This document shows, in pieces, positions 1-64,000 of a DNA stretch of 64,000 nt. The position numbers and the translations under genes were made by a program. The notes under the pieces are model-generated. The model was not told the origin of the DNA. It searched no databases and was given only the letters and a program-made list of their open reading frames with translations. Location: the NCBI GenBank assembly GCA_027491195.1, contig JAIXWQ010000009.1, positions 186,001-250,000 on the forward strand. The letters run 5' to 3'. Source of the stretch: Cytophagaceae bacterium. GTDB lineage: Bacteria; Bacteroidota; Bacteroidia; Cytophagales; Spirosomataceae. Each line of letters starts with the position of its first letter. Within the stretch, counting starts at the first letter, position 1.

Positions 1-1010
1 CCCGGGCGGAACATCTTCGCTTTTTCAAATCCAGGGATTAACCGAATTGCCTCGAATTGGATGTCTTCCGGCAACGATGTCGAAAAGCCATTCACATAAA
101 TTTCCACCGTGCTCCATCCTTCCGGTTCTACGAAAATTTGGTGTGAATCTTTATCTGCAAAGCGGTTGATCTTATCTTCTACGGAGGGACAGTAACGTGG
201 GCCTAAACCTTTAATTCTTCCGGCAAACATAGGTGAACGATCGAAACCTTTTCTCAAGACTTCGTGCACCTTCGTGTTCGTGTGGGTGATCCAGCAAGAG
301 CGCTGTTCTGTTAACGGCGTTTCAGTTAAGTAAGAAAAAGAGCTCGGATTTTCATCTCCCTTTTGTTCTTCCATCGCGGCGAAGTCTAAGCTTCTTCCGT
401 CGACGCGCGGCGGAGTCCCTGTCTTCATTCTGCCCGACTCGAAACCTAGTTGAATTAGTTGTTCTGTTAAGCCGATGGCCATCGGTTCAGCCATACGACC
501 TCCCCCAAAATTCTTCTCCCCTATGTGGATCAATCCATTTAAGAAAGTACCATTTGTTAGCACCACAGCTCTCGCTGTAAAAGTCATACCCATTCTGGTG
601 ATAACCCCTTTTACTTCGCCTTTTTCAACGATTAATTGTTGAACAGAATCTTGCCAAAAATCTACATTCAAATTTCCTTCCAGCGCGTTTCTCCATTCTT
701 CCGCAAAACGCATACGATCTGATTGGCAACGAGGTGACCACATCGCCGGACCTTTTGAACGGTTCAACATTCGGAATTGAATCATGGTCTTATCCGAAAT
801 GATTCCAGACATTCCACCTAATGCGTCAATCTCTCGTACGATTTGACCTTTAGCCACGCCACCCATTGCTGGGTTGCAGGACATCTGGGCAATCGTCTGC
901 ATATTCATGGTTACCAACAAAACACGTGACCCCATTTGTGCTGCCGCATAAGCAGCTTCACATCCGGCGTGTCCCGCTCCCACCACAATTACATCGTATG
1001 AATTTAGCAT
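1..1010 (-). CDS. mnmG: tRNA uridine-5-carboxymethylaminomethyl modification enzyme MnmG, N-terminal part (cut by window edge)
   Basis: FAD-dependent subunit of the MnmEG complex that installs the (carboxymethyl)aminomethyl group on wobble U34 of certain tRNAs in the cytoplasm. Translating the minus strand from the ATG at 1010 gives MLNSYDVIVVGAGHAGCEAA, the Rossmann dinucleotide-binding motif of the GidA family. It is followed by the family signature CNPAMGGVAKGQIVREIDAL near residue 45, and by SKGPAMWSPRCQSDR further on. About 336 codons are present and remain open to base 1, so roughly the C-terminal half, which carries the MnmE- and tRNA-binding parts, lies outside the window. The start is chosen because the GAGHAG motif normally begins about 10 residues in. 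A perfect parS palindrome lies just upstream, fitting the common origin-proximal position of gidA/mnmG. Confidence 0.96.
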   Translation of the reverse strand, partial: MLNSYDVIVVGAGHAGCEAAYAAAQMGSRVLLVTMNMQTIAQMSCNPAMGGVAKGQIVREIDALGGMSGIISDKTMIQFRMLNRSKGPAMWSPRCQSDRMRFAEEWRNALEGNLNVDFWQDSVQQLIVEKGEVKGVITRMGMTFTARAVVLTNGTFLNGLIHIGEKNFGGGRMAEPMAIGLTEQLIQLGFESGRMKTGTPPRVDGRSLDFAAMEEQKGDENPSSFSYLTETPLTEQRSCWITHTNTKVHEVLRKGFDRSPMFAGRIKGLGPRYCPSVEDKINRFADKDSHQIFVEPEGWSTVEIYVNGFSTSLPEDIQFEAIRLIPGFEKAKMFRP

Positions 1011-1019
1011 ATCATTTCA

Positions 1020-1035
1020 TGTTTCACGTGAAACA
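1020..1035. promoter_or_regulatory. parS: parS centromere site (perfect 16-bp palindrome)
   Basis: The sequence TGTTTCACGTGAAACA is seen exactly and is a perfect palindrome. It matches the well-conserved chromosomal parS consensus bound by ParB (TGTTNCACGTGAAACA). It sits in the short gap between mnmG and ybeY. Two related sites follow within 1.65 kb. Confidence 0.9.
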
Positions 1036-1036
1036 T

Positions 1037-1447
1037 TTAGTACTGTTTAATGTAAAAATCTTCCTTCTCGGTCATCAACGCTTTGTCCTCTTTCTTCTTG
1101 TCTTTGTAACCGAGCAGGTGTAATAATCCGTGTACCATCACACGTTCTAATTCCGTTTCCGAGGTCCCTAATTTGTTCCCATTTTCTCGAACTCTTTCGA
1201 TGGAGATAAAGATGTCGCCTTCGATTTTTTTCGGATCTTCTGAATTGTCAAACGTAACAATATCAGTCAGCGTATCGTGATTCAAATACTCTTGATTAAT
1301 CTGTAATAAGTACTCGTCTGAACAAAAGACGTAAGTCAATTCAAGGATCTTTTTCCCTTCCTGTTTCGCCACCTCGTTTAACCAGGCTTTGTGTTTTAAC
1401 TTCTCTTTTAAGGAGAATGTTATGTCTTCTGTACAAAAATGAATCAT
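1037..1447 (-). CDS. ybeY: Endoribonuclease YbeY (rRNA maturation factor)
   Basis: Metal-dependent single-strand endoribonuclease involved in 16S rRNA 3'-end maturation and ribosome quality control. The 136-residue length is normal for the family. The metal site is the C-terminal HGLLHLLGYKDK stretch near residue 110, giving the first two histidines of the H-x3-H motif. The usual third histidine (as in GYDH) is replaced by KDK, a form I believe is common in Bacteroidota, so it is not read as a defect. The gene lies directly upstream of mnmG on the same strand, with only the parS site between them, and downstream of the YraN-type gene. The three are probably one transcript. Confidence 0.92.
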   Translation of the reverse strand: MIHFCTEDITFSLKEKLKHKAWLNEVAKQEGKKILELTYVFCSDEYLLQINQEYLNHDTLTDIVTFDNSEDPKKIEGDIFISIERVRENGNKLGTSETELERVMVHGLLHLLGYKDKKKEDKALMTEKEDFYIKQY

Positions 1448-1470
1448 GTGCGCGCTATTAAAGCGCGAAT

Positions 1471-1824
1471 TTACGAAAAAGCATCCTCGAAATGCTCTAT
1501 TTTGAAGGCTTGTGGATAAAAATTCACCGAAATGCTGTCAAAACGGATCTCTTGGCGCCATTTATGTTGGTATTGGTAGGCACAAGCAGCCCTACTTAAA
1601 AGCCGTATTTTATTTTTTGTGATTTTTTGTTCTGGATGTCCATGTGTATTTCTCCGAAGGGATTTTACTTCAATAAAGACGAGAAGATCCCCTTTCTTTG
1701 CAACGATGTCTACTTCTGCCCTTTTGTAGCGGTAGTTTCTCGCCTCGATGGTGTAGGCGTTTTTTAGCAAATAGTCTACACTTAATTGCTCACCTAGTTT
1801 TCCTTGTGTCATATGTTTTGCCAT
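1471..1824 (-). CDS. YraN/UPF0102 family restriction-endonuclease-like protein
   Basis: A 117-residue member of the UPF0102 (YraN) family with a PD-(D/E)xK nuclease-like fold and uncertain biological role. The diagnostic core is AEVDIVAKKGDLLVFIEVKS, with the acidic D, the E and the E-V-K triad around residues 37-55. The N-terminal GKLGEQLSVDYLL matches the family's G-x-x-GE-x-x-A-x-x-YL start. On the minus strand 23 bp upstream of ybeY, divergent from lipB. A TACCTTTA -7-like box in the 70-bp divergent gap, about 35 bp upstream, may drive it. Confidence 0.88.
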   Translation of the reverse strand: MAKHMTQGKLGEQLSVDYLLKNAYTIEARNYRYKRAEVDIVAKKGDLLVFIEVKSLRRNTHGHPEQKITKNKIRLLSRAACAYQYQHKWRQEIRFDSISVNFYPQAFKIEHFEDAFS

Positions 1825-1894
1825 TCTTGTATCTTTGTTTTTTACTAAAGGTAGCGGCGTGTTTCTGCGGATGCTATCAGGTAATTGATAAAGA

Positions 1895-2629
1895 ATGAAT
1901 CAGAATAAAGAAGTCCAATTTGTTGATTTAAATCTGGTAGAATACAAGCAAGCTTGGGATCTACAGGAGACTTTATTAAATCGCATAGCGACAGTTAAAT
2001 TAGCGAATCGCGGGCTTTCTGACGACAGCAAAGAGGCCACAGATAACTTCCTTTTATTCTGCCAGCACCCACATGTGTATACCTTAGGTAAGAGTGGCGA
2101 CGAGTCTCATTTGTTGTTACAAGAGTCGTTTTTGTCTACCATAGGTGCGACCTATTTTAAGACAAATCGCGGCGGAGACATTACCTACCATGGGCCTGGG
2201 CAATTAGTGGGCTACCCTATTTTGGACCTAGAGAATTTCTATACCGATATTCACTTGTATTTACGGATGCTGGAGGAAGCGATTATTAAGACCTGCGAGG
2301 GCTACGGTTTAGTCGCTGGACGCATTGAAGGTTTGACCGGCGTGTGGATTAATCCAACACAAGAGGATGCGCGCAAGATTTGCGCAATGGGTGTAAAGGC
2401 GTCACGCTGGATTAGCATGCACGGGTTTGCGTTGAACGTAAATACCGACCTAAGTTATTTCTCGCACATTGTGCCTTGCGGAATTGCGACACGAGGTGTA
2501 ACGTCATTACAGCAGGAATTAGGCCAGGAAATGGATTTTCAATCGGTTTCAGACGTGGTTAAAGGCCACTTAGTTGACTTATTTAAAATGGAATTAGTAA
2601 ATGTTTCACGTGAAACATTAAATGCATAA
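1895..2629 (+). CDS. lipB: Octanoyltransferase LipB
   Basis: Transfers octanoyl from acyl carrier protein to the lipoyl domains of 2-oxoacid dehydrogenases and the glycine cleavage H protein, the first step of endogenous lipoate synthesis. The 244-residue protein has the family motifs in order: PHVYTLGKSGDESHLL, then GGDITYHGPGQLVGYPILDL, then the MGVKASRW segment with the acyl-binding lysine and VPCGI with the catalytic cysteine. It is intact and of normal length. The last codons encode NVSRETLNA and embed a perfect parS palindrome, so the end of the coding sequence doubles as a ParB site. Confidence 0.96.
   Translation: MNQNKEVQFVDLNLVEYKQAWDLQETLLNRIATVKLANRGLSDDSKEATDNFLLFCQHPHVYTLGKSGDESHLLLQESFLSTIGATYFKTNRGGDITYHGPGQLVGYPILDLENFYTDIHLYLRMLEEAIIKTCEGYGLVAGRIEGLTGVWINPTQEDARKICAMGVKASRWISMHGFALNVNTDLSYFSHIVPCGIATRGVTSLQQELGQEMDFQSVSDVVKGHLVDLFKMELVNVSRETLNA
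2602..2617. promoter_or_regulatory. parS: parS centromere site inside the lipB 3' end
   Basis: A second exact copy of TGTTTCACGTGAAACA. It lies inside the lipB reading frame, where it encodes the residues V-S-R-E-T before the stop. An identical 16-mer occurs at 1020. Confidence 0.88.
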
Positions 2630-2637
2630 TAATTTGA

Positions 2638-2651
2638 GTTCCACGTGGAAC
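2638..2651. promoter_or_regulatory. parS-like palindrome, variant core
   Basis: GTTCCACGTGGAAC is a perfect 14-bp palindrome and matches the core of the parS variant known from Pseudomonas (TGTTCCACGTGGAAC). The outermost bases (A and G) depart from consensus. It is 20 bp after the second perfect parS and just upstream of the exonuclease gene at 2660. ParB binding is plausible but less certain than for the two perfect sites. Confidence 0.6.
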
Positions 2652-2659
2652 GCATATAG

Positions 2660-3385
2660 ATGGATACATTAAAGAACTTCAAGAACACCCTCTTCATAGA
2701 CATCGAAACTTCGTCTGAAGTATCCGATTTTTCCCTTCTTTCGGATAAGATGAAAGAATTTTGGCTAAAAAAGGCGAAGAATTTGGTAAATCCAGCTAAT
2801 ATCAGCCTAGAAGAGATGTATTTTGAAAAGGCTCCTTTGTTTGCGGAATTTGGGAAGATTATTGTGGTGGGAATGGGCTTTTTGTTCGTGAATAAGCAGG
2901 GTGAGATGGCTTTAAAAGTGAAGACCATTGCGCATGCAGACGAAAAAACGCTTCTCACGGAGTTCATCTCCTTTGTAAATAAGACGTATAAGTCAAGGGA
3001 ATTAACGTTAGTCGCGCATAATGGGAAGGAATTTGACTTCCCTTATTTGTGCAGACGCATGTTAATTAATGGGCTAGAGATTCCGAAATCCTTGCAATTG
3101 CAGGGGAAGAAACCATGGGAAATTATCCACCAGGATACGATGGAGATGTGGAAGTTTGGGGATAGAAGATCCTATACTTCGCTGGAATTGTTAGCGGAAT
3201 TGATGGGTATTTCAGGGGCCAAAGCCGACCTTTCTGGCGACCAGGTGAACCGCGTATTTTATAAGGAAAATGGATTAGCTAGGATTAATGAGTATTGCCT
3301 AGAAGATGTGATTGTAGTGGCGCAACTCTACCTACGTTTCCACTTTTTAGATTTAGTTGCGCCAGAAAATATTGTCAAATTATAG
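2660..3385 (+). CDS. DEDDy-type 3'-5' exonuclease (PolB-related ribonuclease H fold)
   Basis: Predicted 3'-5' exonuclease of the type annotated as related to the proofreading domain of B-family DNA polymerases. The 241-residue protein shows the DEDDy residues: FIDIETSS near residue 13 (D-x-E), AHNGKEFDFPYL near residue 120 (third acidic residue) and INEYCLED near residue 217, where tyrosine and aspartate fit Y-x3-D. No polymerase domain is attached. The substrate is unknown, with DNA repair or RNA trimming both possible. The gene is convergent with, and overlaps by 6 bp, the acyltransferase gene on the other strand. The near-parS palindrome lies just in front of it. Confidence 0.85.
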   Translation: MDTLKNFKNTLFIDIETSSEVSDFSLLSDKMKEFWLKKAKNLVNPANISLEEMYFEKAPLFAEFGKIIVVGMGFLFVNKQGEMALKVKTIAHADEKTLLTEFISFVNKTYKSRELTLVAHNGKEFDFPYLCRRMLINGLEIPKSLQLQGKKPWEIIHQDTMEMWKFGDRRSYTSLELLAELMGISGAKADLSGDQVNRVFYKENGLARINEYCLEDVIVVAQLYLRFHFLDLVAPENIVKL

Positions 3386-4015
3386 TGGCTTTGCCGGGTT
3401 TCCGAATACGCGTTTACTCGCCGCGACATTCTCAATTACTACACTGCCCGCTCCTACCGTTGCGCTCTTTCCTACCTTTACGCTTCCTACGATTGTCGAA
3501 TGAATTCCTACGTAGGCATTGTTCTCAATAATCGCTTCTTTACCTACTACTGAACCTGCGCCGATAGACGCGAAATCATTGATTTGTGCACCTGTTTCAA
3601 TGATCGTTCCAGAGCCAATAATCACGTGATCCCCTAGTTTCGTTTCAGGTAAAATTTGTGCGCCGCTACCGATGAATACACCGTAAGAAAGGCTCTTAAC
3701 ATCGGCGATATTAGCGGATGGATGGATTGCATTTACGGGTTTCACTTCGCGTTCTTCTAAGATCAATTCGATCATTTTCTTCCGCTCAATTGGGTTTTCT
3801 AGGGCTACAAAAACGCCGCAGTTTTTTCCAATTAATTTGAAATAGGACTCATCGTCCGCTGCTCCTAAGACGGGAATTTCACCGATGCTGGTGTCCTTTT
3901 TCTTTGGATCATCATCTAAGAACCCGTAGACCACGACGTCATTTTTCTCAAAGATGTGGGCTACTTCTAAGCCAAAAGGATTAACTCCAATAATAATTAC
4001 AGGTAGAGATGTCAT
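3380..4015 (-). CDS. NeuD/PglD-type sugar O-acyltransferase (left-handed beta helix)
   Basis: Predicted acetyltransferase of the NeuD/PglD family, which acetylates amino or hydroxy groups of nucleotide sugars for surface glycans. Residues 1-95 form a Rossmann-like domain beginning VIIIGVNPFGLEVAHIF. Residues 98-200 are hexapeptide repeats of the type (I/V)GSGAQI, IGSGTII, IGAGSVV and VGAGSVV, typical of trimeric left-handed beta helices. The C-terminal GNPAKPL is the usual ending. The 211-residue length is normal. It starts directly after the stop codon of the M14 peptidase gene, so the two are probably co-transcribed. The acceptor sugar cannot be read from sequence. Confidence 0.86.
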   Translation of the reverse strand: MTSLPVIIIGVNPFGLEVAHIFEKNDVVVYGFLDDDPKKKDTSIGEIPVLGAADDESYFKLIGKNCGVFVALENPIERKKMIELILEEREVKPVNAIHPSANIADVKSLSYGVFIGSGAQILPETKLGDHVIIGSGTIIETGAQINDFASIGAGSVVGKEAIIENNAYVGIHSTIVGSVKVGKSATVGAGSVVIENVAASKRVFGNPAKPL

Positions 4016-5197
4016 TTAGGATTGTATTTTATGCGTGTAATCGGATAATTTGAAACTTGGTTTTCCGTCTTTTAACAGGACTAATTCGGTGTAATTCTCG
4101 CCTAAGGCAATGCTCGAATCAGGGGACAAATGTAAGTCTTTCCCGTCGATTTCTGTTAATCCATAGAAAGGAGACATGTCGCCGATGTTTTCTACCACCC
4201 AGGAGTAGTGGATATTTCCGTCGGTCATCGGCGTTTCCACTAGGTTGAATAAGACGTCCGCGCGGACATTTGAGCTCAATGGTGCGTCGGTTATTTTGAT
4301 ATCAACGATGGATCTTTCATTCGTAGGAAGCGCTTCGTAGTTTGCAATGGATTCAGATGCATAGCTTTCGTCTGCGATGGCGCAAAAGGCATCGATTAAA
4401 AGACAGGCATTTAATTTACGCAAGGAATGCTTTTCAAGATCCCAACCTGCTCCACCAGACTCTAGTAAAACAAGCCCATATCCGCGAGATGAGAACGTAT
4501 CGCCAAAAGCGCGGGACTCATATTCGTCCGTCCATTTCGCTATTTTTCCGGGGATAATAGGCTGGATTTGTGAAAGCATGCGGTTGCATATTTGGCCGGC
4601 ACGCAGACGTGAGGGCGTCCAGGTTCCCTCATCATCCCCTGTGGTTGCTAGGAAGGCGATGTGGGTTTGCTCTGGGCTATTTCCTACGGAATATAAACGG
4701 TTTTGGTCGTGTAGATTAAAGGCAAATGAAGGTTTGATTTCGTCTGCCCAGGCGGATAATATTTGTGCCTCGACCGAGTTTTGTTTCGTTGCGTCGCGGT
4801 TCATATCGATGCCTAGAGCCGTTTCGCGTTGCCATCTTTCTGCACCATCAGCATTTAAACGAGGAATGATGCGCAAAGTGATTTTCTGATGCAATTTTTG
4901 CTTCAATTCACTAGCCAAACCCTCAGATAAAGATAATAAACGAAAAATATCGGCTAAAGCCATGGTAGCTGTGGCCTCGTCGCCGTGCATTTGGGACCAA
5001 GCGATGACTTGTATAGGACCTTCTCCCCATTTTACCTCGTGGATGGGTCTACCCTCTTCTGTCTTTCCGAGTTCACGAATGGCGAAATGGGAAGACCATT
5101 CAGCGATTAATTCCTGCCATAATTCAGCAGAGAAACGGCGCTTGTTTAGGCGATTTTCTCGGAAGGATTCGTAGTGTTTGAATGCTTTTGTAAACAT
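4016..5197 (-). CDS. M14-family zinc carboxypeptidase-like protein
   Basis: Predicted metallocarboxypeptidase. Zinc and substrate residues of the M14 fold are visible: MHGDEATATMAL (H-x2-E ligands), IPRLNADG followed by GIDMNRD (Asn-Arg substrate pair), FNLHDQNR (third zinc ligand) and LLESGG (catalytic glutamate region). A beta-rich C-terminal part follows. An upstream in-frame start would overlap the antiporter gene by 103 bp. I choose the ATG at 5197, which overlaps the previous stop codon in the arrangement TAATG and gives 393 residues. No signal peptide is visible from this start, so it is probably cytoplasmic. It may act on peptidoglycan or peptide fragments, but nothing in the sequence fixes the substrate. 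Confidence 0.85.
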   Translation of the reverse strand: MFTKAFKHYESFRENRLNKRRFSAELWQELIAEWSSHFAIRELGKTEEGRPIHEVKWGEGPIQVIAWSQMHGDEATATMALADIFRLLSLSEGLASELKQKLHQKITLRIIPRLNADGAERWQRETALGIDMNRDATKQNSVEAQILSAWADEIKPSFAFNLHDQNRLYSVGNSPEQTHIAFLATTGDDEGTWTPSRLRAGQICNRMLSQIQPIIPGKIAKWTDEYESRAFGDTFSSRGYGLVLLESGGAGWDLEKHSLRKLNACLLIDAFCAIADESYASESIANYEALPTNERSIVDIKITDAPLSSNVRADVLFNLVETPMTDGNIHYSWVVENIGDMSPFYGLTEIDGKDLHLSPDSSIALGENYTELVLLKDGKPSFKLSDYTHKIQS

Positions 5198-6288
5198 TAG
5201 TAGAGTGGTTTTGGCAGGTAATCTGCCCAGGTTTGATTCGAGAATATTCCTTTTTTCCCTGAGCCGAATAAGACGATCAGGGTGATAATTAAATAGCAAA
5301 ACCAGGCTGAAGGACCGAAAAGTTCCATGCCTAGGAAGGTGGCGGCTAATGGAGTTTTGGCAAGACCTCCATACAAACTCACGAATCCAATGGCTGCCGC
5401 AAGTCCGATAGGTAAGCCGAACCAGGAGGCAAATCCGGATGCTGCATGGGAGCCGATTAAAAATAGAGGTGTTGCTTCTCCCCCTTTAAATCCTAAACCT
5501 AAACTTAGGTTCGTGGCGAGTAATTTCCATAGGGCGAAGTCGGGAGCGACCCCCTCGAACGGTCGTAATAAAAATTTGGAGCCAAGGCCGGATGTTTCAT
5601 GAAACACTGGGATGCTTAGGACTCCTAACAAAATCAAGCCCGCGAGAATCCCTTTTAGCGGACCTTGTACGGGTAATTTGTCGAACGAAGAAATTATAAT
5701 CGATTCTGAGCGCTTATAAAGGAAGGCAATTAAGGCTAAAAATAGGCCCATAAGCGCTAATTTCGCATAAAATTCGCCTGAAAATGAAGGCAAAAAAAGG
5801 ACAGGGTAAGAAAGATGTTTTGTGCCGTACACGTGGAGACTGACAAAATTGGCTGAAAACGCTGCAAAAAGACAGGCCGGAAGGTGACGAAAATTTATTT
5901 TGCCGACCTCTCCTACTTCGAGTGCAAAAAAGGCGCCGGCTAGTGGTGTCCCAAAAACCGAGGCGAAGCCAGCGGCCATGCCGGCTTTTGGAAAAACGGA
6001 AGAGCTCGATATTTTCTCACCTAGCACTCGACCCATAGTAACGGCTGTTCCTTCGCGACCGACTGATGCTCCGGCTAAATGACTGAGCCAGGTAGCGGGG
6101 ATGATGAGGTAGGCGGGCAAGGGGAAGCTTTGGAAGACTAAACCTACAATAGGTAAGGCGTATAAATAGGATCCATGGTGTTGAATCCAGTCGAGGCCGG
6201 CTAAAAATAGCGAAGACAGGCTCCCTGTGGCAAAGGAGAGGGCGACCAATAGGCCTAGATTCAATAGAAATGCCTTAATTCGAGCCAA
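5197..6288 (-). CDS. CLC-F-type fluoride/proton antiporter (CLC family)
   Basis: Inner-membrane CLC-family transporter of 363 residues with about ten hydrophobic segments. The selectivity-region motif is GREGT (residues 77-81) rather than the GREGP of chloride-type CLCs, and a later segment reads GFKGGEATPLFLIG. Both are marks of the CLC-F branch, which exports fluoride in exchange for protons. The external gating glutamate falls in FALEVGEVG at residue 124. This is an assignment by motif memory; a generic chloride channel is the fallback. No fluoride riboswitch could be recognised upstream. A TACCTTTG -7 box lies 20 bp before the start. The gene is translationally coupled (TAATG) to the M14 peptidase gene. 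Confidence 0.82.
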   Translation of the reverse strand: MARIKAFLLNLGLLVALSFATGSLSSLFLAGLDWIQHHGSYLYALPIVGLVFQSFPLPAYLIIPATWLSHLAGASVGREGTAVTMGRVLGEKISSSSVFPKAGMAAGFASVFGTPLAGAFFALEVGEVGKINFRHLPACLFAAFSANFVSLHVYGTKHLSYPVLFLPSFSGEFYAKLALMGLFLALIAFLYKRSESIIISSFDKLPVQGPLKGILAGLILLGVLSIPVFHETSGLGSKFLLRPFEGVAPDFALWKLLATNLSLGLGFKGGEATPLFLIGSHAASGFASWFGLPIGLAAAIGFVSLYGGLAKTPLAATFLGMELFGPSAWFCYLIITLIVLFGSGKKGIFSNQTWADYLPKPLY

Positions 6289-6307
6289 AACAACAATAAT
6301 TTTGTTT

Positions 6308-6339
6308 CAAAGGTAAGAATTATATTTTCCCTACCTTTG
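6308..6339. promoter_or_regulatory. Divergent pair of TAnnTTTG -7 promoter boxes
   Basis: In the 64-bp gap between the antiporter gene (minus) and the helicase gene (plus) two copies of TACCTTTG face away from each other, at 6308-6315 on the minus strand and 6332-6339 on the plus strand. Both match the Bacteroidota -7 consensus TAnnTTTG and lie 14-20 bp from the start codons, implying very short leaders. No clear -33 TTG box at standard spacing was found for either. Confidence 0.55.
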
Positions 6340-6352
6340 TAAATCATTAACA

Positions 6353-7777
6353 ATGCCGAATCCAATGGATGAATTTTTAAGTTTGGGATTAAATCCACAG
6401 CTTCAACGCGCTTGCACAGCGGTGGGTTACACGAAACCGACGCCCATTCAGGAGAAGGCGATTCCCTTATTATTGCAGGGCCACGATTTATTAGGCATCG
6501 CGCAGACGGGTACGGGTAAAACCGCGGCCTATGCGCTTCCTATTTTGATGCGTTGCAAGTATGCCCAGGGGAAGAATCCGCGGGCCTTGATTTTAGCGCC
6601 TACGCGTGAGTTAGTCATGCAGATTCACACCGTGATGATCGGTTTAGCGCAGTTTACGGACTTGCGAATTCTCGCTTTATACGGCGGATTAGGGCCAAAG
6701 CCGCAGATTCAAGCCCTCGAGGAAGGCGTCGACATCCTCGTCTCTACGCCGGGTCGGTTCCTCGAATTATACCGCAAGGACGTGATCGTGGTGAAGGAAT
6801 TAAAATTCTTGATTCTAGACGAAGCAGATAAGATGATGGATATGGGCTTTATGCCGCAGATTCGTCAGATTTTGGAGAAGATTCCTTATAAAAAGCGAAT
6901 GAATGGCTTGTTTTCCGCGACTTTCCCAGAGAAGGTAGAGAACCTGTCTCACGAGTTTTTGGAGTTTCCGATGAAGATTGAAATCACCCCGCAGGCTACG
7001 CCGGCGAGTCAAGTGACGCAATCAGTATACGAGGCGCCTAACTTATTAACGAAATTACATGCCCTTGCCTATTTTATGCAAAACCCTGATTTTCATAGGG
7101 TTATGGTATTTTGTCGTTCAAAAGATGCGGCAAATGACGTAGAGAAGTGGCTGTTGAAATCATTACCTAAAGACCAGGTTCGGGTGATTCACTCGAACAA
7201 GGGCCAAAACACCCGTATCAACGCGATGGCGCAATTCCGCGAAGGAAATGTGCGCGTTTTGGTGACGACAGATGTAGCGGCTCGCGGCATCGATATCCCC
7301 AAAGTTTCCCACGTGGTTAACTTTGATGTGCCTTTAATTTATGAAGATTACGTCCATCGAATCGGCCGTACGGGTCGTGCAGAGGAGATAGGGGAGTCGA
7401 TTACCTTTATCACCTTAGCGGAGAGTTATCACTGGGCGAAGATCGAGGATATTATTCAGCAGAAGATTGAAATCGAACAATTGCCAGAAGGAATCAAGAT
7501 CGAAGAAACGCCGTTTTTAGAGCAACAAGATATGTTACGCGCGGTCGATGATCAGCGTAAACGCGAGGATCCTGACTTTAAGGGTGCGTTCCACGATAAA
7601 AAATGGGTCATTAAGGCCAAGGCCTCGGGCAAGAAAGTGCCTCAGAAAAAGGCCGTGACAAAGGCTGGTCCAAAAGGCGGAGCCGTTCAGGGTCCTAAGC
7701 CGATTGTCCGCAATAACCGCCCAGGTAAGAATGCAAAATTCCGTCCGGGTGCCGCATCCAATAAAAAGAAACGTTAG
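6353..7777 (+). CDS. DEAD-box ATP-dependent RNA helicase (RhlE-like)
   Basis: ATP-dependent RNA helicase of the DEAD-box family, cytoplasmic, likely acting on ribosome assembly or RNA remodelling. All core motifs are present: the Q motif GYTKPTPIQEKA, Walker A AQTGTGKT, PTRELV, GGLGPK, TPGR, DEADKMMDMGF, SAT, the C-terminal RecA motifs FCRSK and TTDVAARGIDIP, and HRIGRTGRA. The core ends near residue 370. The last 100 residues are lysine/arginine-rich and low-complexity, as is usual for the RhlE group and good for RNA binding. Length is 474 residues. Confidence 0.94.
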   Translation: MPNPMDEFLSLGLNPQLQRACTAVGYTKPTPIQEKAIPLLLQGHDLLGIAQTGTGKTAAYALPILMRCKYAQGKNPRALILAPTRELVMQIHTVMIGLAQFTDLRILALYGGLGPKPQIQALEEGVDILVSTPGRFLELYRKDVIVVKELKFLILDEADKMMDMGFMPQIRQILEKIPYKKRMNGLFSATFPEKVENLSHEFLEFPMKIEITPQATPASQVTQSVYEAPNLLTKLHALAYFMQNPDFHRVMVFCRSKDAANDVEKWLLKSLPKDQVRVIHSNKGQNTRINAMAQFREGNVRVLVTTDVAARGIDIPKVSHVVNFDVPLIYEDYVHRIGRTGRAEEIGESITFITLAESYHWAKIEDIIQQKIEIEQLPEGIKIEETPFLEQQDMLRAVDDQRKREDPDFKGAFHDKKWVIKAKASGKKVPQKKAVTKAGPKGGAVQGPKPIVRNNRPGKNAKFRPGAASNKKKR

Positions 7778-7787
7778 TTTTGTGAAT

Positions 7788-8513
7788 ATGAAAAGAGTTC
7801 TGTTATTGTGTTTGATTTCGTTCATGGGGTATTCTCAGACGAAAAAGGAAACGGCGGCGGCGCCGCAGGCGCCGGCTACTCCGGTTACAAAAACTCCGGT
7901 TCGCGAAGCGAAGTATGAAGTTTTGTATGGATCTAAACCGCTTTCGAAAGCCGATCAAAAGGAATTAAATGAGTTCGTGGCGAGTTGTGATGCCTCTTTT
8001 GGCTCGAGAGCTGAAGCCGTTGCCTTCTTTGCGGAAAGAGCTTGGGAATATGTGGCTACAGCGCGCTTAGACACCGCAACTCAGCGCTTTAATTTAATTA
8101 GTGCCTTGGACCCGAATAGCGTGGATGCGTTTTGGGGTTTAGGCGTTATTTCCTACCAAAGAGGGGACAATGATTTAGCTATTCGTCTGTTAAATAAAGG
8201 ATTAGAAATAGATTCGACACAGTCAATGATGCGTGTAGATTATGCCATCGTGAAGTTGGATTGCTATCAGAAGGGAATGGAATGTGGGACTTTGGACGAA
8301 GTTGAAACTGAATTGAAGCATGCCTTAGCGCAGGATCCAAAAAACGCGAATGCTTGGATGAAGCGTTGTCAGGTGGCGTATTATAAAGAGAATTACGAGT
8401 TAGCGTGGACCTATTTCCACGAAGCTCGCATGGCAGATATTTTGCAATTGGACTTGAATTTTGGGTCATTGTTAGCGGCGAAAATGCCAGACCCGAAAGG
8501 CATCTTTAAATAG
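7788..8513 (+). CDS. TPR-repeat periplasmic protein
   Basis: A 241-residue secreted protein of unknown function. I take the ATG at 7788 (MKRVLLLCLISFMGYSQ) because it begins a clear signal peptide, whereas upstream in-frame codons overlap the helicase gene. After an alanine/proline-rich linker, residues 85-225 contain at least three tetratricopeptide-like helical pairs (for example around ALDPNSVDAFWGLGVISYQR and DPKNANAWMKRCQVAYY). Such repeats are protein-interaction scaffolds. It ends 7 bp before the GH3 gene and follows the helicase closely, so the three probably share a transcript. Confidence 0.75.
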   Translation: MKRVLLLCLISFMGYSQTKKETAAAPQAPATPVTKTPVREAKYEVLYGSKPLSKADQKELNEFVASCDASFGSRAEAVAFFAERAWEYVATARLDTATQRFNLISALDPNSVDAFWGLGVISYQRGDNDLAIRLLNKGLEIDSTQSMMRVDYAIVKLDCYQKGMECGTLDEVETELKHALAQDPKNANAWMKRCQVAYYKENYELAWTYFHEARMADILQLDLNFGSLLAAKMPDPKGIFK

Positions 8514-8520
8514 TGTAGCG

Positions 8521-10011
8521 ATGGGTATTCGTTCCTTTTTTGCCAAACCTCTAGCGGCTCGCGTCGTTAAAAAGTACCGCTTAAGTCAAGAGCAGGCTTT
8601 CGAGCGCCAAGACTTTTGGCTGAAGCAAATGGTAGCAAAAGCTGAGAAAACCCTCTTCGGTCGCGGCCATTCTTTTGCTAAGATCAAGAATTACCTCGAC
8701 TACCGGTCGAATGTGCCCATCTTCGAATACGAAGACATTAAGCCCTATATTGATGAAGTGGTGGCGGGTAAGGAAGACATTCTTTGGCCAGGCAAGCCAG
8801 CCTATTTCGCCAAAACCTCCGGCACCACTTCCGGCGTCAAATACATCCCGATTTCATCGGAATCCATGCCTTTTCACATTACCGCCGCCCGCGATGCGCT
8901 TTTGCATTACGTGCATTACAGCGGAAATGCCTCGTTTTTAGACCGCAAATTGATCTTTTTAAGTGGCTCGCCAGAGATGTCAGAAACCAATGGCGTTCCT
9001 ACGGGTCGCCTGTCTGGAATCGTGAATCACCATGTTCCAGGTTATCTGCGCGGCAACCAAATGCCTTCCTATAAGACGAATTGCATCGAAGACTGGGAGC
9101 AAAAGCTCGAGGCCATTGTACAGGAAACGATTTCGAAGCGGATGGGTTTGATTTCGGGTATTCCGCCTTGGGTGCAGATGTATTTTGATCGGCTAGAAGA
9201 ATTATCAGGCCAAAAAATAGGCGACCTCTTCCCCGATTTCCAAGTCTTCGTCACCGGTGGCGTGAACTTTGAACCTTATCGCGAGAAATTGATGGCCTCG
9301 ATAGGCCGAGAAATCGACGTAGTGGAGACTTATCCAGCTTCGGAAGGGTTCATTGCGTTTCAAGACTCTTCGGGCGAACCAGGGCTATTATTGAACGTAG
9401 ACGGCGGCATCTTCTTCGAGTTTGTCCCTACAGATACCTATTTTGGTGCAAATCCAGTCCGCTTAAGCCTCACAGAGGTATCTTTGGGTGTGAATTATGC
9501 GCTCTTATTGACAACGAATGCTGGCCTATGGTCTTATTCCATCGGCGATACCGTGAAGTTTGTCTCTTTAAATCCCTACCGCATTGTGGTGACGGGTCGA
9601 ATTAAGCACTTTATTTCGGCTTTTGGCGAGCACGTGATTGCAGAGGAAGTCGAAAAGGCTTTAGCTGCTGGCCTCGCCGCTTGTCCTGAGGCGCGTGTTG
9701 TGGAATTTACGGTGGCTCCACAAGTAGCTCCCGCGTCTGGTTTGCCTTATCATGAGTGGTTAGTGGAATTTTCTTCACCACCTGCGTCTTTGGAGGCTTT
9801 TCAAGCGGCAGTAGATGCCTCGATGTGCGCCCAAAATATCTATTACCGAGACCTAATCACCGGGTCCATCTTGCAGCCTTTAGTTCTTACCTCATTACCA
9901 TCAGGCGCATTTATCTCGTACATGAAGTCTCAGGGTAAATTAGGGGGCCAAAACAAAGTTCCCCGACTATCGAATGATCGGGTGCTGGCGGAGGGCGTCC
10001 TGCGGACTTAG
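8521..10011 (+). CDS. GH3-family acyl-adenylating enzyme
   Basis: Bacterial homologue of plant GH3 amido synthetases, which adenylate carboxylic acids and may conjugate them to amino acids. The physiological substrate in bacteria is unknown. The family motifs are visible: the ATP-binding FAKTSGTTSGVKYIP near residue 98, VVETYPASEGFIAFQD near residue 263, the Y-S-I-G-D segment near residue 340, and VTGRIKHFISAFGEHVIAEEVE. The 496-residue length is normal. The final residues and TAG stop codon are contributed by the first units of a TAGTC repeat array that starts at 9997, so the last four or five residues may not be ancestral. Confidence 0.88.
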   Translation: MGIRSFFAKPLAARVVKKYRLSQEQAFERQDFWLKQMVAKAEKTLFGRGHSFAKIKNYLDYRSNVPIFEYEDIKPYIDEVVAGKEDILWPGKPAYFAKTSGTTSGVKYIPISSESMPFHITAARDALLHYVHYSGNASFLDRKLIFLSGSPEMSETNGVPTGRLSGIVNHHVPGYLRGNQMPSYKTNCIEDWEQKLEAIVQETISKRMGLISGIPPWVQMYFDRLEELSGQKIGDLFPDFQVFVTGGVNFEPYREKLMASIGREIDVVETYPASEGFIAFQDSSGEPGLLLNVDGGIFFEFVPTDTYFGANPVRLSLTEVSLGVNYALLLTTNAGLWSYSIGDTVKFVSLNPYRIVVTGRIKHFISAFGEHVIAEEVEKALAAGLAACPEARVVEFTVAPQVAPASGLPYHEWLVEFSSPPASLEAFQAAVDASMCAQNIYYRDLITGSILQPLVLTSLPSGAFISYMKSQGKLGGQNKVPRLSNDRVLAEGVLRT

Positions 10012-10180
10012 TCGGCGCGTTGCGCCTTAGTCACGGTGAGGCCGTTTAGTCGCCTGCGGCTTAGTCATCGCTTCGCGATTTAGTCAAATATGTCGATTAG
10101 GTCGCCTGGGGGCAATAATGTGTGAAATAAACGTCGAGGCACTCAGAGGACTTTTCAGGTATTGACAGAATGTGTCAATA
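9997..10180 (+). repeat. TAGTC element copy A (mini-palindrome array plus core hairpin)
   Basis: The 5' half (9997-10085) is a chain of short palindromes of 9-13 bp separated by the hexamer TTAGTC: GTCC-tgc-GGAC, then a GGCGC/GCGCC unit, an ACGG/CCGT unit, GCC-tgc-GGC, and ATCGC-ttc-GCGAT. The 3' half holds GTGTGAAATAA and the core CTTTTCAGGTATTGACA-N5-TGTCAATA (10151-10180). Related copies occur at 11025, 39459, 40853 and 41109. The array overlaps the end of the GH3 gene and supplies its stop codon. Confidence 0.8.
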
Positions 10181-10234
10181 TTCATAAACGTATTTAGTTC
10201 TTCGAAAGAATTTATAAACGGGATCTTTTTGGCC

Positions 10235-10331
10235 ATAAAAAAAGCCTGTTATTCAGGCTTTTTCAATTCGAATATTAATTAGGCTCTTAGCCTACAATTA
10301 CATCTTTTTTCATTTTGTGTTTGTTTAAAAC
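10235..10331 (-). ncRNA. Possible small RNA, or 3' region, ending in a terminator
   Basis: On the minus strand a TACCTTTA -7-like box (10337-10344) is followed by about 95 nt containing an 8-codon ORF beginning MKKDVIVG, a perfect hairpin TAGGCT-aag-AGCCTA, and a strong terminator hairpin (10239-10263) running into a T-tract. This could be an independent short RNA or only the 3' end of the DUF2442 transcript. No known RNA family was recognised. Confidence 0.35.
10239..10263. terminator. Bidirectional rho-independent terminator
   Basis: Perfect 10-bp inverted repeat AAAAAGCCTG / CAGGCTTTTT with a 5-nt loop, A/T-tracts on both sides. It separates the plus-strand GH3 unit from the minus-strand DUF4160/DUF2442 unit. 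Confidence 0.85.
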
Positions 10332-10407
10332 TGGGATAAAGGTAGGAGGAAAAGTGGATTTATGATGCTTCCGTGTGATTTATTTTACGGTTAAATAATT
10401 GCCGGAA

Positions 10408-10698
10408 TTAAACCAAAATGTTGCCTATTTCATAAGCAAACTCAGGAGAGATGTCGTAATCCCAACGCTTTCCTGAATTGTCCTTGGGCGATAAAATGAT
10501 TTTCTCCCATTTTAGTTCGCCCATTTCGCCAATGAGCGCTTTTTTAAAGATTGAATGGTCTTTTAATTGATCAATTCCATCTAAATCCTGGTGATTTAAA
10601 AGTAAGGGTAGTACTTCAATTCGCTTTAGTTCTCCCGTATTAAAAAGGCAGTCAACATAATAGGGAGCAATTTCGATGATTTTATCTATGCGTATCAT
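10408..10698 (-). CDS. DUF2442-family protein
   Basis: A 96-residue protein with the DUF2442 pattern: an N-terminal hydrophobic strand pair (VDCLFNTGELKRIEVLPLL), a central F-K-K-A-L region and the C-terminal WDYDISPEFAYEI. Its function is not established. DUF2442 genes commonly pair with DUF4160 genes and have been suggested to form toxin-antitoxin-like modules. Its start codon overlaps the stop codon of the DUF4160 gene (TAATG), so the two are translationally coupled. The pair lies between TAGTC copies A and B. Confidence 0.8.
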   Translation of the reverse strand: MIRIDKIIEIAPYYVDCLFNTGELKRIEVLPLLLNHQDLDGIDQLKDHSIFKKALIGEMGELKWEKIILSPKDNSGKRWDYDISPEFAYEIGNILV

Positions 10699-10946
10699 TA
10701 TTGAAGTGGTTTAATACTGTGAAAACTCTTGCTATCCCACATAGTGATTAATTCAAATGTATGAATTTCTGCCCAAGCTTGTACAAGCTTGAGTTTATTC
10801 TTTGGTAAATTTCCTGTAAGTATTGAGCCGTCTAGAATTTTAATATTGGCTTCGAATTCTGCAAATTTCACTTTGAAGTGCGGAGGTAGATGATCGTTGA
10901 AGAACATGTAAATAGTTAGGCCGTAGAATCGGCAAATTTCGGGCAT
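10698..10946 (-). CDS. DUF4160-family protein
   Basis: An 82-residue protein matching DUF4160: MPEICRFYGLTIYMFFNDH, then LPPHFKVKF with the conserved P-P-H-F, and near the C-terminus LVQAWAEIHTFEL with the conserved aromatic and acidic residues. The role is unknown, and the usual association is with a DUF2442 partner, as here. The gene is preceded by a perfect 9-bp inverted repeat (10951-10977) that could be an autoregulatory operator. Confidence 0.82.
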   Translation of the reverse strand: MPEICRFYGLTIYMFFNDHLPPHFKVKFAEFEANIKILDGSILTGNLPKNKLKLVQAWAEIHTFELITMWDSKSFHSIKPLQ

Positions 10947-10950
10947 ATTA

Positions 10951-10977
10951 TTAGTGGTTATTTTTGCAAACCACTAA
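10951..10977. promoter_or_regulatory. Operator-like inverted repeat before the DUF4160/DUF2442 pair
   Basis: TTAGTGGTT and AACCACTAA form a perfect 9-bp inverted repeat around a 9-nt spacer, ending 4 bp before the DUF4160 start codon. This is typical of self-repressed small gene pairs. No protein is shown to bind it. Confidence 0.45.
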
Positions 10978-11024
10978 CAATTTTCAACACAAACCTATCA
11001 GGTTATTGATAATCGAAATGAGCG

Positions 11025-11107
11025 TATTGACAGATTGTGTCAATACCTGAAAATGCTATCTACACGTCTCCCGAAATTTCACACAAAAGGGTTAATAAAG
11101 CACTCTA
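11025..11107 (-). repeat. TAGTC element copy B (core only)
   Basis: Read on the minus strand, this copy starts at the TAG stop codon of the thioredoxin-fold gene (TAGAGTGC, as in copy C), continues with TTGTGTGAAAT and ends in the core TTTTCAGGTATTGACA-N5-TGTCAATA. The TTAGTC palindrome array is missing. It is oriented away from the 3' end of the thioredoxin-fold gene, as the other copies are from theirs. Confidence 0.7.
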
Positions 11108-12472
11108 GGGCACATTGGGTTGTGCAAGCTGTAGTCCAGCAAAGTATTTGCGCAGGGTAGAGGGACTGATTTTTTTAGCCACGATTTCACCTTTGCGATT
11201 TAATAAATAAAACGTTGGATTCGCGAAGGCGTCATAGGTGCTGCGAATAGGGGAGTTTGCAGGGAGGTCAACGTGAAGAGCGTTTGTGGTGACATGGTAT
11301 TTTGTGATGAAGTCAAGCCAAATAGCGCGGGATACCCCAGGTTCGTTGCAAACGGCGAAACGGCCGATTTTTAGGTTCTTAATGCGCTCGATGACGGAGG
11401 TGGTGGAGTCGATTTCGGGGACCTCTTTTTGGCAATGATCACAGGTAGGCGCGTAGAACATCAACAATGTGTAGTCGTTCTGTGCGGCAAATTTCTGTAG
11501 GTCCTGGGTGTTGCCGGCGGTGTCTTTCAACACGATATTTTCCGCCAACGTATTCGTCTTCAAGGCCCCCAATTTTTCAGCTTCTTCTTTAAAGGCCTTT
11601 TTCTGAGCGGCGGTAAACGCGCCGCACCCATTCCCCACGCCATATTTCGTCAAAAACCAGGCATATCCCTCCGTGTTTCCCACGATGTTTCGGTTCTTCA
11701 TCACGGAGCTGAAATAGTCGAAAACGAAGGGGTAGGACTTAGCGCCGCAGTCGATTTTGGACATGGCTTTTTCCACACCTACGCGAAGTGAATCCGCCTG
11801 TAAAGGGAAATAGGAGAGGTATTCAACTAACAATGGGCGGAAAACGGGGGTAAACAATAATTTGCCATCGCAGAACGGAATCTTTGCAAAAAAGCGGGAA
11901 CGAGCCGTGTAATCCGTCCGGCTAGGAATAGATTCGTCGAGTGTGTTTAGCGATTTGAAATAGAGCGCGACCGCACTAAAAGGGGGTAGTGAAACGAGGG
12001 CCTTTTTACGAAAAGCGACTAATGCTGAAGTTTTGGACTGGAAAAATGCCGCCTTCTCGGCGAACTTGAATTTGCGACCGCGTGCAATTTCCACAGCGTA
12101 TAGAGAGTCAATAACAGAGAACGATTTTTCGAGTCTTTGGTAGTTCAAAAATACCTCATTCTTAGGGTCTGAGGAATGTGCGGAAGCCAGAAATGCGGGA
12201 CCAGAAAAGGTCAAGGCAAATTTATCGTTGTTTTCGATATTGAAATAAATGCGCTCCTTTGAGGGGGCGAATTGTAGGTAGTAAATACCGCCTTTGATGG
12301 GGGTTGTGGAAGATAAAACGGTGCCGCGAACGGTGTCTTTTGCCAGGAAATTCTTTTCATCAAACAGGGTCCCACGGAAGTAAATAGGGTTCTTAGATCG
12401 GGAAACCGTGATTTTAAACTGCGCCTGAGCGAAGATAGGGATGAAAAGCAAGAGCGCAACTAATTGTTTCAT
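11105..12472 (-). CDS. Periplasmic thioredoxin-fold (TlpA-like) protein
   Basis: A 455-residue exported protein of the DUF4369-plus-thioredoxin type common in Bacteroidota. I choose the ATG at 12472, which opens the signal peptide MKQLVALLLFIPIFAQAQ. Residues 20-130 are a beta-rich DUF4369-like domain, the middle is alpha-helical, and the C-terminal 140 residues form an AhpC/TSA-thioredoxin domain with the redox motif TCDHCQKEVPE and the cis-proline region NPTFYLL. It is likely a periplasmic disulfide reductase or a cytochrome-maturation-type thioredoxin. Its stop codon lies in a TAGTC-element copy. It is divergent from the first AraC-type gene. Confidence 0.85.
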   Translation of the reverse strand: MKQLVALLLFIPIFAQAQFKITVSRSKNPIYFRGTLFDEKNFLAKDTVRGTVLSSTTPIKGGIYYLQFAPSKERIYFNIENNDKFALTFSGPAFLASAHSSDPKNEVFLNYQRLEKSFSVIDSLYAVEIARGRKFKFAEKAAFFQSKTSALVAFRKKALVSLPPFSAVALYFKSLNTLDESIPSRTDYTARSRFFAKIPFCDGKLLFTPVFRPLLVEYLSYFPLQADSLRVGVEKAMSKIDCGAKSYPFVFDYFSSVMKNRNIVGNTEGYAWFLTKYGVGNGCGAFTAAQKKAFKEEAEKLGALKTNTLAENIVLKDTAGNTQDLQKFAAQNDYTLLMFYAPTCDHCQKEVPEIDSTTSVIERIKNLKIGRFAVCNEPGVSRAIWLDFITKYHVTTNALHVDLPANSPIRSTYDAFANPTFYLLNRKGEIVAKKISPSTLRKYFAGLQLAQPNVP

Positions 12473-12497
12473 GGAGGCAAATATACCCAAATTAGCG

Positions 12498-12527
12498 TAT
12501 TGACAATAGTTGTCAACTCCTGAAAAC
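12498..12527 (-). repeat. Remnant or relative of the TAGTC core palindrome (copy F)
   Basis: TATTGACA-N5-TGTCAA followed by CTCCTGAAAA, preceded by AGCG as in copy B. Unlike the other copies it is not at a gene 3' end but in the divergent gap before the AraC-type gene at 12586. It may be a degenerate element or a regulatory palindrome. Confidence 0.5.
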
Positions 12528-12585
12528 CGCTTATATCAATTGCAAAAATTATGCTTATTTTGCGTCAGAATACAAATCAACACCC

Positions 12586-13752
12586 TTGCTAACTATCGTC
12601 GAACTTCTGTATGATTTTGTCATCTCCACACTTGTGGGGCTGTTCGGTTTGCATCTGATTACGAAGAAGGGGCCGAAAGCGTCAAAGTTTTTAGGGCTTT
12701 ATTTTTTAATCTTTTGTGCCCGCATCATTCTAGCCTATTATGCAACAGGTGGTCGTTTGATTCAATACCCCCATTTGTATTTAGTGGGCTCGCCCATTCA
12801 TTTTTTAGCACCCCCTGTCGCCTTTCTGTTTATCTATTTCATGTTATATCCGCAGCGGAAATGGCGAGTTTGGCAAGCGCTTCTATTTCTTCCTTTTGTT
12901 TTACATCTAGGAGAGTTGTTACCATTTTATTTTGGCCCTTTGGAAGTTAAAATGAGTCAAATTCAGTTGGTTCTACAGTATAAATCACTTGTTGATTATC
13001 CTGGTACAGTGACATTTTTTTCGCCGAAATTATTGTCATTGCTAAAGCTTATTCATACCTCAGTATATGCGTTCATTTCTTTTTTAATGGTCTTGCTTCA
13101 AATCATTAAGAATCGGAATAAGTATAATCGATTCGTGTTGAAATGGATGGTAACCTTTACCTCTTTGAGTTTGCTTTCTGTTGTATTTATAGGGGCCTAT
13201 GTACTTGGGATTATTGGCTTTAATAATCTGCGTTTTTCGTATGCAGATTTGCTGATGCACTTAGCGGCATTTGTGAATCTGGGTTTCGTTCTATACCGGC
13301 CCTCCTTATTAGATGGGGCTTCATTTCAGTCTTTGGTACTACGATTGGATAAGGGGCATCGTAGCTCAGAGCCAGGAGAAGATGTTGAAAAATTGAGGAA
13401 GTATGAAGGATATGCCAAACAATTGGAATCCTATTTTTCAAATGAAAAGCCGTTCTTGGATCCAGAATTATCGCTGGAAAAAACAGCGAAAATGCTTCAG
13501 ATTTCGACGAAAGATTTATCACGTACCACTGCCTATATCTATGAATTAGGCTATCCAGATTTTGTTAACTCCTGGCGAATTAATTACATTGTTCAGCAAA
13601 GGAATTTTGACAAGCATTGGCAGGCCTATTCACAAGATATGCTGGCGGAGTTAAGTGGCTTTGGATCTAGGCAAGGCCTTCATAATGCCGTAAACCGTTT
13701 GCATGGAACTACTCCGGCTGCTTTTTTCTCTAAGGAGACGAATAAAAACTAA
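12586..13752 (+). CDS. Membrane-bound AraC-family transcriptional regulator (first copy)
   Basis: A 388-residue protein with about seven hydrophobic helices in residues 1-230, a linker, and a C-terminal AraC/XylS-type helix-turn-helix domain (residues 280-385, with AELSGFGSRQGLHNAVNRLH and TPAAFF as the second HTH). This layout suggests a one-component regulator that senses something in or across the inner membrane. The start is a TTG codon, and no in-frame ATG lies near the first helix. It is followed by a second gene of the same architecture and then by the giant adhesin, so these are the likely targets. A TTATTTTG -7-like box lies 24 bp upstream. Confidence 0.82.
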   Translation: MLTIVELLYDFVISTLVGLFGLHLITKKGPKASKFLGLYFLIFCARIILAYYATGGRLIQYPHLYLVGSPIHFLAPPVAFLFIYFMLYPQRKWRVWQALLFLPFVLHLGELLPFYFGPLEVKMSQIQLVLQYKSLVDYPGTVTFFSPKLLSLLKLIHTSVYAFISFLMVLLQIIKNRNKYNRFVLKWMVTFTSLSLLSVVFIGAYVLGIIGFNNLRFSYADLLMHLAAFVNLGFVLYRPSLLDGASFQSLVLRLDKGHRSSEPGEDVEKLRKYEGYAKQLESYFSNEKPFLDPELSLEKTAKMLQISTKDLSRTTAYIYELGYPDFVNSWRINYIVQQRNFDKHWQAYSQDMLAELSGFGSRQGLHNAVNRLHGTTPAAFFSKETNKN

Positions 13753-13754
13753 TT

Positions 13755-13816
13755 GTCAAAAAACTGTATAATGCATTTTTCTTGACAGACACACTTGTCC
13801 AATTTTTGTTATTTAG
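13755..13816 (+). promoter_or_regulatory. Shared promoter-like module, copy P1
   Basis: GTCAAAAAACTG at 13755, then TTGACA at 13782 (27 bp from the first G) and a weak -7-like TTATTTAG 24 bp after the TTG. The same arrangement, with no gaps, is found at 15002 and 39061. It lies 3 bp after the first AraC gene's stop codon and upstream of the second AraC gene. Confidence 0.5.
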
Positions 13817-13836
13817 CTTATCATTCAAAGTTCTAA

Positions 13837-14994
13837 ATGTCAAACGCCGGATCGGTTTATCTTTTCTCTATCGTCAGCTCGCTTTGCGTGCTTTTCGGTC
13901 TTAACTTTTTGTTTCGAAAAGGGAATTTATTGGTTGCCAAAATCCTCGCTGTTGAGTTCTTGTTACTAGGGTATATGGTCGTTGCGGCCTATTTTCTGAT
14001 GCCTGTAAATATCATCGAGACACCTTATTTTTTCCGAACCTTAGCACCGCTTTTCTATACATTGCCTCCATTGAATTTTATGTTTCTGTGGTATTTATTT
14101 CACCCGAGGGCTACGTTTAAAAAATCGCATCTACTATTTTTCCTCCCTTTTATTCTTCAGTTAATTGAAAATACCCCGTTTTTTTTAAGTGATAAGGCAA
14201 CGAAAATTGCGGAAGTCAAATGGATGCTTGCACAGGGAGACTACTTCGCCTTTAGTGAGAGGTTCATGTGGTTTGATCCCATATGCCATGTCTATGCAAA
14301 GTTTGTGATGTACGTTCTTTTCTATGTGGCTATGGTCTATTTTTATGTCCAGTTTCGCAGAGAAAAGCAAAATCAGATTTTGTTTGAAAAAGGAATCTTC
14401 CATTATTGGGTTATAGGTATTTTAGTCTTTCGGCTTTGTACAGTTTTCTATATTTGGTATACGTTTATTTACACCGATAATGGTAAAGCATCTTTTATTA
14501 CAACGGATTATTTACTTGTTGCGGAATTTGTCTTTCACTTGTTTTATCTAGCTATTAATCCGAAACTTTTAGACGTGAAAATTCTTGCCGAAAATTTGCG
14601 CGGTCCCGAGAAGACAGAAGTTATATTGACGGATGAGGAGGGTGAGCGTCTTCAACATTTAGCTGCGAAAATAGAAGCATATTTCAGAACCACGGAAGTT
14701 TTTTTAAACTCACAATTAACAGCCGAATTATTGGGATCATTAACGGGCCATCCGCACCGAATGATAGGTCAAGCGATTAAGTATACGCACGGAATTTCCT
14801 TTAGGGATTATTTGAACAATTACCGGATTTCGTATATCGAAGAGAAACTTAGTGACCCCACCTATTTAGCGAAATCGTCCATCGAAACGATTGCTGAGGC
14901 TTCTGGTTTTGGTTCGCGTCAGAGTTTCTATACGGCTTTCAAAAAGGCCAAAGGATGCACGCCTAAAGAGTATTTTAGCTCTAGAATAGGTTAA
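13837..14994 (+). CDS. Membrane-bound AraC-family transcriptional regulator (second copy)
   Basis: A 385-residue paralogue of the preceding regulator: seven hydrophobic helices in residues 1-245, then a C-terminal AraC-type DNA-binding domain with FRDYLNNYRISYIEE and IAEASGFGSRQSFYTAFKKA followed by CTPKEYF. The two copies differ strongly in sequence, so the duplication is old. It lies directly before the giant adhesin gene, and the module shared by its own upstream region and the adhesin's (P1 and P2) suggests auto- and target-regulation by one or both regulators. The signal sensed is unknown. Confidence 0.83.
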   Translation: MSNAGSVYLFSIVSSLCVLFGLNFLFRKGNLLVAKILAVEFLLLGYMVVAAYFLMPVNIIETPYFFRTLAPLFYTLPPLNFMFLWYLFHPRATFKKSHLLFFLPFILQLIENTPFFLSDKATKIAEVKWMLAQGDYFAFSERFMWFDPICHVYAKFVMYVLFYVAMVYFYVQFRREKQNQILFEKGIFHYWVIGILVFRLCTVFYIWYTFIYTDNGKASFITTDYLLVAEFVFHLFYLAINPKLLDVKILAENLRGPEKTEVILTDEEGERLQHLAAKIEAYFRTTEVFLNSQLTAELLGSLTGHPHRMIGQAIKYTHGISFRDYLNNYRISYIEEKLSDPTYLAKSSIETIAEASGFGSRQSFYTAFKKAKGCTPKEYFSSRIG

Positions 14995-15001
14995 TTCATT
15001 C

Positions 15002-15063
15002 GTCCAATTTCTGTCAAATGCGCTTTTTTTGACAAATCCCCACACCCGATTTCATTTTATTTG
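15002..15063 (+). promoter_or_regulatory. Shared promoter-like module, copy P2 (adhesin)
   Basis: GTCCAATTTCTG at 15002, TTTTTTTGACA with its TTG at 15029 (27 bp on), and TTTATTTG (7 of 8 to TAnnTTTG) 24 bp after the TTG. A start site near 15069 would give a leader of about 47 nt before the adhesin ATG at 15116. Confidence 0.55.
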
Positions 15064-15115
15064 TTTGCCGAATTGTATTATTTCTGCATCGGCTCGAATA
15101 ATTGAAGTTATATTT

Positions 15116-18100
15116 ATGGCCTTATTTGGTAAGCGTTTATTTAGAGGTTGTGTTTATTTTTTAACCTTCCTGTGTTTTTCATTCATTTCGAATGCGCAGA
15201 TAACGAATCTTAAGTTTTCTGGTTCGCAAACTTCTTACACTGAACTTTCAGGAGGAACTAACTTGATTTCAGGAGGCTCAGTCATAGGAGCGGCATCAGC
15301 CGTTACCCCGATTGGATTTAACTTTGTTTATCAGGGGAATACGTTTTCTAGTTTTTCAGTTAACGCAGCGGGTTTATTGAAATTAGGATCTGTTGTAGTG
15401 ACAACGGAAAGTGTAAACAATGCTAGTTCAACTACTAATACCCCCAAGCTGTACGCGTGGTGGGATGCTACAGCAACAATGGCTGCTGCAAACGGAGGGG
15501 GAGTAACTTTTGCATTAACGGGTTCTGCCCCTAACCGTGTTTTAACAGTTCAATGGAGAGTCGCTTACACAACTTTAGCTACAACAGGATTTAGCTATCA
15601 GGTTAAATTATATGAATCTACGAATGTTATTGAGTATTTATATGGTGCAGTGCCACCTTCGGGTACTTTAAGCGCATCGGTAGGTTTAGGCAATTATGGA
15701 GCGAATGAATACCAGTCTTTTTATACTTTTAATAACATTCCTTCAAGCACTTTAAATTATAATGCCAATACTATTTTTCCAGGTGTTGGTTCTGGATTTA
15801 AATATACTTTCACACCTAGTTTTGCTTCGCTCAGTCCAGCAAACCAAGCAAACAAACCCACTTTTTGGTTAAAAGCAGATGGGGCATTCAATGCTACGCG
15901 TACTCTTTTAAATGTGCCCGCAAGCAATAGAACGGCTTCGAGTGAATTGAGCGCTACCTGGGCAGCAGCAGCTTCTGTGTTGAATGGTGCAAATGCATGG
16001 ATTCCAAGCGCTGCGCAGGGAGCAAGCGCAACGCCTACAGGTAGTAATCAAATAGGTGCATTGACTTTGGATTTAGGTTCTGTACAAACCATACATGGTG
16101 TCGCCACTCTTGGGGCGGGAGCAAGTGCATTTCATACAAGCGATTACGTGGTTCGGGTTTCAAATGACAATGTGACTTACACTGATTTAGGGTTGTTCAG
16201 TGGAAACGAATTGAACACGGCGTTAAAATATGCTGATTTTGATGCTCCTGTAAGTTGCCGCTATGTACGGATTATTCCTTCCGGTTTTGTTACTTACCGA
16301 GCCTTGCGTGTGGACGTGTATACCAAAACACCAGTCACTACACCGACCAATACCAAAGTGGCTAATTGGGAAGATAATTCAGGGAATCAATGGCATGCTT
16401 ATCAAAATACGACCTCGATACAACCCACTTTCAATACGAACCAAATTAACTTTAACCCTGCCGTTAATTTTACCAATAGCCCAGGGACCTCACTAAATAT
16501 TCCAGATCAAACAAATATCCGTCAAAGCTATTGGGTAGCTCAGGATGTTACGAGTACGGCAACAACCGATTATAATCACGTTTTGTATGGTGACGGAGCC
16601 ACACCTAATTTTCACGGAGGAACGACAAGTACAATACAATTAGGAAGTCGAATCTCATCGACCCAAGGAGGTTGGCGTAAAGATGGTACTGCAGGTACTG
16701 CCTCATCTACCTATGATTTTGGTCCTCAGGGAAAACCGAATTTGATCTCATCCTATTCGCTCTTGGATAATTCACCGATTAATGCAACGAATATCTCTTT
16801 TCAAGCAGGAACTAATCGTTCGTGGAATGGTCCGATTGCAGAGATTATCACTTTTCAAAATCCTTTTACTGTTAACCAACAAGAGATCGTAGAAACCTAT
16901 TTGGGAATAAAGTATGGGATTAGTCTAGGCCACGATTATATCATGTCTGATGGCACGACAAAAGTTTGGGATAAAACAGTCAATGCGGCTTACCACAACA
17001 ATGTATTTGGTCTTGGTCGTTCAGACAGCCAAGGCTTGCACCAGCGCCAGGCATTTTCGACAGCATACAATGGTAAATTTATTACGCTTGGAAATAATTC
17101 CGTGATAGGGGCAACTAATTCGACAAGTATAGGAAATGATTTGGCTTCAGATAATTCTTATTTATTACTCGGAGACAATAATGCATTTGTCTTTTATGAT
17201 GATGTTTTAACAGGAGATTATTATCCGTTATTACGCAAATGGAAGGTGAATAATACGGGGGTTACCGCAGCAACAAAGATTAGTGTCCCTGCGTTTGGCA
17301 ATACAGCCAATGTTACGCTGCCTAATTCAGCGATTCAATTATATGATTCCGAAACAGTGTATTTCGTGTTAGACACAGACGGCGATGGCAACTTTTCTAA
17401 TGCCACTTTTACCGCTATGACTAAGGTCGGAACAGGAATTACGGCTACTTGGCAAATTAACCAAGCATTACCAAACAATGCAGTGATTGGTTTTGCAGTT
17501 AAGAGAAACTTAAATGATTCTGATTCGGATGGTGTATTAGATGTTTCCGATATTGATGATGACAACGATGGTATTTTAGATAGTCAAGAGCAGGTTTCGT
17601 GTTACAGTTTTGGAAAAAATATTGCAACTGTTAATTTTTCAGGTAGTTCAGTCGTTAACTCAACGATTAATTCCATTACTACAAATACGCCAGCTTGGTC
17701 TACTTCCTATTCTACAGAAAACTTTTCGCTGCCTTTATCACTAAAATTTAATCGTTTATCAAAGGCAGGTGTTGCCATGTTCGGTCTAATTCCGGCTGGA
17801 TCAAGTACCCAAACTCCAACCAATTACAATGATAATGGCTACAAGTTTTATATAGCAGCCACACAATCTTATGGCTATTTTGGACTAACTTATAATTTTC
17901 AGGAACCCGTAACAGGTAACGAAGAATATAGCATCGATATTTCAGCTACAGGCTATGTGACAGTGAAAATGAATGGGGTACAAAAACATGCCTTTCAAGG
18001 GGTGAATTCAGCCTATAAATTAGCGGTTTCTGCAGGTTCTTCTTCCCAATTATTATCCAATATCCGATTAACTAATGCGACCTATCCTGAGAGGACCATC

Positions 18101-21100
18101 TGCTTAGATCAAGACACGGATAATGATGGAATTCCTAATCGATTAGATTTAGATTCTGATGCCGATGGATGTAGTGATGCCTATGAAGCAGGAACAACAA
18201 TAAGTACATCGGCTAATTATGCACATCCAACTGCTGGAGTGGGCACAAACGGGTTTGCCAATAGCTTAGAATCAACAACAGATAATGGCATTTATAATGG
18301 CACATATACATTTATCTATACCATTGATAGAAACACAAAAGCGTGTTTGGATTCTGATGGTGATAGCATTGCGGATTTATCTGACTTAGACGACGATAAT
18401 GATGGGGTGCTTGATGCAGAAGAATGTGAAGCACCTGTTTTTGATAGTTGGATAGATTTAGCTAGTTACAAATCTAGAATGTTAAGTTCTGCTTTTCATG
18501 GTACATTATTGCGTAGTAAGAGCGGTAAGTATTATGTAGCAGGACAATATGCCTCTCCCACAGGAACAGATGTTACCATTCCAACTTTAGTTAGTCCGGC
18601 TAATGGGTATAATTACACGGGCGATATCATTGATATTGCTGCGGTAGGAGCTAATAGTTCGTATGCGATTGCTACAACAGATGGTATTTGGGTTTGGGGG
18701 TATTTAAGTACTAATTTTTTATTACCCGGTGTTCCCAATAGTACACCTACAATTTTTAGAAAAGTAGCCTTACCATCCGATGTTGACCCGAAAAATATTA
18801 AATCGATTAGTGCATCGACGAATAATTTCATGATATTATTACGCGATGGAACAGTGTATACGTATAGTAAAGATATAGCAGCCTTAAACGGTGCTGGATT
18901 AACGACTGGCACAGATGCTTTTACCAAAGTGCTTGTAGCACCCAACATTCCTCTAACTAATATTGCTCATATTGAAGCCACTACGAATGGTTCTTTTGCT
19001 GCTGACGTAACAAACAACAAATTATATACTTGGGGAACGAATGTGTACCTAGGAAATGGTTCGGCCATTTCTACTAGAAATTACGCTACCGAAATGACCA
19101 ACCCACTACCTAATGGTGTTGGCATTGCGATGATTGACGCGACCTATAATACAAGCATGACCTATTTGCTTTTGGGAACCGATAAAAAAGTATATTCATT
19201 GGGTTCTGGTTCTGCGGGTATCTTAGGACAAGGCAGTGAAACTGCCTCAACAACTTGGTTGAATGTTAAAGGAAAAGATGGCGTTGGTGTTTTACAAAAT
19301 GTAGAATATCTAAGTGCTCAAAATTCAACAGATAATTATACCTCGGCTTCTGTGATATTAAATACAGGACAGCCCTTATCTTGGGGGGATGCAGGTGGAA
19401 GTACTATGATAGGTTTAGGTAATTCTAGTACATTAGTTCCCAAAACACCCAATGGAATTTTACCTACAGAAATCATTTATGTAATAGAAAATGGGGGTCA
19501 CATAACTCCGATGTTGAATGATAAAGGGGAGATTGGAAACGTAGGACACAACGTATCGGGTTCTTTTGCCGATGGATCCACTTCTAATAGATCAGTCTAT
19601 GTATTTAATGCTTTTGAGCGAGGAACTGATTTTTCGGATAACATTGCTGCTACTTGTAATCCAGACATTGATGGGGATGGAATCCCGAACCGATTGGATT
19701 TAGATTCGGACGGGGACGGCTGTAGCGATGCAAGAGAAGCAGGCGTTTCTGGGACATTAGTGTCGGGAAATTTAGTAAATAAGGTGAATGGAGTTATTAC
19801 TAATACCACTGTAAATAATGCCATTGCGCAAGGAATTTATGGTATTAATGGCTTAGCAGATGGTGTTGAATCCTCTAGCAATACGAGCACGGTTAATTAT
19901 GGCTCATCTTATTCTAATTTCGCCCTAGTATCAACTGTAAATTTATGTGCAGATTTTGATGGTGATAGTGTTCCAGACATCATGGACATTGATGACGATA
20001 ATGATGGTGTATTGGATGCGATTGAATCACCAGATTGTTATCTTCTTTCTTCTTTCTTTACTAGCGGTAATCGAATAACAAGCTTCTCTGTTACATCTGA
20101 AGTTGCTCGCGTCAGTCCTACTAATCAAACAAAAAATTTAATTGATGGAGATGAGGCGACTGGCGCTGTCATATTTGTAAATAATGCCTCCATTGTTAAT
20201 AAAGAGTTGTATAAAATTACTTTTAATTATCCCGTTCCTTTGTCACAATTGGTCTTGCGTTTTGTTGACGGAAACAGTCATTTTAACTCAGGGGCAATAG
20301 TAAAAGTGCAGGGAAGTAATGATAATACCACTTGGTCAGATCTAAATACAGGAACCACGTATAATTCGACAACGGATAATAACATAGTTGCTCCTTATTG
20401 GACTGCTAATACACCGAATGAAGTATTTACCATTACTCAAAATCAAGGACGATATAAATTTTATCGTTTGTTCGGTACGGCAGGTACAGTTAGAAATTTA
20501 GGTAATGCTACGGAATTTTATTTCACAACTGCTACTACATTTGAACCTAGTTTTTACCCAAAAACTTCCTGTTCTCCAACCGATACGGATGGCGATGGGC
20601 TTGCCAATAATCTCGATTTAGATTCCGACGGTGATGGTTGTCCAGATGCGAGGGAGGCCGGTGTAAGAGGTACTTTAACTACAAGTAATGTGGTGAATTT
20701 AGTGAACTTCAATGCAGGAGCAGGAACAGCAACATCCACCACAAGTAATGTAGCGAATGCAATTGCCGCAGGAGCTTATGGATTAAATGGATTTGCAGAT
20801 GCACTTGAAACAGCATCGGAGTCTGGCATATATTCATTTACTTATGCCTATCGAATTGCCACTAATAGAACACTGAATGGTTGTATAGATTCAGATGGGG
20901 ATTCCGTGTCAGATGTATTAGATTTAGATGATGACAATGATGGTATTTTAGACTTTAATGAATCAATTAATTGTATTGCTAGTGGGATTGATATAAATGC
21001 GCTAGTGATGAGTGGTTCTTCGATTACTTCTAAATCCGCTAATTCCTATACTACTGCTGGAGGGGATGTATGGAAATCATCCTATTCTGATGAGAATTTA

Positions 21101-24100
21101 AAACTACCGATTTCTTTAAAGTTTAAACATAATTCCACAACGGGTTATCAGATGTTTGGGTTAATTCCAGCGGCATCAGCCCAAACACCAACTGGCTGGG
21201 CTGATGGGTCTTACAAGTTTTACCCTCAAGTCACAAATACCTATGGATATTTTACAACTGCTTGGGATTTTGGACCAGTGGCAATTACTTCGAATGATGT
21301 TTTAAGTATTGATATTTCTAGCACAGGTTATGTAACGGCAGCCATTAATGGAGTTACTCAAAGAGCATTTCAAGGAACCGTATCTGATTATAAACTAGTA
21401 TTAAGTTCATATAGAGCTAGTGCCATATCAGACATCATTTTAACGGATTTAACAAGGCCTGCTAATTTTACTTGTACAGATTTAGATACAGATGGAGACG
21501 GTATTCCTAACAGATTAGATTTAGATTCTGATGGCGATAATTGTCCTGATGCAAAAGAAGCGGGTGTAACTGGAACATTAACCAGCGGATCCGTTATCAA
21601 TAGAGTGAATGGAAATAATATTACTTCAACTGTTGCTAGTTCAATTGTGTCAGCTACTTATGGGGATAATGGTTTTGCGAACTCGATAGAGACGACCACT
21701 GAAAGTGGTTTGTATTCTGGCACTTACAATTATGATTTTGCAACAGATGCATTAATTAGTATATGTAAGGATACAGATAATGACGGTGTATCAGACATGG
21801 TTGATATCGATGACGATAATGATGGCGTTTTAGACGTTACGGAATATAATTGCGAGGTTTCCACCATGTCTAAAACAGGCATTACCGTTTCTTCTACTGT
21901 GTCTTGGGGTTATAATGGCACTACCCTTGCAAATATGGTGGACGGGGCAGAAAGTTTGGTGGCGTATTCTAGTGGGGAATTCTTGAATCAGACAATTTTG
22001 CAATTCAACTTACCGGCTGCTAAAGTATTAGAGCAAATAGAGGTAAGTACTCAATCTGGCCAGGCAACTTTAGGAACTACGGGTACCTATAATTTGGAAG
22101 GCTGGAATGGGACAGCTTGGGTAGTCATTGAGAAAAACAAGACTTTTGGTGGAACCTCTACACCGATTAGGGCGCCAGGAAATACCTATAAATTCTATAT
22201 GCCAAATAACCTGACAGCATATACCAAGTACCGAATTTTTGGAACGTCCAATAAAGGAACAGTAGCTGGTTGGATTCAAGAAGCCTATTTCTTTGAACGT
22301 TCGTGTAATATAGACGTAGATAATGATGGTATAAATAACTGGTTAGATTTAGATAGTGATGGTGATGGATGTCCAGATGCAAAAGAGGCGAGTGTAACCG
22401 GAACACTTAGTGCGGGTGCTATTCAAAATTTAACGGGAAACACATTAACAACCACATCGAATGTAGCCAGCGCTATCGCATCTGGAACCTATGGTGCAAA
22501 TGGTTTTGCGAACGGTTTAGAGACCGCTTCTGAAAGTGGAATTTATTCCGGAACCTATACCTATAATTTGGCAGTGGATGCTTCTATAAATGCGTGTACC
22601 GATTCGGATAATGACGGAATTGCCAATGCCTTTGACCTAGATGATGATAATGATGGCGTACTTGATGTTACCGAATTAAATTGTGCAACCTCCATTGTTT
22701 CAAAAACCGGAATCACTGTTTCATCAACCGTGACGTGGGGATATAATAGTACCACATTAGCGAACTTAGTAAATGGTTTAGAAGACCTTACGGCTTATTC
22801 TATTTCAGATTTTATTGATCGTACGGTTTTACAATTTGATCTTCCAAGTGCGAAAGCCTTAAGCTTAATTGAAATAAGTACACAAAATAGTGGCGCCACT
22901 TTAGGGACATCTGGTAAATATAATTTACAAGGTTGGAATGGTATAAAATGGGTTACTATTTTAAGCAACCAAACGTTTGCAATGAATGCCCCCGTGCTTG
23001 CACAAGCAAATTCATATACCTTTAAAATGCCTTCTAATACTACCGCCTATACCAAGTATCGGATTTTCGGATTGTCTAGTAAAGGGCCAGATAATTCGCT
23101 TGGAGGATGGTTACAAGAAGCCTATTTTACCGAACAATCGTGTAATCTAGACTCAGATGGGGACGGCATCCCTAATACGCAAGATATTGACTCTGATGGG
23201 GATGGCTGTTCTGATGCCGTGGAGGCAGGAACAGTTTCAGGTACCTCTGCAACAACCGTTACCGGGACTTATGGAGCAAATGGTTTTGTTAATAGCTTAG
23301 AAACAGCTACGGAGTCTGGCATTTATTCTGGTACGTATTCTTATCAATTTGCGACAGACGCTACATTTAGTTCGTGTCGAGATTCAGATTCGGATGGTAT
23401 TACGGATGTTTTTGATTTAGATGATGACAATGATGGTATTTTAGATTCGGTAGAATGCCCATCCACTCAAATGATCACGAATGGTGATTTTTCTAATGGT
23501 ACCACAGGCTGGACTGTGGGATCAGGCTGGACGTTATCTAATGGAACAATGGCTAATTACTTAGACGGGGTAACGAATTCAATGTTGTCTCAAACGATAG
23601 CTAGACCTTATCCAACTACTCGTCCTGGTTATGTAGATTTCAAAGTGGATGTAAGGGCTTCTGGATATAATAACGTCCAAGCTAATTCTTACACGGCATC
23701 TTTAATCATGCAAGTGAACGGCGTTAAGTATGCTGTTTTAACCAACCCAAGTAGTGGGACCACCGCAACAATTCAAACATTTAATGGAGCCCTTTCTTCT
23801 ATCAGTACATTCCCCGTTCAATTGATTTCTGGGCCTCTTACGTCTGTAACGATATCTATTCCTAGTTCTGTATTCTTTGCTAGTAACCAAGTAGCGATTG
23901 GGTTTACAGCGGGTAATGATGACTTTGTCATTGACAACGTGTCATTAACCACTTCACCATCACTTGCTGCTTGCGATTTTGATGGAGATGGAATCCCTAA
24001 CTCTCGAGATTTAGACTCAGACGGCGATGGTTGTTCGGATGCTTCAGAAGCTAAAACGGTTAGTACGTTAACTGCTTCCACGGTCAGTGGAGCAGTGGGA

Positions 24101-27100
24101 GATAATGGGTTCGCAAACTCGATTGAAACGGCCACTGAAAGTGGATTATACTCAGGGACATATTTATACTCAAGAGCTTTAGATCCTACAATCAAAGGAT
24201 GTTTAGATTCTGATTTTGATGGAGTTGCGGATTTAGATGATTTGGATGATGATAATGATGGGATATTGGATAGGGCAGAATGTGACATGAGACCCGGTAG
24301 AATATTATTTGCTGGATCTAATGAAGATTTCTCTACCATGCGATCAAGCTTATATGCGGAGTTCAATAATAACAAAGCTCCGGGTGCTACAATCGTCCAA
24401 TCTAATATTATCGAATCTGCCACAGTGCCTGCTGGATTTTATGATGGATATGATATGGTTGTTTTTGGAGGTGCAGCATTTAATACGATTCATGCAAATC
24501 ATTGGGCAGCATTAAGAACAGCCATTCAGAATAAAACAAGTAAGTCTTTCATCATACAGGCAGACAACTGCTGTGTTGTATCGAATCAAAACGGGTTAAT
24601 GAACCTATTAAATGGCGTTTTTGGTACTAACTACGCCCTATCAGCTAGCCATCCAACAGCTACGGAATCGTATACGTTGAATACTTTGAGCAGCTATTCA
24701 TCTGACTTTACAACCAATACACTTTCTGGGGGGAATTATTACCCTATTACAAATGTAGCAGCTAGTGATGTTTTATTTTATTCAGCATCTTATCCTAGTT
24801 TGGCACTCGCTGGAATGAAGCAAATTCCAGGCAACACGACGAAGAATCAATTTGTCGCCTGGTTTGTAGATGGAACCATAACACAAGGGTCACCCTGGTA
24901 TACAACCAATCAAAATAAAATAGCTAGCGCATTTTATAATGCCTACAATTCAACAGCTCCATTAACTTGTGATCAAGATGGAGATGGCATTCCTAATCAT
25001 TTAGACCTCGATACCGACGGCGATGGTTGTTCCGATGCGAACGAAGCGTATGAATTGACGACGGCGCAGGGGACAGATGGCAACCAGTATTTTGGCAATA
25101 GTCCACTAACAGTAGACGCGACAGGTAAAGTTTCTGGAGCGACTTATACGGCTACAAGTGTGAACGTCTTAACAGCAGGTTCTGCGAGTACGATAACCGT
25201 TCAGCCGACAGATCAATCGATTAATGTGGGAGGAACGGCAGTGTTCAGCACGGCATTAACAGCTGGATCCGGAACGACATCCTACCAGTGGCAAGTAAGT
25301 TCAAATGGGGGAACGACTTGGTCGAATGTGACGAATTCATCTACGTATGCAGGTGCTGGAACTACGACGCTTACAGTTTCGAATGTTCCTTTATCCATGA
25401 AAGGTTTCCGTTACAGATTGAACATAGCGCAGTCGAATTATGTCTGCGGAAATATAACTTCTTCTGTAGCCAGATTAACGATGGACAATACGCCTATCGT
25501 GGTGGATGATAACGCGACGGGAACGGAGGATACACCGATTTCGGGCAATGTTTTAACGAACGATCGCGGATCAGGAATTCCAGCGGCGGGCATTACGGTG
25601 ACGAACTTTATCATCAATAATACTACGTATACAGTAGGCCAAACAGCGTCCATTTCTGGAGTCGGTTCGATCACTATCAATACAGATGGATCTTATACTT
25701 TCACGCCTACGGCGAATTACAATGGCACGCTTCCACTGATTGAATATACCGCAACAGACGCAAACGGTGGAACGGATGTAGGCGCATTAAACATCACCGT
25801 AACCCCAGTAAATGACGCGCCAATTGCTGTGGATGACATTAAGACTACGAACGAAAATACAGCTGCTTCTGGCAATGTAATAACGGACGTAACGGCTGAT
25901 TCTGATGTGGATGGAAATAGCTTAACGATCACCGAATTTAAAATAGGGGCGGTAAGTTATAACCCAGGAAGTCCTGTGTCTATTCCGGGAGTGGGAACTA
26001 TTTTATTAACGTCTAGTGGAAGCTATACGTTTACTCCTACGGCCGGTTATACGGGATCTGTTCCAGGTATTGATTATAAAATTAGTGATGGAAATGGGGG
26101 ATCAGATACGGGCACTTTAAGTATCACGGTGAATAACGTGAACGACGCACCTTTAGCGACGGATGATATTGTGACGATGTTACAAGGAGGCGTTGCGACG
26201 GGATCTGTTTTAACGAATGATACCGATGTGGATCCGGGAACTACTTTGACCGTAACGCAATTTAGTTACACGATTAATGGAACTATATATACCCATACAG
26301 CGAGAGTAGATGCAGTCACATTGGTAGGCATAGGTACACTTGTAATAAATACAAATGGTGCCTACACGTTTACTCCTTCAGGAACATTTACAGGAACTGT
26401 TCCTCACATTACTTACACGATCAGCGACGGAACTTCGACAGACACAGCGATACTAGATATTTTCGTAGCTCCGGTGAATGCTGCGCCAGTTGCGGTGGAT
26501 GATGCGAAATCGACACCTGAAGATACCCCAGTTTCTGACAATGTCTTAACAAATGACACGGATGGAAATGGGGATGCCAAAACGGTAGTAGGATTTACTG
26601 TAGGTGGCCAAACATACCCAGCCGGATCAACGGCTATTATCGCTGGAGTAGGTACCATCGTAATAAACACCAACGGGTCTTATACCTTTACTCCATTTAC
26701 GAATTACAATGGAACTGTACCTACGGTTTCTTATACCGTTAGCGATGGTAATGGAGGCACGGATAGTGGAGACTTAGTGATTTCTGTTTCTGCGATGAAC
26801 GATAATCCAATCGCAGTTAACGATGATAATAAAACCACGCCAGAGGACACGCCGGTCACCGTCAATGTCTTGACAAATGACTCCGATCCGGATGGTAGCA
26901 CCACCTTAACAGTAACGCAATTTAGTATTGCGGGGACAACATATCCTGTCGGACAAAATATACTAATCGCCGGCAAAGGTACCATTACGGCGATGTCAAA
27001 TGGTGATTTTACGTTCACTCCTTTGGCGAATTTTAATGGTCCTGTACCTACGATTGTATATACCGTTTCGGACGGAACGGCGACTAACACGGCGAACTTT

Positions 27101-30100
27101 AATTTAACGGTTACCCCGGTAAACGATACGCCAGTAGTGGTGAATGAAACTCCGACTACACTTGAAAATACGCCTCTTTCAGGCAACTTATTATCAAATG
27201 ATACGGACGTAGAATCTAATACCTTATCGATCACGCAATTTACTATTTCAGGGGTAGGCACAGCAACCGCTGCCACGTATCCTGCTGGTAGTATTGTGGA
27301 TATCCCGAATGTAGGAACAGTGATTGTGAATGAAGATGGAACGTTTACGTTTACACCGGTGCGCGGATATTTTGGCACACCACCAGTCATTACCTATACA
27401 GTTTCTGATGGAAACGGGGGAGTGACTAACGGGACTTTGGCCATCACCGTCACTCCTGTAAACGACCCTCCTGTGGTTGCGCCAGAATCCGTGCAAATAC
27501 AAGAAGACGCTGTCGCAACGGGCAACTTATTATCAAACGATACAGATCCTGAAAATAATCCCTTATCGATTACGCAATTTACGATTGCCGGAATTTCAGG
27601 AACGTTCACTTCGACAGCATCGATTCCGGGTGTGGGAACGATTACGATTAACGCGGACGGAACCTATACGTTCACGCCTACCGCAAACTACAACGGTATT
27701 GTTCCTGCTATCGAATACACGGTTAGCGATGGTTTAGGTGGTACAGCAAATGGTAATTTAACCATTGTGGTGGCATCTGTAAATGACGCACCTATCGTAG
27801 CGAATGAAACGAAATCTGCACCGGTTAATACTGCGATTTCAGATAACGTATTAACGAATGACCGAGATGTAGAAGCGAGCGCATTGAGTCTGACGAAATT
27901 TACAATCGCAGGAGTAGATTATCCTGCCGGAACTACGGCTACCATTACGGGCGTGGGAACCATTTTGATGAATGCGGATGGAACGTTCACGTTCACTCCA
28001 GCGACGAATTATGTAGGCTCAGCACCAGCGATTACTTATACCGTTTCGGATGGAACAGCTACGAGTACCGGTACGTTGAGTTTAACGATAACCCCAATCG
28101 ACGCGGACGGCGACGGTATTCCGGATGAGATCGAAAAAGGGCCAGGATCTACTCCACGTGATACGGATAATGACGGCACGCCTGATTATTTAGATACAGA
28201 CAGTGATGGCGACGGGATTTTAGACAGTGCGGAAGATGCTACTTGTACTGGATTTATGCCTTGTACGCCTACAGATACGGATGCTGACGGCACACCAGAT
28301 TACCGAGATTTAGATTCAGATGGCGATGGAATACCAGATGCTACAGAAGGTTCTGCGGATACGGATGGTGATGGAGTACCTAATTACCGTGATACAGATT
28401 CTGATGGGGATGGTATTTTAGATTCAGTAGAAGGAACAACGGATTCAGATGGAGACGGTATTCCAAACTACAAAGATCTGGATTCAGACGGCGATGGCAT
28501 TCCAGATGCAACAGAGGGCACGACGGACGCAGACGGCGATGGCACCCCTAATTACAAAGACACAGATAGCGATGGTGATGGCATAAGCGATGCGATTGAA
28601 GGAACGACAGATACGGATGGAGATGGCACGCCTAATTACCTCGATACGGATTCTGATGGTGATGGCATTTCAGATGCAATAGAAAAAGGACCTAATGCCA
28701 CACCTGTCGATACAGATGGTGACGGGACGCCAGATTACAAAGACTTAGATTCTGACAATGATGGCATCTTAGATAGTGCGGAGACCGCAACCGATACAGA
28801 TGGCGATGGTATTCCTAACTTCCGTGATTTAGACAGTGATGGAGACGGCATTTTAGATGCAGTCGAAGGGACTGTGGACACAGATGGCGACGGCATTCCA
28901 AACTACAAAGACGTAGATTCAGATGGTGATGGCATTCCTGATAGCATCGAAAAAGGACCTAATTCAGCTCCAGTAGACACAGATGGGGATGGAACACCAG
29001 ATTACAAAGACCTAGATGCGGACGGTGATGGCATTCCTGATTCGGTAGAAGATGCGGGTTGCACGGGCACGGCTCCTTGTACTCCTACGGACACAGATGG
29101 TGATGGTACGCCTAACTTTAGAGACCTAGATTCCGATGGCGACGGAATTACAGATGCGATCGAAAAAGGAGCTAATGGTTCATTGCCTTCAGATACAGAC
29201 AGCGATGGCTCACCTGATTACTTAGATCTAGATTCAGACGGAGACGGCATTTCAGATGCGATAGAGAAAGGACCTAACGCGACGCCAATAGATACGGATG
29301 GCGACGGTATTCCAGATTACCGTGATACTGATTCGGACAATGACGGAATAAGTGACGCCATTGAAAAAGGACCGACTGCCACACCTGTTGATACGGATGG
29401 AGATGGTACGCCAGATTACCGTGATTTAGATAGCGATGGCGATGGTAAAACAGATCAATCGGAAGGTTCAATCGATACAGATAATGATGGCACTCCTAAC
29501 TTTAGAGACCTAGATTCAGATGGTGACGGCGTGTTAGACGCCGTGGACATTTGTCCATTAGTGGATGGTTTAGGAAGTGCAAATGGTTGTCCTCCGGATG
29601 CGGATGGTGACGGATTAATCGATGCGGTCGACTTGGATGATGATAACGACGGAATCCTAGATACGGTGGAGGCAGCAGCCTGCTCACCTTCCGCAGTAGA
29701 TTGTGATACGGATGGAGACGGTATTCCAAATCGCCTCGATGCAGATAGCGATGGCGACGGTATTTCTGATGTCGTAGAAGCGGGCGGGACGGATGTTGAT
29801 AATAACGGAATTGCTGACGGAAATGTGGATAGCAATGGTGTGCCTTCTTCTGCAAATGGTGGTGTAACTCCTCCTAATACAGACGGAACAGGAAACGCAA
29901 ATCCATATGATACAGATAGTGATGGAGACGGCATCAGCGATGCGATCGAGAAGGGAACTGGAGCGACTTTGGCAGATACCGATAACGACAATATCCCAGA
30001 TTATTTAGATACAGATTCGGATGGCGACGGTATTAGCGATGCGATTGAAAAAGGAACAGGATCAGCGATTGCGGATACGGATAATGACGGTATACCAGAC

Positions 30101-33100
30101 TTTAGAGATTTGGATTCTGACGGGGATGGAATTTTAGATGCGACAGAAGGAACGATAGATTCCGATAATGACGGTATTCCAAACTTTAGAGACTTCGATT
30201 CAGATGGCGATGGCATCTTAGATAGTGTTGAGAAAGGAACGGGCAATACCTTGTTAGATTCAGACGGAGATAACATTCCTAATTACCTGGATGCAGATAG
30301 TGATGGCGACGGCATTCCGGATGCGATCGAAGGAACGGTTGATACGGATGGCGACGGCACCCCGGATTATATAGATACGGACTCGGATGGCGATGGTATT
30401 TTAGACAGTGTGGAAGACGCCGGTTGCACAGGCACGGCACCTTGTACGCCTACGGATACGGATGGAGACGGAGTTCCAAACTTCCGTGATCTAGATTCTG
30501 ATGGCGACGGAGTTACAGATGCGATTGAAGGGACTACGGATACGGACGGAGACTCGATACCAAACTATTTGGATCCAGATTCAGACGGCGATGGTATCAG
30601 TGACTTAATCGAAGGAAACGTAGATACGGATGGCGATGGGACTCCAAATTACCTGGATGTAGATAGTGATGGCGATGGTATTCCTGACAGTATTGAAAAG
30701 GGAGCTGCCACCTCTCCGGCTGATACAGATGGAGATGGCACACCTGATTACCTAGACACGGACACAGATGGAGATGGTATACCAGATAGTGTAGAGGATG
30801 CTGGTTGTTCAGGTACCGCACCCTGCACACCTACGGATACGGATGGCGACGGTATTCCAAACTACAAGGATTTAGATAGTGACGGTGACGGCATTCCAGA
30901 TAGTGTAGAAAAAGGAGCAAATGGAGCGACGCCTGATAATACAGATGGCGCCACCGTTCCAGATTACCTAGATACGGATAGTGATAATGATGGTATTTTG
31001 GATGCTGTGGAGCGCGGGATTAATGGAAATGTTCCACTCGATACAGATGGCGATGGTATTCCAGATTATAAAGAAACAGATAGTGACGGTGATGGTATCC
31101 CTGATGCTGTCGAAGGTACCGTTGATACGGATGGCGATGGTATTCCAGATTACCGTGATACGGATTCTGATAATGATGGTATTTTAGACAGCGTCGAAAA
31201 AGGTGGCGGAAGCACCCCTGTGGACACAGATGGGGATCTTATTCCTGACTATAAAGATCTAGATTCAGATGCAGATAATAAGCCAGATCAATCAGAAGGA
31301 GTGGCAGATTATGATGGAGATAGTATTCCAAATTACTTGGATCCAGATTCAGATGGCGATGGCATCAATGATATAACTGATCAGTGTCCTTTATTGCCTG
31401 GTATTATAGGAAACAATGGTTGCCCGCTCGATACCGATGGAGATGGGGTGTATGACACATTGGATGCGGATGATGATAACGATGGTATTATAGACACAGC
31501 GGAGGCTGCGGCTTGCTCACCAGCGGCACCAGATTGCGATACGGACGGAGATGGTATCCCTAATCGTTTGGATCCAGATTCAGATAATGATGGCATCTCG
31601 GATGTAATAGAATCAAATGGAACAGATATTGATGCAGATGGCAAAGTAGATGGGTCAGTGGATGCAGACGGTGTTCCTAGTTCAACAAATGGCGGTTTAA
31701 CTCCTCCAAATACGGACGGAACCACCCTTCCAGATCCATACGATCTCGATAGTGACGGCGACGGCATTAAAGACAGTCTCGAAGGAACGGTCGACACGGA
31801 TGGCGATGGCATCCCGAATTACCGCGATCTAGATTCCGACGGTGATGGCATTCCTGACAGCGTGGAAAAAGGAACGGGCACGGCGATTTTAGATACGGAC
31901 GGCGACGGAACGCCAGATTATAAAGATCTGGATTCAGACGGCGATGGTATACCTGATAGTGTGGAAAAGGGACCAAACGGAGCAACGCCTCTAGATACGG
32001 ATGGCGATGGCATCCCGAATTACCGCGATCTGGATTCCGACGGTGATGGTATTCCAGATAACATCGAAGGCACCACAGATACGGATGGCGATGGTATTCC
32101 GAATTACCTAGAAGTTGACTCAGATGGCGACGGCATCACAGATGCGGTTGAAAAAGGCTTAAACGGAAATAGCCCGATCGACACAGATGGTGACGGTACT
32201 CCAGATTACAAAGATCTAGACTCTGATAACGACGGCATCCCAGATAGCGTGGAAGGCACGGTGGATACAGATGGCGATGGCGTTCCAAATTACCGCGACT
32301 TAGATTCTGACGGTGACGGTATCACAGATGCGGTTGAAAAAGGCGCAAATGGCGCAACTCCAGTAGACACAGACGGCGATGGTATTCCAGATTACAAGGA
32401 TACAGATTCAGATGACGATGGCAAATTAGATGCGATTGAAAAAGGTACTGGTCCGATCTTGCTCGATACCGATCGAGACGGAATACCTGATTACCGCGAT
32501 GTGGATAATTACGGAGTTTCTGACTTTAATGTGACGAATGTGAACGTACCAGTTTCTGGAAGTGTGAAGACAAACGATTCGGTTCCTACGGGTTCTAGTT
32601 ACGGTCAGCCAGCTGCTTTAGCGGGCGCCACTCTCGTGATGAATGCCGCCACAGGAACCTATACCTTCACATCAAATACGCCAGGAAAATACGTGTACTA
32701 TGTTCCTGTTTGTGGCCCTAATCAAAGCTCGAATTGCCCGCAAACTCCGCTCGAGATCACTGTCCTAGATCCTTTAGCAGTGGATAAACCGGCAGCGAAT
32801 AATGATTTTGCGATCTTAGAGCAAGGCGGGTCAGCAACGGTAGCTATTCTCACGAATGACAAGGCGGGGGATTTAGGCAAAGCGATAGACGCGTCCTCTT
32901 TAGTAGTGATAACTGCGCCGAGTCACGGAACAGCGGTTATTACCAGTAATGGCTCTATCACGTATACGCCTACTGCTAATTTTGTGGGTGTAGATAGTTT
33001 AGTTTACCGTGTTTGCGATACGAATGTACCATCACAATGCCAAAGCGCCACCGCCTACTTCACCGTAGAACCTGCGGGACTTTTGGTGAAAACAGGAGCA

Positions 33101-36100
33101 GTAGACGACTTCTCAATTTTACGCTCTAGCCCTGATGGATCTGCTAGTGTGACTGGAAACGTGCTAAGTAATGATCTAAATGGAGCAGGTGCAACGCTTA
33201 CAGCCAACCTGGTGAACGGCCCTAGTAGCGCTCAAGGAACCTTCACGATGAACGCTGCTGGAATTTACACCTTTACGCCTACGGCTGGATTTAGTGGTCC
33301 GGTAGATATTGTCTATGAAGCCTGCGGAGGCAGTCCAGTCGTTTGTACAAAAGCAACCCTTCACATTTTAGTGGAGCCATTGCCAGCACTCGTAAATGAC
33401 ATCGCCTCTGCGTTCGCACATGTTCCTAAGACGGGAGATATTTCCGCAAACGATACAGTTCCAGCTGGCACCACCTTCGGTCAGCCAGCTGCCTTAACAG
33501 GCGCAACGATTACGGTGGGTCCTTCTGGTACTTATACGTTTACCGCAACAGTTGCAGGAACGTATACCTACACCATTCCAGTTTGCGCACCAGGTCAAAT
33601 CGGCACTTGTCCTACAGAGACCTTAGTGATCACGGTGACTGCGCCAGGCCCAGTAAATGACACGGCAACTGCTTTTGCGAACGTTCCTAAAACGGGTAAT
33701 GTTTCGACGAACGATAGCAACCCAGCGGGTACGACCTTCGGTCAGCCAGCTGCCTTAACAGGAGCATCGATTACGGTGAGTCCTTCTGGTACTTATACGT
33801 TCACAGCAACAGCCGCTGGAACGTATACCTACACGATTCCAGTATGTGCGCCAGGTCAGACGAGCAATTGTCCTACGGAGACCTTAGTGATTACGGTGAC
33901 GGCGCCAGGCCCAGTAGATGACACGGCTAGTGCTATTGCGAACGTTCCTAAAACGGGAGATATCTCTACGAATGATAGCAACCCAGCGGGTACGACCTTC
34001 GGTCAACCAGCGGCTTTGACAGGCGCAACGATCACAGTCGCGGCGAATGGTACGTACACGTTCACAGCAACAGTTGCGGGAACTTATACCTATACAATTC
34101 CAGTATGTGCACCAGGCCAGACGGTTGATTGTCCTACGGAGACATTGGTGATTACGGTGACGGAGCCAGGTCCTGTGGATGACACGGCAACCGCCTTTGC
34201 GAATGTTCCTAAGACGGGAGATATCTCTACGAACGATAGCAACCCAGCAGGAACTACCTTCGGTCAGCCTACACAGGTGACAGGCGCAACTATCACAGTA
34301 TCGGCGAATGGTACATATACATTTACCGCAACAGCTGCCGGAACGTATACCTACACGATTCCAGTATGTGCACCGGGCCAGTCGAGCAATTGTCCTACGG
34401 AGACCTTGGTGATTACGGTGGCAGAGCCAGGTCCAGTGGATGACACGGCTAGTGCTTTTGCGAACGTTCCTAAAACGGGAGATATCTCTACGAATGATAG
34501 CAACCCAGTCGGCACGACCTTCGGTCAACCAGCGGCAATATCAGGTGCCACAATCACGGTAAATCCAGACGGAACGTATAGCTTCACGGCGACAGTTGCT
34601 GGAACTTATACTTACACCATTCCAGTGTGTGCGCCAGGTCAGACGAGCAATTGTCCTACGGAATTATTGGTGATTACGGTGACGGAACCGACTCCAGTAA
34701 ACGACACAGCATCGACGACGAAGAACACCACGATTACAGGAAACGTAGCGACAAATGATAGCAACCCAGCGGGCACGACCTACGGTCAACCAGCCGCACA
34801 AACGGGCGCTACGATCACCGTAAATCCAGACGGAACGTATAGCTTCACGGCGACAGTTGCTGGAACTTATTCTTACACCATTCCAGTGTGTGCGCCAGGA
34901 CAGACGAGCGATTGTCCTACCCAAACTTTGGCAATAACCGTAACAGATCCGACGGTTCCGTATACGGCGCCTACTACGAATCCGGATATCGATGCGACGA
35001 ACATCAATGTGCCGGTGAGCGGTAATGTGTCGACAAACGACGCTCCTGGTGCGACTTATGGCCAGCCGGCACAGCAAACGGGTGCAGCGATGACTGTGAA
35101 TGCGAATGGAACTTACAGCTTCTCAGCGACGATTCCAGGCGTCTATACGTATCTAGTTCCAGCTTGTCCTACGGGCCAAACGACAAATTGTCCAAGCGTA
35201 CCGCTCGTAATCACGGTTAGTGATCCGTTAAAAGATAGCAACAGCCCAGTCGCGAATGGCGATGTGGCGACGGTGAACGCGGGCTCTTCGGTAACGACCA
35301 AAGTCTTAGCGAACGATAAGGCGGCAAATCCTGCGGCGAGTCTGAACCCAGCAAGTTTGGCAATCGTAACCAACGGAGCAAACGGAACAGCGGTGGTGAA
35401 TTCGGATGGAACGATTACTTACACGCCTAAAGCAGGCTTCACTGGAGTGGATGAAATCACGTATAAAATTTGTGATAATTCGACACCGGCGCTTTGCTCA
35501 ACGGCGAAAGTAGTTTATACGGTACAGCCAGTGACGGAGCCAGCGAAGACCTTCGCTACGGATGATTATAACAGTACGCCAGCGGGATCTGCGGTAACGG
35601 GATCGGTGTTAAGTAACGATGGAAATACAGCAGGAGAGACCCTAACAGCAACGATTGTCAGCGGGGTTTCAGCGGCAGAAGGAACGCTCGTATTTAATGC
35701 AAATGGTACCTATACGTTCACTCCGGCAGCAGGCTTCTCTGGTCCGGTGGATGTGGTTTACACGGTATGTTCTGCGAGCAATGTCTGTGCGAAAGCGACA
35801 CTTCACTTAGTGGTGAATCCGCCGGAGATTTTGACGCCTGACTTTAACGCGACCTTGATCAATATTCCAGTGAATGGCAGCGCGGCAACGAATGACGTGG
35901 TGGCAGCTGGAACGACCTATGGTCAGCCGGCATCGATTAGTGGAGCGACGATTCGGATGAATCCGGATGGAACCTACAGCTTCTCTTCGACTACGCCTGG
36001 AACGTATGAGTATTTAGTTCCTGTTTGTGCCAAAGCCCAAACGACTAACTGTCCTCTCTTTCCTTTAGTCATCACCGTAACGGATCCGAATGCGATCACG

Positions 36101-36982
36101 AATGCGCCGATCGCAAATGCAGATGTGGTTTCGGTGGCATCGGGATCTCCTGTTACTACGAATGTGTTAGCGAATGACCAGGCGGCGAATCAGGGAGGAG
36201 TGCTGGTATTGAGTACTTTGGCAATCACAAACGCACCGCTTAATGGCACCGCGAAAGTGAACGCAGACGGAACGATCACCTATACGCCAAAACCAGGGTT
36301 CGTGGGCACAGACGTGTTAACGTACACGATCTGCGATAACAGCCAGCCGGCACTTTGCAAGACCGCGAAAGTGTACTACACCGTGGGCGCAACCGCATCG
36401 AAAAACGTGTTAGCCTCGGATGATTACGCGATCTCGCAAGGTGGAATGGTCAGCGGAAACGTATTAGGCAACGATAAGAGTTCGACAGGTAGCGCCTTGA
36501 CAGCGACGGCGGTCACGAACGTGGATCCGGCGAAAGGAAGCTTCAGCTTAAGTCCATCGGGTGCGTATACGTTCACGCCAGCGGCGGGTTATGTAGGTCC
36601 GGTGGACATCGTTTACTCGGTGTGCAGCGCAGATGGAATTTGCACAAAAGCGACCTTGCACATCACGGTGTTGCCGGTGCCAGAGATGATCGCGCCACAA
36701 GCGATTACACCTAACGGTGATGGCAAAAACGATACCTTGATTTTCCGCGGCTTGCCGGCCTTGAACATCGAGAACCGCTTGACGATTTATAACCGTTGGG
36801 GTAACATCGTGTTCTCGACAGGTAATTACCAAAACAACTGGTCAGGTCAAACGGACAATGCCTTTGGGGCAATGGCGACCGACAGCCAGCTGCCAGATGG
36901 AACGTATTATTACATTCTTGACTTCTTTGGTGCAAGACCAAACCTAGGCAATTATGTGTACTTAGACAGATCTTCGAAATAA
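15116..36982 (+). CDS. Giant T9SS-secreted multidomain adhesin (7,288 residues)
   Basis: Predicted cell-surface adhesin exported by Sec and then T9SS. The ATG at 15116 is chosen because it opens the signal peptide MALFGKRLFRGCVYFLTFL; the upstream ORF extension lacks one. Order of parts: F5/8-type-C-like region (about 240-400); DUF8202/LamG-like region (410-800); alternating thrombospondin-3 calcium repeats and inserted domains (800-3310), including RCC1-like repeats (1110-1510) and a Rossmann-like insert (3060-3280); an Ig-like domain (3356-3455); eight cadherin-like repeats (3460-4327); a TSP3 array (4328-5801); Ig-like repeats (5801-7190); and a gliding-type sorting domain from ITPNGDGKND to the end (7192-7288). 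The PorP/SprF-like gene overlaps its stop codon by one base. The ligand is unknown. The frame is open throughout, so it is likely functional. Confidence 0.9.
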   Translation: MALFGKRLFRGCVYFLTFLCFSFISNAQITNLKFSGSQTSYTELSGGTNLISGGSVIGAASAVTPIGFNFVYQGNTFSSFSVNAAGLLKLGSVVVTTESVNNASSTTNTPKLYAWWDATATMAAANGGGVTFALTGSAPNRVLTVQWRVAYTTLATTGFSYQVKLYESTNVIEYLYGAVPPSGTLSASVGLGNYGANEYQSFYTFNNIPSSTLNYNANTIFPGVGSGFKYTFTPSFASLSPANQANKPTFWLKADGAFNATRTLLNVPASNRTASSELSATWAAAASVLNGANAWIPSAAQGASATPTGSNQIGALTLDLGSVQTIHGVATLGAGASAFHTSDYVVRVSNDNVTYTDLGLFSGNELNTALKYADFDAPVSCRYVRIIPSGFVTYRALRVDVYTKTPVTTPTNTKVANWEDNSGNQWHAYQNTTSIQPTFNTNQINFNPAVNFTNSPGTSLNIPDQTNIRQSYWVAQDVTSTATTDYNHVLYGDGATPNFHGGTTSTIQLGSRISSTQGGWRKDGTAGTASSTYDFGPQGKPNLISSYSLLDNSPINATNISFQAGTNRSWNGPIAEIITFQNPFTVNQQEIVETYLGIKYGISLGHDYIMSDGTTKVWDKTVNAAYHNNVFGLGRSDSQGLHQRQAFSTAYNGKFITLGNNSVIGATNSTSIGNDLASDNSYLLLGDNNAFVFYDDVLTGDYYPLLRKWKVNNTGVTAATKISVPAFGNTANVTLPNSAIQLYDSETVYFVLDTDGDGNFSNATFTAMTKVGTGITATWQINQALPNNAVIGFAVKRNLNDSDSDGVLDVSDIDDDNDGILDSQEQVSCYSFGKNIATVNFSGSSVVNSTINSITTNTPAWSTSYSTENFSLPLSLKFNRLSKAGVAMFGLIPAGSSTQTPTNYNDNGYKFYIAATQSYGYFGLTYNFQEPVTGNEEYSIDISATGYVTVKMNGVQKHAFQGVNSAYKLAVSAGSSSQLLSNIRLTNATYPERTICLDQDTDNDGIPNRLDLDSDADGCSDAYEAGTTISTSANYAHPTAGVGTNGFANSLESTTDNGIYNGTYTFIYTIDRNTKACLDSDGDSIADLSDLDDDNDGVLDAEECEAPVFDSWIDLASYKSRMLSSAFHGTLLRSKSGKYYVAGQYASPTGTDVTIPTLVSPANGYNYTGDIIDIAAVGANSSYAIATTDGIWVWGYLSTNFLLPGVPNSTPTIFRKVALPSDVDPKNIKSISASTNNFMILLRDGTVYTYSKDIAALNGAGLTTGTDAFTKVLVAPNIPLTNIAHIEATTNGSFAADVTNNKLYTWGTNVYLGNGSAISTRNYATEMTNPLPNGVGIAMIDATYNTSMTYLLLGTDKKVYSLGSGSAGILGQGSETASTTWLNVKGKDGVGVLQNVEYLSAQNSTDNYTSASVILNTGQPLSWGDAGGSTMIGLGNSSTLVPKTPNGILPTEIIYVIENGGHITPMLNDKGEIGNVGHNVSGSFADGSTSNRSVYVFNAFERGTDFSDNIAATCNPDIDGDGIPNRLDLDSDGDGCSDAREAGVSGTLVSGNLVNKVNGVITNTTVNNAIAQGIYGINGLADGVESSSNTSTVNYGSSYSNFALVSTVNLCADFDGDSVPDIMDIDDDNDGVLDAIESPDCYLLSSFFTSGNRITSFSVTSEVARVSPTNQTKNLIDGDEATGAVIFVNNASIVNKELYKITFNYPVPLSQLVLRFVDGNSHFNSGAIVKVQGSNDNTTWSDLNTGTTYNSTTDNNIVAPYWTANTPNEVFTITQNQGRYKFYRLFGTAGTVRNLGNATEFYFTTATTFEPSFYPKTSCSPTDTDGDGLANNLDLDSDGDGCPDAREAGVRGTLTTSNVVNLVNFNAGAGTATSTTSNVANAIAAGAYGLNGFADALETASESGIYSFTYAYRIATNRTLNGCIDSDGDSVSDVLDLDDDNDGILDFNESINCIASGIDINALVMSGSSITSKSANSYTTAGGDVWKSSYSDENLKLPISLKFKHNSTTGYQMFGLIPAASAQTPTGWADGSYKFYPQVTNTYGYFTTAWDFGPVAITSNDVLSIDISSTGYVTAAINGVTQRAFQGTVSDYKLVLSSYRASAISDIILTDLTRPANFTCTDLDTDGDGIPNRLDLDSDGDNCPDAKEAGVTGTLTSGSVINRVNGNNITSTVASSIVSATYGDNGFANSIETTTESGLYSGTYNYDFATDALISICKDTDNDGVSDMVDIDDDNDGVLDVTEYNCEVSTMSKTGITVSSTVSWGYNGTTLANMVDGAESLVAYSSGEFLNQTILQFNLPAAKVLEQIEVSTQSGQATLGTTGTYNLEGWNGTAWVVIEKNKTFGGTSTPIRAPGNTYKFYMPNNLTAYTKYRIFGTSNKGTVAGWIQEAYFFERSCNIDVDNDGINNWLDLDSDGDGCPDAKEASVTGTLSAGAIQNLTGNTLTTTSNVASAIASGTYGANGFANGLETASESGIYSGTYTYNLAVDASINACTDSDNDGIANAFDLDDDNDGVLDVTELNCATSIVSKTGITVSSTVTWGYNSTTLANLVNGLEDLTAYSISDFIDRTVLQFDLPSAKALSLIEISTQNSGATLGTSGKYNLQGWNGIKWVTILSNQTFAMNAPVLAQANSYTFKMPSNTTAYTKYRIFGLSSKGPDNSLGGWLQEAYFTEQSCNLDSDGDGIPNTQDIDSDGDGCSDAVEAGTVSGTSATTVTGTYGANGFVNSLETATESGIYSGTYSYQFATDATFSSCRDSDSDGITDVFDLDDDNDGILDSVECPSTQMITNGDFSNGTTGWTVGSGWTLSNGTMANYLDGVTNSMLSQTIARPYPTTRPGYVDFKVDVRASGYNNVQANSYTASLIMQVNGVKYAVLTNPSSGTTATIQTFNGALSSISTFPVQLISGPLTSVTISIPSSVFFASNQVAIGFTAGNDDFVIDNVSLTTSPSLAACDFDGDGIPNSRDLDSDGDGCSDASEAKTVSTLTASTVSGAVGDNGFANSIETATESGLYSGTYLYSRALDPTIKGCLDSDFDGVADLDDLDDDNDGILDRAECDMRPGRILFAGSNEDFSTMRSSLYAEFNNNKAPGATIVQSNIIESATVPAGFYDGYDMVVFGGAAFNTIHANHWAALRTAIQNKTSKSFIIQADNCCVVSNQNGLMNLLNGVFGTNYALSASHPTATESYTLNTLSSYSSDFTTNTLSGGNYYPITNVAASDVLFYSASYPSLALAGMKQIPGNTTKNQFVAWFVDGTITQGSPWYTTNQNKIASAFYNAYNSTAPLTCDQDGDGIPNHLDLDTDGDGCSDANEAYELTTAQGTDGNQYFGNSPLTVDATGKVSGATYTATSVNVLTAGSASTITVQPTDQSINVGGTAVFSTALTAGSGTTSYQWQVSSNGGTTWSNVTNSSTYAGAGTTTLTVSNVPLSMKGFRYRLNIAQSNYVCGNITSSVARLTMDNTPIVVDDNATGTEDTPISGNVLTNDRGSGIPAAGITVTNFIINNTTYTVGQTASISGVGSITINTDGSYTFTPTANYNGTLPLIEYTATDANGGTDVGALNITVTPVNDAPIAVDDIKTTNENTAASGNVITDVTADSDVDGNSLTITEFKIGAVSYNPGSPVSIPGVGTILLTSSGSYTFTPTAGYTGSVPGIDYKISDGNGGSDTGTLSITVNNVNDAPLATDDIVTMLQGGVATGSVLTNDTDVDPGTTLTVTQFSYTINGTIYTHTARVDAVTLVGIGTLVINTNGAYTFTPSGTFTGTVPHITYTISDGTSTDTAILDIFVAPVNAAPVAVDDAKSTPEDTPVSDNVLTNDTDGNGDAKTVVGFTVGGQTYPAGSTAIIAGVGTIVINTNGSYTFTPFTNYNGTVPTVSYTVSDGNGGTDSGDLVISVSAMNDNPIAVNDDNKTTPEDTPVTVNVLTNDSDPDGSTTLTVTQFSIAGTTYPVGQNILIAGKGTITAMSNGDFTFTPLANFNGPVPTIVYTVSDGTATNTANFNLTVTPVNDTPVVVNETPTTLENTPLSGNLLSNDTDVESNTLSITQFTISGVGTATAATYPAGSIVDIPNVGTVIVNEDGTFTFTPVRGYFGTPPVITYTVSDGNGGVTNGTLAITVTPVNDPPVVAPESVQIQEDAVATGNLLSNDTDPENNPLSITQFTIAGISGTFTSTASIPGVGTITINADGTYTFTPTANYNGIVPAIEYTVSDGLGGTANGNLTIVVASVNDAPIVANETKSAPVNTAISDNVLTNDRDVEASALSLTKFTIAGVDYPAGTTATITGVGTILMNADGTFTFTPATNYVGSAPAITYTVSDGTATSTGTLSLTITPIDADGDGIPDEIEKGPGSTPRDTDNDGTPDYLDTDSDGDGILDSAEDATCTGFMPCTPTDTDADGTPDYRDLDSDGDGIPDATEGSADTDGDGVPNYRDTDSDGDGILDSVEGTTDSDGDGIPNYKDLDSDGDGIPDATEGTTDADGDGTPNYKDTDSDGDGISDAIEGTTDTDGDGTPNYLDTDSDGDGISDAIEKGPNATPVDTDGDGTPDYKDLDSDNDGILDSAETATDTDGDGIPNFRDLDSDGDGILDAVEGTVDTDGDGIPNYKDVDSDGDGIPDSIEKGPNSAPVDTDGDGTPDYKDLDADGDGIPDSVEDAGCTGTAPCTPTDTDGDGTPNFRDLDSDGDGITDAIEKGANGSLPSDTDSDGSPDYLDLDSDGDGISDAIEKGPNATPIDTDGDGIPDYRDTDSDNDGISDAIEKGPTATPVDTDGDGTPDYRDLDSDGDGKTDQSEGSIDTDNDGTPNFRDLDSDGDGVLDAVDICPLVDGLGSANGCPPDADGDGLIDAVDLDDDNDGILDTVEAAACSPSAVDCDTDGDGIPNRLDADSDGDGISDVVEAGGTDVDNNGIADGNVDSNGVPSSANGGVTPPNTDGTGNANPYDTDSDGDGISDAIEKGTGATLADTDNDNIPDYLDTDSDGDGISDAIEKGTGSAIADTDNDGIPDFRDLDSDGDGILDATEGTIDSDNDGIPNFRDFDSDGDGILDSVEKGTGNTLLDSDGDNIPNYLDADSDGDGIPDAIEGTVDTDGDGTPDYIDTDSDGDGILDSVEDAGCTGTAPCTPTDTDGDGVPNFRDLDSDGDGVTDAIEGTTDTDGDSIPNYLDPDSDGDGISDLIEGNVDTDGDGTPNYLDVDSDGDGIPDSIEKGAATSPADTDGDGTPDYLDTDTDGDGIPDSVEDAGCSGTAPCTPTDTDGDGIPNYKDLDSDGDGIPDSVEKGANGATPDNTDGATVPDYLDTDSDNDGILDAVERGINGNVPLDTDGDGIPDYKETDSDGDGIPDAVEGTVDTDGDGIPDYRDTDSDNDGILDSVEKGGGSTPVDTDGDLIPDYKDLDSDADNKPDQSEGVADYDGDSIPNYLDPDSDGDGINDITDQCPLLPGIIGNNGCPLDTDGDGVYDTLDADDDNDGIIDTAEAAACSPAAPDCDTDGDGIPNRLDPDSDNDGISDVIESNGTDIDADGKVDGSVDADGVPSSTNGGLTPPNTDGTTLPDPYDLDSDGDGIKDSLEGTVDTDGDGIPNYRDLDSDGDGIPDSVEKGTGTAILDTDGDGTPDYKDLDSDGDGIPDSVEKGPNGATPLDTDGDGIPNYRDLDSDGDGIPDNIEGTTDTDGDGIPNYLEVDSDGDGITDAVEKGLNGNSPIDTDGDGTPDYKDLDSDNDGIPDSVEGTVDTDGDGVPNYRDLDSDGDGITDAVEKGANGATPVDTDGDGIPDYKDTDSDDDGKLDAIEKGTGPILLDTDRDGIPDYRDVDNYGVSDFNVTNVNVPVSGSVKTNDSVPTGSSYGQPAALAGATLVMNAATGTYTFTSNTPGKYVYYVPVCGPNQSSNCPQTPLEITVLDPLAVDKPAANNDFAILEQGGSATVAILTNDKAGDLGKAIDASSLVVITAPSHGTAVITSNGSITYTPTANFVGVDSLVYRVCDTNVPSQCQSATAYFTVEPAGLLVKTGAVDDFSILRSSPDGSASVTGNVLSNDLNGAGATLTANLVNGPSSAQGTFTMNAAGIYTFTPTAGFSGPVDIVYEACGGSPVVCTKATLHILVEPLPALVNDIASAFAHVPKTGDISANDTVPAGTTFGQPAALTGATITVGPSGTYTFTATVAGTYTYTIPVCAPGQIGTCPTETLVITVTAPGPVNDTATAFANVPKTGNVSTNDSNPAGTTFGQPAALTGASITVSPSGTYTFTATAAGTYTYTIPVCAPGQTSNCPTETLVITVTAPGPVDDTASAIANVPKTGDISTNDSNPAGTTFGQPAALTGATITVAANGTYTFTATVAGTYTYTIPVCAPGQTVDCPTETLVITVTEPGPVDDTATAFANVPKTGDISTNDSNPAGTTFGQPTQVTGATITVSANGTYTFTATAAGTYTYTIPVCAPGQSSNCPTETLVITVAEPGPVDDTASAFANVPKTGDISTNDSNPVGTTFGQPAAISGATITVNPDGTYSFTATVAGTYTYTIPVCAPGQTSNCPTELLVITVTEPTPVNDTASTTKNTTITGNVATNDSNPAGTTYGQPAAQTGATITVNPDGTYSFTATVAGTYSYTIPVCAPGQTSDCPTQTLAITVTDPTVPYTAPTTNPDIDATNINVPVSGNVSTNDAPGATYGQPAQQTGAAMTVNANGTYSFSATIPGVYTYLVPACPTGQTTNCPSVPLVITVSDPLKDSNSPVANGDVATVNAGSSVTTKVLANDKAANPAASLNPASLAIVTNGANGTAVVNSDGTITYTPKAGFTGVDEITYKICDNSTPALCSTAKVVYTVQPVTEPAKTFATDDYNSTPAGSAVTGSVLSNDGNTAGETLTATIVSGVSAAEGTLVFNANGTYTFTPAAGFSGPVDVVYTVCSASNVCAKATLHLVVNPPEILTPDFNATLINIPVNGSAATNDVVAAGTTYGQPASISGATIRMNPDGTYSFSSTTPGTYEYLVPVCAKAQTTNCPLFPLVITVTDPNAITNAPIANADVVSVASGSPVTTNVLANDQAANQGGVLVLSTLAITNAPLNGTAKVNADGTITYTPKPGFVGTDVLTYTICDNSQPALCKTAKVYYTVGATASKNVLASDDYAISQGGMVSGNVLGNDKSSTGSALTATAVTNVDPAKGSFSLSPSGAYTFTPAAGYVGPVDIVYSVCSADGICTKATLHITVLPVPEMIAPQAITPNGDGKNDTLIFRGLPALNIENRLTIYNRWGNIVFSTGNYQNNWSGQTDNAFGAMATDSQLPDGTYYYILDFFGARPNLGNYVYLDRSSK
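25490..28097 (+). repeat. Eight tandem cadherin-like (Big_9/VCBS-type) repeats in the adhesin
   Basis: Eight consecutive units of about 105-110 residues, each opening with a pattern such as P-(I/V)-A-V-D-D, continuing with E-D/N-T and G-N-V-L-T-N-D, and closing with F-T-P-x-x-N-Y-x-G and Y-T-V-S-D-G. Such repeats normally form extended stalks in bacterial adhesins. Units are clearly homologous but diverged. Confidence 0.8.
28098..32516 (+). repeat. Long thrombospondin type 3 calcium-binding array in the adhesin
   Basis: About 4.4 kb, some 1,470 residues, of near-continuous D-x-D-x-D-G motifs (DTDGDGIPDYKDLDSDGDG style), roughly one every 12-13 residues. Each motif is a predicted calcium site. 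Cysteine-containing inserts such as CTGTAPCTPTDTDGDG recur. The region is protein-coding and in frame throughout. Confidence 0.88.
33389..34954 (+). repeat. Six tandem 87-residue Ig-like modules
   Basis: Six head-to-tail units of exactly 261 bp starting at 33389, 33650, 33911, 34172, 34433 and 34694. Each contains NVPKTGDISTNDSNP, TTFGQPA and TYTIPVCAPGQ or close variants. The high similarity points to recent duplication or gene conversion. Two cysteines per unit sit 9 residues apart and could form a disulfide. Confidence 0.85.
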
Positions 36983-37875
36983 TGAAAAAGAGTTATATAC
37001 TGATTTTGTTCTTGTTGTTTAGTCTGCGCTCAGTTGCGCAAATCGAGACGATGTATTCGATGTACCGCATTAACCCGATCATCTCGTCTCCAGCGTTTGC
37101 TGGAACGATGGAGGAAGGGCACCGCGGTGAAATCGTAATGATGGATCGCCAGCAGTGGTTAGGGATTCAGGGAGCGCCTAGAACCTTGGCTTTGACGGCT
37201 AATTTTCAATACAAACCGAAAATAGGCGGAGGCTTTTTGTTGCTCGCTGACCAGGCGGGACCTTTACGCGTCGCGACGATGGCGGGGGATTTAGCCTACC
37301 ACGTGCAGTTTAATCCGGAGTGGAGTATGGCGGGCGGGATTCGCTTAGGTGTTTCGAGCGCTTATTTGGATTATGAGGGCATCCAAGTGGTCGACCCTAA
37401 TGATCCGATATTAGCGACCAATAAAGGCTCAGGATTGAAAGGAAATACGGGCTGGGGAGTGCGCTTTAATCACAAAGGTGGATTCTTTGCCAGCTTGTCG
37501 ATGCCGCGGGTGTTGAGCTATGATTTTGGTGGATTTTCTGGGGCCTACAAGGACGTGACGTATTTGTATATCAATGCAGGAACAACGGTTCGCGTGAATG
37601 ATCAACTCTCTTTTTCTCCTTCGTTTATGGCACGCGCCGCACAAGATGTGCCGTTGAGTTGGGATGTGAATGTGATGGCTCGAATAGGGAAGGCCTTTGA
37701 TGCGGGTTTGGCCTATCGTCATAAAGATAGCTACGGCTTGCGTTTTGGGATGCAGGCAAATCCCAAAATCTACCTCGGCTACATCTACGAAATGCCCATC
37801 TCTGGCCTGAGCAAAGTGAGTAACCAGACACACGAAATCGCGCTTCGTTTGTCTATTTTAAATCGCCCGAAATAA
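36982..37875 (+). CDS. PorP/SprF-family type IX secretion outer-membrane protein
   Basis: A 297-residue outer-membrane beta-barrel of the PorP/SprF family. It begins with a signal peptide (MKKSYILILFLLFSLRSVAQ) and the family start YSMYRINPIISSPAFAG. The family partners with secreted T9SS proteins that carry the gliding-type (type B) C-terminal domain, and a dedicated SprF-like protein is needed for surface delivery of SprB-type adhesins in Flavobacterium. Its ATG overlaps the adhesin stop codon by one base (TAATG), which supports a one-to-one partnership with the giant adhesin. Confidence 0.93.
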   Translation: MKKSYILILFLLFSLRSVAQIETMYSMYRINPIISSPAFAGTMEEGHRGEIVMMDRQQWLGIQGAPRTLALTANFQYKPKIGGGFLLLADQAGPLRVATMAGDLAYHVQFNPEWSMAGGIRLGVSSAYLDYEGIQVVDPNDPILATNKGSGLKGNTGWGVRFNHKGGFFASLSMPRVLSYDFGGFSGAYKDVTYLYINAGTTVRVNDQLSFSPSFMARAAQDVPLSWDVNVMARIGKAFDAGLAYRHKDSYGLRFGMQANPKIYLGYIYEMPISGLSKVSNQTHEIALRLSILNRPK

Positions 37876-39053
37876 TGAAGAAGCTTCTGTTTTTGTTTTT
37901 TAGTTTTTCTGCGTTTGCCCAACAGAGCACCGTAGAAGAAATCAAATATACCCCACGCCACAGTATGTCTTTGCTGCTAGGCGGTACGAATCGCTGGATG
38001 CAGGACTTGCCTAGGCGCCGTGATTTTGTGATTAATTATACGGAAATAGGCTTGCAATATGCGCGCGAAACGAAGCCAAATGTGGATGTTTTTGGGACCT
38101 TACTTTACGGCCTAAACGGCTCACGCGATCGCTATGCTTCTGCTGGTCTAGGCTTGCGCTACTATCTGCGGGATCGAGATAAACATAAGCTGAAACCTTT
38201 CGGACAATTTGCCGGTGATGCCTTGTTTGATAACAACTTTAACCAAACCCACAGTGACGTTGATTTTGCGGGTTCCATCGCTGCGGGTATCGATTACAAA
38301 GTCGCTACTCATTGGTTATTACGTGGTTCTACACAAGTCGGATTTCCGGTTTTCGTTTCTGGAACCTTATTTCCTGTGAACGGTCGCGGTACGAATTTTA
38401 GCACGACTTTAGGGCTCGTTTTTGAGTGGGGACACTCACCAATTGCGGAGGCTATGGTTGTTGTGCCTGCTCCATTAGATACAGATGGGGATGGTGTTTT
38501 GGATTCGTCTGACGATTGTCCTACGGTGAAAGGGGTGCGCGAGAATAATGGGTGTCCATCGGATAAGGACAAGGACGGCGTGATCGATGCGCTGGATGAT
38601 TGTCCTGTGGTGGCTGGTTTGAAAGAGTTGAAGGGTTGCCCTCCTCCGGTTGTTGCTGAGGCTGTTGTTGCGCCTTCTGTGCCTGCTGCTCCTGCTGCTC
38701 CGGCCGCTCGTCGCGAGGTGAATCTCGATTCTTTATTCGATACGGTGGTGTATTTCCGTACGGATAAGTCGTGGATAGGGCCAATGAATGCGCGCAAATT
38801 AGACCGCATTATTTCCTTGTTAGCGGAGTATCCTCAGGTGAATGTGAAGCTTCAGGGCCATACGGATTATCGCCAAACAGAGCAGTATAACGAAGGTCTA
38901 GCCGAGCGTCGCGTCGAGTCTGTCCGCCGTTACTTAATGAAGCGAGGCGTTTCTGCGGATCAATTTAAGGGTGAGGCGTTCTCTGAGTTAGTGCCTGCAT
39001 CGAGGACAGATCTGCAGTTGAATCGCCGGGTGGAGGTACATATTTGGAAATAA
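37875..39053 (+). CDS. OmpA-like outer-membrane protein with TSP3 linker
   Basis: A 392-residue protein: signal peptide (MKKLLFLFFSFSAFAQ), an outer-membrane barrel-like region (residues 25-190), two TSP3 calcium motifs with cysteines (DTDGDGVLDSSDDCP and DKDKDGVIDALDDCP), an alanine/proline linker and a C-terminal OmpA peptidoglycan-binding domain (residues 285-392, with LQGHTDYRQTEQYNEGLAERR and the closing LNRRVEV). It probably ties the adhesin/PorP unit to the cell wall. Its start overlaps the PorP/SprF stop by one base, completing a coupled three-gene operon. Confidence 0.9.
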   Translation: MKKLLFLFFSFSAFAQQSTVEEIKYTPRHSMSLLLGGTNRWMQDLPRRRDFVINYTEIGLQYARETKPNVDVFGTLLYGLNGSRDRYASAGLGLRYYLRDRDKHKLKPFGQFAGDALFDNNFNQTHSDVDFAGSIAAGIDYKVATHWLLRGSTQVGFPVFVSGTLFPVNGRGTNFSTTLGLVFEWGHSPIAEAMVVVPAPLDTDGDGVLDSSDDCPTVKGVRENNGCPSDKDKDGVIDALDDCPVVAGLKELKGCPPPVVAEAVVAPSVPAAPAAPAARREVNLDSLFDTVVYFRTDKSWIGPMNARKLDRIISLLAEYPQVNVKLQGHTDYRQTEQYNEGLAERRVESVRRYLMKRGVSADQFKGEAFSELVPASRTDLQLNRRVEVHIWK

Positions 39054-39060
39054 GTATTTA

Positions 39061-39122
39061 GTCCAAAAACTGCTTTCGACCGGTTTTTTGACAAAGACTG
39101 ATTTCGCGGCTGCTTAGCTTTG
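39061..39122 (+). promoter_or_regulatory. Shared promoter-like module, copy P3
   Basis: GTCCAAAAACTG at 39061, TTTTTTGACA with its TTG at 39088 (27 bp on), and TAGCTTTG (full match to TAnnTTTG) 24 bp after the TTG. It ends 20 bp before the ATG of the 84-codon gene. Same spacing as P1 and P2. Confidence 0.6.
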
Positions 39123-39142
39123 GTCGTTATTTCACATGTACG

Positions 39143-39397
39143 ATGAAATCAATACGATTAAAGTACTGTACTGAAAACGGTTGCACGTTTAAGTTCGTGA
39201 ATCGGGCTACTCTTCAGAGCTTCGATGTAGTCGAGAAGAAAGGTTCCGTTTTAATTACCCTTTGTTTAAAGACGGGAGAATCGGTTTCGCTTTTAGGTGG
39301 TGCGGAAACCATTGATGCGTTTAATCATCGATGGTCCCGCTTTGAGACTTCGGAGGAGATCTTTTTTGATCTCGCAGAGTTTGAAGTCATACGATAA
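39143..39397 (+). CDS. Small hypothetical protein (84 residues)
   Basis: I do not recognise this protein. It is small, soluble-looking and without a signal peptide or membrane segment. The predicted fold is mostly beta with a final acidic helix (SEEIFFDLAEFEV). Two cysteines lie near the N-terminus (YCTENGC). It is supported as a gene by its promoter-like module at 39061, with a complete TAGCTTTG box, and by a good terminator 21 bp after its stop. Sharing the module with the adhesin and the second AraC gene suggests co-regulation with adhesin production. Confidence 0.65.
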   Translation: MKSIRLKYCTENGCTFKFVNRATLQSFDVVEKKGSVLITLCLKTGESVSLLGGAETIDAFNHRWSRFETSEEIFFDLAEFEVIR

Positions 39398-39417
39398 TTT
39401 AGAACACGGAGTTTTGA

Positions 39418-39449
39418 AACCCTTTGGCTGCTGGCTGAAGGGTTTTTTT
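39418..39449 (+). terminator. Rho-independent terminator after the 84-codon gene
   Basis: AACCCTT / AAGGGTT 7-bp stem with a 13-nt loop followed by a run of T residues. TAGTC copy C begins 10 bp downstream. Confidence 0.85.
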
Positions 39450-39458
39450 GTGGAGGTC

Positions 39459-39632
39459 GTCCTTTGGACTTAGTCGCCTCCGGCTTAGTCGCGGCGGAGC
39501 CGCTTAGTCATCGCTTCGTGATTTAGTCTGATATGTCGATTAGAGTGCCAGAGGGCACTATTGTGTGAAATAATGCGCGAAGTATGCAGAGAGCTTTTCA
39601 GGTATTGACAGAATGCGTCAATAGGCGAAAAG
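39459..39632 (+). repeat. TAGTC element copy C
   Basis: Array of GTCC-ttt-GGAC, GCC-tcc-GGC, GCGGC/GCCGC and ATCGC-ttc-GTGAT separated by TTAGTC, then an AGTGCC/GGCACT unit, TTGTGTGAAATAA, and the core CTTTTCAGGTATTGACA-N5-CGTCAA closed by GAAAAG. The outer CTTTTC/GAAAAG pairing extends the core hairpin. It lies downstream of the 84-codon gene in the same orientation. Confidence 0.78.
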
Positions 39633-39811
39633 TCCTTTCAATACATTTGCCTGTTTTTAACAAAAGTGGGTTTAGACCCAAAGAGAGTAGGTAATTATTC
39701 ATTACGTTAATCAGTTTCGCTTGTAAAACAATTTTATAATTTAAAGGTTAAATCGTGACATAAATGTGAGTATTTAACGCGTACATTTACCTTATAATAA
39801 AAAACAAAACT

Positions 39812-40855
39812 ATGATAAAAGTACATGGATATGGGGCGGTGAATCCCCAGGCACCAGTGGCGCCGATTGATTTTGAGAGACGTGATGTAGGGCCAAAAGA
39901 CGTAAAAATCGACATTCTTTATTGTGGCGTTTGCCACTCAGATATACACATGGTGCGCTCCGAGTGGGGCCCTTCGGTTTATCCGATTGTTCCAGGCCAC
40001 GAAATCGTGGGGACGGTTTCGGAAGTTGGATCCGAAGTAACGAAATTCAAAGTAGGAGACCTGGCTGGTGTGGGTGTTTTTGTGGATTCTTGCCGCGAGT
40101 GTCCGTCTTGTAAAAAAGGGCAGGAGCAGTATTGCGACGAGGAGATGACACCTACGTATAATGGGTATTATAGGGATGGGGTGACGCAGACTTTTGGCGG
40201 ATATTCTTCGACTTATGTGATCGATGAGGCTTATACTTTGCATATTCCATTCACGAAAGAGCTCGAGCGCGTTGCTCCACTTCTTTGCGCGGGGATCACG
40301 ACTTATTCCCCTTTGCGTTATGCAGGTGTGGGTAAAGGTCACAAAGTGGCGGTTTTAGGCCTGGGTGGTTTAGGCCATATGGCGGTGAAATTTGCCGCAT
40401 CTTTTGGCGCTGAAGTGACGATGTTAAGTACGTCGCCATCGAAGGAGCAGGATGCCAAAGCCTTAGGCGCACACCACTTCGCCTTATCGACAGACCCGGC
40501 GACAATGGATTCATTGAAAGGTTCGTTTGACTTTATTCTGAACACAGTGGCGGCGTCACATGATTTGAATAAGTTTTTGGGACTATTGAAGGTAGAAGGC
40601 AAGATGCTTTTGGTGGGAATTCCTCCAGAGGCAGCTCAAGTGTATGCGGCTACGTTGATTTCCAAAAGACGATCCATCATCGGTTCTATGATCGGCGGCA
40701 TCGAAGAAACACAAGAGATGCTGAACTACTGCGCAGAACACAACATCCTTTCTGACATCGAAATGATCGACATGAAAGACGTGAACGAGGCTTACGAGCG
40801 TGTCATCAAGTCAGATGTGAAGTATCGTTTTGTGATTGATATGAAGACGTTGTAG
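39812..40855 (+). CDS. Zinc-dependent NAD(P)H alcohol dehydrogenase (YahK/cinnamyl-type)
   Basis: Medium-chain dehydrogenase/reductase of 347 residues that interconverts aldehydes and alcohols. Catalytic zinc motif YCGVCHSDIH near residue 36 and PGHEIVG near residue 60. The structural zinc cysteines lie in CRECPSCKKGQEQYC (residues 95-109). The nucleotide-binding motif is GLGGLGHMAVKFA, followed by LSTSPSK in place of an acidic residue, which favours NADP(H). Closest characterised type: YahK/AdhC broad-specificity aldehyde reductases. A TACATTTA -7-like box lies about 30 bp upstream. The TAG stop codon is part of the TAGTC array of copy D. Confidence 0.92.
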   Translation: MIKVHGYGAVNPQAPVAPIDFERRDVGPKDVKIDILYCGVCHSDIHMVRSEWGPSVYPIVPGHEIVGTVSEVGSEVTKFKVGDLAGVGVFVDSCRECPSCKKGQEQYCDEEMTPTYNGYYRDGVTQTFGGYSSTYVIDEAYTLHIPFTKELERVAPLLCAGITTYSPLRYAGVGKGHKVAVLGLGGLGHMAVKFAASFGAEVTMLSTSPSKEQDAKALGAHHFALSTDPATMDSLKGSFDFILNTVAASHDLNKFLGLLKVEGKMLLVGIPPEAAQVYAATLISKRRSIIGSMIGGIEETQEMLNYCAEHNILSDIEMIDMKDVNEAYERVIKSDVKYRFVIDMKTL

Positions 40856-41045
40856 TCGCGGCTAAGCCGCCAGTCACGCCTACGGCGTTTAGTCATCGCT
40901 TCGCGATTTAGTCGTCACTTCGTGACTTGGTCAAAAAGTCGCCTGTGGCTTCTAAACGCATTATTAGGCGAAATAAAAGATAAAGTATGAAAGTCGATTT
41001 TCAGGTGTTGACAGATTTTGTCAATATTGGGAAGTCGACTTTTTT
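40853..41045 (+). repeat. TAGTC element copy D
   Basis: The array starts at the stop codon of the alcohol dehydrogenase: GCGGC/GCCGC, ACGCC/GGCGT, ATCGC/GCGAT and GTCAC/GTGAC units separated by TTAGTC or a variant. The core TTTTCAGGTGTTGACA-N5-TGTCAATA is enclosed by AAAGTCGA (40990-40997) and TCGACTTT (41035-41042), followed by T residues, so it also looks like a terminator. Confidence 0.78.
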
Positions 41046-41108
41046 GTTTAGCCAATCTGTGGATTGGGTCGAGTGCTTCTGTAAATTAAATTTTACCTTA
41101 AAAACAAA

Positions 41109-41312
41109 TTCAGGTATTGACAAAATCTGTCAACACCTGAAAAGCTCTTTGAGTACCTCGAGGTTTATTTCACTACATAGTGCCAATGGAGCCAGCAAGC
41201 GAACATTTGCCCCTTTAGACTCTCTACTAGTGACTAGCGACTAGACGACGCAGTCGTGACTAAGTCCGAAGGGCGACTAAGACGAAGTCGACTAGCGGCT
41301 ACGCCGCGACTA
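41109..41312 (-). repeat. TAGTC element copy E (inverted relative to D)
   Basis: Read on the minus strand, the array starts at the TAG stop codon of the heme-binding gene, with GCGGC/GCCGC, GACTTCGTC and GTC/GAC units between CTAGTC or TTAGTC spacers. The core TTTTCAGGTGTTGACA-N5-TGTCAATACCTGAA is a nearly perfect 14-bp-arm palindrome. Copies D and E meet tail to tail, about 60 bp apart. Confidence 0.76.
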
Positions 41313-41810
41313 GCCGCGCGGCCTTGGCTTCATCTTTAAGCTATCTGCTGGATAAGTGGCTTTCAACATTGCCATTTGTGATTTCGCCCAGCTGATGATT
41401 TTAGCACGATCTGCCTCTGTTAATTTGGCATTACTATGTAATCCAAAATACGTATAAGACGGCATAGGCATCTCTTCAGATTCGACCTGTTCTACTACCT
41501 CTTCTAATTTATGGTTCTGTACTGCGATAGGCAATTTCGTGAACGTCGCAAAGTTCAAGTGCTTCTTGCCATCATTCACGTGGTGATCTAGCCAAAAGCC
41601 TACCGGCTGTACCGAACTGTACCAAGGGTAAGTTGATTTATTCGAGTGGCAATCGTTACACGCGTTCTCTAAAAGGACTTTTACGTCCGCGGGAACCTCA
41701 TATTTTGTTTCGATGGCGTAAGTGTTATCGTTCGATAGATTCTTTTCTGTGGGAACGAATTGGATGGCGATTAATACGACGATTAATCCGACGATGATTT
41801 TGTTTTTCAT
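41310..41810 (-). CDS. Periplasmic heme-binding-domain protein (cytochrome c-like)
   Basis: A 166-residue protein anchored or exported by an N-terminal hydrophobic segment (IIVGLIVVLIAIQFVP). It contains a single c-type heme motif, ACNDCHSN, at about residue 50 and a later methionine-rich stretch MPMPSYTYFGLH that could supply the axial ligand. This is the layout of the Haem_bd family common in Bacteroidota, often beside di-heme peroxidases. It is presumably a periplasmic electron carrier with an unknown partner. The C-terminal arginine-rich tail runs into the TAGTC array, which provides the stop codon. Confidence 0.83.
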   Translation of the reverse strand: MKNKIIVGLIVVLIAIQFVPTEKNLSNDNTYAIETKYEVPADVKVLLENACNDCHSNKSTYPWYSSVQPVGFWLDHHVNDGKKHLNFATFTKLPIAVQNHKLEEVVEQVESEEMPMPSYTYFGLHSNAKLTEADRAKIISWAKSQMAMLKATYPADSLKMKPRPRG

Positions 41811-41844
41811 GGTTTACAGGGTTATAATTTGCAAACGCAAGGTA

Positions 41845-42330
41845 TCAATTTATTGTCTCGAATTCACCCTTTTCTAGGTTCTTACGGACGTTATTCGTCG
41901 CAAAAATCTTCCCATTCATCGAAATGTAGACGCCGGGCTCTAGAATTTGGAGGAATGCCAAAGCACTTCCCAGATTAAACATCCCATCAGAGCTACCAAA
42001 TTTATAGGGAATCATGGCGCCGGTGATGACGATGGTTTTGGTCAAATTATGAGCAGCCAAATACTGAGCTGTTTGGACCATCGTATCAGTCCCATGCGTA
42101 ATTAAGATGCGATCAGAAGTGGCAGATGAGCAGGCAAAAGAAATCAATTGTCGATCCGTGTCATCAAACTCCAAGCTGTCTTTCATCAACAAAGTATCGA
42201 CGGAAACCTCAAGTCTACTGCGACCTTTTTCGAGCATCTCAGGAAGGTGCGTGTCTTTGAAAAACAAGGAGCCGTTTAGCTCGTTGTATTCTTTGTCAAA
42301 AGTACCGCCGGTTACGAAGATTTGGATCAT
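41845..42330 (-). CDS. Single-domain asparaginase-like protein
   Basis: Only the N-terminal domain of type I/II asparaginases: IFVTGGTFDKEY (first nucleophile threonine), LITHGTDTM (Thr-Asp pair) and ITGAMIPYKFG (lysine). Full asparaginases are about 330 residues, whereas this one is 161 and ends cleanly. Such one-domain proteins are a recognised Bacteroidota variant, so it is not called a pseudogene. Activity may need dimerisation, or the role may differ. I choose the ATG at 42330, two bases after the preceding stop, rather than one 24 bp upstream that overlaps the previous gene. Confidence 0.78.
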   Translation of the reverse strand: MIQIFVTGGTFDKEYNELNGSLFFKDTHLPEMLEKGRSRLEVSVDTLLMKDSLEFDDTDRQLISFACSSATSDRILITHGTDTMVQTAQYLAAHNLTKTIVITGAMIPYKFGSSDGMFNLGSALAFLQILEPGVYISMNGKIFATNNVRKNLEKGEFETIN

Positions 42331-42331
42331 A

Positions 42332-43714
42332 TTAGTCTTGTAAAAATTCCTCACTCACCTTAAAATACTGCTTGTTCAAGCGATACACTTTCAGTCGAGA
42401 ATCGGTATCGGATTTTTTGAAAATAATGAAATTCGTATCGACCTGAAGGATGGCCTTTAGCTTTAAATTTAGCTGGTTCAAGACATCGTTTTTCATGCGA
42501 ATATTATGCGAAAAATGCACCCCCTTTTGTTCTACTAATCCCAATAATTCGGAATTCGGAACATCATCAAATTTTAGTAGGTAACGAAGAACTTTTAATT
42601 CGTTTTCATCGAAATTAATAGCCGCATTTCCCAGGTATAAAATACCGTCTTTATCCTTAATAAATCGGGCTTTAATAGGGCGGTATTTTTGGAATAAATG
42701 AAGACCTACTGAAAAGGTGAAAATAGCTAACAACACTAAACCATAAGGCGAATATTCTTGCCAAAGATCTCGTTCAATAAAGGATTCTTTTAAAATAGAT
42801 TTACCTAAAAATCTGTCAATAGGAAGGGAAACTAATTCAATGTCACCATTCGCGTGGTTATTGGCAAAATAATAGATTTTACCATTTTCGACGAATGGCT
42901 TGAATTGAGGCGAAATTTTAGACGACACAGCCTCATTCTCAAATATTTCGTAAGTATAATCTTTAAAATTTACTCGAACAATTCTGCGTTCATCGTTAAA
43001 TGCGATGTAGTAATTTCCATATTGAAAATTTTGCGGATTGTTCCCAAAAAACAGGGTAGTGTTCCCTTTATTTTCCCAGGTTTTTGTCTTTAAATTAAAC
43101 TGCCATATTGCCTGACTTCGTTCAAACTTCAGGTTGTCGAATGGATTTATAACAATGCCATTAAAATAGGTAATTTCATCTCCGTTGATATACTGGTTTA
43201 CATCAAACATTCCGGGAGGCACTTTGTCGCCTTGAACGGGAGAATAACTTTCCCATTCTTTGGAATTAATATCGAAGTAAGTAAAGAAATTTCTAGCGGA
43301 CCAAAAGCCATAACCCCCGAACCGAAATATGCGATTATCATACACAAATTGTTGGGCATTAATCTGCATTTTATGTTCGAAGGAATGATCAATTCGAACT
43401 AATTCATTTCCCCTAATTTCGTAAACAAGTCCGCCTAAATTTAAGGTGATAAAAATCTTTTTATCAATCCGATTTATCGTAAAAGAGGAGGGGGTGAATT
43501 TCTTGTAAAAGGTACTGTCGCTAAACTTAAAATAGATGGGCTCCGATATAGTTAATTCGGGCACCTTGATGGTTCTAAAATGGGTCTTCTCCAGTAAATA
43601 AATGTAGGGCTTTGAATAAAAGATATTCGCCTCCCCTAGGTAGGATAAACGCAATGGTTCAGCTTGGGTTAGAAAGCTGGACAACAGCAAGAATAAGAGG
43701 AGGAATTTTTTCAT
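42332..43714 (-). CDS. Predicted transmembrane one-component regulator: periplasmic propeller plus cytoplasmic winged-helix-like domain
   Basis: A 460-residue protein that I do not match to a named family. A signal peptide (residues 1-18) is followed by a beta-rich region with Kelch-like strands (IFRFGGYGFW, GNYYIAF, GKIYYFANN), suggesting a periplasmic propeller. There is one transmembrane helix near residues 330-350 (YGLVLLAIFTFSVGLHLF) and a cytoplasmic C-terminal domain of about 100 residues. In that domain FDENELKVLRYLLKFDDVPNSELLGLV and NIRMKNDVLNQLN resemble the helices of a winged-helix DNA-binding domain. The topology implies outside-in signalling without a kinase. It precedes the asparaginase-like gene by one base and is probably its operon partner. 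Confidence 0.6.
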   Translation of the reverse strand: MKKFLLLFLLLSSFLTQAEPLRLSYLGEANIFYSKPYIYLLEKTHFRTIKVPELTISEPIYFKFSDSTFYKKFTPSSFTINRIDKKIFITLNLGGLVYEIRGNELVRIDHSFEHKMQINAQQFVYDNRIFRFGGYGFWSARNFFTYFDINSKEWESYSPVQGDKVPPGMFDVNQYINGDEITYFNGIVINPFDNLKFERSQAIWQFNLKTKTWENKGNTTLFFGNNPQNFQYGNYYIAFNDERRIVRVNFKDYTYEIFENEAVSSKISPQFKPFVENGKIYYFANNHANGDIELVSLPIDRFLGKSILKESFIERDLWQEYSPYGLVLLAIFTFSVGLHLFQKYRPIKARFIKDKDGILYLGNAAINFDENELKVLRYLLKFDDVPNSELLGLVEQKGVHFSHNIRMKNDVLNQLNLKLKAILQVDTNFIIFKKSDTDSRLKVYRLNKQYFKVSEEFLQD

Positions 43715-43738
43715 TTAGCTCAAAATGCAGAACTAAAA

Positions 43739-43795
43739 TTATGCAATTTTTTCCAAATACTGGCTAGGCGTCATGCCCGTTTCTGCAGGCATAAA
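43739..43795 (-). pseudogene. Remnant of an AraC-type regulator C-terminus
   Basis: On the minus strand about 18 codons read PRIHFMPAETGMTPSQYLEK followed by I-A-stop. G-M-T-P-S-Q-Y is the closing signature of AraC/XylS HTH domains. No further homology is visible upstream, where the O-antigen-ligase promoter begins, so it looks like the tail of a deleted regulator gene. It is short enough that chance cannot be excluded. Confidence 0.35.
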
Positions 43796-43827
43796 GTGTA
43801 TCCTAGGTTTAATAATAATCAATTTGC

Positions 43828-43835
43828 TAAATTTG
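43828..43835 (+). promoter_or_regulatory. TAAATTTG -7 box for the O-antigen-ligase gene
   Basis: Full match to TAnnTTTG ending 5 bp before the ATG at 43841. Transcription would begin at or within a few bases of the start codon, implying a leaderless or nearly leaderless mRNA. Confidence 0.5.
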
Positions 43836-43840
43836 CCCCC

Positions 43841-46123
43841 ATGAAACTAACCCTATCCTCCTTCATCGCCATATTGGCCAGTATGCTTTACCTGATAGTC
43901 TATTTCATCCCGGACATGGGTGGTTCGGACGTGATGGGCGCTCAGTGGTTGTATGCCAGTAGCTTAAGTTTAGTGCTGGTTGGATTCATCGGTATTCGCT
44001 ACAAGGAGTATTCGGAGGCGATTAGTCAGGTGTTTGCGTACAAGTTTACGCTGGTGTTTTCGTTGCTGCTTTTTTGGGCAATCGGTTCTTACTTTTATGC
44101 GATAAATCCGACCGAAACGCTGGTGACTTTGGCTCGCCTGATTACCACCTATTTTGTTTTCATCAACCTGTCCATTCTGTTTTATCAGCAGGACCGCGCC
44201 GTTTTATTTACGGGGATTGCTTATGGAATTACGCTCCTGTTATTCTTCGATGCCATCTATATTCTGAAGACTTTTTCGGCGAATCTGCGCACGATGAATT
44301 TAGATGCCGCGATCCTTGGCATTAATAAATACCATGGGAATAAGAACGTGACGGCGGCTAGTTTGCTCATCATGATTCCGTTTGCGATTTATGTGATTAT
44401 GTCTTCCAAATGGTTAGGCCGAATCGCTGGGATGATCGCTTTATTCCTTGGCGTATTTGCGCTCTTTTTATTGAACACACGTTCGACCTATGTGGGCTTC
44501 GCGCTGATCACGGTATTGTTTTTTGTAGGGCTTATTTGGCAAAATAAAGCTGCTTTAAAACCTGCTCTTTTATTTTTCTTACTCCCAGCTGTAGTAGCGA
44601 TTTTCGTGTCGAATGCTCGCTTGAAATTAGCAGTCGCGGGACAAGAGAGCTCAGGAGGTTATGGAACCGTAACCAAACGTATCGGCGATATCAACATCGC
44701 CAGCGAGCAGAATTCGCGTATCCACTTATGGGGAACGGCATTGGATTATTCGATTCACCATCCCATTCTAGGGGCCGGTTACGGTAACTGGAAATTAGCT
44801 TCGATTCCTTACGAGCGTGAAGTGGCGAACGAGCTTTTTGTGCCGTATCATGCGCACAACGATTTCATCGAAATGTTTGCGGATTTAGGGCTTTTAGGTG
44901 GTCTGTGTTTTGCAGGCATGTTCTTGCTATTGTTGTATTATACATTTGAGTTTTTGCGCACTAAACGCGGAGATCCGCTGATGGTGATCATCGCCTTTTT
45001 AGCCGTGACTTGCTATGGGGTGGATGCGCTTTTGAACTTCCCAGCAGAGCGGACGGCGATGCAGTCGATGCTGTCGTTAGCGGCGGCTTTGGTGTTGATT
45101 CCCTTGGACAAGTCGGCGCGGAATTTCAATGCAATGCCAGTCATTTACTTACTCTTAGGCGTCGCCCTTTTAGTCCCGTCCATCTACGTGGCGAACGAGA
45201 CTTTTGAGTCCTTAAAGATCCAAAAATTCGTGATGGGTGAGGTGAACGCCGACCCGAAGATGGCGACGGTTGATGTGGAGAAGCTGCCTGATATTCCTAA
45301 TTTGTCCTCGTCGACATTACCGATGAAGGCGATGATGGCGCGTTATTATATACGCGATAAGCGATTTGATGATGCACTTCGGGTCTTGAAAGAAAGTGAA
45401 AACGATAATCCTTTCTTGCATTATAACGACTTCTTGCGCACATCGATTTATGCCTCCTTGAACAAGATGGATTCGGCACATTATTATGCCAAACGTGCCT
45501 TCGACGCCTGGCCGCGCGCATCGAGTTATTACAAGAATATGATTTTCACGTCGGCTAAATTGAAAGACACAAACGAGATAAAGCGCGCTTTGCAGGTTTC
45601 TTTGGACGTAAATAACAATAATGCCCTGACCTGGAATCAATACATGTTGGGCATGTTTGAGGTGAAACAAGGGGCGGACAATGGGCTATTAGCTACTTTG
45701 GAAAAGACATTGAAAAAATTTCCAGGGGATACTGCTATCTTGAATTCTACGGCCAACCTGCTGCGTGGTGGAAGCCGAGATTTACGCGGCTTGACAGCGA
45801 AAGGGAATAGCCTTTTTGTGAAAGGAAAGTATCTCCAAGCTGCTGCGATTTATACGGAACTTTCGAAGCAAGATCCCGGGAATTTCTCTCACCTAGAGAA
45901 CGTGGGAATCTGCTATTATGCGGGCAAACGTTTTGCGGAAAGTTTGTTCTATTTTGCCAAATCCGAACAACACCCCGGAAACAATACCGGCAAATCTGCG
46001 TACTTTGCGGGCATGTCCCAGATTTCAACAGGTAAGAAGGCGGAGGCATGCGCTAGTTTCGCACGAGCAAAAGCAAAAGGGTACCCGGATGCAGCCGCGG
46101 CGATTGCACAATATTGTAAATAA
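43841..46123 (+). CDS. O-antigen ligase/polymerase-family membrane protein with TPR domain
   Basis: A 760-residue protein with about 12 hydrophobic segments in the first 430 residues and a Wzy_C/O-antigen-ligase signature: RIHLWGTALDYSIHHPILGA followed by GNW, then PYHAHNDFIEMFADLGLLGG, containing the catalytic-loop histidine. The C-terminal 300 residues are soluble tetratricopeptide-like repeats (ALRVLKESENDNPFLHY, LQAAAIYTELSKQDPGN). The family ligates or polymerises glycans at the periplasmic face. The TPR fusion is common in Bacteroidota, and some members glycosylate proteins. I choose the ATG at 43841, since the earlier in-frame codons lie before the promoter box. The OmpA-like gene follows 5 bp later. 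Confidence 0.85.
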   Translation: MKLTLSSFIAILASMLYLIVYFIPDMGGSDVMGAQWLYASSLSLVLVGFIGIRYKEYSEAISQVFAYKFTLVFSLLLFWAIGSYFYAINPTETLVTLARLITTYFVFINLSILFYQQDRAVLFTGIAYGITLLLFFDAIYILKTFSANLRTMNLDAAILGINKYHGNKNVTAASLLIMIPFAIYVIMSSKWLGRIAGMIALFLGVFALFLLNTRSTYVGFALITVLFFVGLIWQNKAALKPALLFFLLPAVVAIFVSNARLKLAVAGQESSGGYGTVTKRIGDINIASEQNSRIHLWGTALDYSIHHPILGAGYGNWKLASIPYEREVANELFVPYHAHNDFIEMFADLGLLGGLCFAGMFLLLLYYTFEFLRTKRGDPLMVIIAFLAVTCYGVDALLNFPAERTAMQSMLSLAAALVLIPLDKSARNFNAMPVIYLLLGVALLVPSIYVANETFESLKIQKFVMGEVNADPKMATVDVEKLPDIPNLSSSTLPMKAMMARYYIRDKRFDDALRVLKESENDNPFLHYNDFLRTSIYASLNKMDSAHYYAKRAFDAWPRASSYYKNMIFTSAKLKDTNEIKRALQVSLDVNNNNALTWNQYMLGMFEVKQGADNGLLATLEKTLKKFPGDTAILNSTANLLRGGSRDLRGLTAKGNSLFVKGKYLQAAAIYTELSKQDPGNFSHLENVGICYYAGKRFAESLFYFAKSEQHPGNNTGKSAYFAGMSQISTGKKAEACASFARAKAKGYPDAAAAIAQYCK

Positions 46124-46128
46124 GAAAA

Positions 46129-47286
46129 ATGAAGAAATTACTACTCGGGCTATTGTTCTTAAGCGGGACTTTGGCAGCACAAGAAAACGATAAATCCCTG
46201 GTCATCATTGGTGGTCCTACCGATTTATGGACGAATAACCGCGGAACGGCAAAGGACGAATTCAATGCCTTCACGAACTTAGGCGTTCAATTCTCGAAGC
46301 GCAAATCTGCGAGCATGGATGTCGTTTATACCGGTTTGACAGGATTCAAGGGCGATTTCTTCAGCCCAGGCGAGTGGAATGGCAAATTTCTATCTGCTAA
46401 CGCGAGCATGCGTTACTTCTTCATTCCGCGTAAGAAAACATCGGTTTTAAAACCATTCTTCCAAATAGGCGCCGAGGCTTTCGCCCGTCGCGATTATGGT
46501 TTTCCAGGAAATGCGTATGAATTAAGTGCAGCCGGTGGAATTGGTATTGATGTGAAATTATCGAAAAGACTTTCCATCATCGCTCAGTCGAACTTAGCGA
46601 TTCCGATGGCACAGTCGACAGAGGCAGGAGTTAAAATAGCTTCCGTGAGAGGGTCTAATAATAGCACGTCTTTTGGCCTAGTGTATCATTTCGGATGGAA
46701 AGCTGCGAAGAAGAAAATGGATGAGGAGGCTGCTAAATTAGCAGAGGAAGCAGCGGCGAAAGCGGCAGCGGAGGCAGCAGAGCAAGATCGCTTAGCTAAA
46801 ATTGCAGCTGACAAGAAGGCGGCAGAAGAGGCAAAAGCTAGAGCAGAAGCGGTGGCGAAAGCTGAGGCAGAAGCTAAAGTGAAAGCAGAGGCAGTTGCGA
46901 AGGCAGAGGCGGAAGCGAAGGCAGCGGCTCAATTGAAGTTAGATCAAGAGGCGATGGCTGAAACGACGATTCTTTACATGAATAATAAGTGGGAATTAAC
47001 GGAAGAGTCCGTGGCGAAATTAAAAATGGTAGCCTCAGCGCTAATCGCTCGTCCGGATATTAAAGTTCGGGTAGACGGTCATTCCGATGCTTTTGGAACA
47101 TCTAAAAATAATTTAAAGGCATCTCGCTTCAGAGCACAAGGGGCGGCGAATTTCTTAATGAAGCAAGGTGTTGAATCTGCGCGTTTACAAGTGAATGCGT
47201 ATGGTGAAGATAAGCCGGCGGCATCGAATAAAACGAAGGAGGGCATGGCTCTAAACCGTCGCATTGAAATTAGAATAATCAAATAA
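46129..47286 (+). CDS. OmpA-family outer-membrane protein with coiled-coil linker
   Basis: A 385-residue protein with a signal peptide (MKKLLLGLLFLSGTLAA), a barrel-like region to about residue 185, a strongly charged alanine/glutamate/lysine-rich coiled coil (185-285) and a C-terminal OmpA domain (290-385; VDGHSDAFGTSKNNLKASRF carries the conserved Asp and Arg, and it closes with NRRIEIRI). The layout parallels the OmpA-like protein of the adhesin operon, with the coiled coil replacing the TSP3 linker. It lies between the glycan ligase gene and the second T9SS-sorted protein, and probably anchors a surface structure to peptidoglycan. Confidence 0.88.
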   Translation: MKKLLLGLLFLSGTLAAQENDKSLVIIGGPTDLWTNNRGTAKDEFNAFTNLGVQFSKRKSASMDVVYTGLTGFKGDFFSPGEWNGKFLSANASMRYFFIPRKKTSVLKPFFQIGAEAFARRDYGFPGNAYELSAAGGIGIDVKLSKRLSIIAQSNLAIPMAQSTEAGVKIASVRGSNNSTSFGLVYHFGWKAAKKKMDEEAAKLAEEAAAKAAAEAAEQDRLAKIAADKKAAEEAKARAEAVAKAEAEAKVKAEAVAKAEAEAKAAAQLKLDQEAMAETTILYMNNKWELTEESVAKLKMVASALIARPDIKVRVDGHSDAFGTSKNNLKASRFRAQGAANFLMKQGVESARLQVNAYGEDKPAASNKTKEGMALNRRIEIRIIK

Positions 47287-47287
47287 T

Positions 47288-47341
47288 AAATTTCAATTTT
47301 TAAAGCCTATATTTAGGGTTTAAAATCAATCATTGAAATTT
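47288..47341. promoter_or_regulatory. Inverted repeat with internal -7-like box before the RCC1 protein gene
   Basis: AAATTTCAAT and ATTGAAATTT form a perfect 10-bp inverted repeat 34 bp apart. TATATTTA (47308-47315), near TAnnTTTG, lies between the arms. This could be an operator around a promoter, or a weak hairpin in an operon transcript. Confidence 0.3.
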
Positions 47342-47346
47342 ATTAT

Positions 47347-50217
47347 ATGGGATCAGCGAGCAGATACTGTTACTTTAGGGTATGGGGCTGGCTGATCCTA
47401 TTTTTTTGTGTAGCCGTCGATGGCATGGCTCAGTGCAATGTAAACGACCCTTACGATAAGCTCATCAGTGGTTATCACGCCTCAGTCGCGATTAAAAGTA
47501 CCGGGGAATATTCTATTTGGGGGGCAAATATGGCTCCTTCGGGTTTAACGGGCCAGCTAACGCCTTTAGAAATTAATTCAACTAATTATTCCAATCTTTC
47601 AGGAACTATCTATAAAGCAGGTATTGGAGGTTCTTACACGGGAACGTCGATTGACCAAGCAGTCGTATTGACTTCCACGGGTTTATTTGCCTGGGGTGCC
47701 GTGGGGTCACTTTTCAGTCCTACGCTGACGACTTCTCCTGGAGTCGCCCAAATCACCCCTCCTGCTGGATCTTCCTCCATCGGCCTTCCTATCGGCTTAG
47801 AACCTTCCGATGTAAAAATGCTGTTTGCGATGTATCGAACCCTTATTTTATTAAGTAAAGCGGGGGATGTATACGTGTTGGGTTATATATCTGGCGCATT
47901 GGATGGGAATGGAGCGGTGCAAGGAACGGCGGGATCGAACGTATGGCAACGGGTAAAAATAGACCCCACTACCTATTTAACGGGGGTAAAAGCGGTACGT
48001 GGACACGTTGGAAACACAAATATCAATGCATTAATCGCTGAAACGAATGACGGCAAATTGTATACCTGGGGTCGCACCACCTTTTTAGGAGATGGGTCAG
48101 GGGTTGCATATCGGTCGTACGCGACAGAGATGACGCTTCCGGATGACGTGAAATCAAAGGGTATTCGGATGATAGGAGTAACCGGCGGTGTGATGGGTGG
48201 GAGCTCTTATAATACCTATTATGTATTGAGTAATTCCGGAAACCTCTACGCGATGGGGGATAATAAAAATTACCAGTGTGGCGATTTCTCTAGAGATCTC
48301 TTACATCTCAACTGGGTACAAGCGAAAAAATCAGCAGCTCCTAATGACTTTTTGACGAATGTTATTTTCGTTACGGTGCAAGAACACAGTAATTCCGTTC
48401 CGGCAGCGGCGGCCATCACAAAAGCGGGGGATTTTTATTCTTGGGGATATAATGCCCGTAATATGTTAGGCAGGCCCATTGAAAACGCCTCCTATGATCC
48501 GGGTTTAGCCGGCGGTTTTAATCAAGGAACTGATAAAGCACTCTTCGCAGAAATGGGCGGTCACACATTGCTCTATGTAAAAGAAGGAAGTTCTAAGTTT
48601 TGTTATGTAGGACACCGGATTAACGGGAGTATGGGTGATGGTACATCTTTTGATGCCAAAGAACCTATTTTTAACTGCGACCAAACGCCCACCATCGACC
48701 TCTGCGGCTCCGTTCCGAATGTCTCCGACACAACGACCTCTACCATTAACGCTAGCCCAAAAGTCATTAAGGCAAACGGAAAAGATTACTCCACTATCTT
48801 TGTCCAATTAAAGGATGCTAGTGGAAAAAATTTGACCGGAAATGGGGGCTTGGTAACTATCTCCTCCACCTTAGGAACCGTTTCCGCCGTGGTGAACAAC
48901 AATAATGGAACCTATACAGCCATCTTAACCGGCGGAATTACGGCCGGAACAGCGATTGTTAGCTTCACGATTAATGGCGCAAATGCAGTTCAAACTGATA
49001 CCGTGACTATATTGCCTTACCTCTGGCCGGGTTCTATCGAGTCCGATCAATCACTGTGTTATCCGGCTAAACCCTCGCTGTTAACCTCTAAAGTCGATGC
49101 CTACGGCGTCCCTAGGCCTATTTCCTATATTTGGCAAGTCAGTACGGATAACATTTCCTTCACCCAGATACCTGGTGCAACCGCGAAAACCTACCGGCCA
49201 CCCCTCTCAAAAACGGTGTATTATTACCGCCGCGGCGCGCGTTCTTCAGTAGATAGCCTTGAGTTTACGAATTCCGTGGTGATCCGAACCGAAGAAATTG
49301 CAGGCGGAAAATTAACGGGAACTGGGACTTTCTGCGGCGATAAAAACAGCCAGTTGATGAAGCTGAGCGGGCATATCGGGACCATTGCGAAATGGCAATC
49401 TGCTGATACTCCTGACTTTTTAGTAGGAGTAGCGGATATTGCAAACACCGATTCCAGTTATACGGCGACGAATTTACCTAACACGAAATACTTCCGTGCG
49501 GTGATCACCCAGCCTGTCTGTGGCACGGCCTACAGTTCTGGCACGGTGGTGGTCATTCACCCCATTCCAGTTTTGAGTTTTGTGCCTAATCCAGCCGAGG
49601 TGGTTCGTTGGTCCACTTTAGTGATTACTGCCTCTGGGGCAGATCGCTATGCTTGGTCGCCTCGCTATGGATTATCTGCGGTGGACAAAGCGGTAGTGAA
49701 CGCAAATCCTTTGAAAACGACCACTTATTCCATTAAAGGCACGAATAATACGGGCTGCAATAGCACGACCTCATTAACGGTGACGGTTTTATCAGCGGGA
49801 ACTTTGGACACGGATGGCGATGGGATATATGATGAAGACGAGGAAAACCCCTTAAAATACAAACCAGATTGCGATGGTGATGGGATAGAGAATAGGTTGG
49901 ATGCAGATCCATGTCCGTTCTTCGAGCCACAAGGAATTTCGCCTAATGGAGATGGTAAAAATGATGTTTTGGTCTTTGAGGGGCTCTTAACGAAGCCCAT
50001 CCCGAACCATATTTCGATCTTTGACCGCATTGGAAGCCTGGTTTATGAGACGGAGAATTACCAAAATAATTGGGGCGGCGAAACATCTAAGGGGACTGAG
50101 TTGTTTGAGAAAACGGGAGAAGTTCCAGACGGGACTTATTACTATATTTTGGACTTTTATGACAAAAGGCCTACCGTGAAGAATTTTATTTATGTCTTAC
50201 GTAACATCAAGAAATAA
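47347..50217 (+). CDS. T9SS-secreted RCC1-repeat surface protein with gliding-type C-terminal domain
   Basis: A 956-residue exported protein. An N-terminal signal segment (WGWLILFFCVAVDGMAQ) is followed by RCC1-like propeller repeats in residues 35-440 (YSIWG, LFAWG, VYVLG, LYTWG, LYAMGDN, FYSWGYN). Next come an invasin/Big_1-like Ig domain (about 465-555), further Ig-like domains, a short TSP3 stretch (DTDGDGIYDEDEE, DCDGDGIENRLDADPCP) and the type B sorting domain from ISPNGDGKND to the end. It resembles a short version of the giant adhesin, which also carries RCC1 repeats and the same C-terminal domain, but no PorP/SprF gene lies next to it, so it may use the one at 36982 or one elsewhere. 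Its stop overlaps the next start by one base. Confidence 0.87.
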   Translation: MGSASRYCYFRVWGWLILFFCVAVDGMAQCNVNDPYDKLISGYHASVAIKSTGEYSIWGANMAPSGLTGQLTPLEINSTNYSNLSGTIYKAGIGGSYTGTSIDQAVVLTSTGLFAWGAVGSLFSPTLTTSPGVAQITPPAGSSSIGLPIGLEPSDVKMLFAMYRTLILLSKAGDVYVLGYISGALDGNGAVQGTAGSNVWQRVKIDPTTYLTGVKAVRGHVGNTNINALIAETNDGKLYTWGRTTFLGDGSGVAYRSYATEMTLPDDVKSKGIRMIGVTGGVMGGSSYNTYYVLSNSGNLYAMGDNKNYQCGDFSRDLLHLNWVQAKKSAAPNDFLTNVIFVTVQEHSNSVPAAAAITKAGDFYSWGYNARNMLGRPIENASYDPGLAGGFNQGTDKALFAEMGGHTLLYVKEGSSKFCYVGHRINGSMGDGTSFDAKEPIFNCDQTPTIDLCGSVPNVSDTTTSTINASPKVIKANGKDYSTIFVQLKDASGKNLTGNGGLVTISSTLGTVSAVVNNNNGTYTAILTGGITAGTAIVSFTINGANAVQTDTVTILPYLWPGSIESDQSLCYPAKPSLLTSKVDAYGVPRPISYIWQVSTDNISFTQIPGATAKTYRPPLSKTVYYYRRGARSSVDSLEFTNSVVIRTEEIAGGKLTGTGTFCGDKNSQLMKLSGHIGTIAKWQSADTPDFLVGVADIANTDSSYTATNLPNTKYFRAVITQPVCGTAYSSGTVVVIHPIPVLSFVPNPAEVVRWSTLVITASGADRYAWSPRYGLSAVDKAVVNANPLKTTTYSIKGTNNTGCNSTTSLTVTVLSAGTLDTDGDGIYDEDEENPLKYKPDCDGDGIENRLDADPCPFFEPQGISPNGDGKNDVLVFEGLLTKPIPNHISIFDRIGSLVYETENYQNNWGGETSKGTELFEKTGEVPDGTYYYILDFYDKRPTVKNFIYVLRNIKK

Positions 50218-51029
50218 TGATTGAATCTTACTTTGCAACCATTCCTAGTGCGCACCGCGCGTTGATTTTAGCTGGAGGAATTCTGTTTTTTTGGCTGATT
50301 GAGTCAGGAATTCCACTCTTTTCATTCCAGTATAAAAAGTGGGCTCACGCGAAGCTTAACTTGTTTTTAACCTTCACCACTATCGCGGTTAATTTTCCTT
50401 TTGCGGTTCTTTTAGTGGCGGCGAGTGACTGGACGACCTCAGTGAATTTCGGAATTTTACACTGGTTTGCGATGCCTAGCTGGGCCTTTTTAATCGTAGG
50501 TTTATTGCTAATGGATTTAGTGGGGGCTTATTTAGTGCACTTGATCGAGCATAAGATCAAGGTACTTTGGAAGTTCCACATGGTACACCACGCGGATACG
50601 CAAGTGGATACGACGACGGCAAATCGCCACCATCCGGGGGAGAGTGTGATCCGTGCGGTCTTTGCCATTCTAGCCATTTTAGTCTGTGGCGCGCCTATGT
50701 GGATTGTGTTTTTGTACCAAAGCCTCAGCGTCGTTCTTTCTCAGTTCAATCACGCAAACATTCGTTTGCCACTTTGGTTAGACACAGCCCTTTCGTATGT
50801 GATCATCTCACCTAATATGCACAAAGTGCACCACCATTTCGAGCGTCCTCAAACCGATTCGAACTACGGGAATATCTTCGCTTTTTGGGATCGCTTATTC
50901 GGGACTTTCGACGCGACGCCGATTGAGAAAATCAAGTATGGTTTAGACGTTTTAGAAAACGATAAAGACCGCTCATTTGCCTACCAACTAAACCTACCTT
51001 TTAACCGAAATATCAAAACAGACGAATGA
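50217..51029 (+). CDS. Sterol desaturase/fatty acid hydroxylase superfamily membrane protein
   Basis: A 270-residue integral membrane di-iron oxygenase. Four hydrophobic segments frame the histidine boxes: HLIEHK, HMVHHAD, NRHHPGES and HKVHHHFERPQ, with YGNIFAFWDRLFGTF as the usual closing motif. Family members hydroxylate or desaturate sterols, carotenoids, fatty acids or sphingolipids; the substrate here is unknown. The start overlaps the RCC1-protein stop by one base and its end overlaps the serine hydrolase start by 4 bp, so it is tightly operonic with both. Confidence 0.9.
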   Translation: MIESYFATIPSAHRALILAGGILFFWLIESGIPLFSFQYKKWAHAKLNLFLTFTTIAVNFPFAVLLVAASDWTTSVNFGILHWFAMPSWAFLIVGLLLMDLVGAYLVHLIEHKIKVLWKFHMVHHADTQVDTTTANRHHPGESVIRAVFAILAILVCGAPMWIVFLYQSLSVVLSQFNHANIRLPLWLDTALSYVIISPNMHKVHHHFERPQTDSNYGNIFAFWDRLFGTFDATPIEKIKYGLDVLENDKDRSFAYQLNLPFNRNIKTDE

Positions 51030-52270
51030 AAAAACTCTTAATTCTTTTCTTGCTTCCGCTTTCGCTAGCGGCGCAAGTTTTATCCCCCGTAGTTCAACCT
51101 ACGGCAGATTTTGATGTGAAAAAACTAGAGGCCATCGATGCCTTAGTAAAATCCTATGTGGAGAAAAACCACCTGGTGGGTGCGGTTACACTCATCGTGA
51201 AAAACAATCAACTCGTTCACTACAAAGGCCATGGCTATGCGGATTGGGCAACCAAAAAACCCATGCCTGCTGACGCGATTTTCCGCATCATGTCCCAAAC
51301 CAAAGCCCTAACCAGCTTAGGCATCTTGCAACTTTTCGAACAAGGCAAAATCCGCTTGGATCAACCCCTTTCTGATTTTATTCCTACCTTCAAATCCCCA
51401 CGCGTTTTGAAGGATTTCAATGCGGCAGATTCATCCTTTACTTCCGAGCCTGCGAAGCGGGAGATTACGATTCGCGATTTGCTAACGCACTCTTCAGGCA
51501 TCGATTATGCAGGAATTGGTTCGGATAAAATGAAGGCGATCTACGCAAAAGCGGGTGTACCCTCAGGACTAGGCGATAATGGAACGACCTTATTACAAGC
51601 GATTACAAAATTAGGCACCTTGCCACTCATTCATAATCCAGGGGAGAAATTCACCTACGGATTGAACACGGATGTATTAGGTTGTTTGATTGAGGTGATT
51701 AGCGGGGAAACCTTGGAAGCGTATTTGACGAAAAATGTCTTCATCCCATTAGGCATGAAGGACACTTATTTTAACGTGCCAGCTGAAAAAGGATCTCGCC
51801 TGCCTACCGTTTACACGGAGAATGAGAAGAACCAAATCATTACCTGGTCACCTACCTTCCGCGGTATTAATCCTAATTACCCCTTATTTAAGAAGACTTT
51901 CTTCTCAGGGGGAGCCGGACTTTCGTCTACTGCCTTTGATTATGCGATCTTCTTGCAATGCATCTTGAATGGAGGTAAATACAACGGAAAGCAAATCATC
52001 GGCCGTCGTACAGCGGAATTGATGGTAAGTCCAAACTTCCCATTGGGGGATGATTCCTTTGGTTTAGGATTTATGTTAGCTGGCGAAAAGTCAGCGAATC
52101 GCAAGATGCGTAATAAAGGCTCTTTCTCTTGGGGAGGCTATTATGGAACGACCTATTGGGCAGATCCTAAAGAGAAGATGATTGTGTTGATCATGTCACA
52201 ACACACGCCTAATTCCCATGGTGATTACCAAGAAAAAATAGAGAATATTATCTACGGAGCATTGAAATAA
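51026..52270 (+). CDS. Serine hydrolase of the class C beta-lactamase/PBP family
   Basis: A 414-residue exported protein (signal peptide MKKLLILFLLPLSLAAQ). The catalytic S-x-x-K is SQTK in FRIMSQTKALTSLG near residue 90. The second motif is in the YGLNTD region (Y-x-N), and HTPNSHG near the end is in the position of the third motif. Homologues include esterases, D-aminopeptidases and carboxypeptidases, and true resistance beta-lactamases are a minority. The periplasmic or surface substrate is unknown. Last gene of the operon, followed by a strong terminator. Confidence 0.88.
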   Translation: MKKLLILFLLPLSLAAQVLSPVVQPTADFDVKKLEAIDALVKSYVEKNHLVGAVTLIVKNNQLVHYKGHGYADWATKKPMPADAIFRIMSQTKALTSLGILQLFEQGKIRLDQPLSDFIPTFKSPRVLKDFNAADSSFTSEPAKREITIRDLLTHSSGIDYAGIGSDKMKAIYAKAGVPSGLGDNGTTLLQAITKLGTLPLIHNPGEKFTYGLNTDVLGCLIEVISGETLEAYLTKNVFIPLGMKDTYFNVPAEKGSRLPTVYTENEKNQIITWSPTFRGINPNYPLFKKTFFSGGAGLSSTAFDYAIFLQCILNGGKYNGKQIIGRRTAELMVSPNFPLGDDSFGLGFMLAGEKSANRKMRNKGSFSWGGYYGTTYWADPKEKMIVLIMSQHTPNSHGDYQEKIENIIYGALK

Positions 52271-52275
52271 AATAA

Positions 52276-52326
52276 GGGGCCCGCGGCTACATGACTGCAT
52301 AAAGATGCATGCGTGCCGCGGGCCCC
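52276..52326. terminator. Strong bidirectional terminator hairpin
   Basis: Perfect 12-bp inverted repeat GGGGCCCGCGGC / GCCGCGGGCCCC with a second nested TGCAT/ATGCA hairpin in its loop, T-rich on both flanks. It separates the convergent serine hydrolase and fucosidase genes. Confidence 0.9.
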
Positions 52327-52331
52327 AATTT

Positions 52332-53633
52332 TTATTTAATCAATTCTAAGACTTGCGTTCCTTCTGGAATATCTGCGACTAAGATTCTCGCACCTTCCTT
52401 CTCCATTTTAGCTTTTATAGGTGCTCCGTTTAGGACACTTAGCTTTTTGTATTTGCCCGGTATAAGCAGACTCTCTTCGCCCGGTTTATTGAATAGGTGT
52501 ACGAAAACGCTAGTCGCATTTTCTGTCGTCACACCCCATTTCTGCGGTTTTACTGGACCACCTCGCGTTCCATAAATGGAACGGCCATGCTGTTCTAACC
52601 ATTTGCCCACTACCGCTAAACTATCTGTAAATTCAGGCTGAATCTTACCCGTAGGCATCGGTCCCACGTTTAATAGTAGGTTTGCGTTTCTACCCGCTGC
52701 GCCTACTAATAGCTGATGAATTTGGGTAGGCGTTTTGTATTTATGATCCATCATGTTGTAGCCCCAGGCTCCATTGATGGTTTCGCAGGTCTCCAAAGGC
52801 AGTGCTGATGCAGCTTGAAAGCTTAAACCATGTTGATTCTCTCCCGGAAGATCGCGTTCAAACATTTGGAAATCCTCCCCAGGAATCGGATCCAAGTGGT
52901 GGTTATTCCCAATCATACATTGAGGCTGTAAAGAGTGAATCAGGCCATAAATCTCATCGTATTTCCAATCAATTCGAGAGCTTCGATCCTTGTTGCCCTC
53001 TGGATTTGTTTGATCCCAATGACCGTCAAACCAGATATTGCTGATCTCGCCATAGTTCGTCAATAATTCCGTTAACTGTGTCTTCATGAATTTCAAATAA
53101 GACGCATAATCGCCTTGTCCTTTGCGGCCAGACGTTTTACCCGTTCTACCCGATTGCCATGGATAATCTTCTCTGTACCAGTCCAAAGTCGAATAATACA
53201 GCCCCAGCTTTATGCCTTGTTTCTGGCATTCCGCCGCTAATTCTTTCAGCACATCCCGCTTAAACGGAGTATTCGTAATCTTCCAATCCGAAGCCTGTGT
53301 ATCCCAATTCGAGAATCCATCATGGTGACGCGTGATGAAAATAATGTATTTCATCCCAGAATTCTTCGCCATGGAGACCCATTCTGCCGCATTAAACTCG
53401 GAGGGATAGAAGCCCTTCAGAAGGCGCTGGTAATCTTTTTTATCGATTTTCCGGTTGTTCATAACCCATTCCCCATCTGCTAGCATTGACGAAATGCCCC
53501 AGTGAATGAAGAAGCCGTATTTATTATCTTGAAATTGTGTTCTCGCCTGAAGGTTTGCTGGCGAAGGAGTGTAGGTTTGGCCGAAGGCCAGCGTGCTGAT
53601 AAGGAGCAGCGACGCTAGTAGTGTTTTTTTCAT
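52332..53633 (-). CDS. GH29 alpha-L-fucosidase
   Basis: Secreted or periplasmic glycoside hydrolase of family 29 that removes alpha-L-fucose from glycans. A 433-residue protein with a signal peptide (MKKTLLASLLLISTLAFG). Family motifs: FFIHWGISSM near residue 40, RHHDGFSNWDT, GLYYSTLDWY, and NIWFDGHWD near residue 200, where the aspartate is the expected nucleophile. It closes with NLLLNVGPMPTG. The C-terminal beta domain is short. It stands alone between terminator and lipoprotein gene, with no transport genes nearby. Confidence 0.93.
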   Translation of the reverse strand: MKKTLLASLLLISTLAFGQTYTPSPANLQARTQFQDNKYGFFIHWGISSMLADGEWVMNNRKIDKKDYQRLLKGFYPSEFNAAEWVSMAKNSGMKYIIFITRHHDGFSNWDTQASDWKITNTPFKRDVLKELAAECQKQGIKLGLYYSTLDWYREDYPWQSGRTGKTSGRKGQGDYASYLKFMKTQLTELLTNYGEISNIWFDGHWDQTNPEGNKDRSSRIDWKYDEIYGLIHSLQPQCMIGNNHHLDPIPGEDFQMFERDLPGENQHGLSFQAASALPLETCETINGAWGYNMMDHKYKTPTQIHQLLVGAAGRNANLLLNVGPMPTGKIQPEFTDSLAVVGKWLEQHGRSIYGTRGGPVKPQKWGVTTENATSVFVHLFNKPGEESLLIPGKYKKLSVLNGAPIKAKMEKEGARILVADIPEGTQVLELIK

Positions 53634-53659
53634 AGGTTTAGATTTGTGTTTGGTTTATA

Positions 53660-54040
53660 TCAGGGGAGACCCTGTTGGAAAGTTATCTCCGTAGTTAAGC
53701 CCATCGCACTAAATCGAAAGGCCATCGTGCGTGCCATGGAAGAGTTTTTTATATTATCACACTGTTCTCCTTTTTCCAAAAAGTAGACATAATACTCTTG
53801 ATTCCGATCTGCTAATTGCTGAATATCTGGTTTGCCTAGGATATCTTCCAAATCATTCGAGCTAACTCCCTTCCACGTCATTTTATGCGTTTTCAGCCAA
53901 TCGATTTGTTTTTCCCTCGTCCCAAGACAAGCGCCTCGATCTTTTTTAAACGCTTCCACATCGAAACCAACTAAATCGGGTTGATTTGTGCAGGCGGTGA
54001 ATAATACTAGCAGTAGGCCAAAGGTTGTCAAAATTCTCAT
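53660..54040 (-). CDS. Small hypothetical lipoprotein
   Basis: A 126-residue protein with a lipoprotein signal (LLLVLFTAC, cysteine at residue 17), so it is likely anchored in the outer or inner membrane. The mature part contains LEDILGKPD, a turn seen in SmpA/OmlA-like small lipoproteins, but I cannot assign a family with confidence. Two further cysteines (GACLG and EQCDN) may pair. It is divergent from the glycerate kinase gene. Confidence 0.7.
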   Translation of the reverse strand: MRILTTFGLLLVLFTACTNQPDLVGFDVEAFKKDRGACLGTREKQIDWLKTHKMTWKGVSSNDLEDILGKPDIQQLADRNQEYYVYFLEKGEQCDNIKNSSMARTMAFRFSAMGLTTEITFQQGLP

Positions 54041-54089
54041 GCGTTAAATTTAAGGAATTGTCGGTAAATTGCGACATAAATCCATCGCC

Positions 54090-55190
54090 GTGCACGTATT
54101 AATCTCCCCTGATAAGTTTAAAGGATCTCTATCCGCCTCTCAAGTCTGTGAGGCCTTAGAAAAGGGAATAAAAAAACGTCGCCCAAAAACCATTTTCACC
54201 AGAATGCCCCTCGCCGACGGTGGCGAAGGAACACTCGAAGTCATTCAACAATTACATGGCGGCGCTTGGATTACGGTAGATACTTTTGATCCCTTAATGC
54301 GCCCCATCCAAGCCGACTATTTGTATTTAGCGGACCAAAAAACCGCCTACATCGAAATGGCCCGCGCCTCTGGGCTCGCCCTTTTAAAAGCCAAAGAGCG
54401 CAACCCCTTAAAAACATCCACCTTCGGAACGGGGATTCTCATTGCGGACGCCTTACACCGAGGCGCCTCACAAATTATCCTTACCATCGGTGGCTCCGCT
54501 ACTAACGATGCCGGCATCGGAATGGCAGCAGCCCTTGGTTGGAAATTTTTAGATGCGAAAGGCCTCGAATTAGCCCCAACAGGCGAAAATTTGATTCAAA
54601 TCGCTTCGATTAGCTCAGTGGAACTCGGCCCTTGCGCTTTCACCGTTGTTACCGATGTTGCAAATCCACTCGCAGGACCTACTGGTGCAGCTCACGTTTT
54701 TGCAGCTCAAAAAGGAGCAAGCGCTACAGTAATTAAACAATTAGACAAAAGTCTAAACAATATCGCTTCTTTCTTCGGTTCTCTTGCTTTTGAACCAGGT
54801 GCCGGTGCAGCAGGTGGCCTCGGAGCTGGCGCTCTTTATTTCCTTAAGGCAAAAATAGTCCCTGGTTCCAGCTGGGTGATGGACAAAGTCCACTTCAACC
54901 GCGCTCTCCTAAAAGCAGACTTCATTATCACCGGCGAAGGAAAGATCGACTCTTCCACCTGGGATGGCAAAGTCGTCTCAGAAGTGGTAAAACGCTGCGA
55001 CAAAGTCTTCAAACAAACCATCCTGGTCTCAGGCGCCTTTGAAAGTTCAACAAACTTCCCGCTTTTCCTGGATGAGACTGATGTTATTACCATCTCATCC
55101 CGTGCTAAAAATGCAGCTGATTCAGTAGCTCGAGCTACTGAGATTCTTGAGCAGATCGGGGAAGAAATAGCGTTAAAGTATTTGAATTAG
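54090..55190 (+). CDS. Glycerate kinase
   Basis: ATP-dependent glycerate kinase of the GarK/GlxK type, producing 2- or 3-phosphoglycerate from D-glycerate in the cytoplasm. The N-terminal VLISPDKFKGSLSA, the PLADGGEGT motif, and LTIGGSATNDAGIGMAAALG are family signatures, and GEGKIDSST follows near residue 290. I choose the GTG at 54090 because homologues begin one or two residues before the VLISPD strand; a TTG 21 bp upstream would add seven residues. Length 366 residues, normal for the family. Its end overlaps by 4 bp the convergent STM3941-like gene, which marks the left edge of the AT-rich accessory region. Confidence 0.92.
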   Translation: MHVLISPDKFKGSLSASQVCEALEKGIKKRRPKTIFTRMPLADGGEGTLEVIQQLHGGAWITVDTFDPLMRPIQADYLYLADQKTAYIEMARASGLALLKAKERNPLKTSTFGTGILIADALHRGASQIILTIGGSATNDAGIGMAAALGWKFLDAKGLELAPTGENLIQIASISSVELGPCAFTVVTDVANPLAGPTGAAHVFAAQKGASATVIKQLDKSLNNIASFFGSLAFEPGAGAAGGLGAGALYFLKAKIVPGSSWVMDKVHFNRALLKADFIITGEGKIDSSTWDGKVVSEVVKRCDKVFKQTILVSGAFESSTNFPLFLDETDVITISSRAKNAADSVARATEILEQIGEEIALKYLN

Positions 55191-55708
55191 GCGTTTTTTT
55201 TCTCCTGAAGAATAGCGTATAAATGCTCTAATTTTATATTCATATTTATCGTTGATATAAATATTTGCGCACCCGTTAAACGGTAGTTCAAAATCTCTAA
55301 TAATCTTTTCAATTTAGTAGGGGAATTCAAGAATTTAGATGGATCATTTAAGTCGATGGCAATGTATTTGGAAAATAAGATGTTGCTAGTCAGTCGTATT
55401 GATTTAATTTCCTCCCAGGCTATAAACTGTCCTGATATGTGATCCATGAAACCTTGATTTGTGATAGTTAAAAGTATTTTTTGATCTTTTTTAAACCAAA
55501 AGAGGAGTACGGGGATGATTCCAAAAAAGACTAAACCTACACTACCCGCAAATATATCAACAGAGGTTTTAGGGGTGTTGTCTACTTTCTCAGAGACTAA
55601 AATATAGAGTGAGGCAAAGGTCAGTATCACGCAATATATAATTAGCAAATTGTGACTCAAATTAGAGTATTTTTTTTGTTCAATTTCAATGGTTTCAGGA
55701 AGTTTCAT
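55187..55708 (-). CDS. STM3941-like membrane protein
   Basis: A 173-residue protein with two hydrophobic helices (residues 20-38 and 50-70) and a soluble PH-like part. LLTITNQGFMDHIS, FIAWEEIKSI and the C-terminal LTGAQIFISTINM match the pattern of STM3941-family proteins, whose function is not known. It is the last gene of operon B, 26 bp after the glycosyltransferase-like gene. An immunity role is possible only by position. Confidence 0.65.
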   Translation of the reverse strand: MKLPETIEIEQKKYSNLSHNLLIIYCVILTFASLYILVSEKVDNTPKTSVDIFAGSVGLVFFGIIPVLLFWFKKDQKILLTITNQGFMDHISGQFIAWEEIKSIRLTSNILFSKYIAIDLNDPSKFLNSPTKLKRLLEILNYRLTGAQIFISTINMNIKLEHLYAILQEKKNA

Positions 55709-55734
55709 TTTGGTGTGATTTATTTGATTATTTT

Positions 55735-56649
55735 TTATTTGAGTTTTTTCGAATCAATAAATGCAATTTTCTCTTTTATTTGATTGAAAAATTCTGGGTA
55801 TAATTTTTTTAGCCATATCTCTGATTTGTTAGGGTATAACCTTTTATATCCTCCGTGGAAATGGACAAAATCAAACTGATTTACACCTTCTTCAATCTTT
55901 TGTTTTTGATAATCAACGTCAAATTGAATAGAGTTTTCAATAAGTGTATTTACCTTTTTAGTGGCCATCTTGGTTTCAACATAAAGATAATGCTGCTCGT
56001 AAATGCAGTTTAAAAATGAGCAAGTAATCTTATCTTTTGGCAAAGTCAAATTTGTATTTAAATCCTTAAACGCTTTATTGGCATAGCTATTGATAAAATG
56101 GAAGTCTTTGCCACCCATAATTCCTAAGTTATAGTCATTGTAGGAAAAACTGGGATTTTTAAATTTTATAAGTAACTCCTTTGAAAAAAATGCGTTTGAC
56201 GATATCAATTTTTGGATAATTTTATCATAGCGTTTTAGGTAACGGTCATCGTAATGGAATTCAACAACTAAATCGTAATCTAACATTGAAATGTCAAATA
56301 GCTTCCCTAGTACTACATCAACATCGAAATGCACAAATGGTTCTTCGGTACTTGCATAGGTGAGTAATTTTCCTGCCGCCCAAAAATCCGTTGGCAAATC
56401 TGATATTTTATCCAATTCGGTTGAATAGGAGTCGTAGGGGAATTCGAAAAAATCAATCCAGGATTTTTTACCTTCCTTATCAGTAACTAAGTGAACCTTT
56501 GGGAAAAATTCTTTAATACTCAGCAAGGATAAGGCCCAAGTGTAAATAAATTGTTTGTCATCATTAAATCCACCTTGATACCGCGATTCAAAAGAACAAG
56601 ATGCAGGTTTTATAAATGGTTTCGTCCAAAAGGTTTGAATGGCTTTCAT
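55735..56649 (-). CDS. Glycosyltransferase-like protein (DUF6734-like)
   Basis: A 304-residue soluble protein. The core resembles a GT-A fold: PFVHFDVDVVLGKLFD (residues 104-119) holds a D-x-D of the kind that binds the metal and nucleotide sugar, and YNDYNLGIMGGKD resembles the later N-x-G-x-x-G segment. I believe it belongs to the family labelled DUF6734, but cannot check. The ATG at 56649 overlaps the preceding gene by 4 bp (ATGA), and the longer upstream start is less likely. In the context of a small peptide and proteases it could glycosylate the peptide or a surface polymer. Noticeably AT-rich, like its neighbours. Confidence 0.55.
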   Translation of the reverse strand: MKAIQTFWTKPFIKPASCSFESRYQGGFNDDKQFIYTWALSLLSIKEFFPKVHLVTDKEGKKSWIDFFEFPYDSYSTELDKISDLPTDFWAAGKLLTYASTEEPFVHFDVDVVLGKLFDISMLDYDLVVEFHYDDRYLKRYDKIIQKLISSNAFFSKELLIKFKNPSFSYNDYNLGIMGGKDFHFINSYANKAFKDLNTNLTLPKDKITCSFLNCIYEQHYLYVETKMATKKVNTLIENSIQFDVDYQKQKIEEGVNQFDFVHFHGGYKRLYPNKSEIWLKKLYPEFFNQIKEKIAFIDSKKLK

Positions 56650-57206
56650 ATTAAAGTTATGATCAGGTAAGCGAGCATAAATATGCAACTGATAGCAAGT
56701 TTAGTGACGACTTTTTGATCTAACTCAATATAGAAGAATAGGCAGGTAGCCCCGATGGAAAAGTTGTCCGCTATGTGACTAAACTTGTGATAATTTGTGT
56801 TTTCTATTTGACTAATTAAACTACTTGATGTTAAGTCAATCAGAGGAATTTCGTCCAATAGAAATAGCCAAACGAACCCGAGCTTTAGAAACTCTGTTGC
56901 AATAAATATTATGGTAGTCGTTTGAAATGCTAAAATTAAAGAGTTAAATGGTAATTTTTCAAAGCATAATTTCGAAGCATACCAAACAGATGAGAAGAGG
57001 GCTATAATTAAAAGCCAACTATAAAATGTAGAAAAAATCAAAGAGAAAATTGCGGTAATCCTTGCGATTAACTTTCCCTCTAAGGGGACATTTTGGAGAA
57101 GGACCTCTAGAGCAACAGTAGAAAACATTATTTTACAAAGTAGATAAAATAAAAGAAATCCTATTAGGCTTTTGATTCGATTATTTGAGTTAATGGTATA
57201 TCGCAT
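56646..57206 (-). CDS. Unknown integral membrane protein of operon B
   Basis: A 186-residue protein with about five hydrophobic helices. It starts with a basic stretch (NSNNRIKS) and carries one longer extracytoplasmic or cytoplasmic loop around residues 120-150. It is not recognised, but general shape and size recall Yip1-like membrane proteins. Its start lies inside the last 17 bp of the SpoIIM-like gene, and its end overlaps the next gene by 4 bp, so it is translationally linked to both and may form a complex with the SpoIIM-like protein. Confidence 0.6.
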   Translation of the reverse strand: MRYTINSNNRIKSLIGFLLFYLLCKIMFSTVALEVLLQNVPLEGKLIARITAIFSLIFSTFYSWLLIIALFSSVWYASKLCFEKLPFNSLILAFQTTTIIFIATEFLKLGFVWLFLLDEIPLIDLTSSSLISQIENTNYHKFSHIADNFSIGATCLFFYIELDQKVVTKLAISCIFMLAYLIITLI

Positions 57207-57711
57207 AAGTTTCTATTATAGTGGCAAAAACTAAAATCAAAAACGGTATTAATAGTGCCTCAGGGCTTGGCAAATCAATTTCAATTCCCTTATCAGAGTA
57301 TAATTTTATTAGCCAATCAAATCCTCTTAAACCCAATGCACCAAACAAGCTAAATGAAATTATTTCAAATGGAACGTGTCCAAATAAATTTATTAGTGGT
57401 TGATTGTGTTGAAAATCCAATGTTGATAATTTTAAAAATGGGAAGAAATAAATGCCAAATAAATATCCATTGAATATTAGAATAATAAGTGTAATCAGCC
57501 CCCCGGATAAATAACCTAAATAGCAACAGAGTAGCCCAACTATACTGTTGCTTTTAAGTATATAGTAAAATATTTCTATGAATGATTTTGAGTTATAAAT
57601 TGATACTTTATTTTTTGTGAATTCTGTTATGTCAAAGTCTATTAAGTAGGCGATTAAGAGCCCTATGTGCCAGCAAGTCAAACAAATAATAATTTTCGGG
57701 GCCCTATACAT
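57190..57711 (-). CDS. SpoIIM/DUF95-like membrane protein
   Basis: A 173-residue integral membrane protein with five hydrophobic helices. The segment NGYLFGIYF and the later FGHVPFEIISFSLFGALGLRG reproduce the pattern N-G-x-x-x-G followed by P-H-(G)-x-x-E-x-x-x-x-x-x-x-x-G-L-x-x of the SpoIIM/DUF95 family. DUF95 proteins are conserved maturation or secretion partners in circular bacteriocin clusters such as AS-48, and others occur beside ABC transporters. Placed next to a bacteriocin-like peptide gene and a protease, a role in peptide export, maturation or self-protection is the best guess. Confidence 0.68.
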   Translation of the reverse strand: MYRAPKIIICLTCWHIGLLIAYLIDFDITEFTKNKVSIYNSKSFIEIFYYILKSNSIVGLLCCYLGYLSGGLITLIILIFNGYLFGIYFFPFLKLSTLDFQHNQPLINLFGHVPFEIISFSLFGALGLRGFDWLIKLYSDKGIEIDLPSPEALLIPFLILVFATIIETYAIYH

Positions 57712-57718
57712 TTTTGAT

Positions 57719-58597
57719 TTATGACTTAATGTATTCTAATCTCTCAATTAAGGTAGGGTGAGTAGCTGTTTTGTTTTGAAGTTGTCCGCCGGTAACCGTA
57801 TTCAATTTTTTTAATACTTCTGCATAGTTGTTTATCCCTACAGTTTCTGCAGCAAATTTGTCAGCTGAGTACTCAGTCTTTTTTTGGAAAAAACTAAAAA
57901 TTTCATTTCCTAAAACAAATAAAATGCCAAACGAAACCCCTTTGAAAATCCAATTAAGTTTATTTAAAAGAATTAGGGGTAGTACAACATATTGATGTAA
58001 TAGCAATAGCGAGATTTGTATAAGTATCATAAGTAGCGTTAAGTAAAGCATATGACGCTTTATTGTATGCCCGATCTCATGTGCTATAATAGCTTTTAAT
58101 TCTTCACTTGTAAACTGCTTTAAAAGCGGCGCCCCAATTAATATGATATTTGTAAATGGGAGAACCCCTGTGGCGAAGGCATTAACTACATTTTGATTAA
58201 TTACTCGAATTTTAATCGTCGTATTCATCTCTTTATTAACCAGTAATTCCAATTCATCATCTACTTCATATTTACTTGTTCTAATCAAGACTATAAGAGG
58301 GAAAAGAATTGGGCTGAGACCTACTAATAATATGATAAAGGCGATTCCGATTGAAGTACTTTCGATTTGGCTTTTTTCTTGTGCCTGTAGCAAAGGGAAA
58401 AATGTAAAATTTAATAAAAATAATGCGCTACTTAAAATTGTAAAATTTACCCAATCAAAAGAGGATTGAAATTGTTTGATATAATCATTGAGTTTGTGTT
58501 TTTTAGACAATATCGCATTAGTGATAATTGAAATGATCATGACAAATACGGGTAAACCCGTTAAAATAACTGCGAACTTTAATCGATTCATATCCAT
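57719..58597 (-). CDS. M48-family membrane metalloprotease
   Basis: A 292-residue integral membrane zinc protease. It carries the HEIGH motif at residues 173-177 in AIIAHEIGHTIKRH, and the third zinc ligand at E240 in KTEYSADKFAAE. Hydrophobic helices lie at about 8-28, 50-68, 85-105, 185-210 and 218-232. The layout is like HtpX/Ste24-type proteases, which cleave within or beside the membrane. Second gene of operon B, 66 bp after the glycine-zipper peptide gene, from which it is separated by a 15-bp hairpin. It is the natural candidate for removing the peptide leader. M48 proteases also serve in general quality control, so the link is contextual. Confidence 0.85.
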   Translation of the reverse strand: MDMNRLKFAVILTGLPVFVMIISIITNAILSKKHKLNDYIKQFQSSFDWVNFTILSSALFLLNFTFFPLLQAQEKSQIESTSIGIAFIILLVGLSPILFPLIVLIRTSKYEVDDELELLVNKEMNTTIKIRVINQNVVNAFATGVLPFTNIILIGAPLLKQFTSEELKAIIAHEIGHTIKRHMLYLTLLMILIQISLLLLHQYVVLPLILLNKLNWIFKGVSFGILFVLGNEIFSFFQKKTEYSADKFAAETVGINNYAEVLKKLNTVTGGQLQNKTATHPTLIERLEYIKS

Positions 58598-58616
58598 GAT
58601 ATTTTCTTTGATTTGT

Positions 58617-58652
58617 TTAATAGAAGAGTTGTTTATTCAACTCTTCTATTAA
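58617..58652 (-). terminator. 15-bp perfect hairpin between the peptide gene and the M48 gene
   Basis: TTAATAGAAGAGTTG and its exact complement CAACTCTTCTATTAA enclose a 6-nt loop. On the minus (transcribed) strand no long T-run follows, so it may be a leaky terminator, an RNase-processing site or a 3' stabiliser that keeps the peptide mRNA more abundant than the downstream genes. Confidence 0.6.
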
Positions 58653-58663
58653 TTAAAATAAAA

Positions 58664-58921
58664 TTAAAGACCGCCTAGAAATCCGCCAATACGACCACCA
58701 AGGACAGTATTCCCACCAAAATAAGTGCCGATAACCCCACCAATTACTGCTCCTCCATATACGCCGACTGCACCTGCAGCATATGAAGTTTTTTGACTCC
58801 ATCCATAATGATCCGCAATAGTAGCAGCTGCGTTAGCTTTAGGAACATTAGCGTTCATTTTTAATAAACTCAATAATGTAACTGAGAATAATAGTCCGAC
58901 AAATAGATTTACTTTTTTCAT
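58664..58921 (-). CDS. Glycine-zipper small peptide, bacteriocin-like
   Basis: An 85-residue peptide. Residues 1-33 are a signal- or leader-like segment (MKKVNLFVGLLFSVTLLSLL, then a stretch ending in ANAAA). Residues 34-85 start ADHYGWSQKTSYAAG and continue with repeated G-x-x-x-G motifs (GVYGGAVIGGVIG, GGRIGGFLGG), giving a compact membrane-inserting helical hairpin. Class II two-peptide bacteriocins have similar G-x-x-x-G cores, but glycine-zipper outer-membrane proteins do as well. Supporting a secreted effector are its first position in an operon with a protease and a SpoIIM-like protein, its own hairpin downstream, and the long leader shared with operon A. Confidence 0.65.
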   Translation of the reverse strand: MKKVNLFVGLLFSVTLLSLLKMNANVPKANAAATIADHYGWSQKTSYAAGAVGVYGGAVIGGVIGTYFGGNTVLGGRIGGFLGGL

Positions 58922-59044
58922 TGCCTTAAAATTTTAATTTTTATCCCTACTCTTGTCTGGTTTTTCGGGTTGCACCATCGAATCAAATGGAATGAAGCGC
59001 ACCTATTCAGTAGACGTCATTCAAAAGCAAATACAATAGATGAT

Positions 59045-59114
59045 GGGGGAACAGATGGGGCCTAATTGATTGCTTAGGCCGAGGTAAATGTAAGGTTCTT
59101 TATTTGATAAACAA
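59045..59114 (-). promoter_or_regulatory. Shared promoter-hairpin leader element, operon B copy
   Basis: On the minus strand: TTG (59112-59114), 19 bp, TACATTTA (59085-59092), then a perfect 7-bp hairpin GGCCTAA / TTAGGCC around an 8-nt loop, then CATCTGTTCCCCC. About 50 bp match the copy at 63911. The hairpin falls at the predicted 5' end of the transcript. It starts 124 bp upstream of the peptide gene. Confidence 0.65.
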
Positions 59115-59136
59115 CTGTATTGGAGATCGGTCATTT

Positions 59137-59160
59137 AAATTATCAAGAAACTGATAATTT
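59137..59160 (-). terminator. Weak hairpin at the end of operon A
   Basis: AAATTATCA / TGATAATTT, 9 bp with a 6-nt loop, 16 bp after the 37-codon ORF and just before the operon B promoter. It is AT-rich and without a T-run, so termination would be weak. Confidence 0.35.
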
Positions 59161-59176
59161 TAGACTGAATGAAGTT

Positions 59177-59290
59177 TCAATTTGAACGGCATCGACGAAC
59201 TATTTTAACAATTAATACAACGACTGTAGCACAGATTATCCGAACTAGTATACCTGCGATCATGGATTCAAAAGGGGATACTATTGCCAT
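59177..59290 (-). CDS. 37-residue putative membrane peptide
   Basis: A small ORF starting 2 bp after the stop codon of the CarboxypepD-repeat gene. Residues 11-31 (IAGILVRIICATVVVLIVKIV) form one hydrophobic helix, followed by the basic tail RRCRSN. It could be a holin- or immunity-like peptide, or a second effector. Evidence is limited to its reading frame, composition and tight spacing. Confidence 0.4.
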   Translation of the reverse strand: MAIVSPFESMIAGILVRIICATVVVLIVKIVRRCRSN

Positions 59291-59292
59291 AA

Positions 59293-60489
59293 CTAGTTCT
59301 TTTTTGTTCCCAGCGCATTCCCAAACGCACCCTTCCCCTCCAGATTTTGAATGGCTCTGTTTTGTTCAGGAGTGCGTTCTATGACGGCATTTCTTTTCCA
59401 GTATTCAGGGTCATAGGCGAACTTTTTAATGACTTCCCTATCATTTCCACCTGCATTAGCTTTTTCATAAGGCATCGCGGTCGCTTGGGTACTCGTATCA
59501 AAGAGATAAGTCAACGAGGAAACGTGAATGGGTAGGATTTCTTTTTTTAAGTGGTAATCCACGCGGTATTGTACTTTCAGGTATTCTATCGATCGGCCAC
59601 CGGCAACATCTTTAAAGCTTATTTCGAATTCATATTTTGGGTTGACCATTTTCATTACCCAAAGCGGATGCTTATTCTTAAGTTTCGATCCTAAATCGGA
59701 GTGGGTAATAAAGGTAATTTTCAAAATATCATAGGTGTCGGTGTCTATGAAAACGGTTCCATATTTAGAGTTTGCTTGGGCTGGCAATTTATTGGTAAAG
59801 TGGATCTCCGCTATTTCCCGCTCGCCCTCTTTTCGAAGGTTCGCGATGCTGTAGTGGTATAGATCACTACCTGTTAGGCTAATGACTGCGTGCCTGTTCG
59901 TATCGAGGTCGATGAGTCCGTAGGCTTTGGTATAATAGGAGAAGTCTTCAAATTTATAGACCGCATCCTGAGCCGCATATCGACCCTTTAATACAGCGGT
60001 TCCTTCTAAGCGACTATTGCTTGATTTAGTCGCATAGATGATTTCCTGCCACTCGCTGGTTTGTTGATTTATTTGGGTGCTTTGTCTGTAAATGGCCTTG
60101 CCGTAAAACTTTAGAGAAAAATTCTGCATTAGTTTTTGGGCGGCATGAGAGACTAATTCTCTAGCATAGTTCCCCACACGAACTTCGGGTAGTAATATGG
60201 GGGTGGCTTTTAGTCGAATGATGTGATCGCCATTTTCTTCTAATTTGAGAACTGATTTTCCATAGGAAAGATGGGAGATGATTAATTCAGCAGGAAGCTC
60301 GTTAACGAGAATGGAGAAATCGCCCATTTCGTTCGAAAGGGTGTTTCTGTTGTCCTTAGTACTTATACTAGCAAAAGGGATTTTATCACCTGTTTCAGCA
60401 TCGACAATTTGACCTTTTAAGGAGATTTGTGCCGAACTAGTTAGATAGATTAGGAGCAGGATAAGGAGAGTATAGCTATATTTTTTCAT
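59293..60489 (-). CDS. CarboxypepD-repeat exported protein
   Basis: A 398-residue exported protein (signal segment YSYTLLILLLIYLTSSAQ). Residues 20-110 form a carboxypeptidase regulatory-like beta-sandwich (LKGQIVDAETGDKIPFASIS, MGDFSILV, ELIISHLSYG), the same module found at the N-terminus of TonB-dependent receptors. The remaining 280 residues form a beta-rich region without a plug or barrel. Stand-alone proteins of this kind are frequent in Bacteroidota and of unknown function. It lies after the terminator of the 53-residue peptide gene, so it is expressed by read-through or from its own promoter. It may be an outer-membrane or periplasmic binding partner. Confidence 0.72.
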   Translation of the reverse strand: MKKYSYTLLILLLIYLTSSAQISLKGQIVDAETGDKIPFASISTKDNRNTLSNEMGDFSILVNELPAELIISHLSYGKSVLKLEENGDHIIRLKATPILLPEVRVGNYARELVSHAAQKLMQNFSLKFYGKAIYRQSTQINQQTSEWQEIIYATKSSNSRLEGTAVLKGRYAAQDAVYKFEDFSYYTKAYGLIDLDTNRHAVISLTGSDLYHYSIANLRKEGEREIAEIHFTNKLPAQANSKYGTVFIDTDTYDILKITFITHSDLGSKLKNKHPLWVMKMVNPKYEFEISFKDVAGGRSIEYLKVQYRVDYHLKKEILPIHVSSLTYLFDTSTQATAMPYEKANAGGNDREVIKKFAYDPEYWKRNAVIERTPEQNRAIQNLEGKGAFGNALGTKKN

Positions 60490-60500
60490 ATGTTTCTTTT

Positions 60501-60524
60501 AAAAAAGGGGAGCTAGAGCCCCCC
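60501..60524 (-). terminator. Rho-independent terminator after the 53-residue peptide gene
   Basis: Minus-strand stem GGGGGGC / GCTCCCC (one G-U pair, loop TCTA) followed directly by six T residues. It begins 10 bp after the peptide stop codon. Confidence 0.8.
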
Positions 60525-60534
60525 TCTCATTCAA

Positions 60535-60696
60535 TTACTCAAATTGGACACTAGCGCTAGCAGTGACAGACGTGCCTTTCTCATCTGTTGTAGCACTAGT
60601 GGATAGTGTCCACTTGTTCTCAAGACGCTCTTCTAATTCTTCCACTTCGAATAGCGCAATTAATTCTGGGGTAATGTTGTTTTTTACAGGTTTCAT
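60535..60696 (-). CDS. 53-residue RiPP precursor-like peptide
   Basis: A small ORF. Residues 1-28 are an acidic helical leader-like part (ITPELIALFEVEELEERLEN), and residues 29-53 form a Ser/Thr/Ala-rich core (WTLSTSATTDEKG, then TSVTASASVQFE) with nine Ser/Thr. There is no cysteine, so lanthionine formation is excluded unless a cysteine comes from elsewhere. No signal peptide is present. It sits 83 bp after a protease fused to a PqqD-like domain, which in other pathways binds leader peptides, and is followed at once by a terminator. These are the usual marks of a RiPP precursor gene. I do not recognise the peptide family. Confidence 0.62.
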   Translation of the reverse strand: MKPVKNNITPELIALFEVEELEERLENKWTLSTSATTDEKGTSVTASASVQFE

Positions 60697-60779
60697 AATG
60701 GGTAGTATTAATGGTTAGAGGGTCTGATGAATCCCAATTCTGCTGACCCTTTAAAGCAGGTTTTGGGAGGACTTTGTGA

Positions 60780-61949
60780 TTACCTAAGCAGCGATTTTAA
60801 TTGACTGATTAGAAATCGAATGGCTAGTATATAAAACAGCAGGATATGAATGAGTTGAACATGTAGGTCTTGAATGTGTAGGTTTAATTGACTCACTTTT
60901 ACGACTATCTGATAGATTGAAAAAGGGAATCGGATGATCTCTTTTTGGTAGCTCATCAGCGTATAGCCAAGAACAAGTAAAATGAAGAAGGTATTCAAAA
61001 AGCCGTAGGCAAAAAGTAACATTTCGCGGCGGCTGGCATTTACTTTAAAGTTATTTTTTCGCCAAGAATGAAGGAAAGATCTTCGCATGACTTTGGATAA
61101 AACCTGCTTAGATTTCAGGAGTAGATTAGGAGTATTTGTTAGATCCGACAGTAACCAGTAGCCATCAAAGCGAACGAAAGGGTTAAACTCCCACAGCACA
61201 AAAACACTGATCGATAAGGAGGCGAATAAACAGACTGGGGATTGGGAAATTAAGTAAACAATACTAAGAATTACTGCATACAAAACCTCCGCAAAAATAC
61301 CCCCTAAGTTGGCAATAATTCGTTGCTCTTTGGTCCCCATCCAAATGTTCGTTATTTCAGCATACATGACAGGTAGTATGAAATAAAATCCAAATCCTAT
61401 GCCACCAGGCTTTAACTTATATTTAGCGCAGGCAGCAATGTGACCCAATTCGTGGATGAGCATGGTAGGGTAAATCAAAGCCATCAAGTTCAAGTAATTT
61501 ACTTGGTTTATAGAAGGAGATTCGAAGCCTATGGCCATTCCGAGTAAGAATAAAATCATCGCACCCACGGAAAACCAAAATACCAATGGCTTGAAAAAGG
61601 GCTGAAGAGGAATCGACAAATAACGGGCTATGCGCGCGTTCAGCAGTGGAATTTTTAGTTTTAAATAGGCATTTTTAAGACTCGGTTTTTCAGGTACAGC
61701 GTCCTCCTGAATAATTTGATATCCCCCTAGCTTTTCATCCACCAAATCCCGAAAAGATTGCATCGAGATCGTTTGATTAAATGACTGATTAAACACTTTA
61801 TGTGCTGCTTCTAAACTAGTCGCTTCAGAAAGAATGTGTACTAATTCCGTGGTTGCGCGATTGATTAACAAATGCCGATTTTCATCAATTTGCAAAACGG
61901 AACTTGTTGCATCAAAAGGCCTGATTTGTAAATTTTCTTTTACTAGCAT
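60780..61949 (-). CDS. PqqD-like domain/M50 membrane zinc metalloprotease fusion
   Basis: A 389-residue protein. Residues 5-80 (LQIRPFDATSSVLQIDENRH, then INRATTELVHIL) have the strand-helix pattern of PqqD-like RiPP recognition elements. Residues 115-389 form a multi-spanning M50 protease with HELGH at 166-170 in LIHELGHIAAC and the later FNPFVRFDGYWLLSDLTNTP, which includes the third-ligand aspartate region. The same M50 subfamily includes YydH-type enzymes of peptide natural-product operons. It likely binds the 53-residue peptide by its N-terminal domain and cleaves or exports it. Its start overlaps the preceding stop by 7 bp. Confidence 0.8.
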   Translation of the reverse strand: MLVKENLQIRPFDATSSVLQIDENRHLLINRATTELVHILSEATSLEAAHKVFNQSFNQTISMQSFRDLVDEKLGGYQIIQEDAVPEKPSLKNAYLKLKIPLLNARIARYLSIPLQPFFKPLVFWFSVGAMILFLLGMAIGFESPSINQVNYLNLMALIYPTMLIHELGHIAACAKYKLKPGGIGFGFYFILPVMYAEITNIWMGTKEQRIIANLGGIFAEVLYAVILSIVYLISQSPVCLFASLSISVFVLWEFNPFVRFDGYWLLSDLTNTPNLLLKSKQVLSKVMRRSFLHSWRKNNFKVNASRREMLLFAYGFLNTFFILLVLGYTLMSYQKEIIRFPFSIYQIVVKVSQLNLHIQDLHVQLIHILLFYILAIRFLISQLKSLLR

Positions 61950-63838
61950 GATGCCGTGGATTTAGTCAATTGATATAAGGTATTCAACACCGTGCTTGTA
62001 GTGAAAAGTCGGTTGTGATCGTCAACAATACAATTCACGCCAAAGGAGCTTTTTCTCCATCGCTTAACACTGCTCGGATCTAGGACATCGGTAGCCGGAA
62101 TTCGAAGGATGCGGGTCGTTAGCCAGCTGCCATCGGTCATCTGATTTTTTAAGAGCCAGTCCACTCCTTTTGTAATCGATTTATCGAATGCTTTGGCATC
62201 ATAGGCATGTAAGGCTTTAATCGCCAAAGCGGTATAAAAAGCACTCGGTTCCTGCGTTGCTGGATTAGACCAATAGCCACTCGTTTCTTGTTCATTCGCT
62301 AGCCAAAGCGCCGGCGTTTCACAACGACTTTTTAATTCGGAATGATGCGATAAGGCTTGAATGCCAAAAGAGGTCGCGTACACATCGCTTGTCCACCAAT
62401 AGGAACTCCAATGGGTTTTATATTCTAGTAGTGAGGCCAGGTGCAGACAACTTATTTCAAAGTCTAATCTAAGCGATGGAATATCAGCTAAAACATAGGC
62501 TGCCGCAGCGCTAACACAGGCATGTGAGTTTGTCCAACCTTTCACAGAAACAGAAACGGGTAAATCTAATTTCTTCCGCAAAGTTGTAGGATCCCGGTAG
62601 GTAACCCACCCGCCATCTGCATTCATAAAGGCTAGCCAATTCCGCTGTGTTAGGTCAGTGTCAAAGCCCATTTTTTGTTGGAAACCCACGAGAAAACTAC
62701 TCGAATCTCCGTCTTGAATCATCGCCCCATTGAAAGCGGTGGAGGAAATTGAAATAACCTTTTGTAGTACCGGTTTTAATAGGGGGTTCGAGTTATCAAT
62801 CTCGGCTAATTGCATTCCTATGTAGACGCTTGTCCAGGTGGTGCTTTGGCCAGCGGAGGTCATAAAATCTGTCCATTCAGTTGAATCTTCGATGTTCTTC
62901 GCTAGGTAACCAAGAGCATTTTCTATTGAGGAATCTAGGGAATTATACTTCAAAATGGAGAAGCTTTTTTGGGACTTAATTTCCGTTTTCAAGAATAGGT
63001 CATCTACTTCTTGGAGGTGTGATTGACAGCTACTGATTTGTTTCTCCAGGAAGCTAAAAAAAGAAGAAAGACCTGCTGATGAAGCAATAAGAGCGCTTTT
63101 TTCAAAATGTGCTATCGCTAAACCGAGGTTTTTTTGTGCGATGCCGGACACATATAAATAGGTGTGAAGTAGGGCAGGATCCTGGGTTACGATCCCGTTT
63201 TGCTTCAAGTACATCTGCGTTAAAGACATCGGATAGGTCCATTGGCCTTCTTTGAAATCTAGTTTAAAATCGTCGATATCATCCATGTACTGAAGACCGA
63301 TGTGGAGCTGGGAAATACAGTCGATTAATTCATCTCGCCTCAAGTTGAAACCGGCTAAAAAGGCAAGGGAATCTACGGCAGCAAGGCTCATGGCAGATTT
63401 CCCAATCGCTATTTCTTGGAAAATCTCTGGAGTCATTTCCTCCTTTTTATGAGAACCCTTTTTCTCTGATATAACAGAGTTAAAATACCTCGATTTCAAG
63501 TTACTAAACTGCTCCCAAAACGGACTGCCCTCTGGATACAAGGCAGCAAGCCCGCGCATGGCTTTTTCATAGAATTCAAAGCTTAATCGCATTTCACCAA
63601 GAGAGAAATGCGAGGAATCAATCAACTGATCAAAGCATAACAGAAATCGAAAATAGAGGTAACTGCTTAAAGAAAGCGACTCTAGTTGGGCAGCACTTAT
63701 CGAGGGAAAAGCCGGTGCGAGGTAGCTTATTAAATGAAGATATAAGTGGTGCTCAGACAGCATTTTAGGGTCTAAAAGCGCCTCTTTTTCAGCGGTAGGA
63801 ATCGACAGTGTTCCTATGTAGTTGTGATAAAACGACAT
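61943..63838 (-). CDS. Two-domain terpenoid enzyme: isoprenyl-synthase-like plus class II cyclase-like toroid
   Basis: A 631-residue soluble protein, first gene of operon A. Residues 30-290 resemble a trans-isoprenyl diphosphate synthase or class I terpenoid fold: CFDQLID (D70 and D74, a reduced first aspartate motif) and LQYMDDIDDFKLD (residues 182-194, second aspartate motif). Residues 300-631 are an alpha/alpha toroid related to class II cyclases, with QDGDSSS (376-382) where D-x-D-D is expected, and QW-like repeats WLAFMNADGGW, WLANEQETSGYW and WLLKNQMTDGSW, plus YWWTSDVYATSF. One catalytic aspartate of D-x-D-D is serine, so chemistry may be altered. It could make or attach a terpenoid group. 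I know of no characterised protein of this exact layout. Confidence 0.7.
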   Translation of the reverse strand: MSFYHNYIGTLSIPTAEKEALLDPKMLSEHHLYLHLISYLAPAFPSISAAQLESLSLSSYLYFRFLLCFDQLIDSSHFSLGEMRLSFEFYEKAMRGLAALYPEGSPFWEQFSNLKSRYFNSVISEKKGSHKKEEMTPEIFQEIAIGKSAMSLAAVDSLAFLAGFNLRRDELIDCISQLHIGLQYMDDIDDFKLDFKEGQWTYPMSLTQMYLKQNGIVTQDPALLHTYLYVSGIAQKNLGLAIAHFEKSALIASSAGLSSFFSFLEKQISSCQSHLQEVDDLFLKTEIKSQKSFSILKYNSLDSSIENALGYLAKNIEDSTEWTDFMTSAGQSTTWTSVYIGMQLAEIDNSNPLLKPVLQKVISISSTAFNGAMIQDGDSSSFLVGFQQKMGFDTDLTQRNWLAFMNADGGWVTYRDPTTLRKKLDLPVSVSVKGWTNSHACVSAAAAYVLADIPSLRLDFEISCLHLASLLEYKTHWSSYWWTSDVYATSFGIQALSHHSELKSRCETPALWLANEQETSGYWSNPATQEPSAFYTALAIKALHAYDAKAFDKSITKGVDWLLKNQMTDGSWLTTRILRIPATDVLDPSSVKRWRKSSFGVNCIVDDHNRLFTTSTVLNTLYQLTKSTASC

Positions 63839-63910
63839 ACCTTATTATTCTAGTGGTTAGCAAAAGCGTGATCACCCTAAAAAAGGGGAAAACAGGGAAT
63901 AAATGAGGGG

Positions 63911-63977
63911 GGGGGAACAGATGTGCCTTTTGATGATTAAGGCCGGGGTAAATGTAGGATTGTTTTTTGGAAAATAA
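63911..63977 (-). promoter_or_regulatory. Shared promoter-hairpin leader element, operon A copy
   Basis: On the minus strand: TTA (63975-63977) in place of TTG, 18 bp, TACATTTA (63949-63956), then a hairpin GCCTT / AAGGC with a 9-nt loop, CATCTGTTCCCCC and a C-run. It matches the copy at 59045 over about 50 bp with changes on both sides of the stem that keep pairing. The terpenoid-enzyme gene starts about 75 bp downstream. Confidence 0.65.
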
Positions 63978-64000
63978 CGGAAACCTCTAAAAAAGAGCTG

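Follow-up and report, generated by a model that had tools for sequence, protein, structure and literature searches.

Gene content of the operon

The window, which is the whole 64,000-nucleotide stretch of DNA analyzed here, from a relative of the Cytophagaceae with a small genome, contains an operon that runs from position 63838 to 59293 on the minus strand. An ORF check of the window found all five open reading frames of the original prediction at their minus-strand coordinates, in the predicted order and joined by overlaps or short junctions. The operon encodes a putative fused prenyltransferase-cyclase protein of 631 amino acids (61943..63838), with full-length relatives in G002, G418, G258, G014, and other genomes; an M50 intramembrane metalloprotease of 389 amino acids (60780..61949); a 53-residue candidate precursor peptide (60535..60696); and a CarboxypepD_reg-like protein of 398 amino acids (59293..60489). 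The genes of the fused enzyme and the M50 protease share a 7-base overlap. As predicted, the CarboxypepD_reg-like protein matches Pfam CarbopepD_reg_2 (1.5e-8), and its relatives adjoin the precursor gene in G002, G258, and G431.

The predicted 37-residue peptide is present as an open reading frame (59177..59290, minus strand), but we rejected it as a member of the operon because it is not conserved: It was not found in G002, where the CarboxypepD gene abuts a glycerate kinase gene. The predicted terminator likewise exists as a hairpin between the peptide and CarboxypepD genes (60508..60524, minus strand), but this sole terminator found in its region is not above chance, as shuffled sequences were expected to yield 5.6. 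Upstream of the operon lies a conserved element (63905..63995, minus strand) that could be aligned in G000, G002, and G014, and a second copy of it is found at 59045-59115, upstream of an 85-aa gene. The absence of radical SAM, LanB/LanM, and YcaO genes extended to the five upstream neighbor proteins tested (an aminotransferase, an amidohydrolase, a gamma-glutamyltransferase, and two RND efflux components). Within the operon itself, we recognized no tailoring gene of the daptide or epipeptide kind.

The fused enzyme and the M50 protease

The N-terminal half of the fused protein (the P domain, residues about 1-290; 62969..63838, minus strand) resembles trans-isoprenyl diphosphate synthases. Taken alone it has no Pfam match and no strong direct match to any family, but polyprenyl synthetases of the PDB are found with a P-domain profile of seven sequences (A3; 6.5e-4), and the residues Y33, D70, D74, W108, D186, D187, D190, and D194 are invariant in 18 P-domain sequences, window included. 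The predicted isoprenyl-synthase-like domain is supported by profile and motifs though not by Pfam. D70 and D74 delimit the first aspartate-rich motif, D70-Q-L-I-D74 (DxxxD; 63617..63631, minus strand). The second (SARM) is preceded by a glutamine, as in Q183-Y-M-D186-D-I-D-D190-F-K-L-D194 (63257..63292, minus strand), and this QxxDDxxD arrangement is present in 16 of the 18 sequences. A Gln next to the SARM is a described Trp-recognition feature of trans-IDS Trp prenyltransferases (PMC13290415), a likeness that holds for its general placement. Since the SARM DDxxD is kept in all 18 sequences, the P domain departs from ComQ proper, in which the FARM is present and the SARM lost. An AlphaFold model of the fused protein, from a 3-row alignment, had a mean pLDDT of 40.

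The C-terminal half (the C domain, residues about 300-631; 61946..62941, minus strand) resembles the monodomain class II terpene cyclase MstE, as evidenced by a match of 9.7e-24 in which residues 292-623 align to residues 15-362 of the 367-residue MstE chain, with further prenyl cyclase matches to 3e-19. The sequence D376-G-D378-S379 (62702..62713, minus strand) aligns with the D-A-D-T of MstE and is the apparent counterpart of the DxDD acid motif; among 15 fused sequences, this motif reads DxD[ST] in 10 and DxDD in 5. The C domain falls outside the squalene-hopene cyclases, with DGDS instead of DxDD and scores below the cut-offs (SQHop_cyclase_C, 23.5 of 26.1 bits; hopene_cyclase, 22.3 of 431 bits). 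The prediction of a class II cyclase-like half was thus borne out by the MstE match and the aligned acid motif. A cyclase domain is fused to the P domain in 15 of 18 loci, with a split frame in G431.

The M50 protein carries a HELGH zinc site (residues 166-170; 61440..61454, minus strand), and all 15 M50 sequences, window included, contain both HExxH and NPxxxxDG. It matches the NCBIfam profiles daptide_HExxH (3.1e-26, residues 15-340, 92 of 300 bits) and YydH/LiaK (2.6e-14, 53 of 225 bits); both scores are under the cut-offs, which places the protein as a relative of the daptide and YydH proteases and not as the same equivalog. These data agree with the predicted membrane M50 protease, and the protein is probably the leader protease. 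The support for the predicted PqqD-like domain is indirect. Pfam PqqD was matched by the N-terminus of only one of the 15 sequences, weakly (E = 0.2), while an hhalign comparison of the M50 N-terminus with PqqD gave an E value of 0.014, with 1 of 50 column shuffles outscoring it. The daptide protease is described as having a PqqD-like N-terminal domain, and the daptide profile matches the window protein from residue 15. An AlphaFold model of the M50 protein, from a 2-row alignment, had a mean pLDDT of 40.

The precursor peptide and its tryptophan

The 53-residue peptide is under purifying selection: It shares 81% identity with its counterpart in the related genome G002, with dN of 0.094 and dS of 0.645, which shows the conservation on which the original prediction depended. 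It has no significant match in Pfam or NCBIfam. Its leader region (residues 1-26; 60619..60696, minus strand) reads MKPVKNNITPELIALFEVEELEERLE and ends in LFEVEELEERLE, a motif common to precursors of other loci, and the core starts near NKWTLSTS, which contains the proposed prenylation site Trp29 (60610..60612, minus strand). The window thus has what is characteristic of peptide terpenoids, a precursor with a leader and an internal Trp beside a maturase gene.

Relatives beyond the close ones came from whole-genome searches of evenly drawn genomes, a non-exhaustive sample with overlap between its class and phylum draws. One usable locus came from the class draw, G1089, where a nearby NUDIX gene perhaps encodes an isopentenyl diphosphate isomerase. 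The genome contigs yielded only two MAG loci, matching G014 and G002, and no relatives were found in viral contigs. The resulting 18 P-domain loci leave out G195, G189, and G091 (cyclase-domain matches only), an 80-aa remnant in G417, and five weak P matches (G585, G797, G651, G873, and G870), of which the first three had no M50 match at their loci. Co-occurrence of the genes was as predicted: The M50 gene lies at most one gene from the P domain in 16 of the 18 loci, and, rather than the enzyme genes regularly standing without one, a peptide gene is present wherever the contig reaches far enough. Three loci (G362, G122, and G637) have a P domain, an M50 gene, and a precursor without a cyclase. 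Most precursors share a leader motif like FxVEELExRxE. A strict form of it, defined after the precursors had been seen, occurred in 22 of 2739 small ORFs from 25 loci (21 at loci with a P domain, the remaining one in the G417 remnant) and in 0 of 17,239 ORFs from base-shuffled loci.

The core tryptophan follows the P domain. Of 15 P-domain lineages, 14 have a Trp after the leader, where 3.7 were expected (P = 2.6e-8), and 12 have it within eight residues of the leader (P = 2.4e-11), both counts uncorrected for kinship among lineages, several of which belong to the same genus or family. As a control, we used 15 loci with a related M50 gene but no P domain: None of their 17 precursors with a similar leader, from 7 lineages, has a Trp there; in 8 of these 15 loci no leader-type precursor was recognized. 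The difference between lineages with and without the P domain (14/15 versus 0/7) gives a Fisher P of 4.7e-5, again uncorrected for kinship. Since the peptides of G362 and G122, whose leaders are divergent, were chosen with their Trp in view, we also counted without them, which gave 12/13 versus 0/7 (P = 1e-4). All six precursors of G684 have a Trp at +3 or +4. In G283 and G474, the P domain lacks the Gln and the Trp lies near the precursor C terminus, and in G637 a Tyr replaces the Trp in both precursors while the SARM-side Gln is kept. At least three P-domain relatives (G283, G507, and G790) have a radical SAM gene nearby, so the Trp there might serve another enzyme.

The controls display a similar pairing with another enzyme. 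An arginase gene lies near the M50 gene in four of the seven control lineages, and exactly those four have an Arg after the leader; neither M50 nor the leader letters ELEER occur in the main text of PMC12703449 on peptide arginases. At the P-domain locus G507, a 200-aa arginase-like ORF was also seen, roughly 3.5 kb away from the M50 gene.

Proposed pathway and known systems

We propose, at a probability of roughly 80%, that the operon makes a ribosomal peptide bearing a cyclized terpene on Trp29, with the M50 protease removing the leader. The P domain would bind a polyprenyl diphosphate via its first aspartate-rich motif and attach the prenyl chain to the Trp29 indole. The MstE-like C domain would then protonate the chain through the acid of the DGDS motif, by alignment Asp378, and fold it into rings, while the M50 protease would recognize the leader, probably via its N-terminal domain, cut it off, and perhaps help export. 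Gene order, motifs, conservation, and the association of Trp with the P domain are read directly from the sequences, and from them we infer all chemical steps, as well as chain length, cleavage site, export, and biological role. The original prediction of an M50-processed peptide that either carries a terpenoid modification or is delivered together with a terpenoid product is supported, and modification is favored over delivery because the Trp tracks the P domain. The tryptophan target and the ComQ/PalQ/ChrPC precedent go beyond that first reading.

Terpene pathways do include enzymes in which synthase and cyclase are fused, and the P domain could supply the C domain as an ordinary isoprenyl diphosphate synthase to give a free small terpene, with the peptide matured separately by the M50 protease and only co-delivered. 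The matches to polyprenyl synthetases and the NUDIX gene of G1089 would fit such a scheme, which we nonetheless consider unlikely, given that the precursor Trp follows the presence of the P domain, that three loci combine P, M50, and precursor without any cyclase, and that the first motif is DxxxD and a Gln precedes the second, as reported for Trp prenyltransferases (PMC13290415). Those same cyclase-free loci show that the cyclase is dispensable elsewhere, as would be expected if the P domain prenylated the peptide while the C domain were structural or acted on another substrate, leaving a linear prenyl peptide like ComX; we give this little credence, as the C domain retains the acid motif aligned with MstE, its fusion to the P domain is kept in most loci, and the C domain of ChrPC is reported to cyclize the prenyl group (PMC13290415). 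That the 53-codon ORF is no gene, or encodes a small regulator that has nothing to do with the enzymes, is barely credible despite its shortness and its lack of a Pfam or NCBIfam match, in view of its low dN relative to dS, the similar leaders near the same genes in other lineages, and the absence of the motif from shuffled loci.

Returning to the cyclized terpenyl peptide, we lean toward a wider view in which Bacteroidota would use a peptide chassis with a constant ELExRxE leader and leader-reading M50 protease, whereas the tailoring enzyme and the core residue swap together: a P domain or P-C fusion with Trp, an arginase with Arg, and, possibly, in G637, a P domain directed at Tyr. The window would be the terpene version, yielding a peptide with a polycyclic terpenyl tryptophan. 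That leader and protease are shared suggests that different tailoring enzymes could be combined on such a chassis. With precursor sequences from 15 lineages, among them versions with a cyclase, without one, and one with Tyr for Trp, and with a sequence rule for which residue is modified, the survey makes substrate choice and the division of labor between domains testable with small genetically encoded substrates.

Natural products with a cyclized terpene on a peptide tryptophan are rare and have been described only recently; to our knowledge, ribosomal peptides with cyclized terpenes were unknown before 2024. The closest known system is ChrPC, a fused trans-IDS-like prenyltransferase and cyclase whose target is an internal Trp in a ribosomal peptide (Hubrich et al. 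2024, as described in PMC13290415). Compared by description only, ChrPC-type peptide terpenoids and the window share the fusion of a trans-IDS-like with an MstE-like domain and the Trp in the precursor; by its domain makeup, ChrPC is the same kind of enzyme, and the kind found here is thus already known. ComQ and PalQ, which like ChrPC act on Trp (PMC13290415), are also isoprenoid-synthase-type enzymes encoded beside a short precursor (ComX and PalX) with a Trp target, but neither is described as having a cyclase domain, whereas the window operon adds both a cyclase domain and an M50 protease. MstE, with which the C domain aligns over nearly the whole chain, is a single-domain enzyme, in contrast to the window cyclase, which is joined to a prenyltransferase-like domain and encoded next to a peptide gene. 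MpaP of the daptide and EpeP/YydH of the epipeptide pathway are, like the window protein, M50 intramembrane proteases of peptide operons, from which the window protein differs by scoring under the curated NCBIfam cut-offs of both families.

The operon and its surroundings

All five ORFs of the original prediction were borne out on the minus strand (63838..59177), namely those of the fused enzyme, the M50 protease, the 53-residue precursor, the CarboxypepD protein and a 37-residue ORF. The precursor ORF held up as a real gene, with 81% identity in a related genome (G002), dN 0.094 and dS 0.645 (11 synonymous and 10 non-synonymous codon changes). Reading the contig past the window end, we covered the upstream neighbours, which had lain outside the prediction's view, and found that the 631-residue fused protein is the first operon gene. 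Directly upstream on the same strand lies a class I/II aminotransferase gene, and farther upstream are amidohydrolase, gamma-glutamyltransferase and RND efflux genes (genome size, 2.49 Mb). No radical SAM gene was seen in the window operon.

An element upstream of the fused-enzyme gene (63905-63995) is conserved in three genomes and has a second copy at 59045-59115, upstream of a gene for a Gly-rich peptide of 85 residues whose start looks signal-like. That gene belongs to a separate minus-strand group (55735-58921), together with an M48 protease, a SpoIIM-like protein, a transmembrane protein and DUF6734, which may be a second peptide operon; in G002 this group is missing from the corresponding position, and the CarboxypepD gene there directly adjoins glycerate kinase. 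Only these two copies of the element match well genome-wide, one before each operon, which suggests possible co-regulation of the pair. Rfam DUF805b RNA (RF02914) matched 58944-58978 on the minus strand, a short way upstream of the 85-residue gene, at 35.9 bits (gathering score, 35.6).

Fused enzyme and protease across related loci

The 631-residue protein has two parts, an isoprenyl-synthase-like P domain (residues 1-290) and a cyclase part (residues 292-623). The class II terpene cyclase MstE aligned to residues 292-623 at 9.7e-24, and other small prenyl cyclases aligned too; in the MstE alignment, D376-G-D378-S pairs with D-A-D-T, a type of motif that holds the general acid in these cyclases. 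Residues 1-290 alone gave no match in a Pfam search; a profile from seven of their relatives reached polyprenyl synthetases in PDB at 6.5e-4, and Pfam polyprenyl_synt weakly matched 6 of 18 P-domain sequences (best E 0.0046). Y33, D70, D74, W108, D186, D187, D190 and D194 are invariant across these 18, and D70xxxD74 and D186DxxD190 agree with the pair of aspartate-rich motifs typical of an isoprenoid synthase fold. The window's P domain reads Q183-Y-M-D186-D187 at the second aspartate-rich motif (SARM), with Gln at this place in 16 of the 18 sequences.

Whole-genome searches turned up relatives elsewhere in the Bacteroidota. Searching the order with the full protein returned 10 of 390 genomes (cyclase-only matches and one remnant included), and a P-domain profile returned 13 of 395 genomes in the phylum and 5 of 395 in the class (weak matches included), the window's genome being counted each time. 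A search with the M50 protein added two further genomes of the genus. A clear P domain was present in 18 loci, window included, fused to a cyclase domain in 15 and alone in 3; in G431 the fused protein is split over two frames. The M50 gene was adjacent to the P gene or one gene off in 16 of the 18, one of them broken by a contig end, and the two loci without it (G431 and G1089) both sit on short contigs. Fusions in L052, L053, L054, L055 and L058 carry a true DxDD in a cyclase domain that appears unlike the MstE-like type, so the same P domain may be joined to either of two cyclase kinds. Stand-alone MstE-like cyclases each lie beside a separate protein in L024, L026 and L027, where no M50 match was found in the fetched stretches; the neighbour in L024 gave a weak polyprenyl synthetase match (1.1e-4).

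The operon's protease, 389 residues long, is of the M50 intramembrane type. The NCBIfam daptide metalloprotease profile covers its residues 15-340 (3.1e-26) and the YydH/LiaK profile matches at 2.6e-14, both below curated cut-offs; among 15 M50 proteins of P-domain loci, window included, these profiles matched 15 and 14, respectively. For the candidate PqqD-like N-terminal domain, Pfam PqqD matched 1 of 15 M50 proteins at E 0.2, and an hhalign comparison gave E 0.014, with 1 of 50 column-shuffled controls scoring higher. In daptide pathways, leader removal falls to a site-2 protease that carries an N-terminal recognition element (PMC10036551). In an epipeptide study, the M50 protease EpeP sufficed for production of the epipeptide EpeX and was proposed to cut and export it, with some production left after EpeP deletion (PMC10885120).

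Tryptophan follows the P domain

Short ORFs close to the P-domain and M50 genes have leader ends that mostly resemble (F/L)x(V/I)xELExRxE. A strict form of this motif, formulated once precursors had been seen, occurred in 22 of 2739 small ORFs in 25 fetched loci (21 in P-domain loci, one in the G417 remnant) and in 0 of 17239 from base-shuffled loci. Taking one precursor per lineage (window and G002 merged) and a background Trp frequency from the long ORFs of the window, we found Trp after the leader in 14 of 15 lineages (3.7 expected, P 2.6e-8) and within eight residues of it in 12 of 15 (P 2.4e-11), both P values ignoring relatedness. Two of the peptides counted, those of G362 and G122, diverge in their leaders and were picked with Trp in view. 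All six G684 precursors have Trp at +3 or +4, and Trp is present in the three G283 precursors and in a fourth lacking a recognised start codon. An operon remnant at L028 5184-5878, whose genome belongs to the same family, retains a P fragment and a precursor containing LEERLENKW; a short ORF there may represent the beginning of a CarboxypepD-like gene.

A control set came from an M50 profile search of the order (20 of 380 genomes), 15 of whose loci had no P-domain match in the fetched stretch. No leader-type precursor was recognised in 8 of these; the other 7 gave 17 precursors of the same leader style, none with Trp (0/17). By lineage, Trp occurred in 14/15 with the P domain versus 0/7 controls (Fisher 4.7e-5), or 12/13 versus 0/7 without G362 and G122 (1.0e-4), and the link between Trp and the P domain is therefore supported.

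Some loci depart from this pattern. In G637 (L057 627-830), a P domain with Gln and an M50 gene are present, yet both Cys-rich precursors have Tyr near the usual Trp place; this P domain is possibly a Tyr-directed prenyltransferase. The two fused enzymes without Gln before the SARM (G283 and G474; L023 and L051) go with precursors whose Trp lies close to the C terminus (CWIG, CWLA); both loci contain P450 genes, and G283 has a radical SAM gene as well. In G283, G507 and G790 the P gene has a radical SAM gene in its neighbourhood, so Trp in these loci could serve another enzyme. Radical SAM proteins in P-domain/M50 clusters at L052 9294-10919 and L058 5787-7196 are possible further tailoring enzymes.

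A proposed shared chassis and known peptide-terpenoid chemistry

An arginase-family protein lies beside or near the M50 gene in four of the seven control lineages (L091, L092, L094 and L101), and exactly these have Arg-Cys following the leader, with no Arg at that place in the remaining three; the four clusters are probably ornithine-forming peptide pathways. Because Trp goes with the P domain and Arg with arginase, leader and M50 protease look like a constant chassis in which the core residue varies with the tailoring enzyme. An arginase-like ORF of 200 aa also occurs around the P locus of G507, about 3.5 kb from the M50 gene. At L096 5204-5657, same-family precursors have AVC replacing ARC and the cluster has no arginase; in the M50 clusters L029 and L097 the cores contain Cys, and a gene resembling a lipid A acyltransferase is present. 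What specialists are likeliest to care about is the natural control set together with the shared chassis.

Judged from its genes, the most likely product of the window operon is a peptide whose Trp29 bears a cyclised terpene and which the M50 protease would release; the operon would be a further member of a type already described in 2024. The sections of a 2026 review used here (PMC13290415) list ComQ, PalQ and the ChrPC P domain as Trp-specific trans-IDS-like prenyltransferases, with a Gln immediately ahead of the SARM taking part in Trp recognition. They describe ChrPC as a fusion of P and C domains in which the latter cyclises the prenyl chain, and NctPC as a second fusion, its C domain MstE-like and its P fold a different one. 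The window protein is grouped with ChrPC by domain architecture and motifs rather than by alignment, and its Q183 likewise stands ahead of the SARM, three residues before D186. A Trp that follows the P domain on an apparently constant chassis fits this published chemistry.
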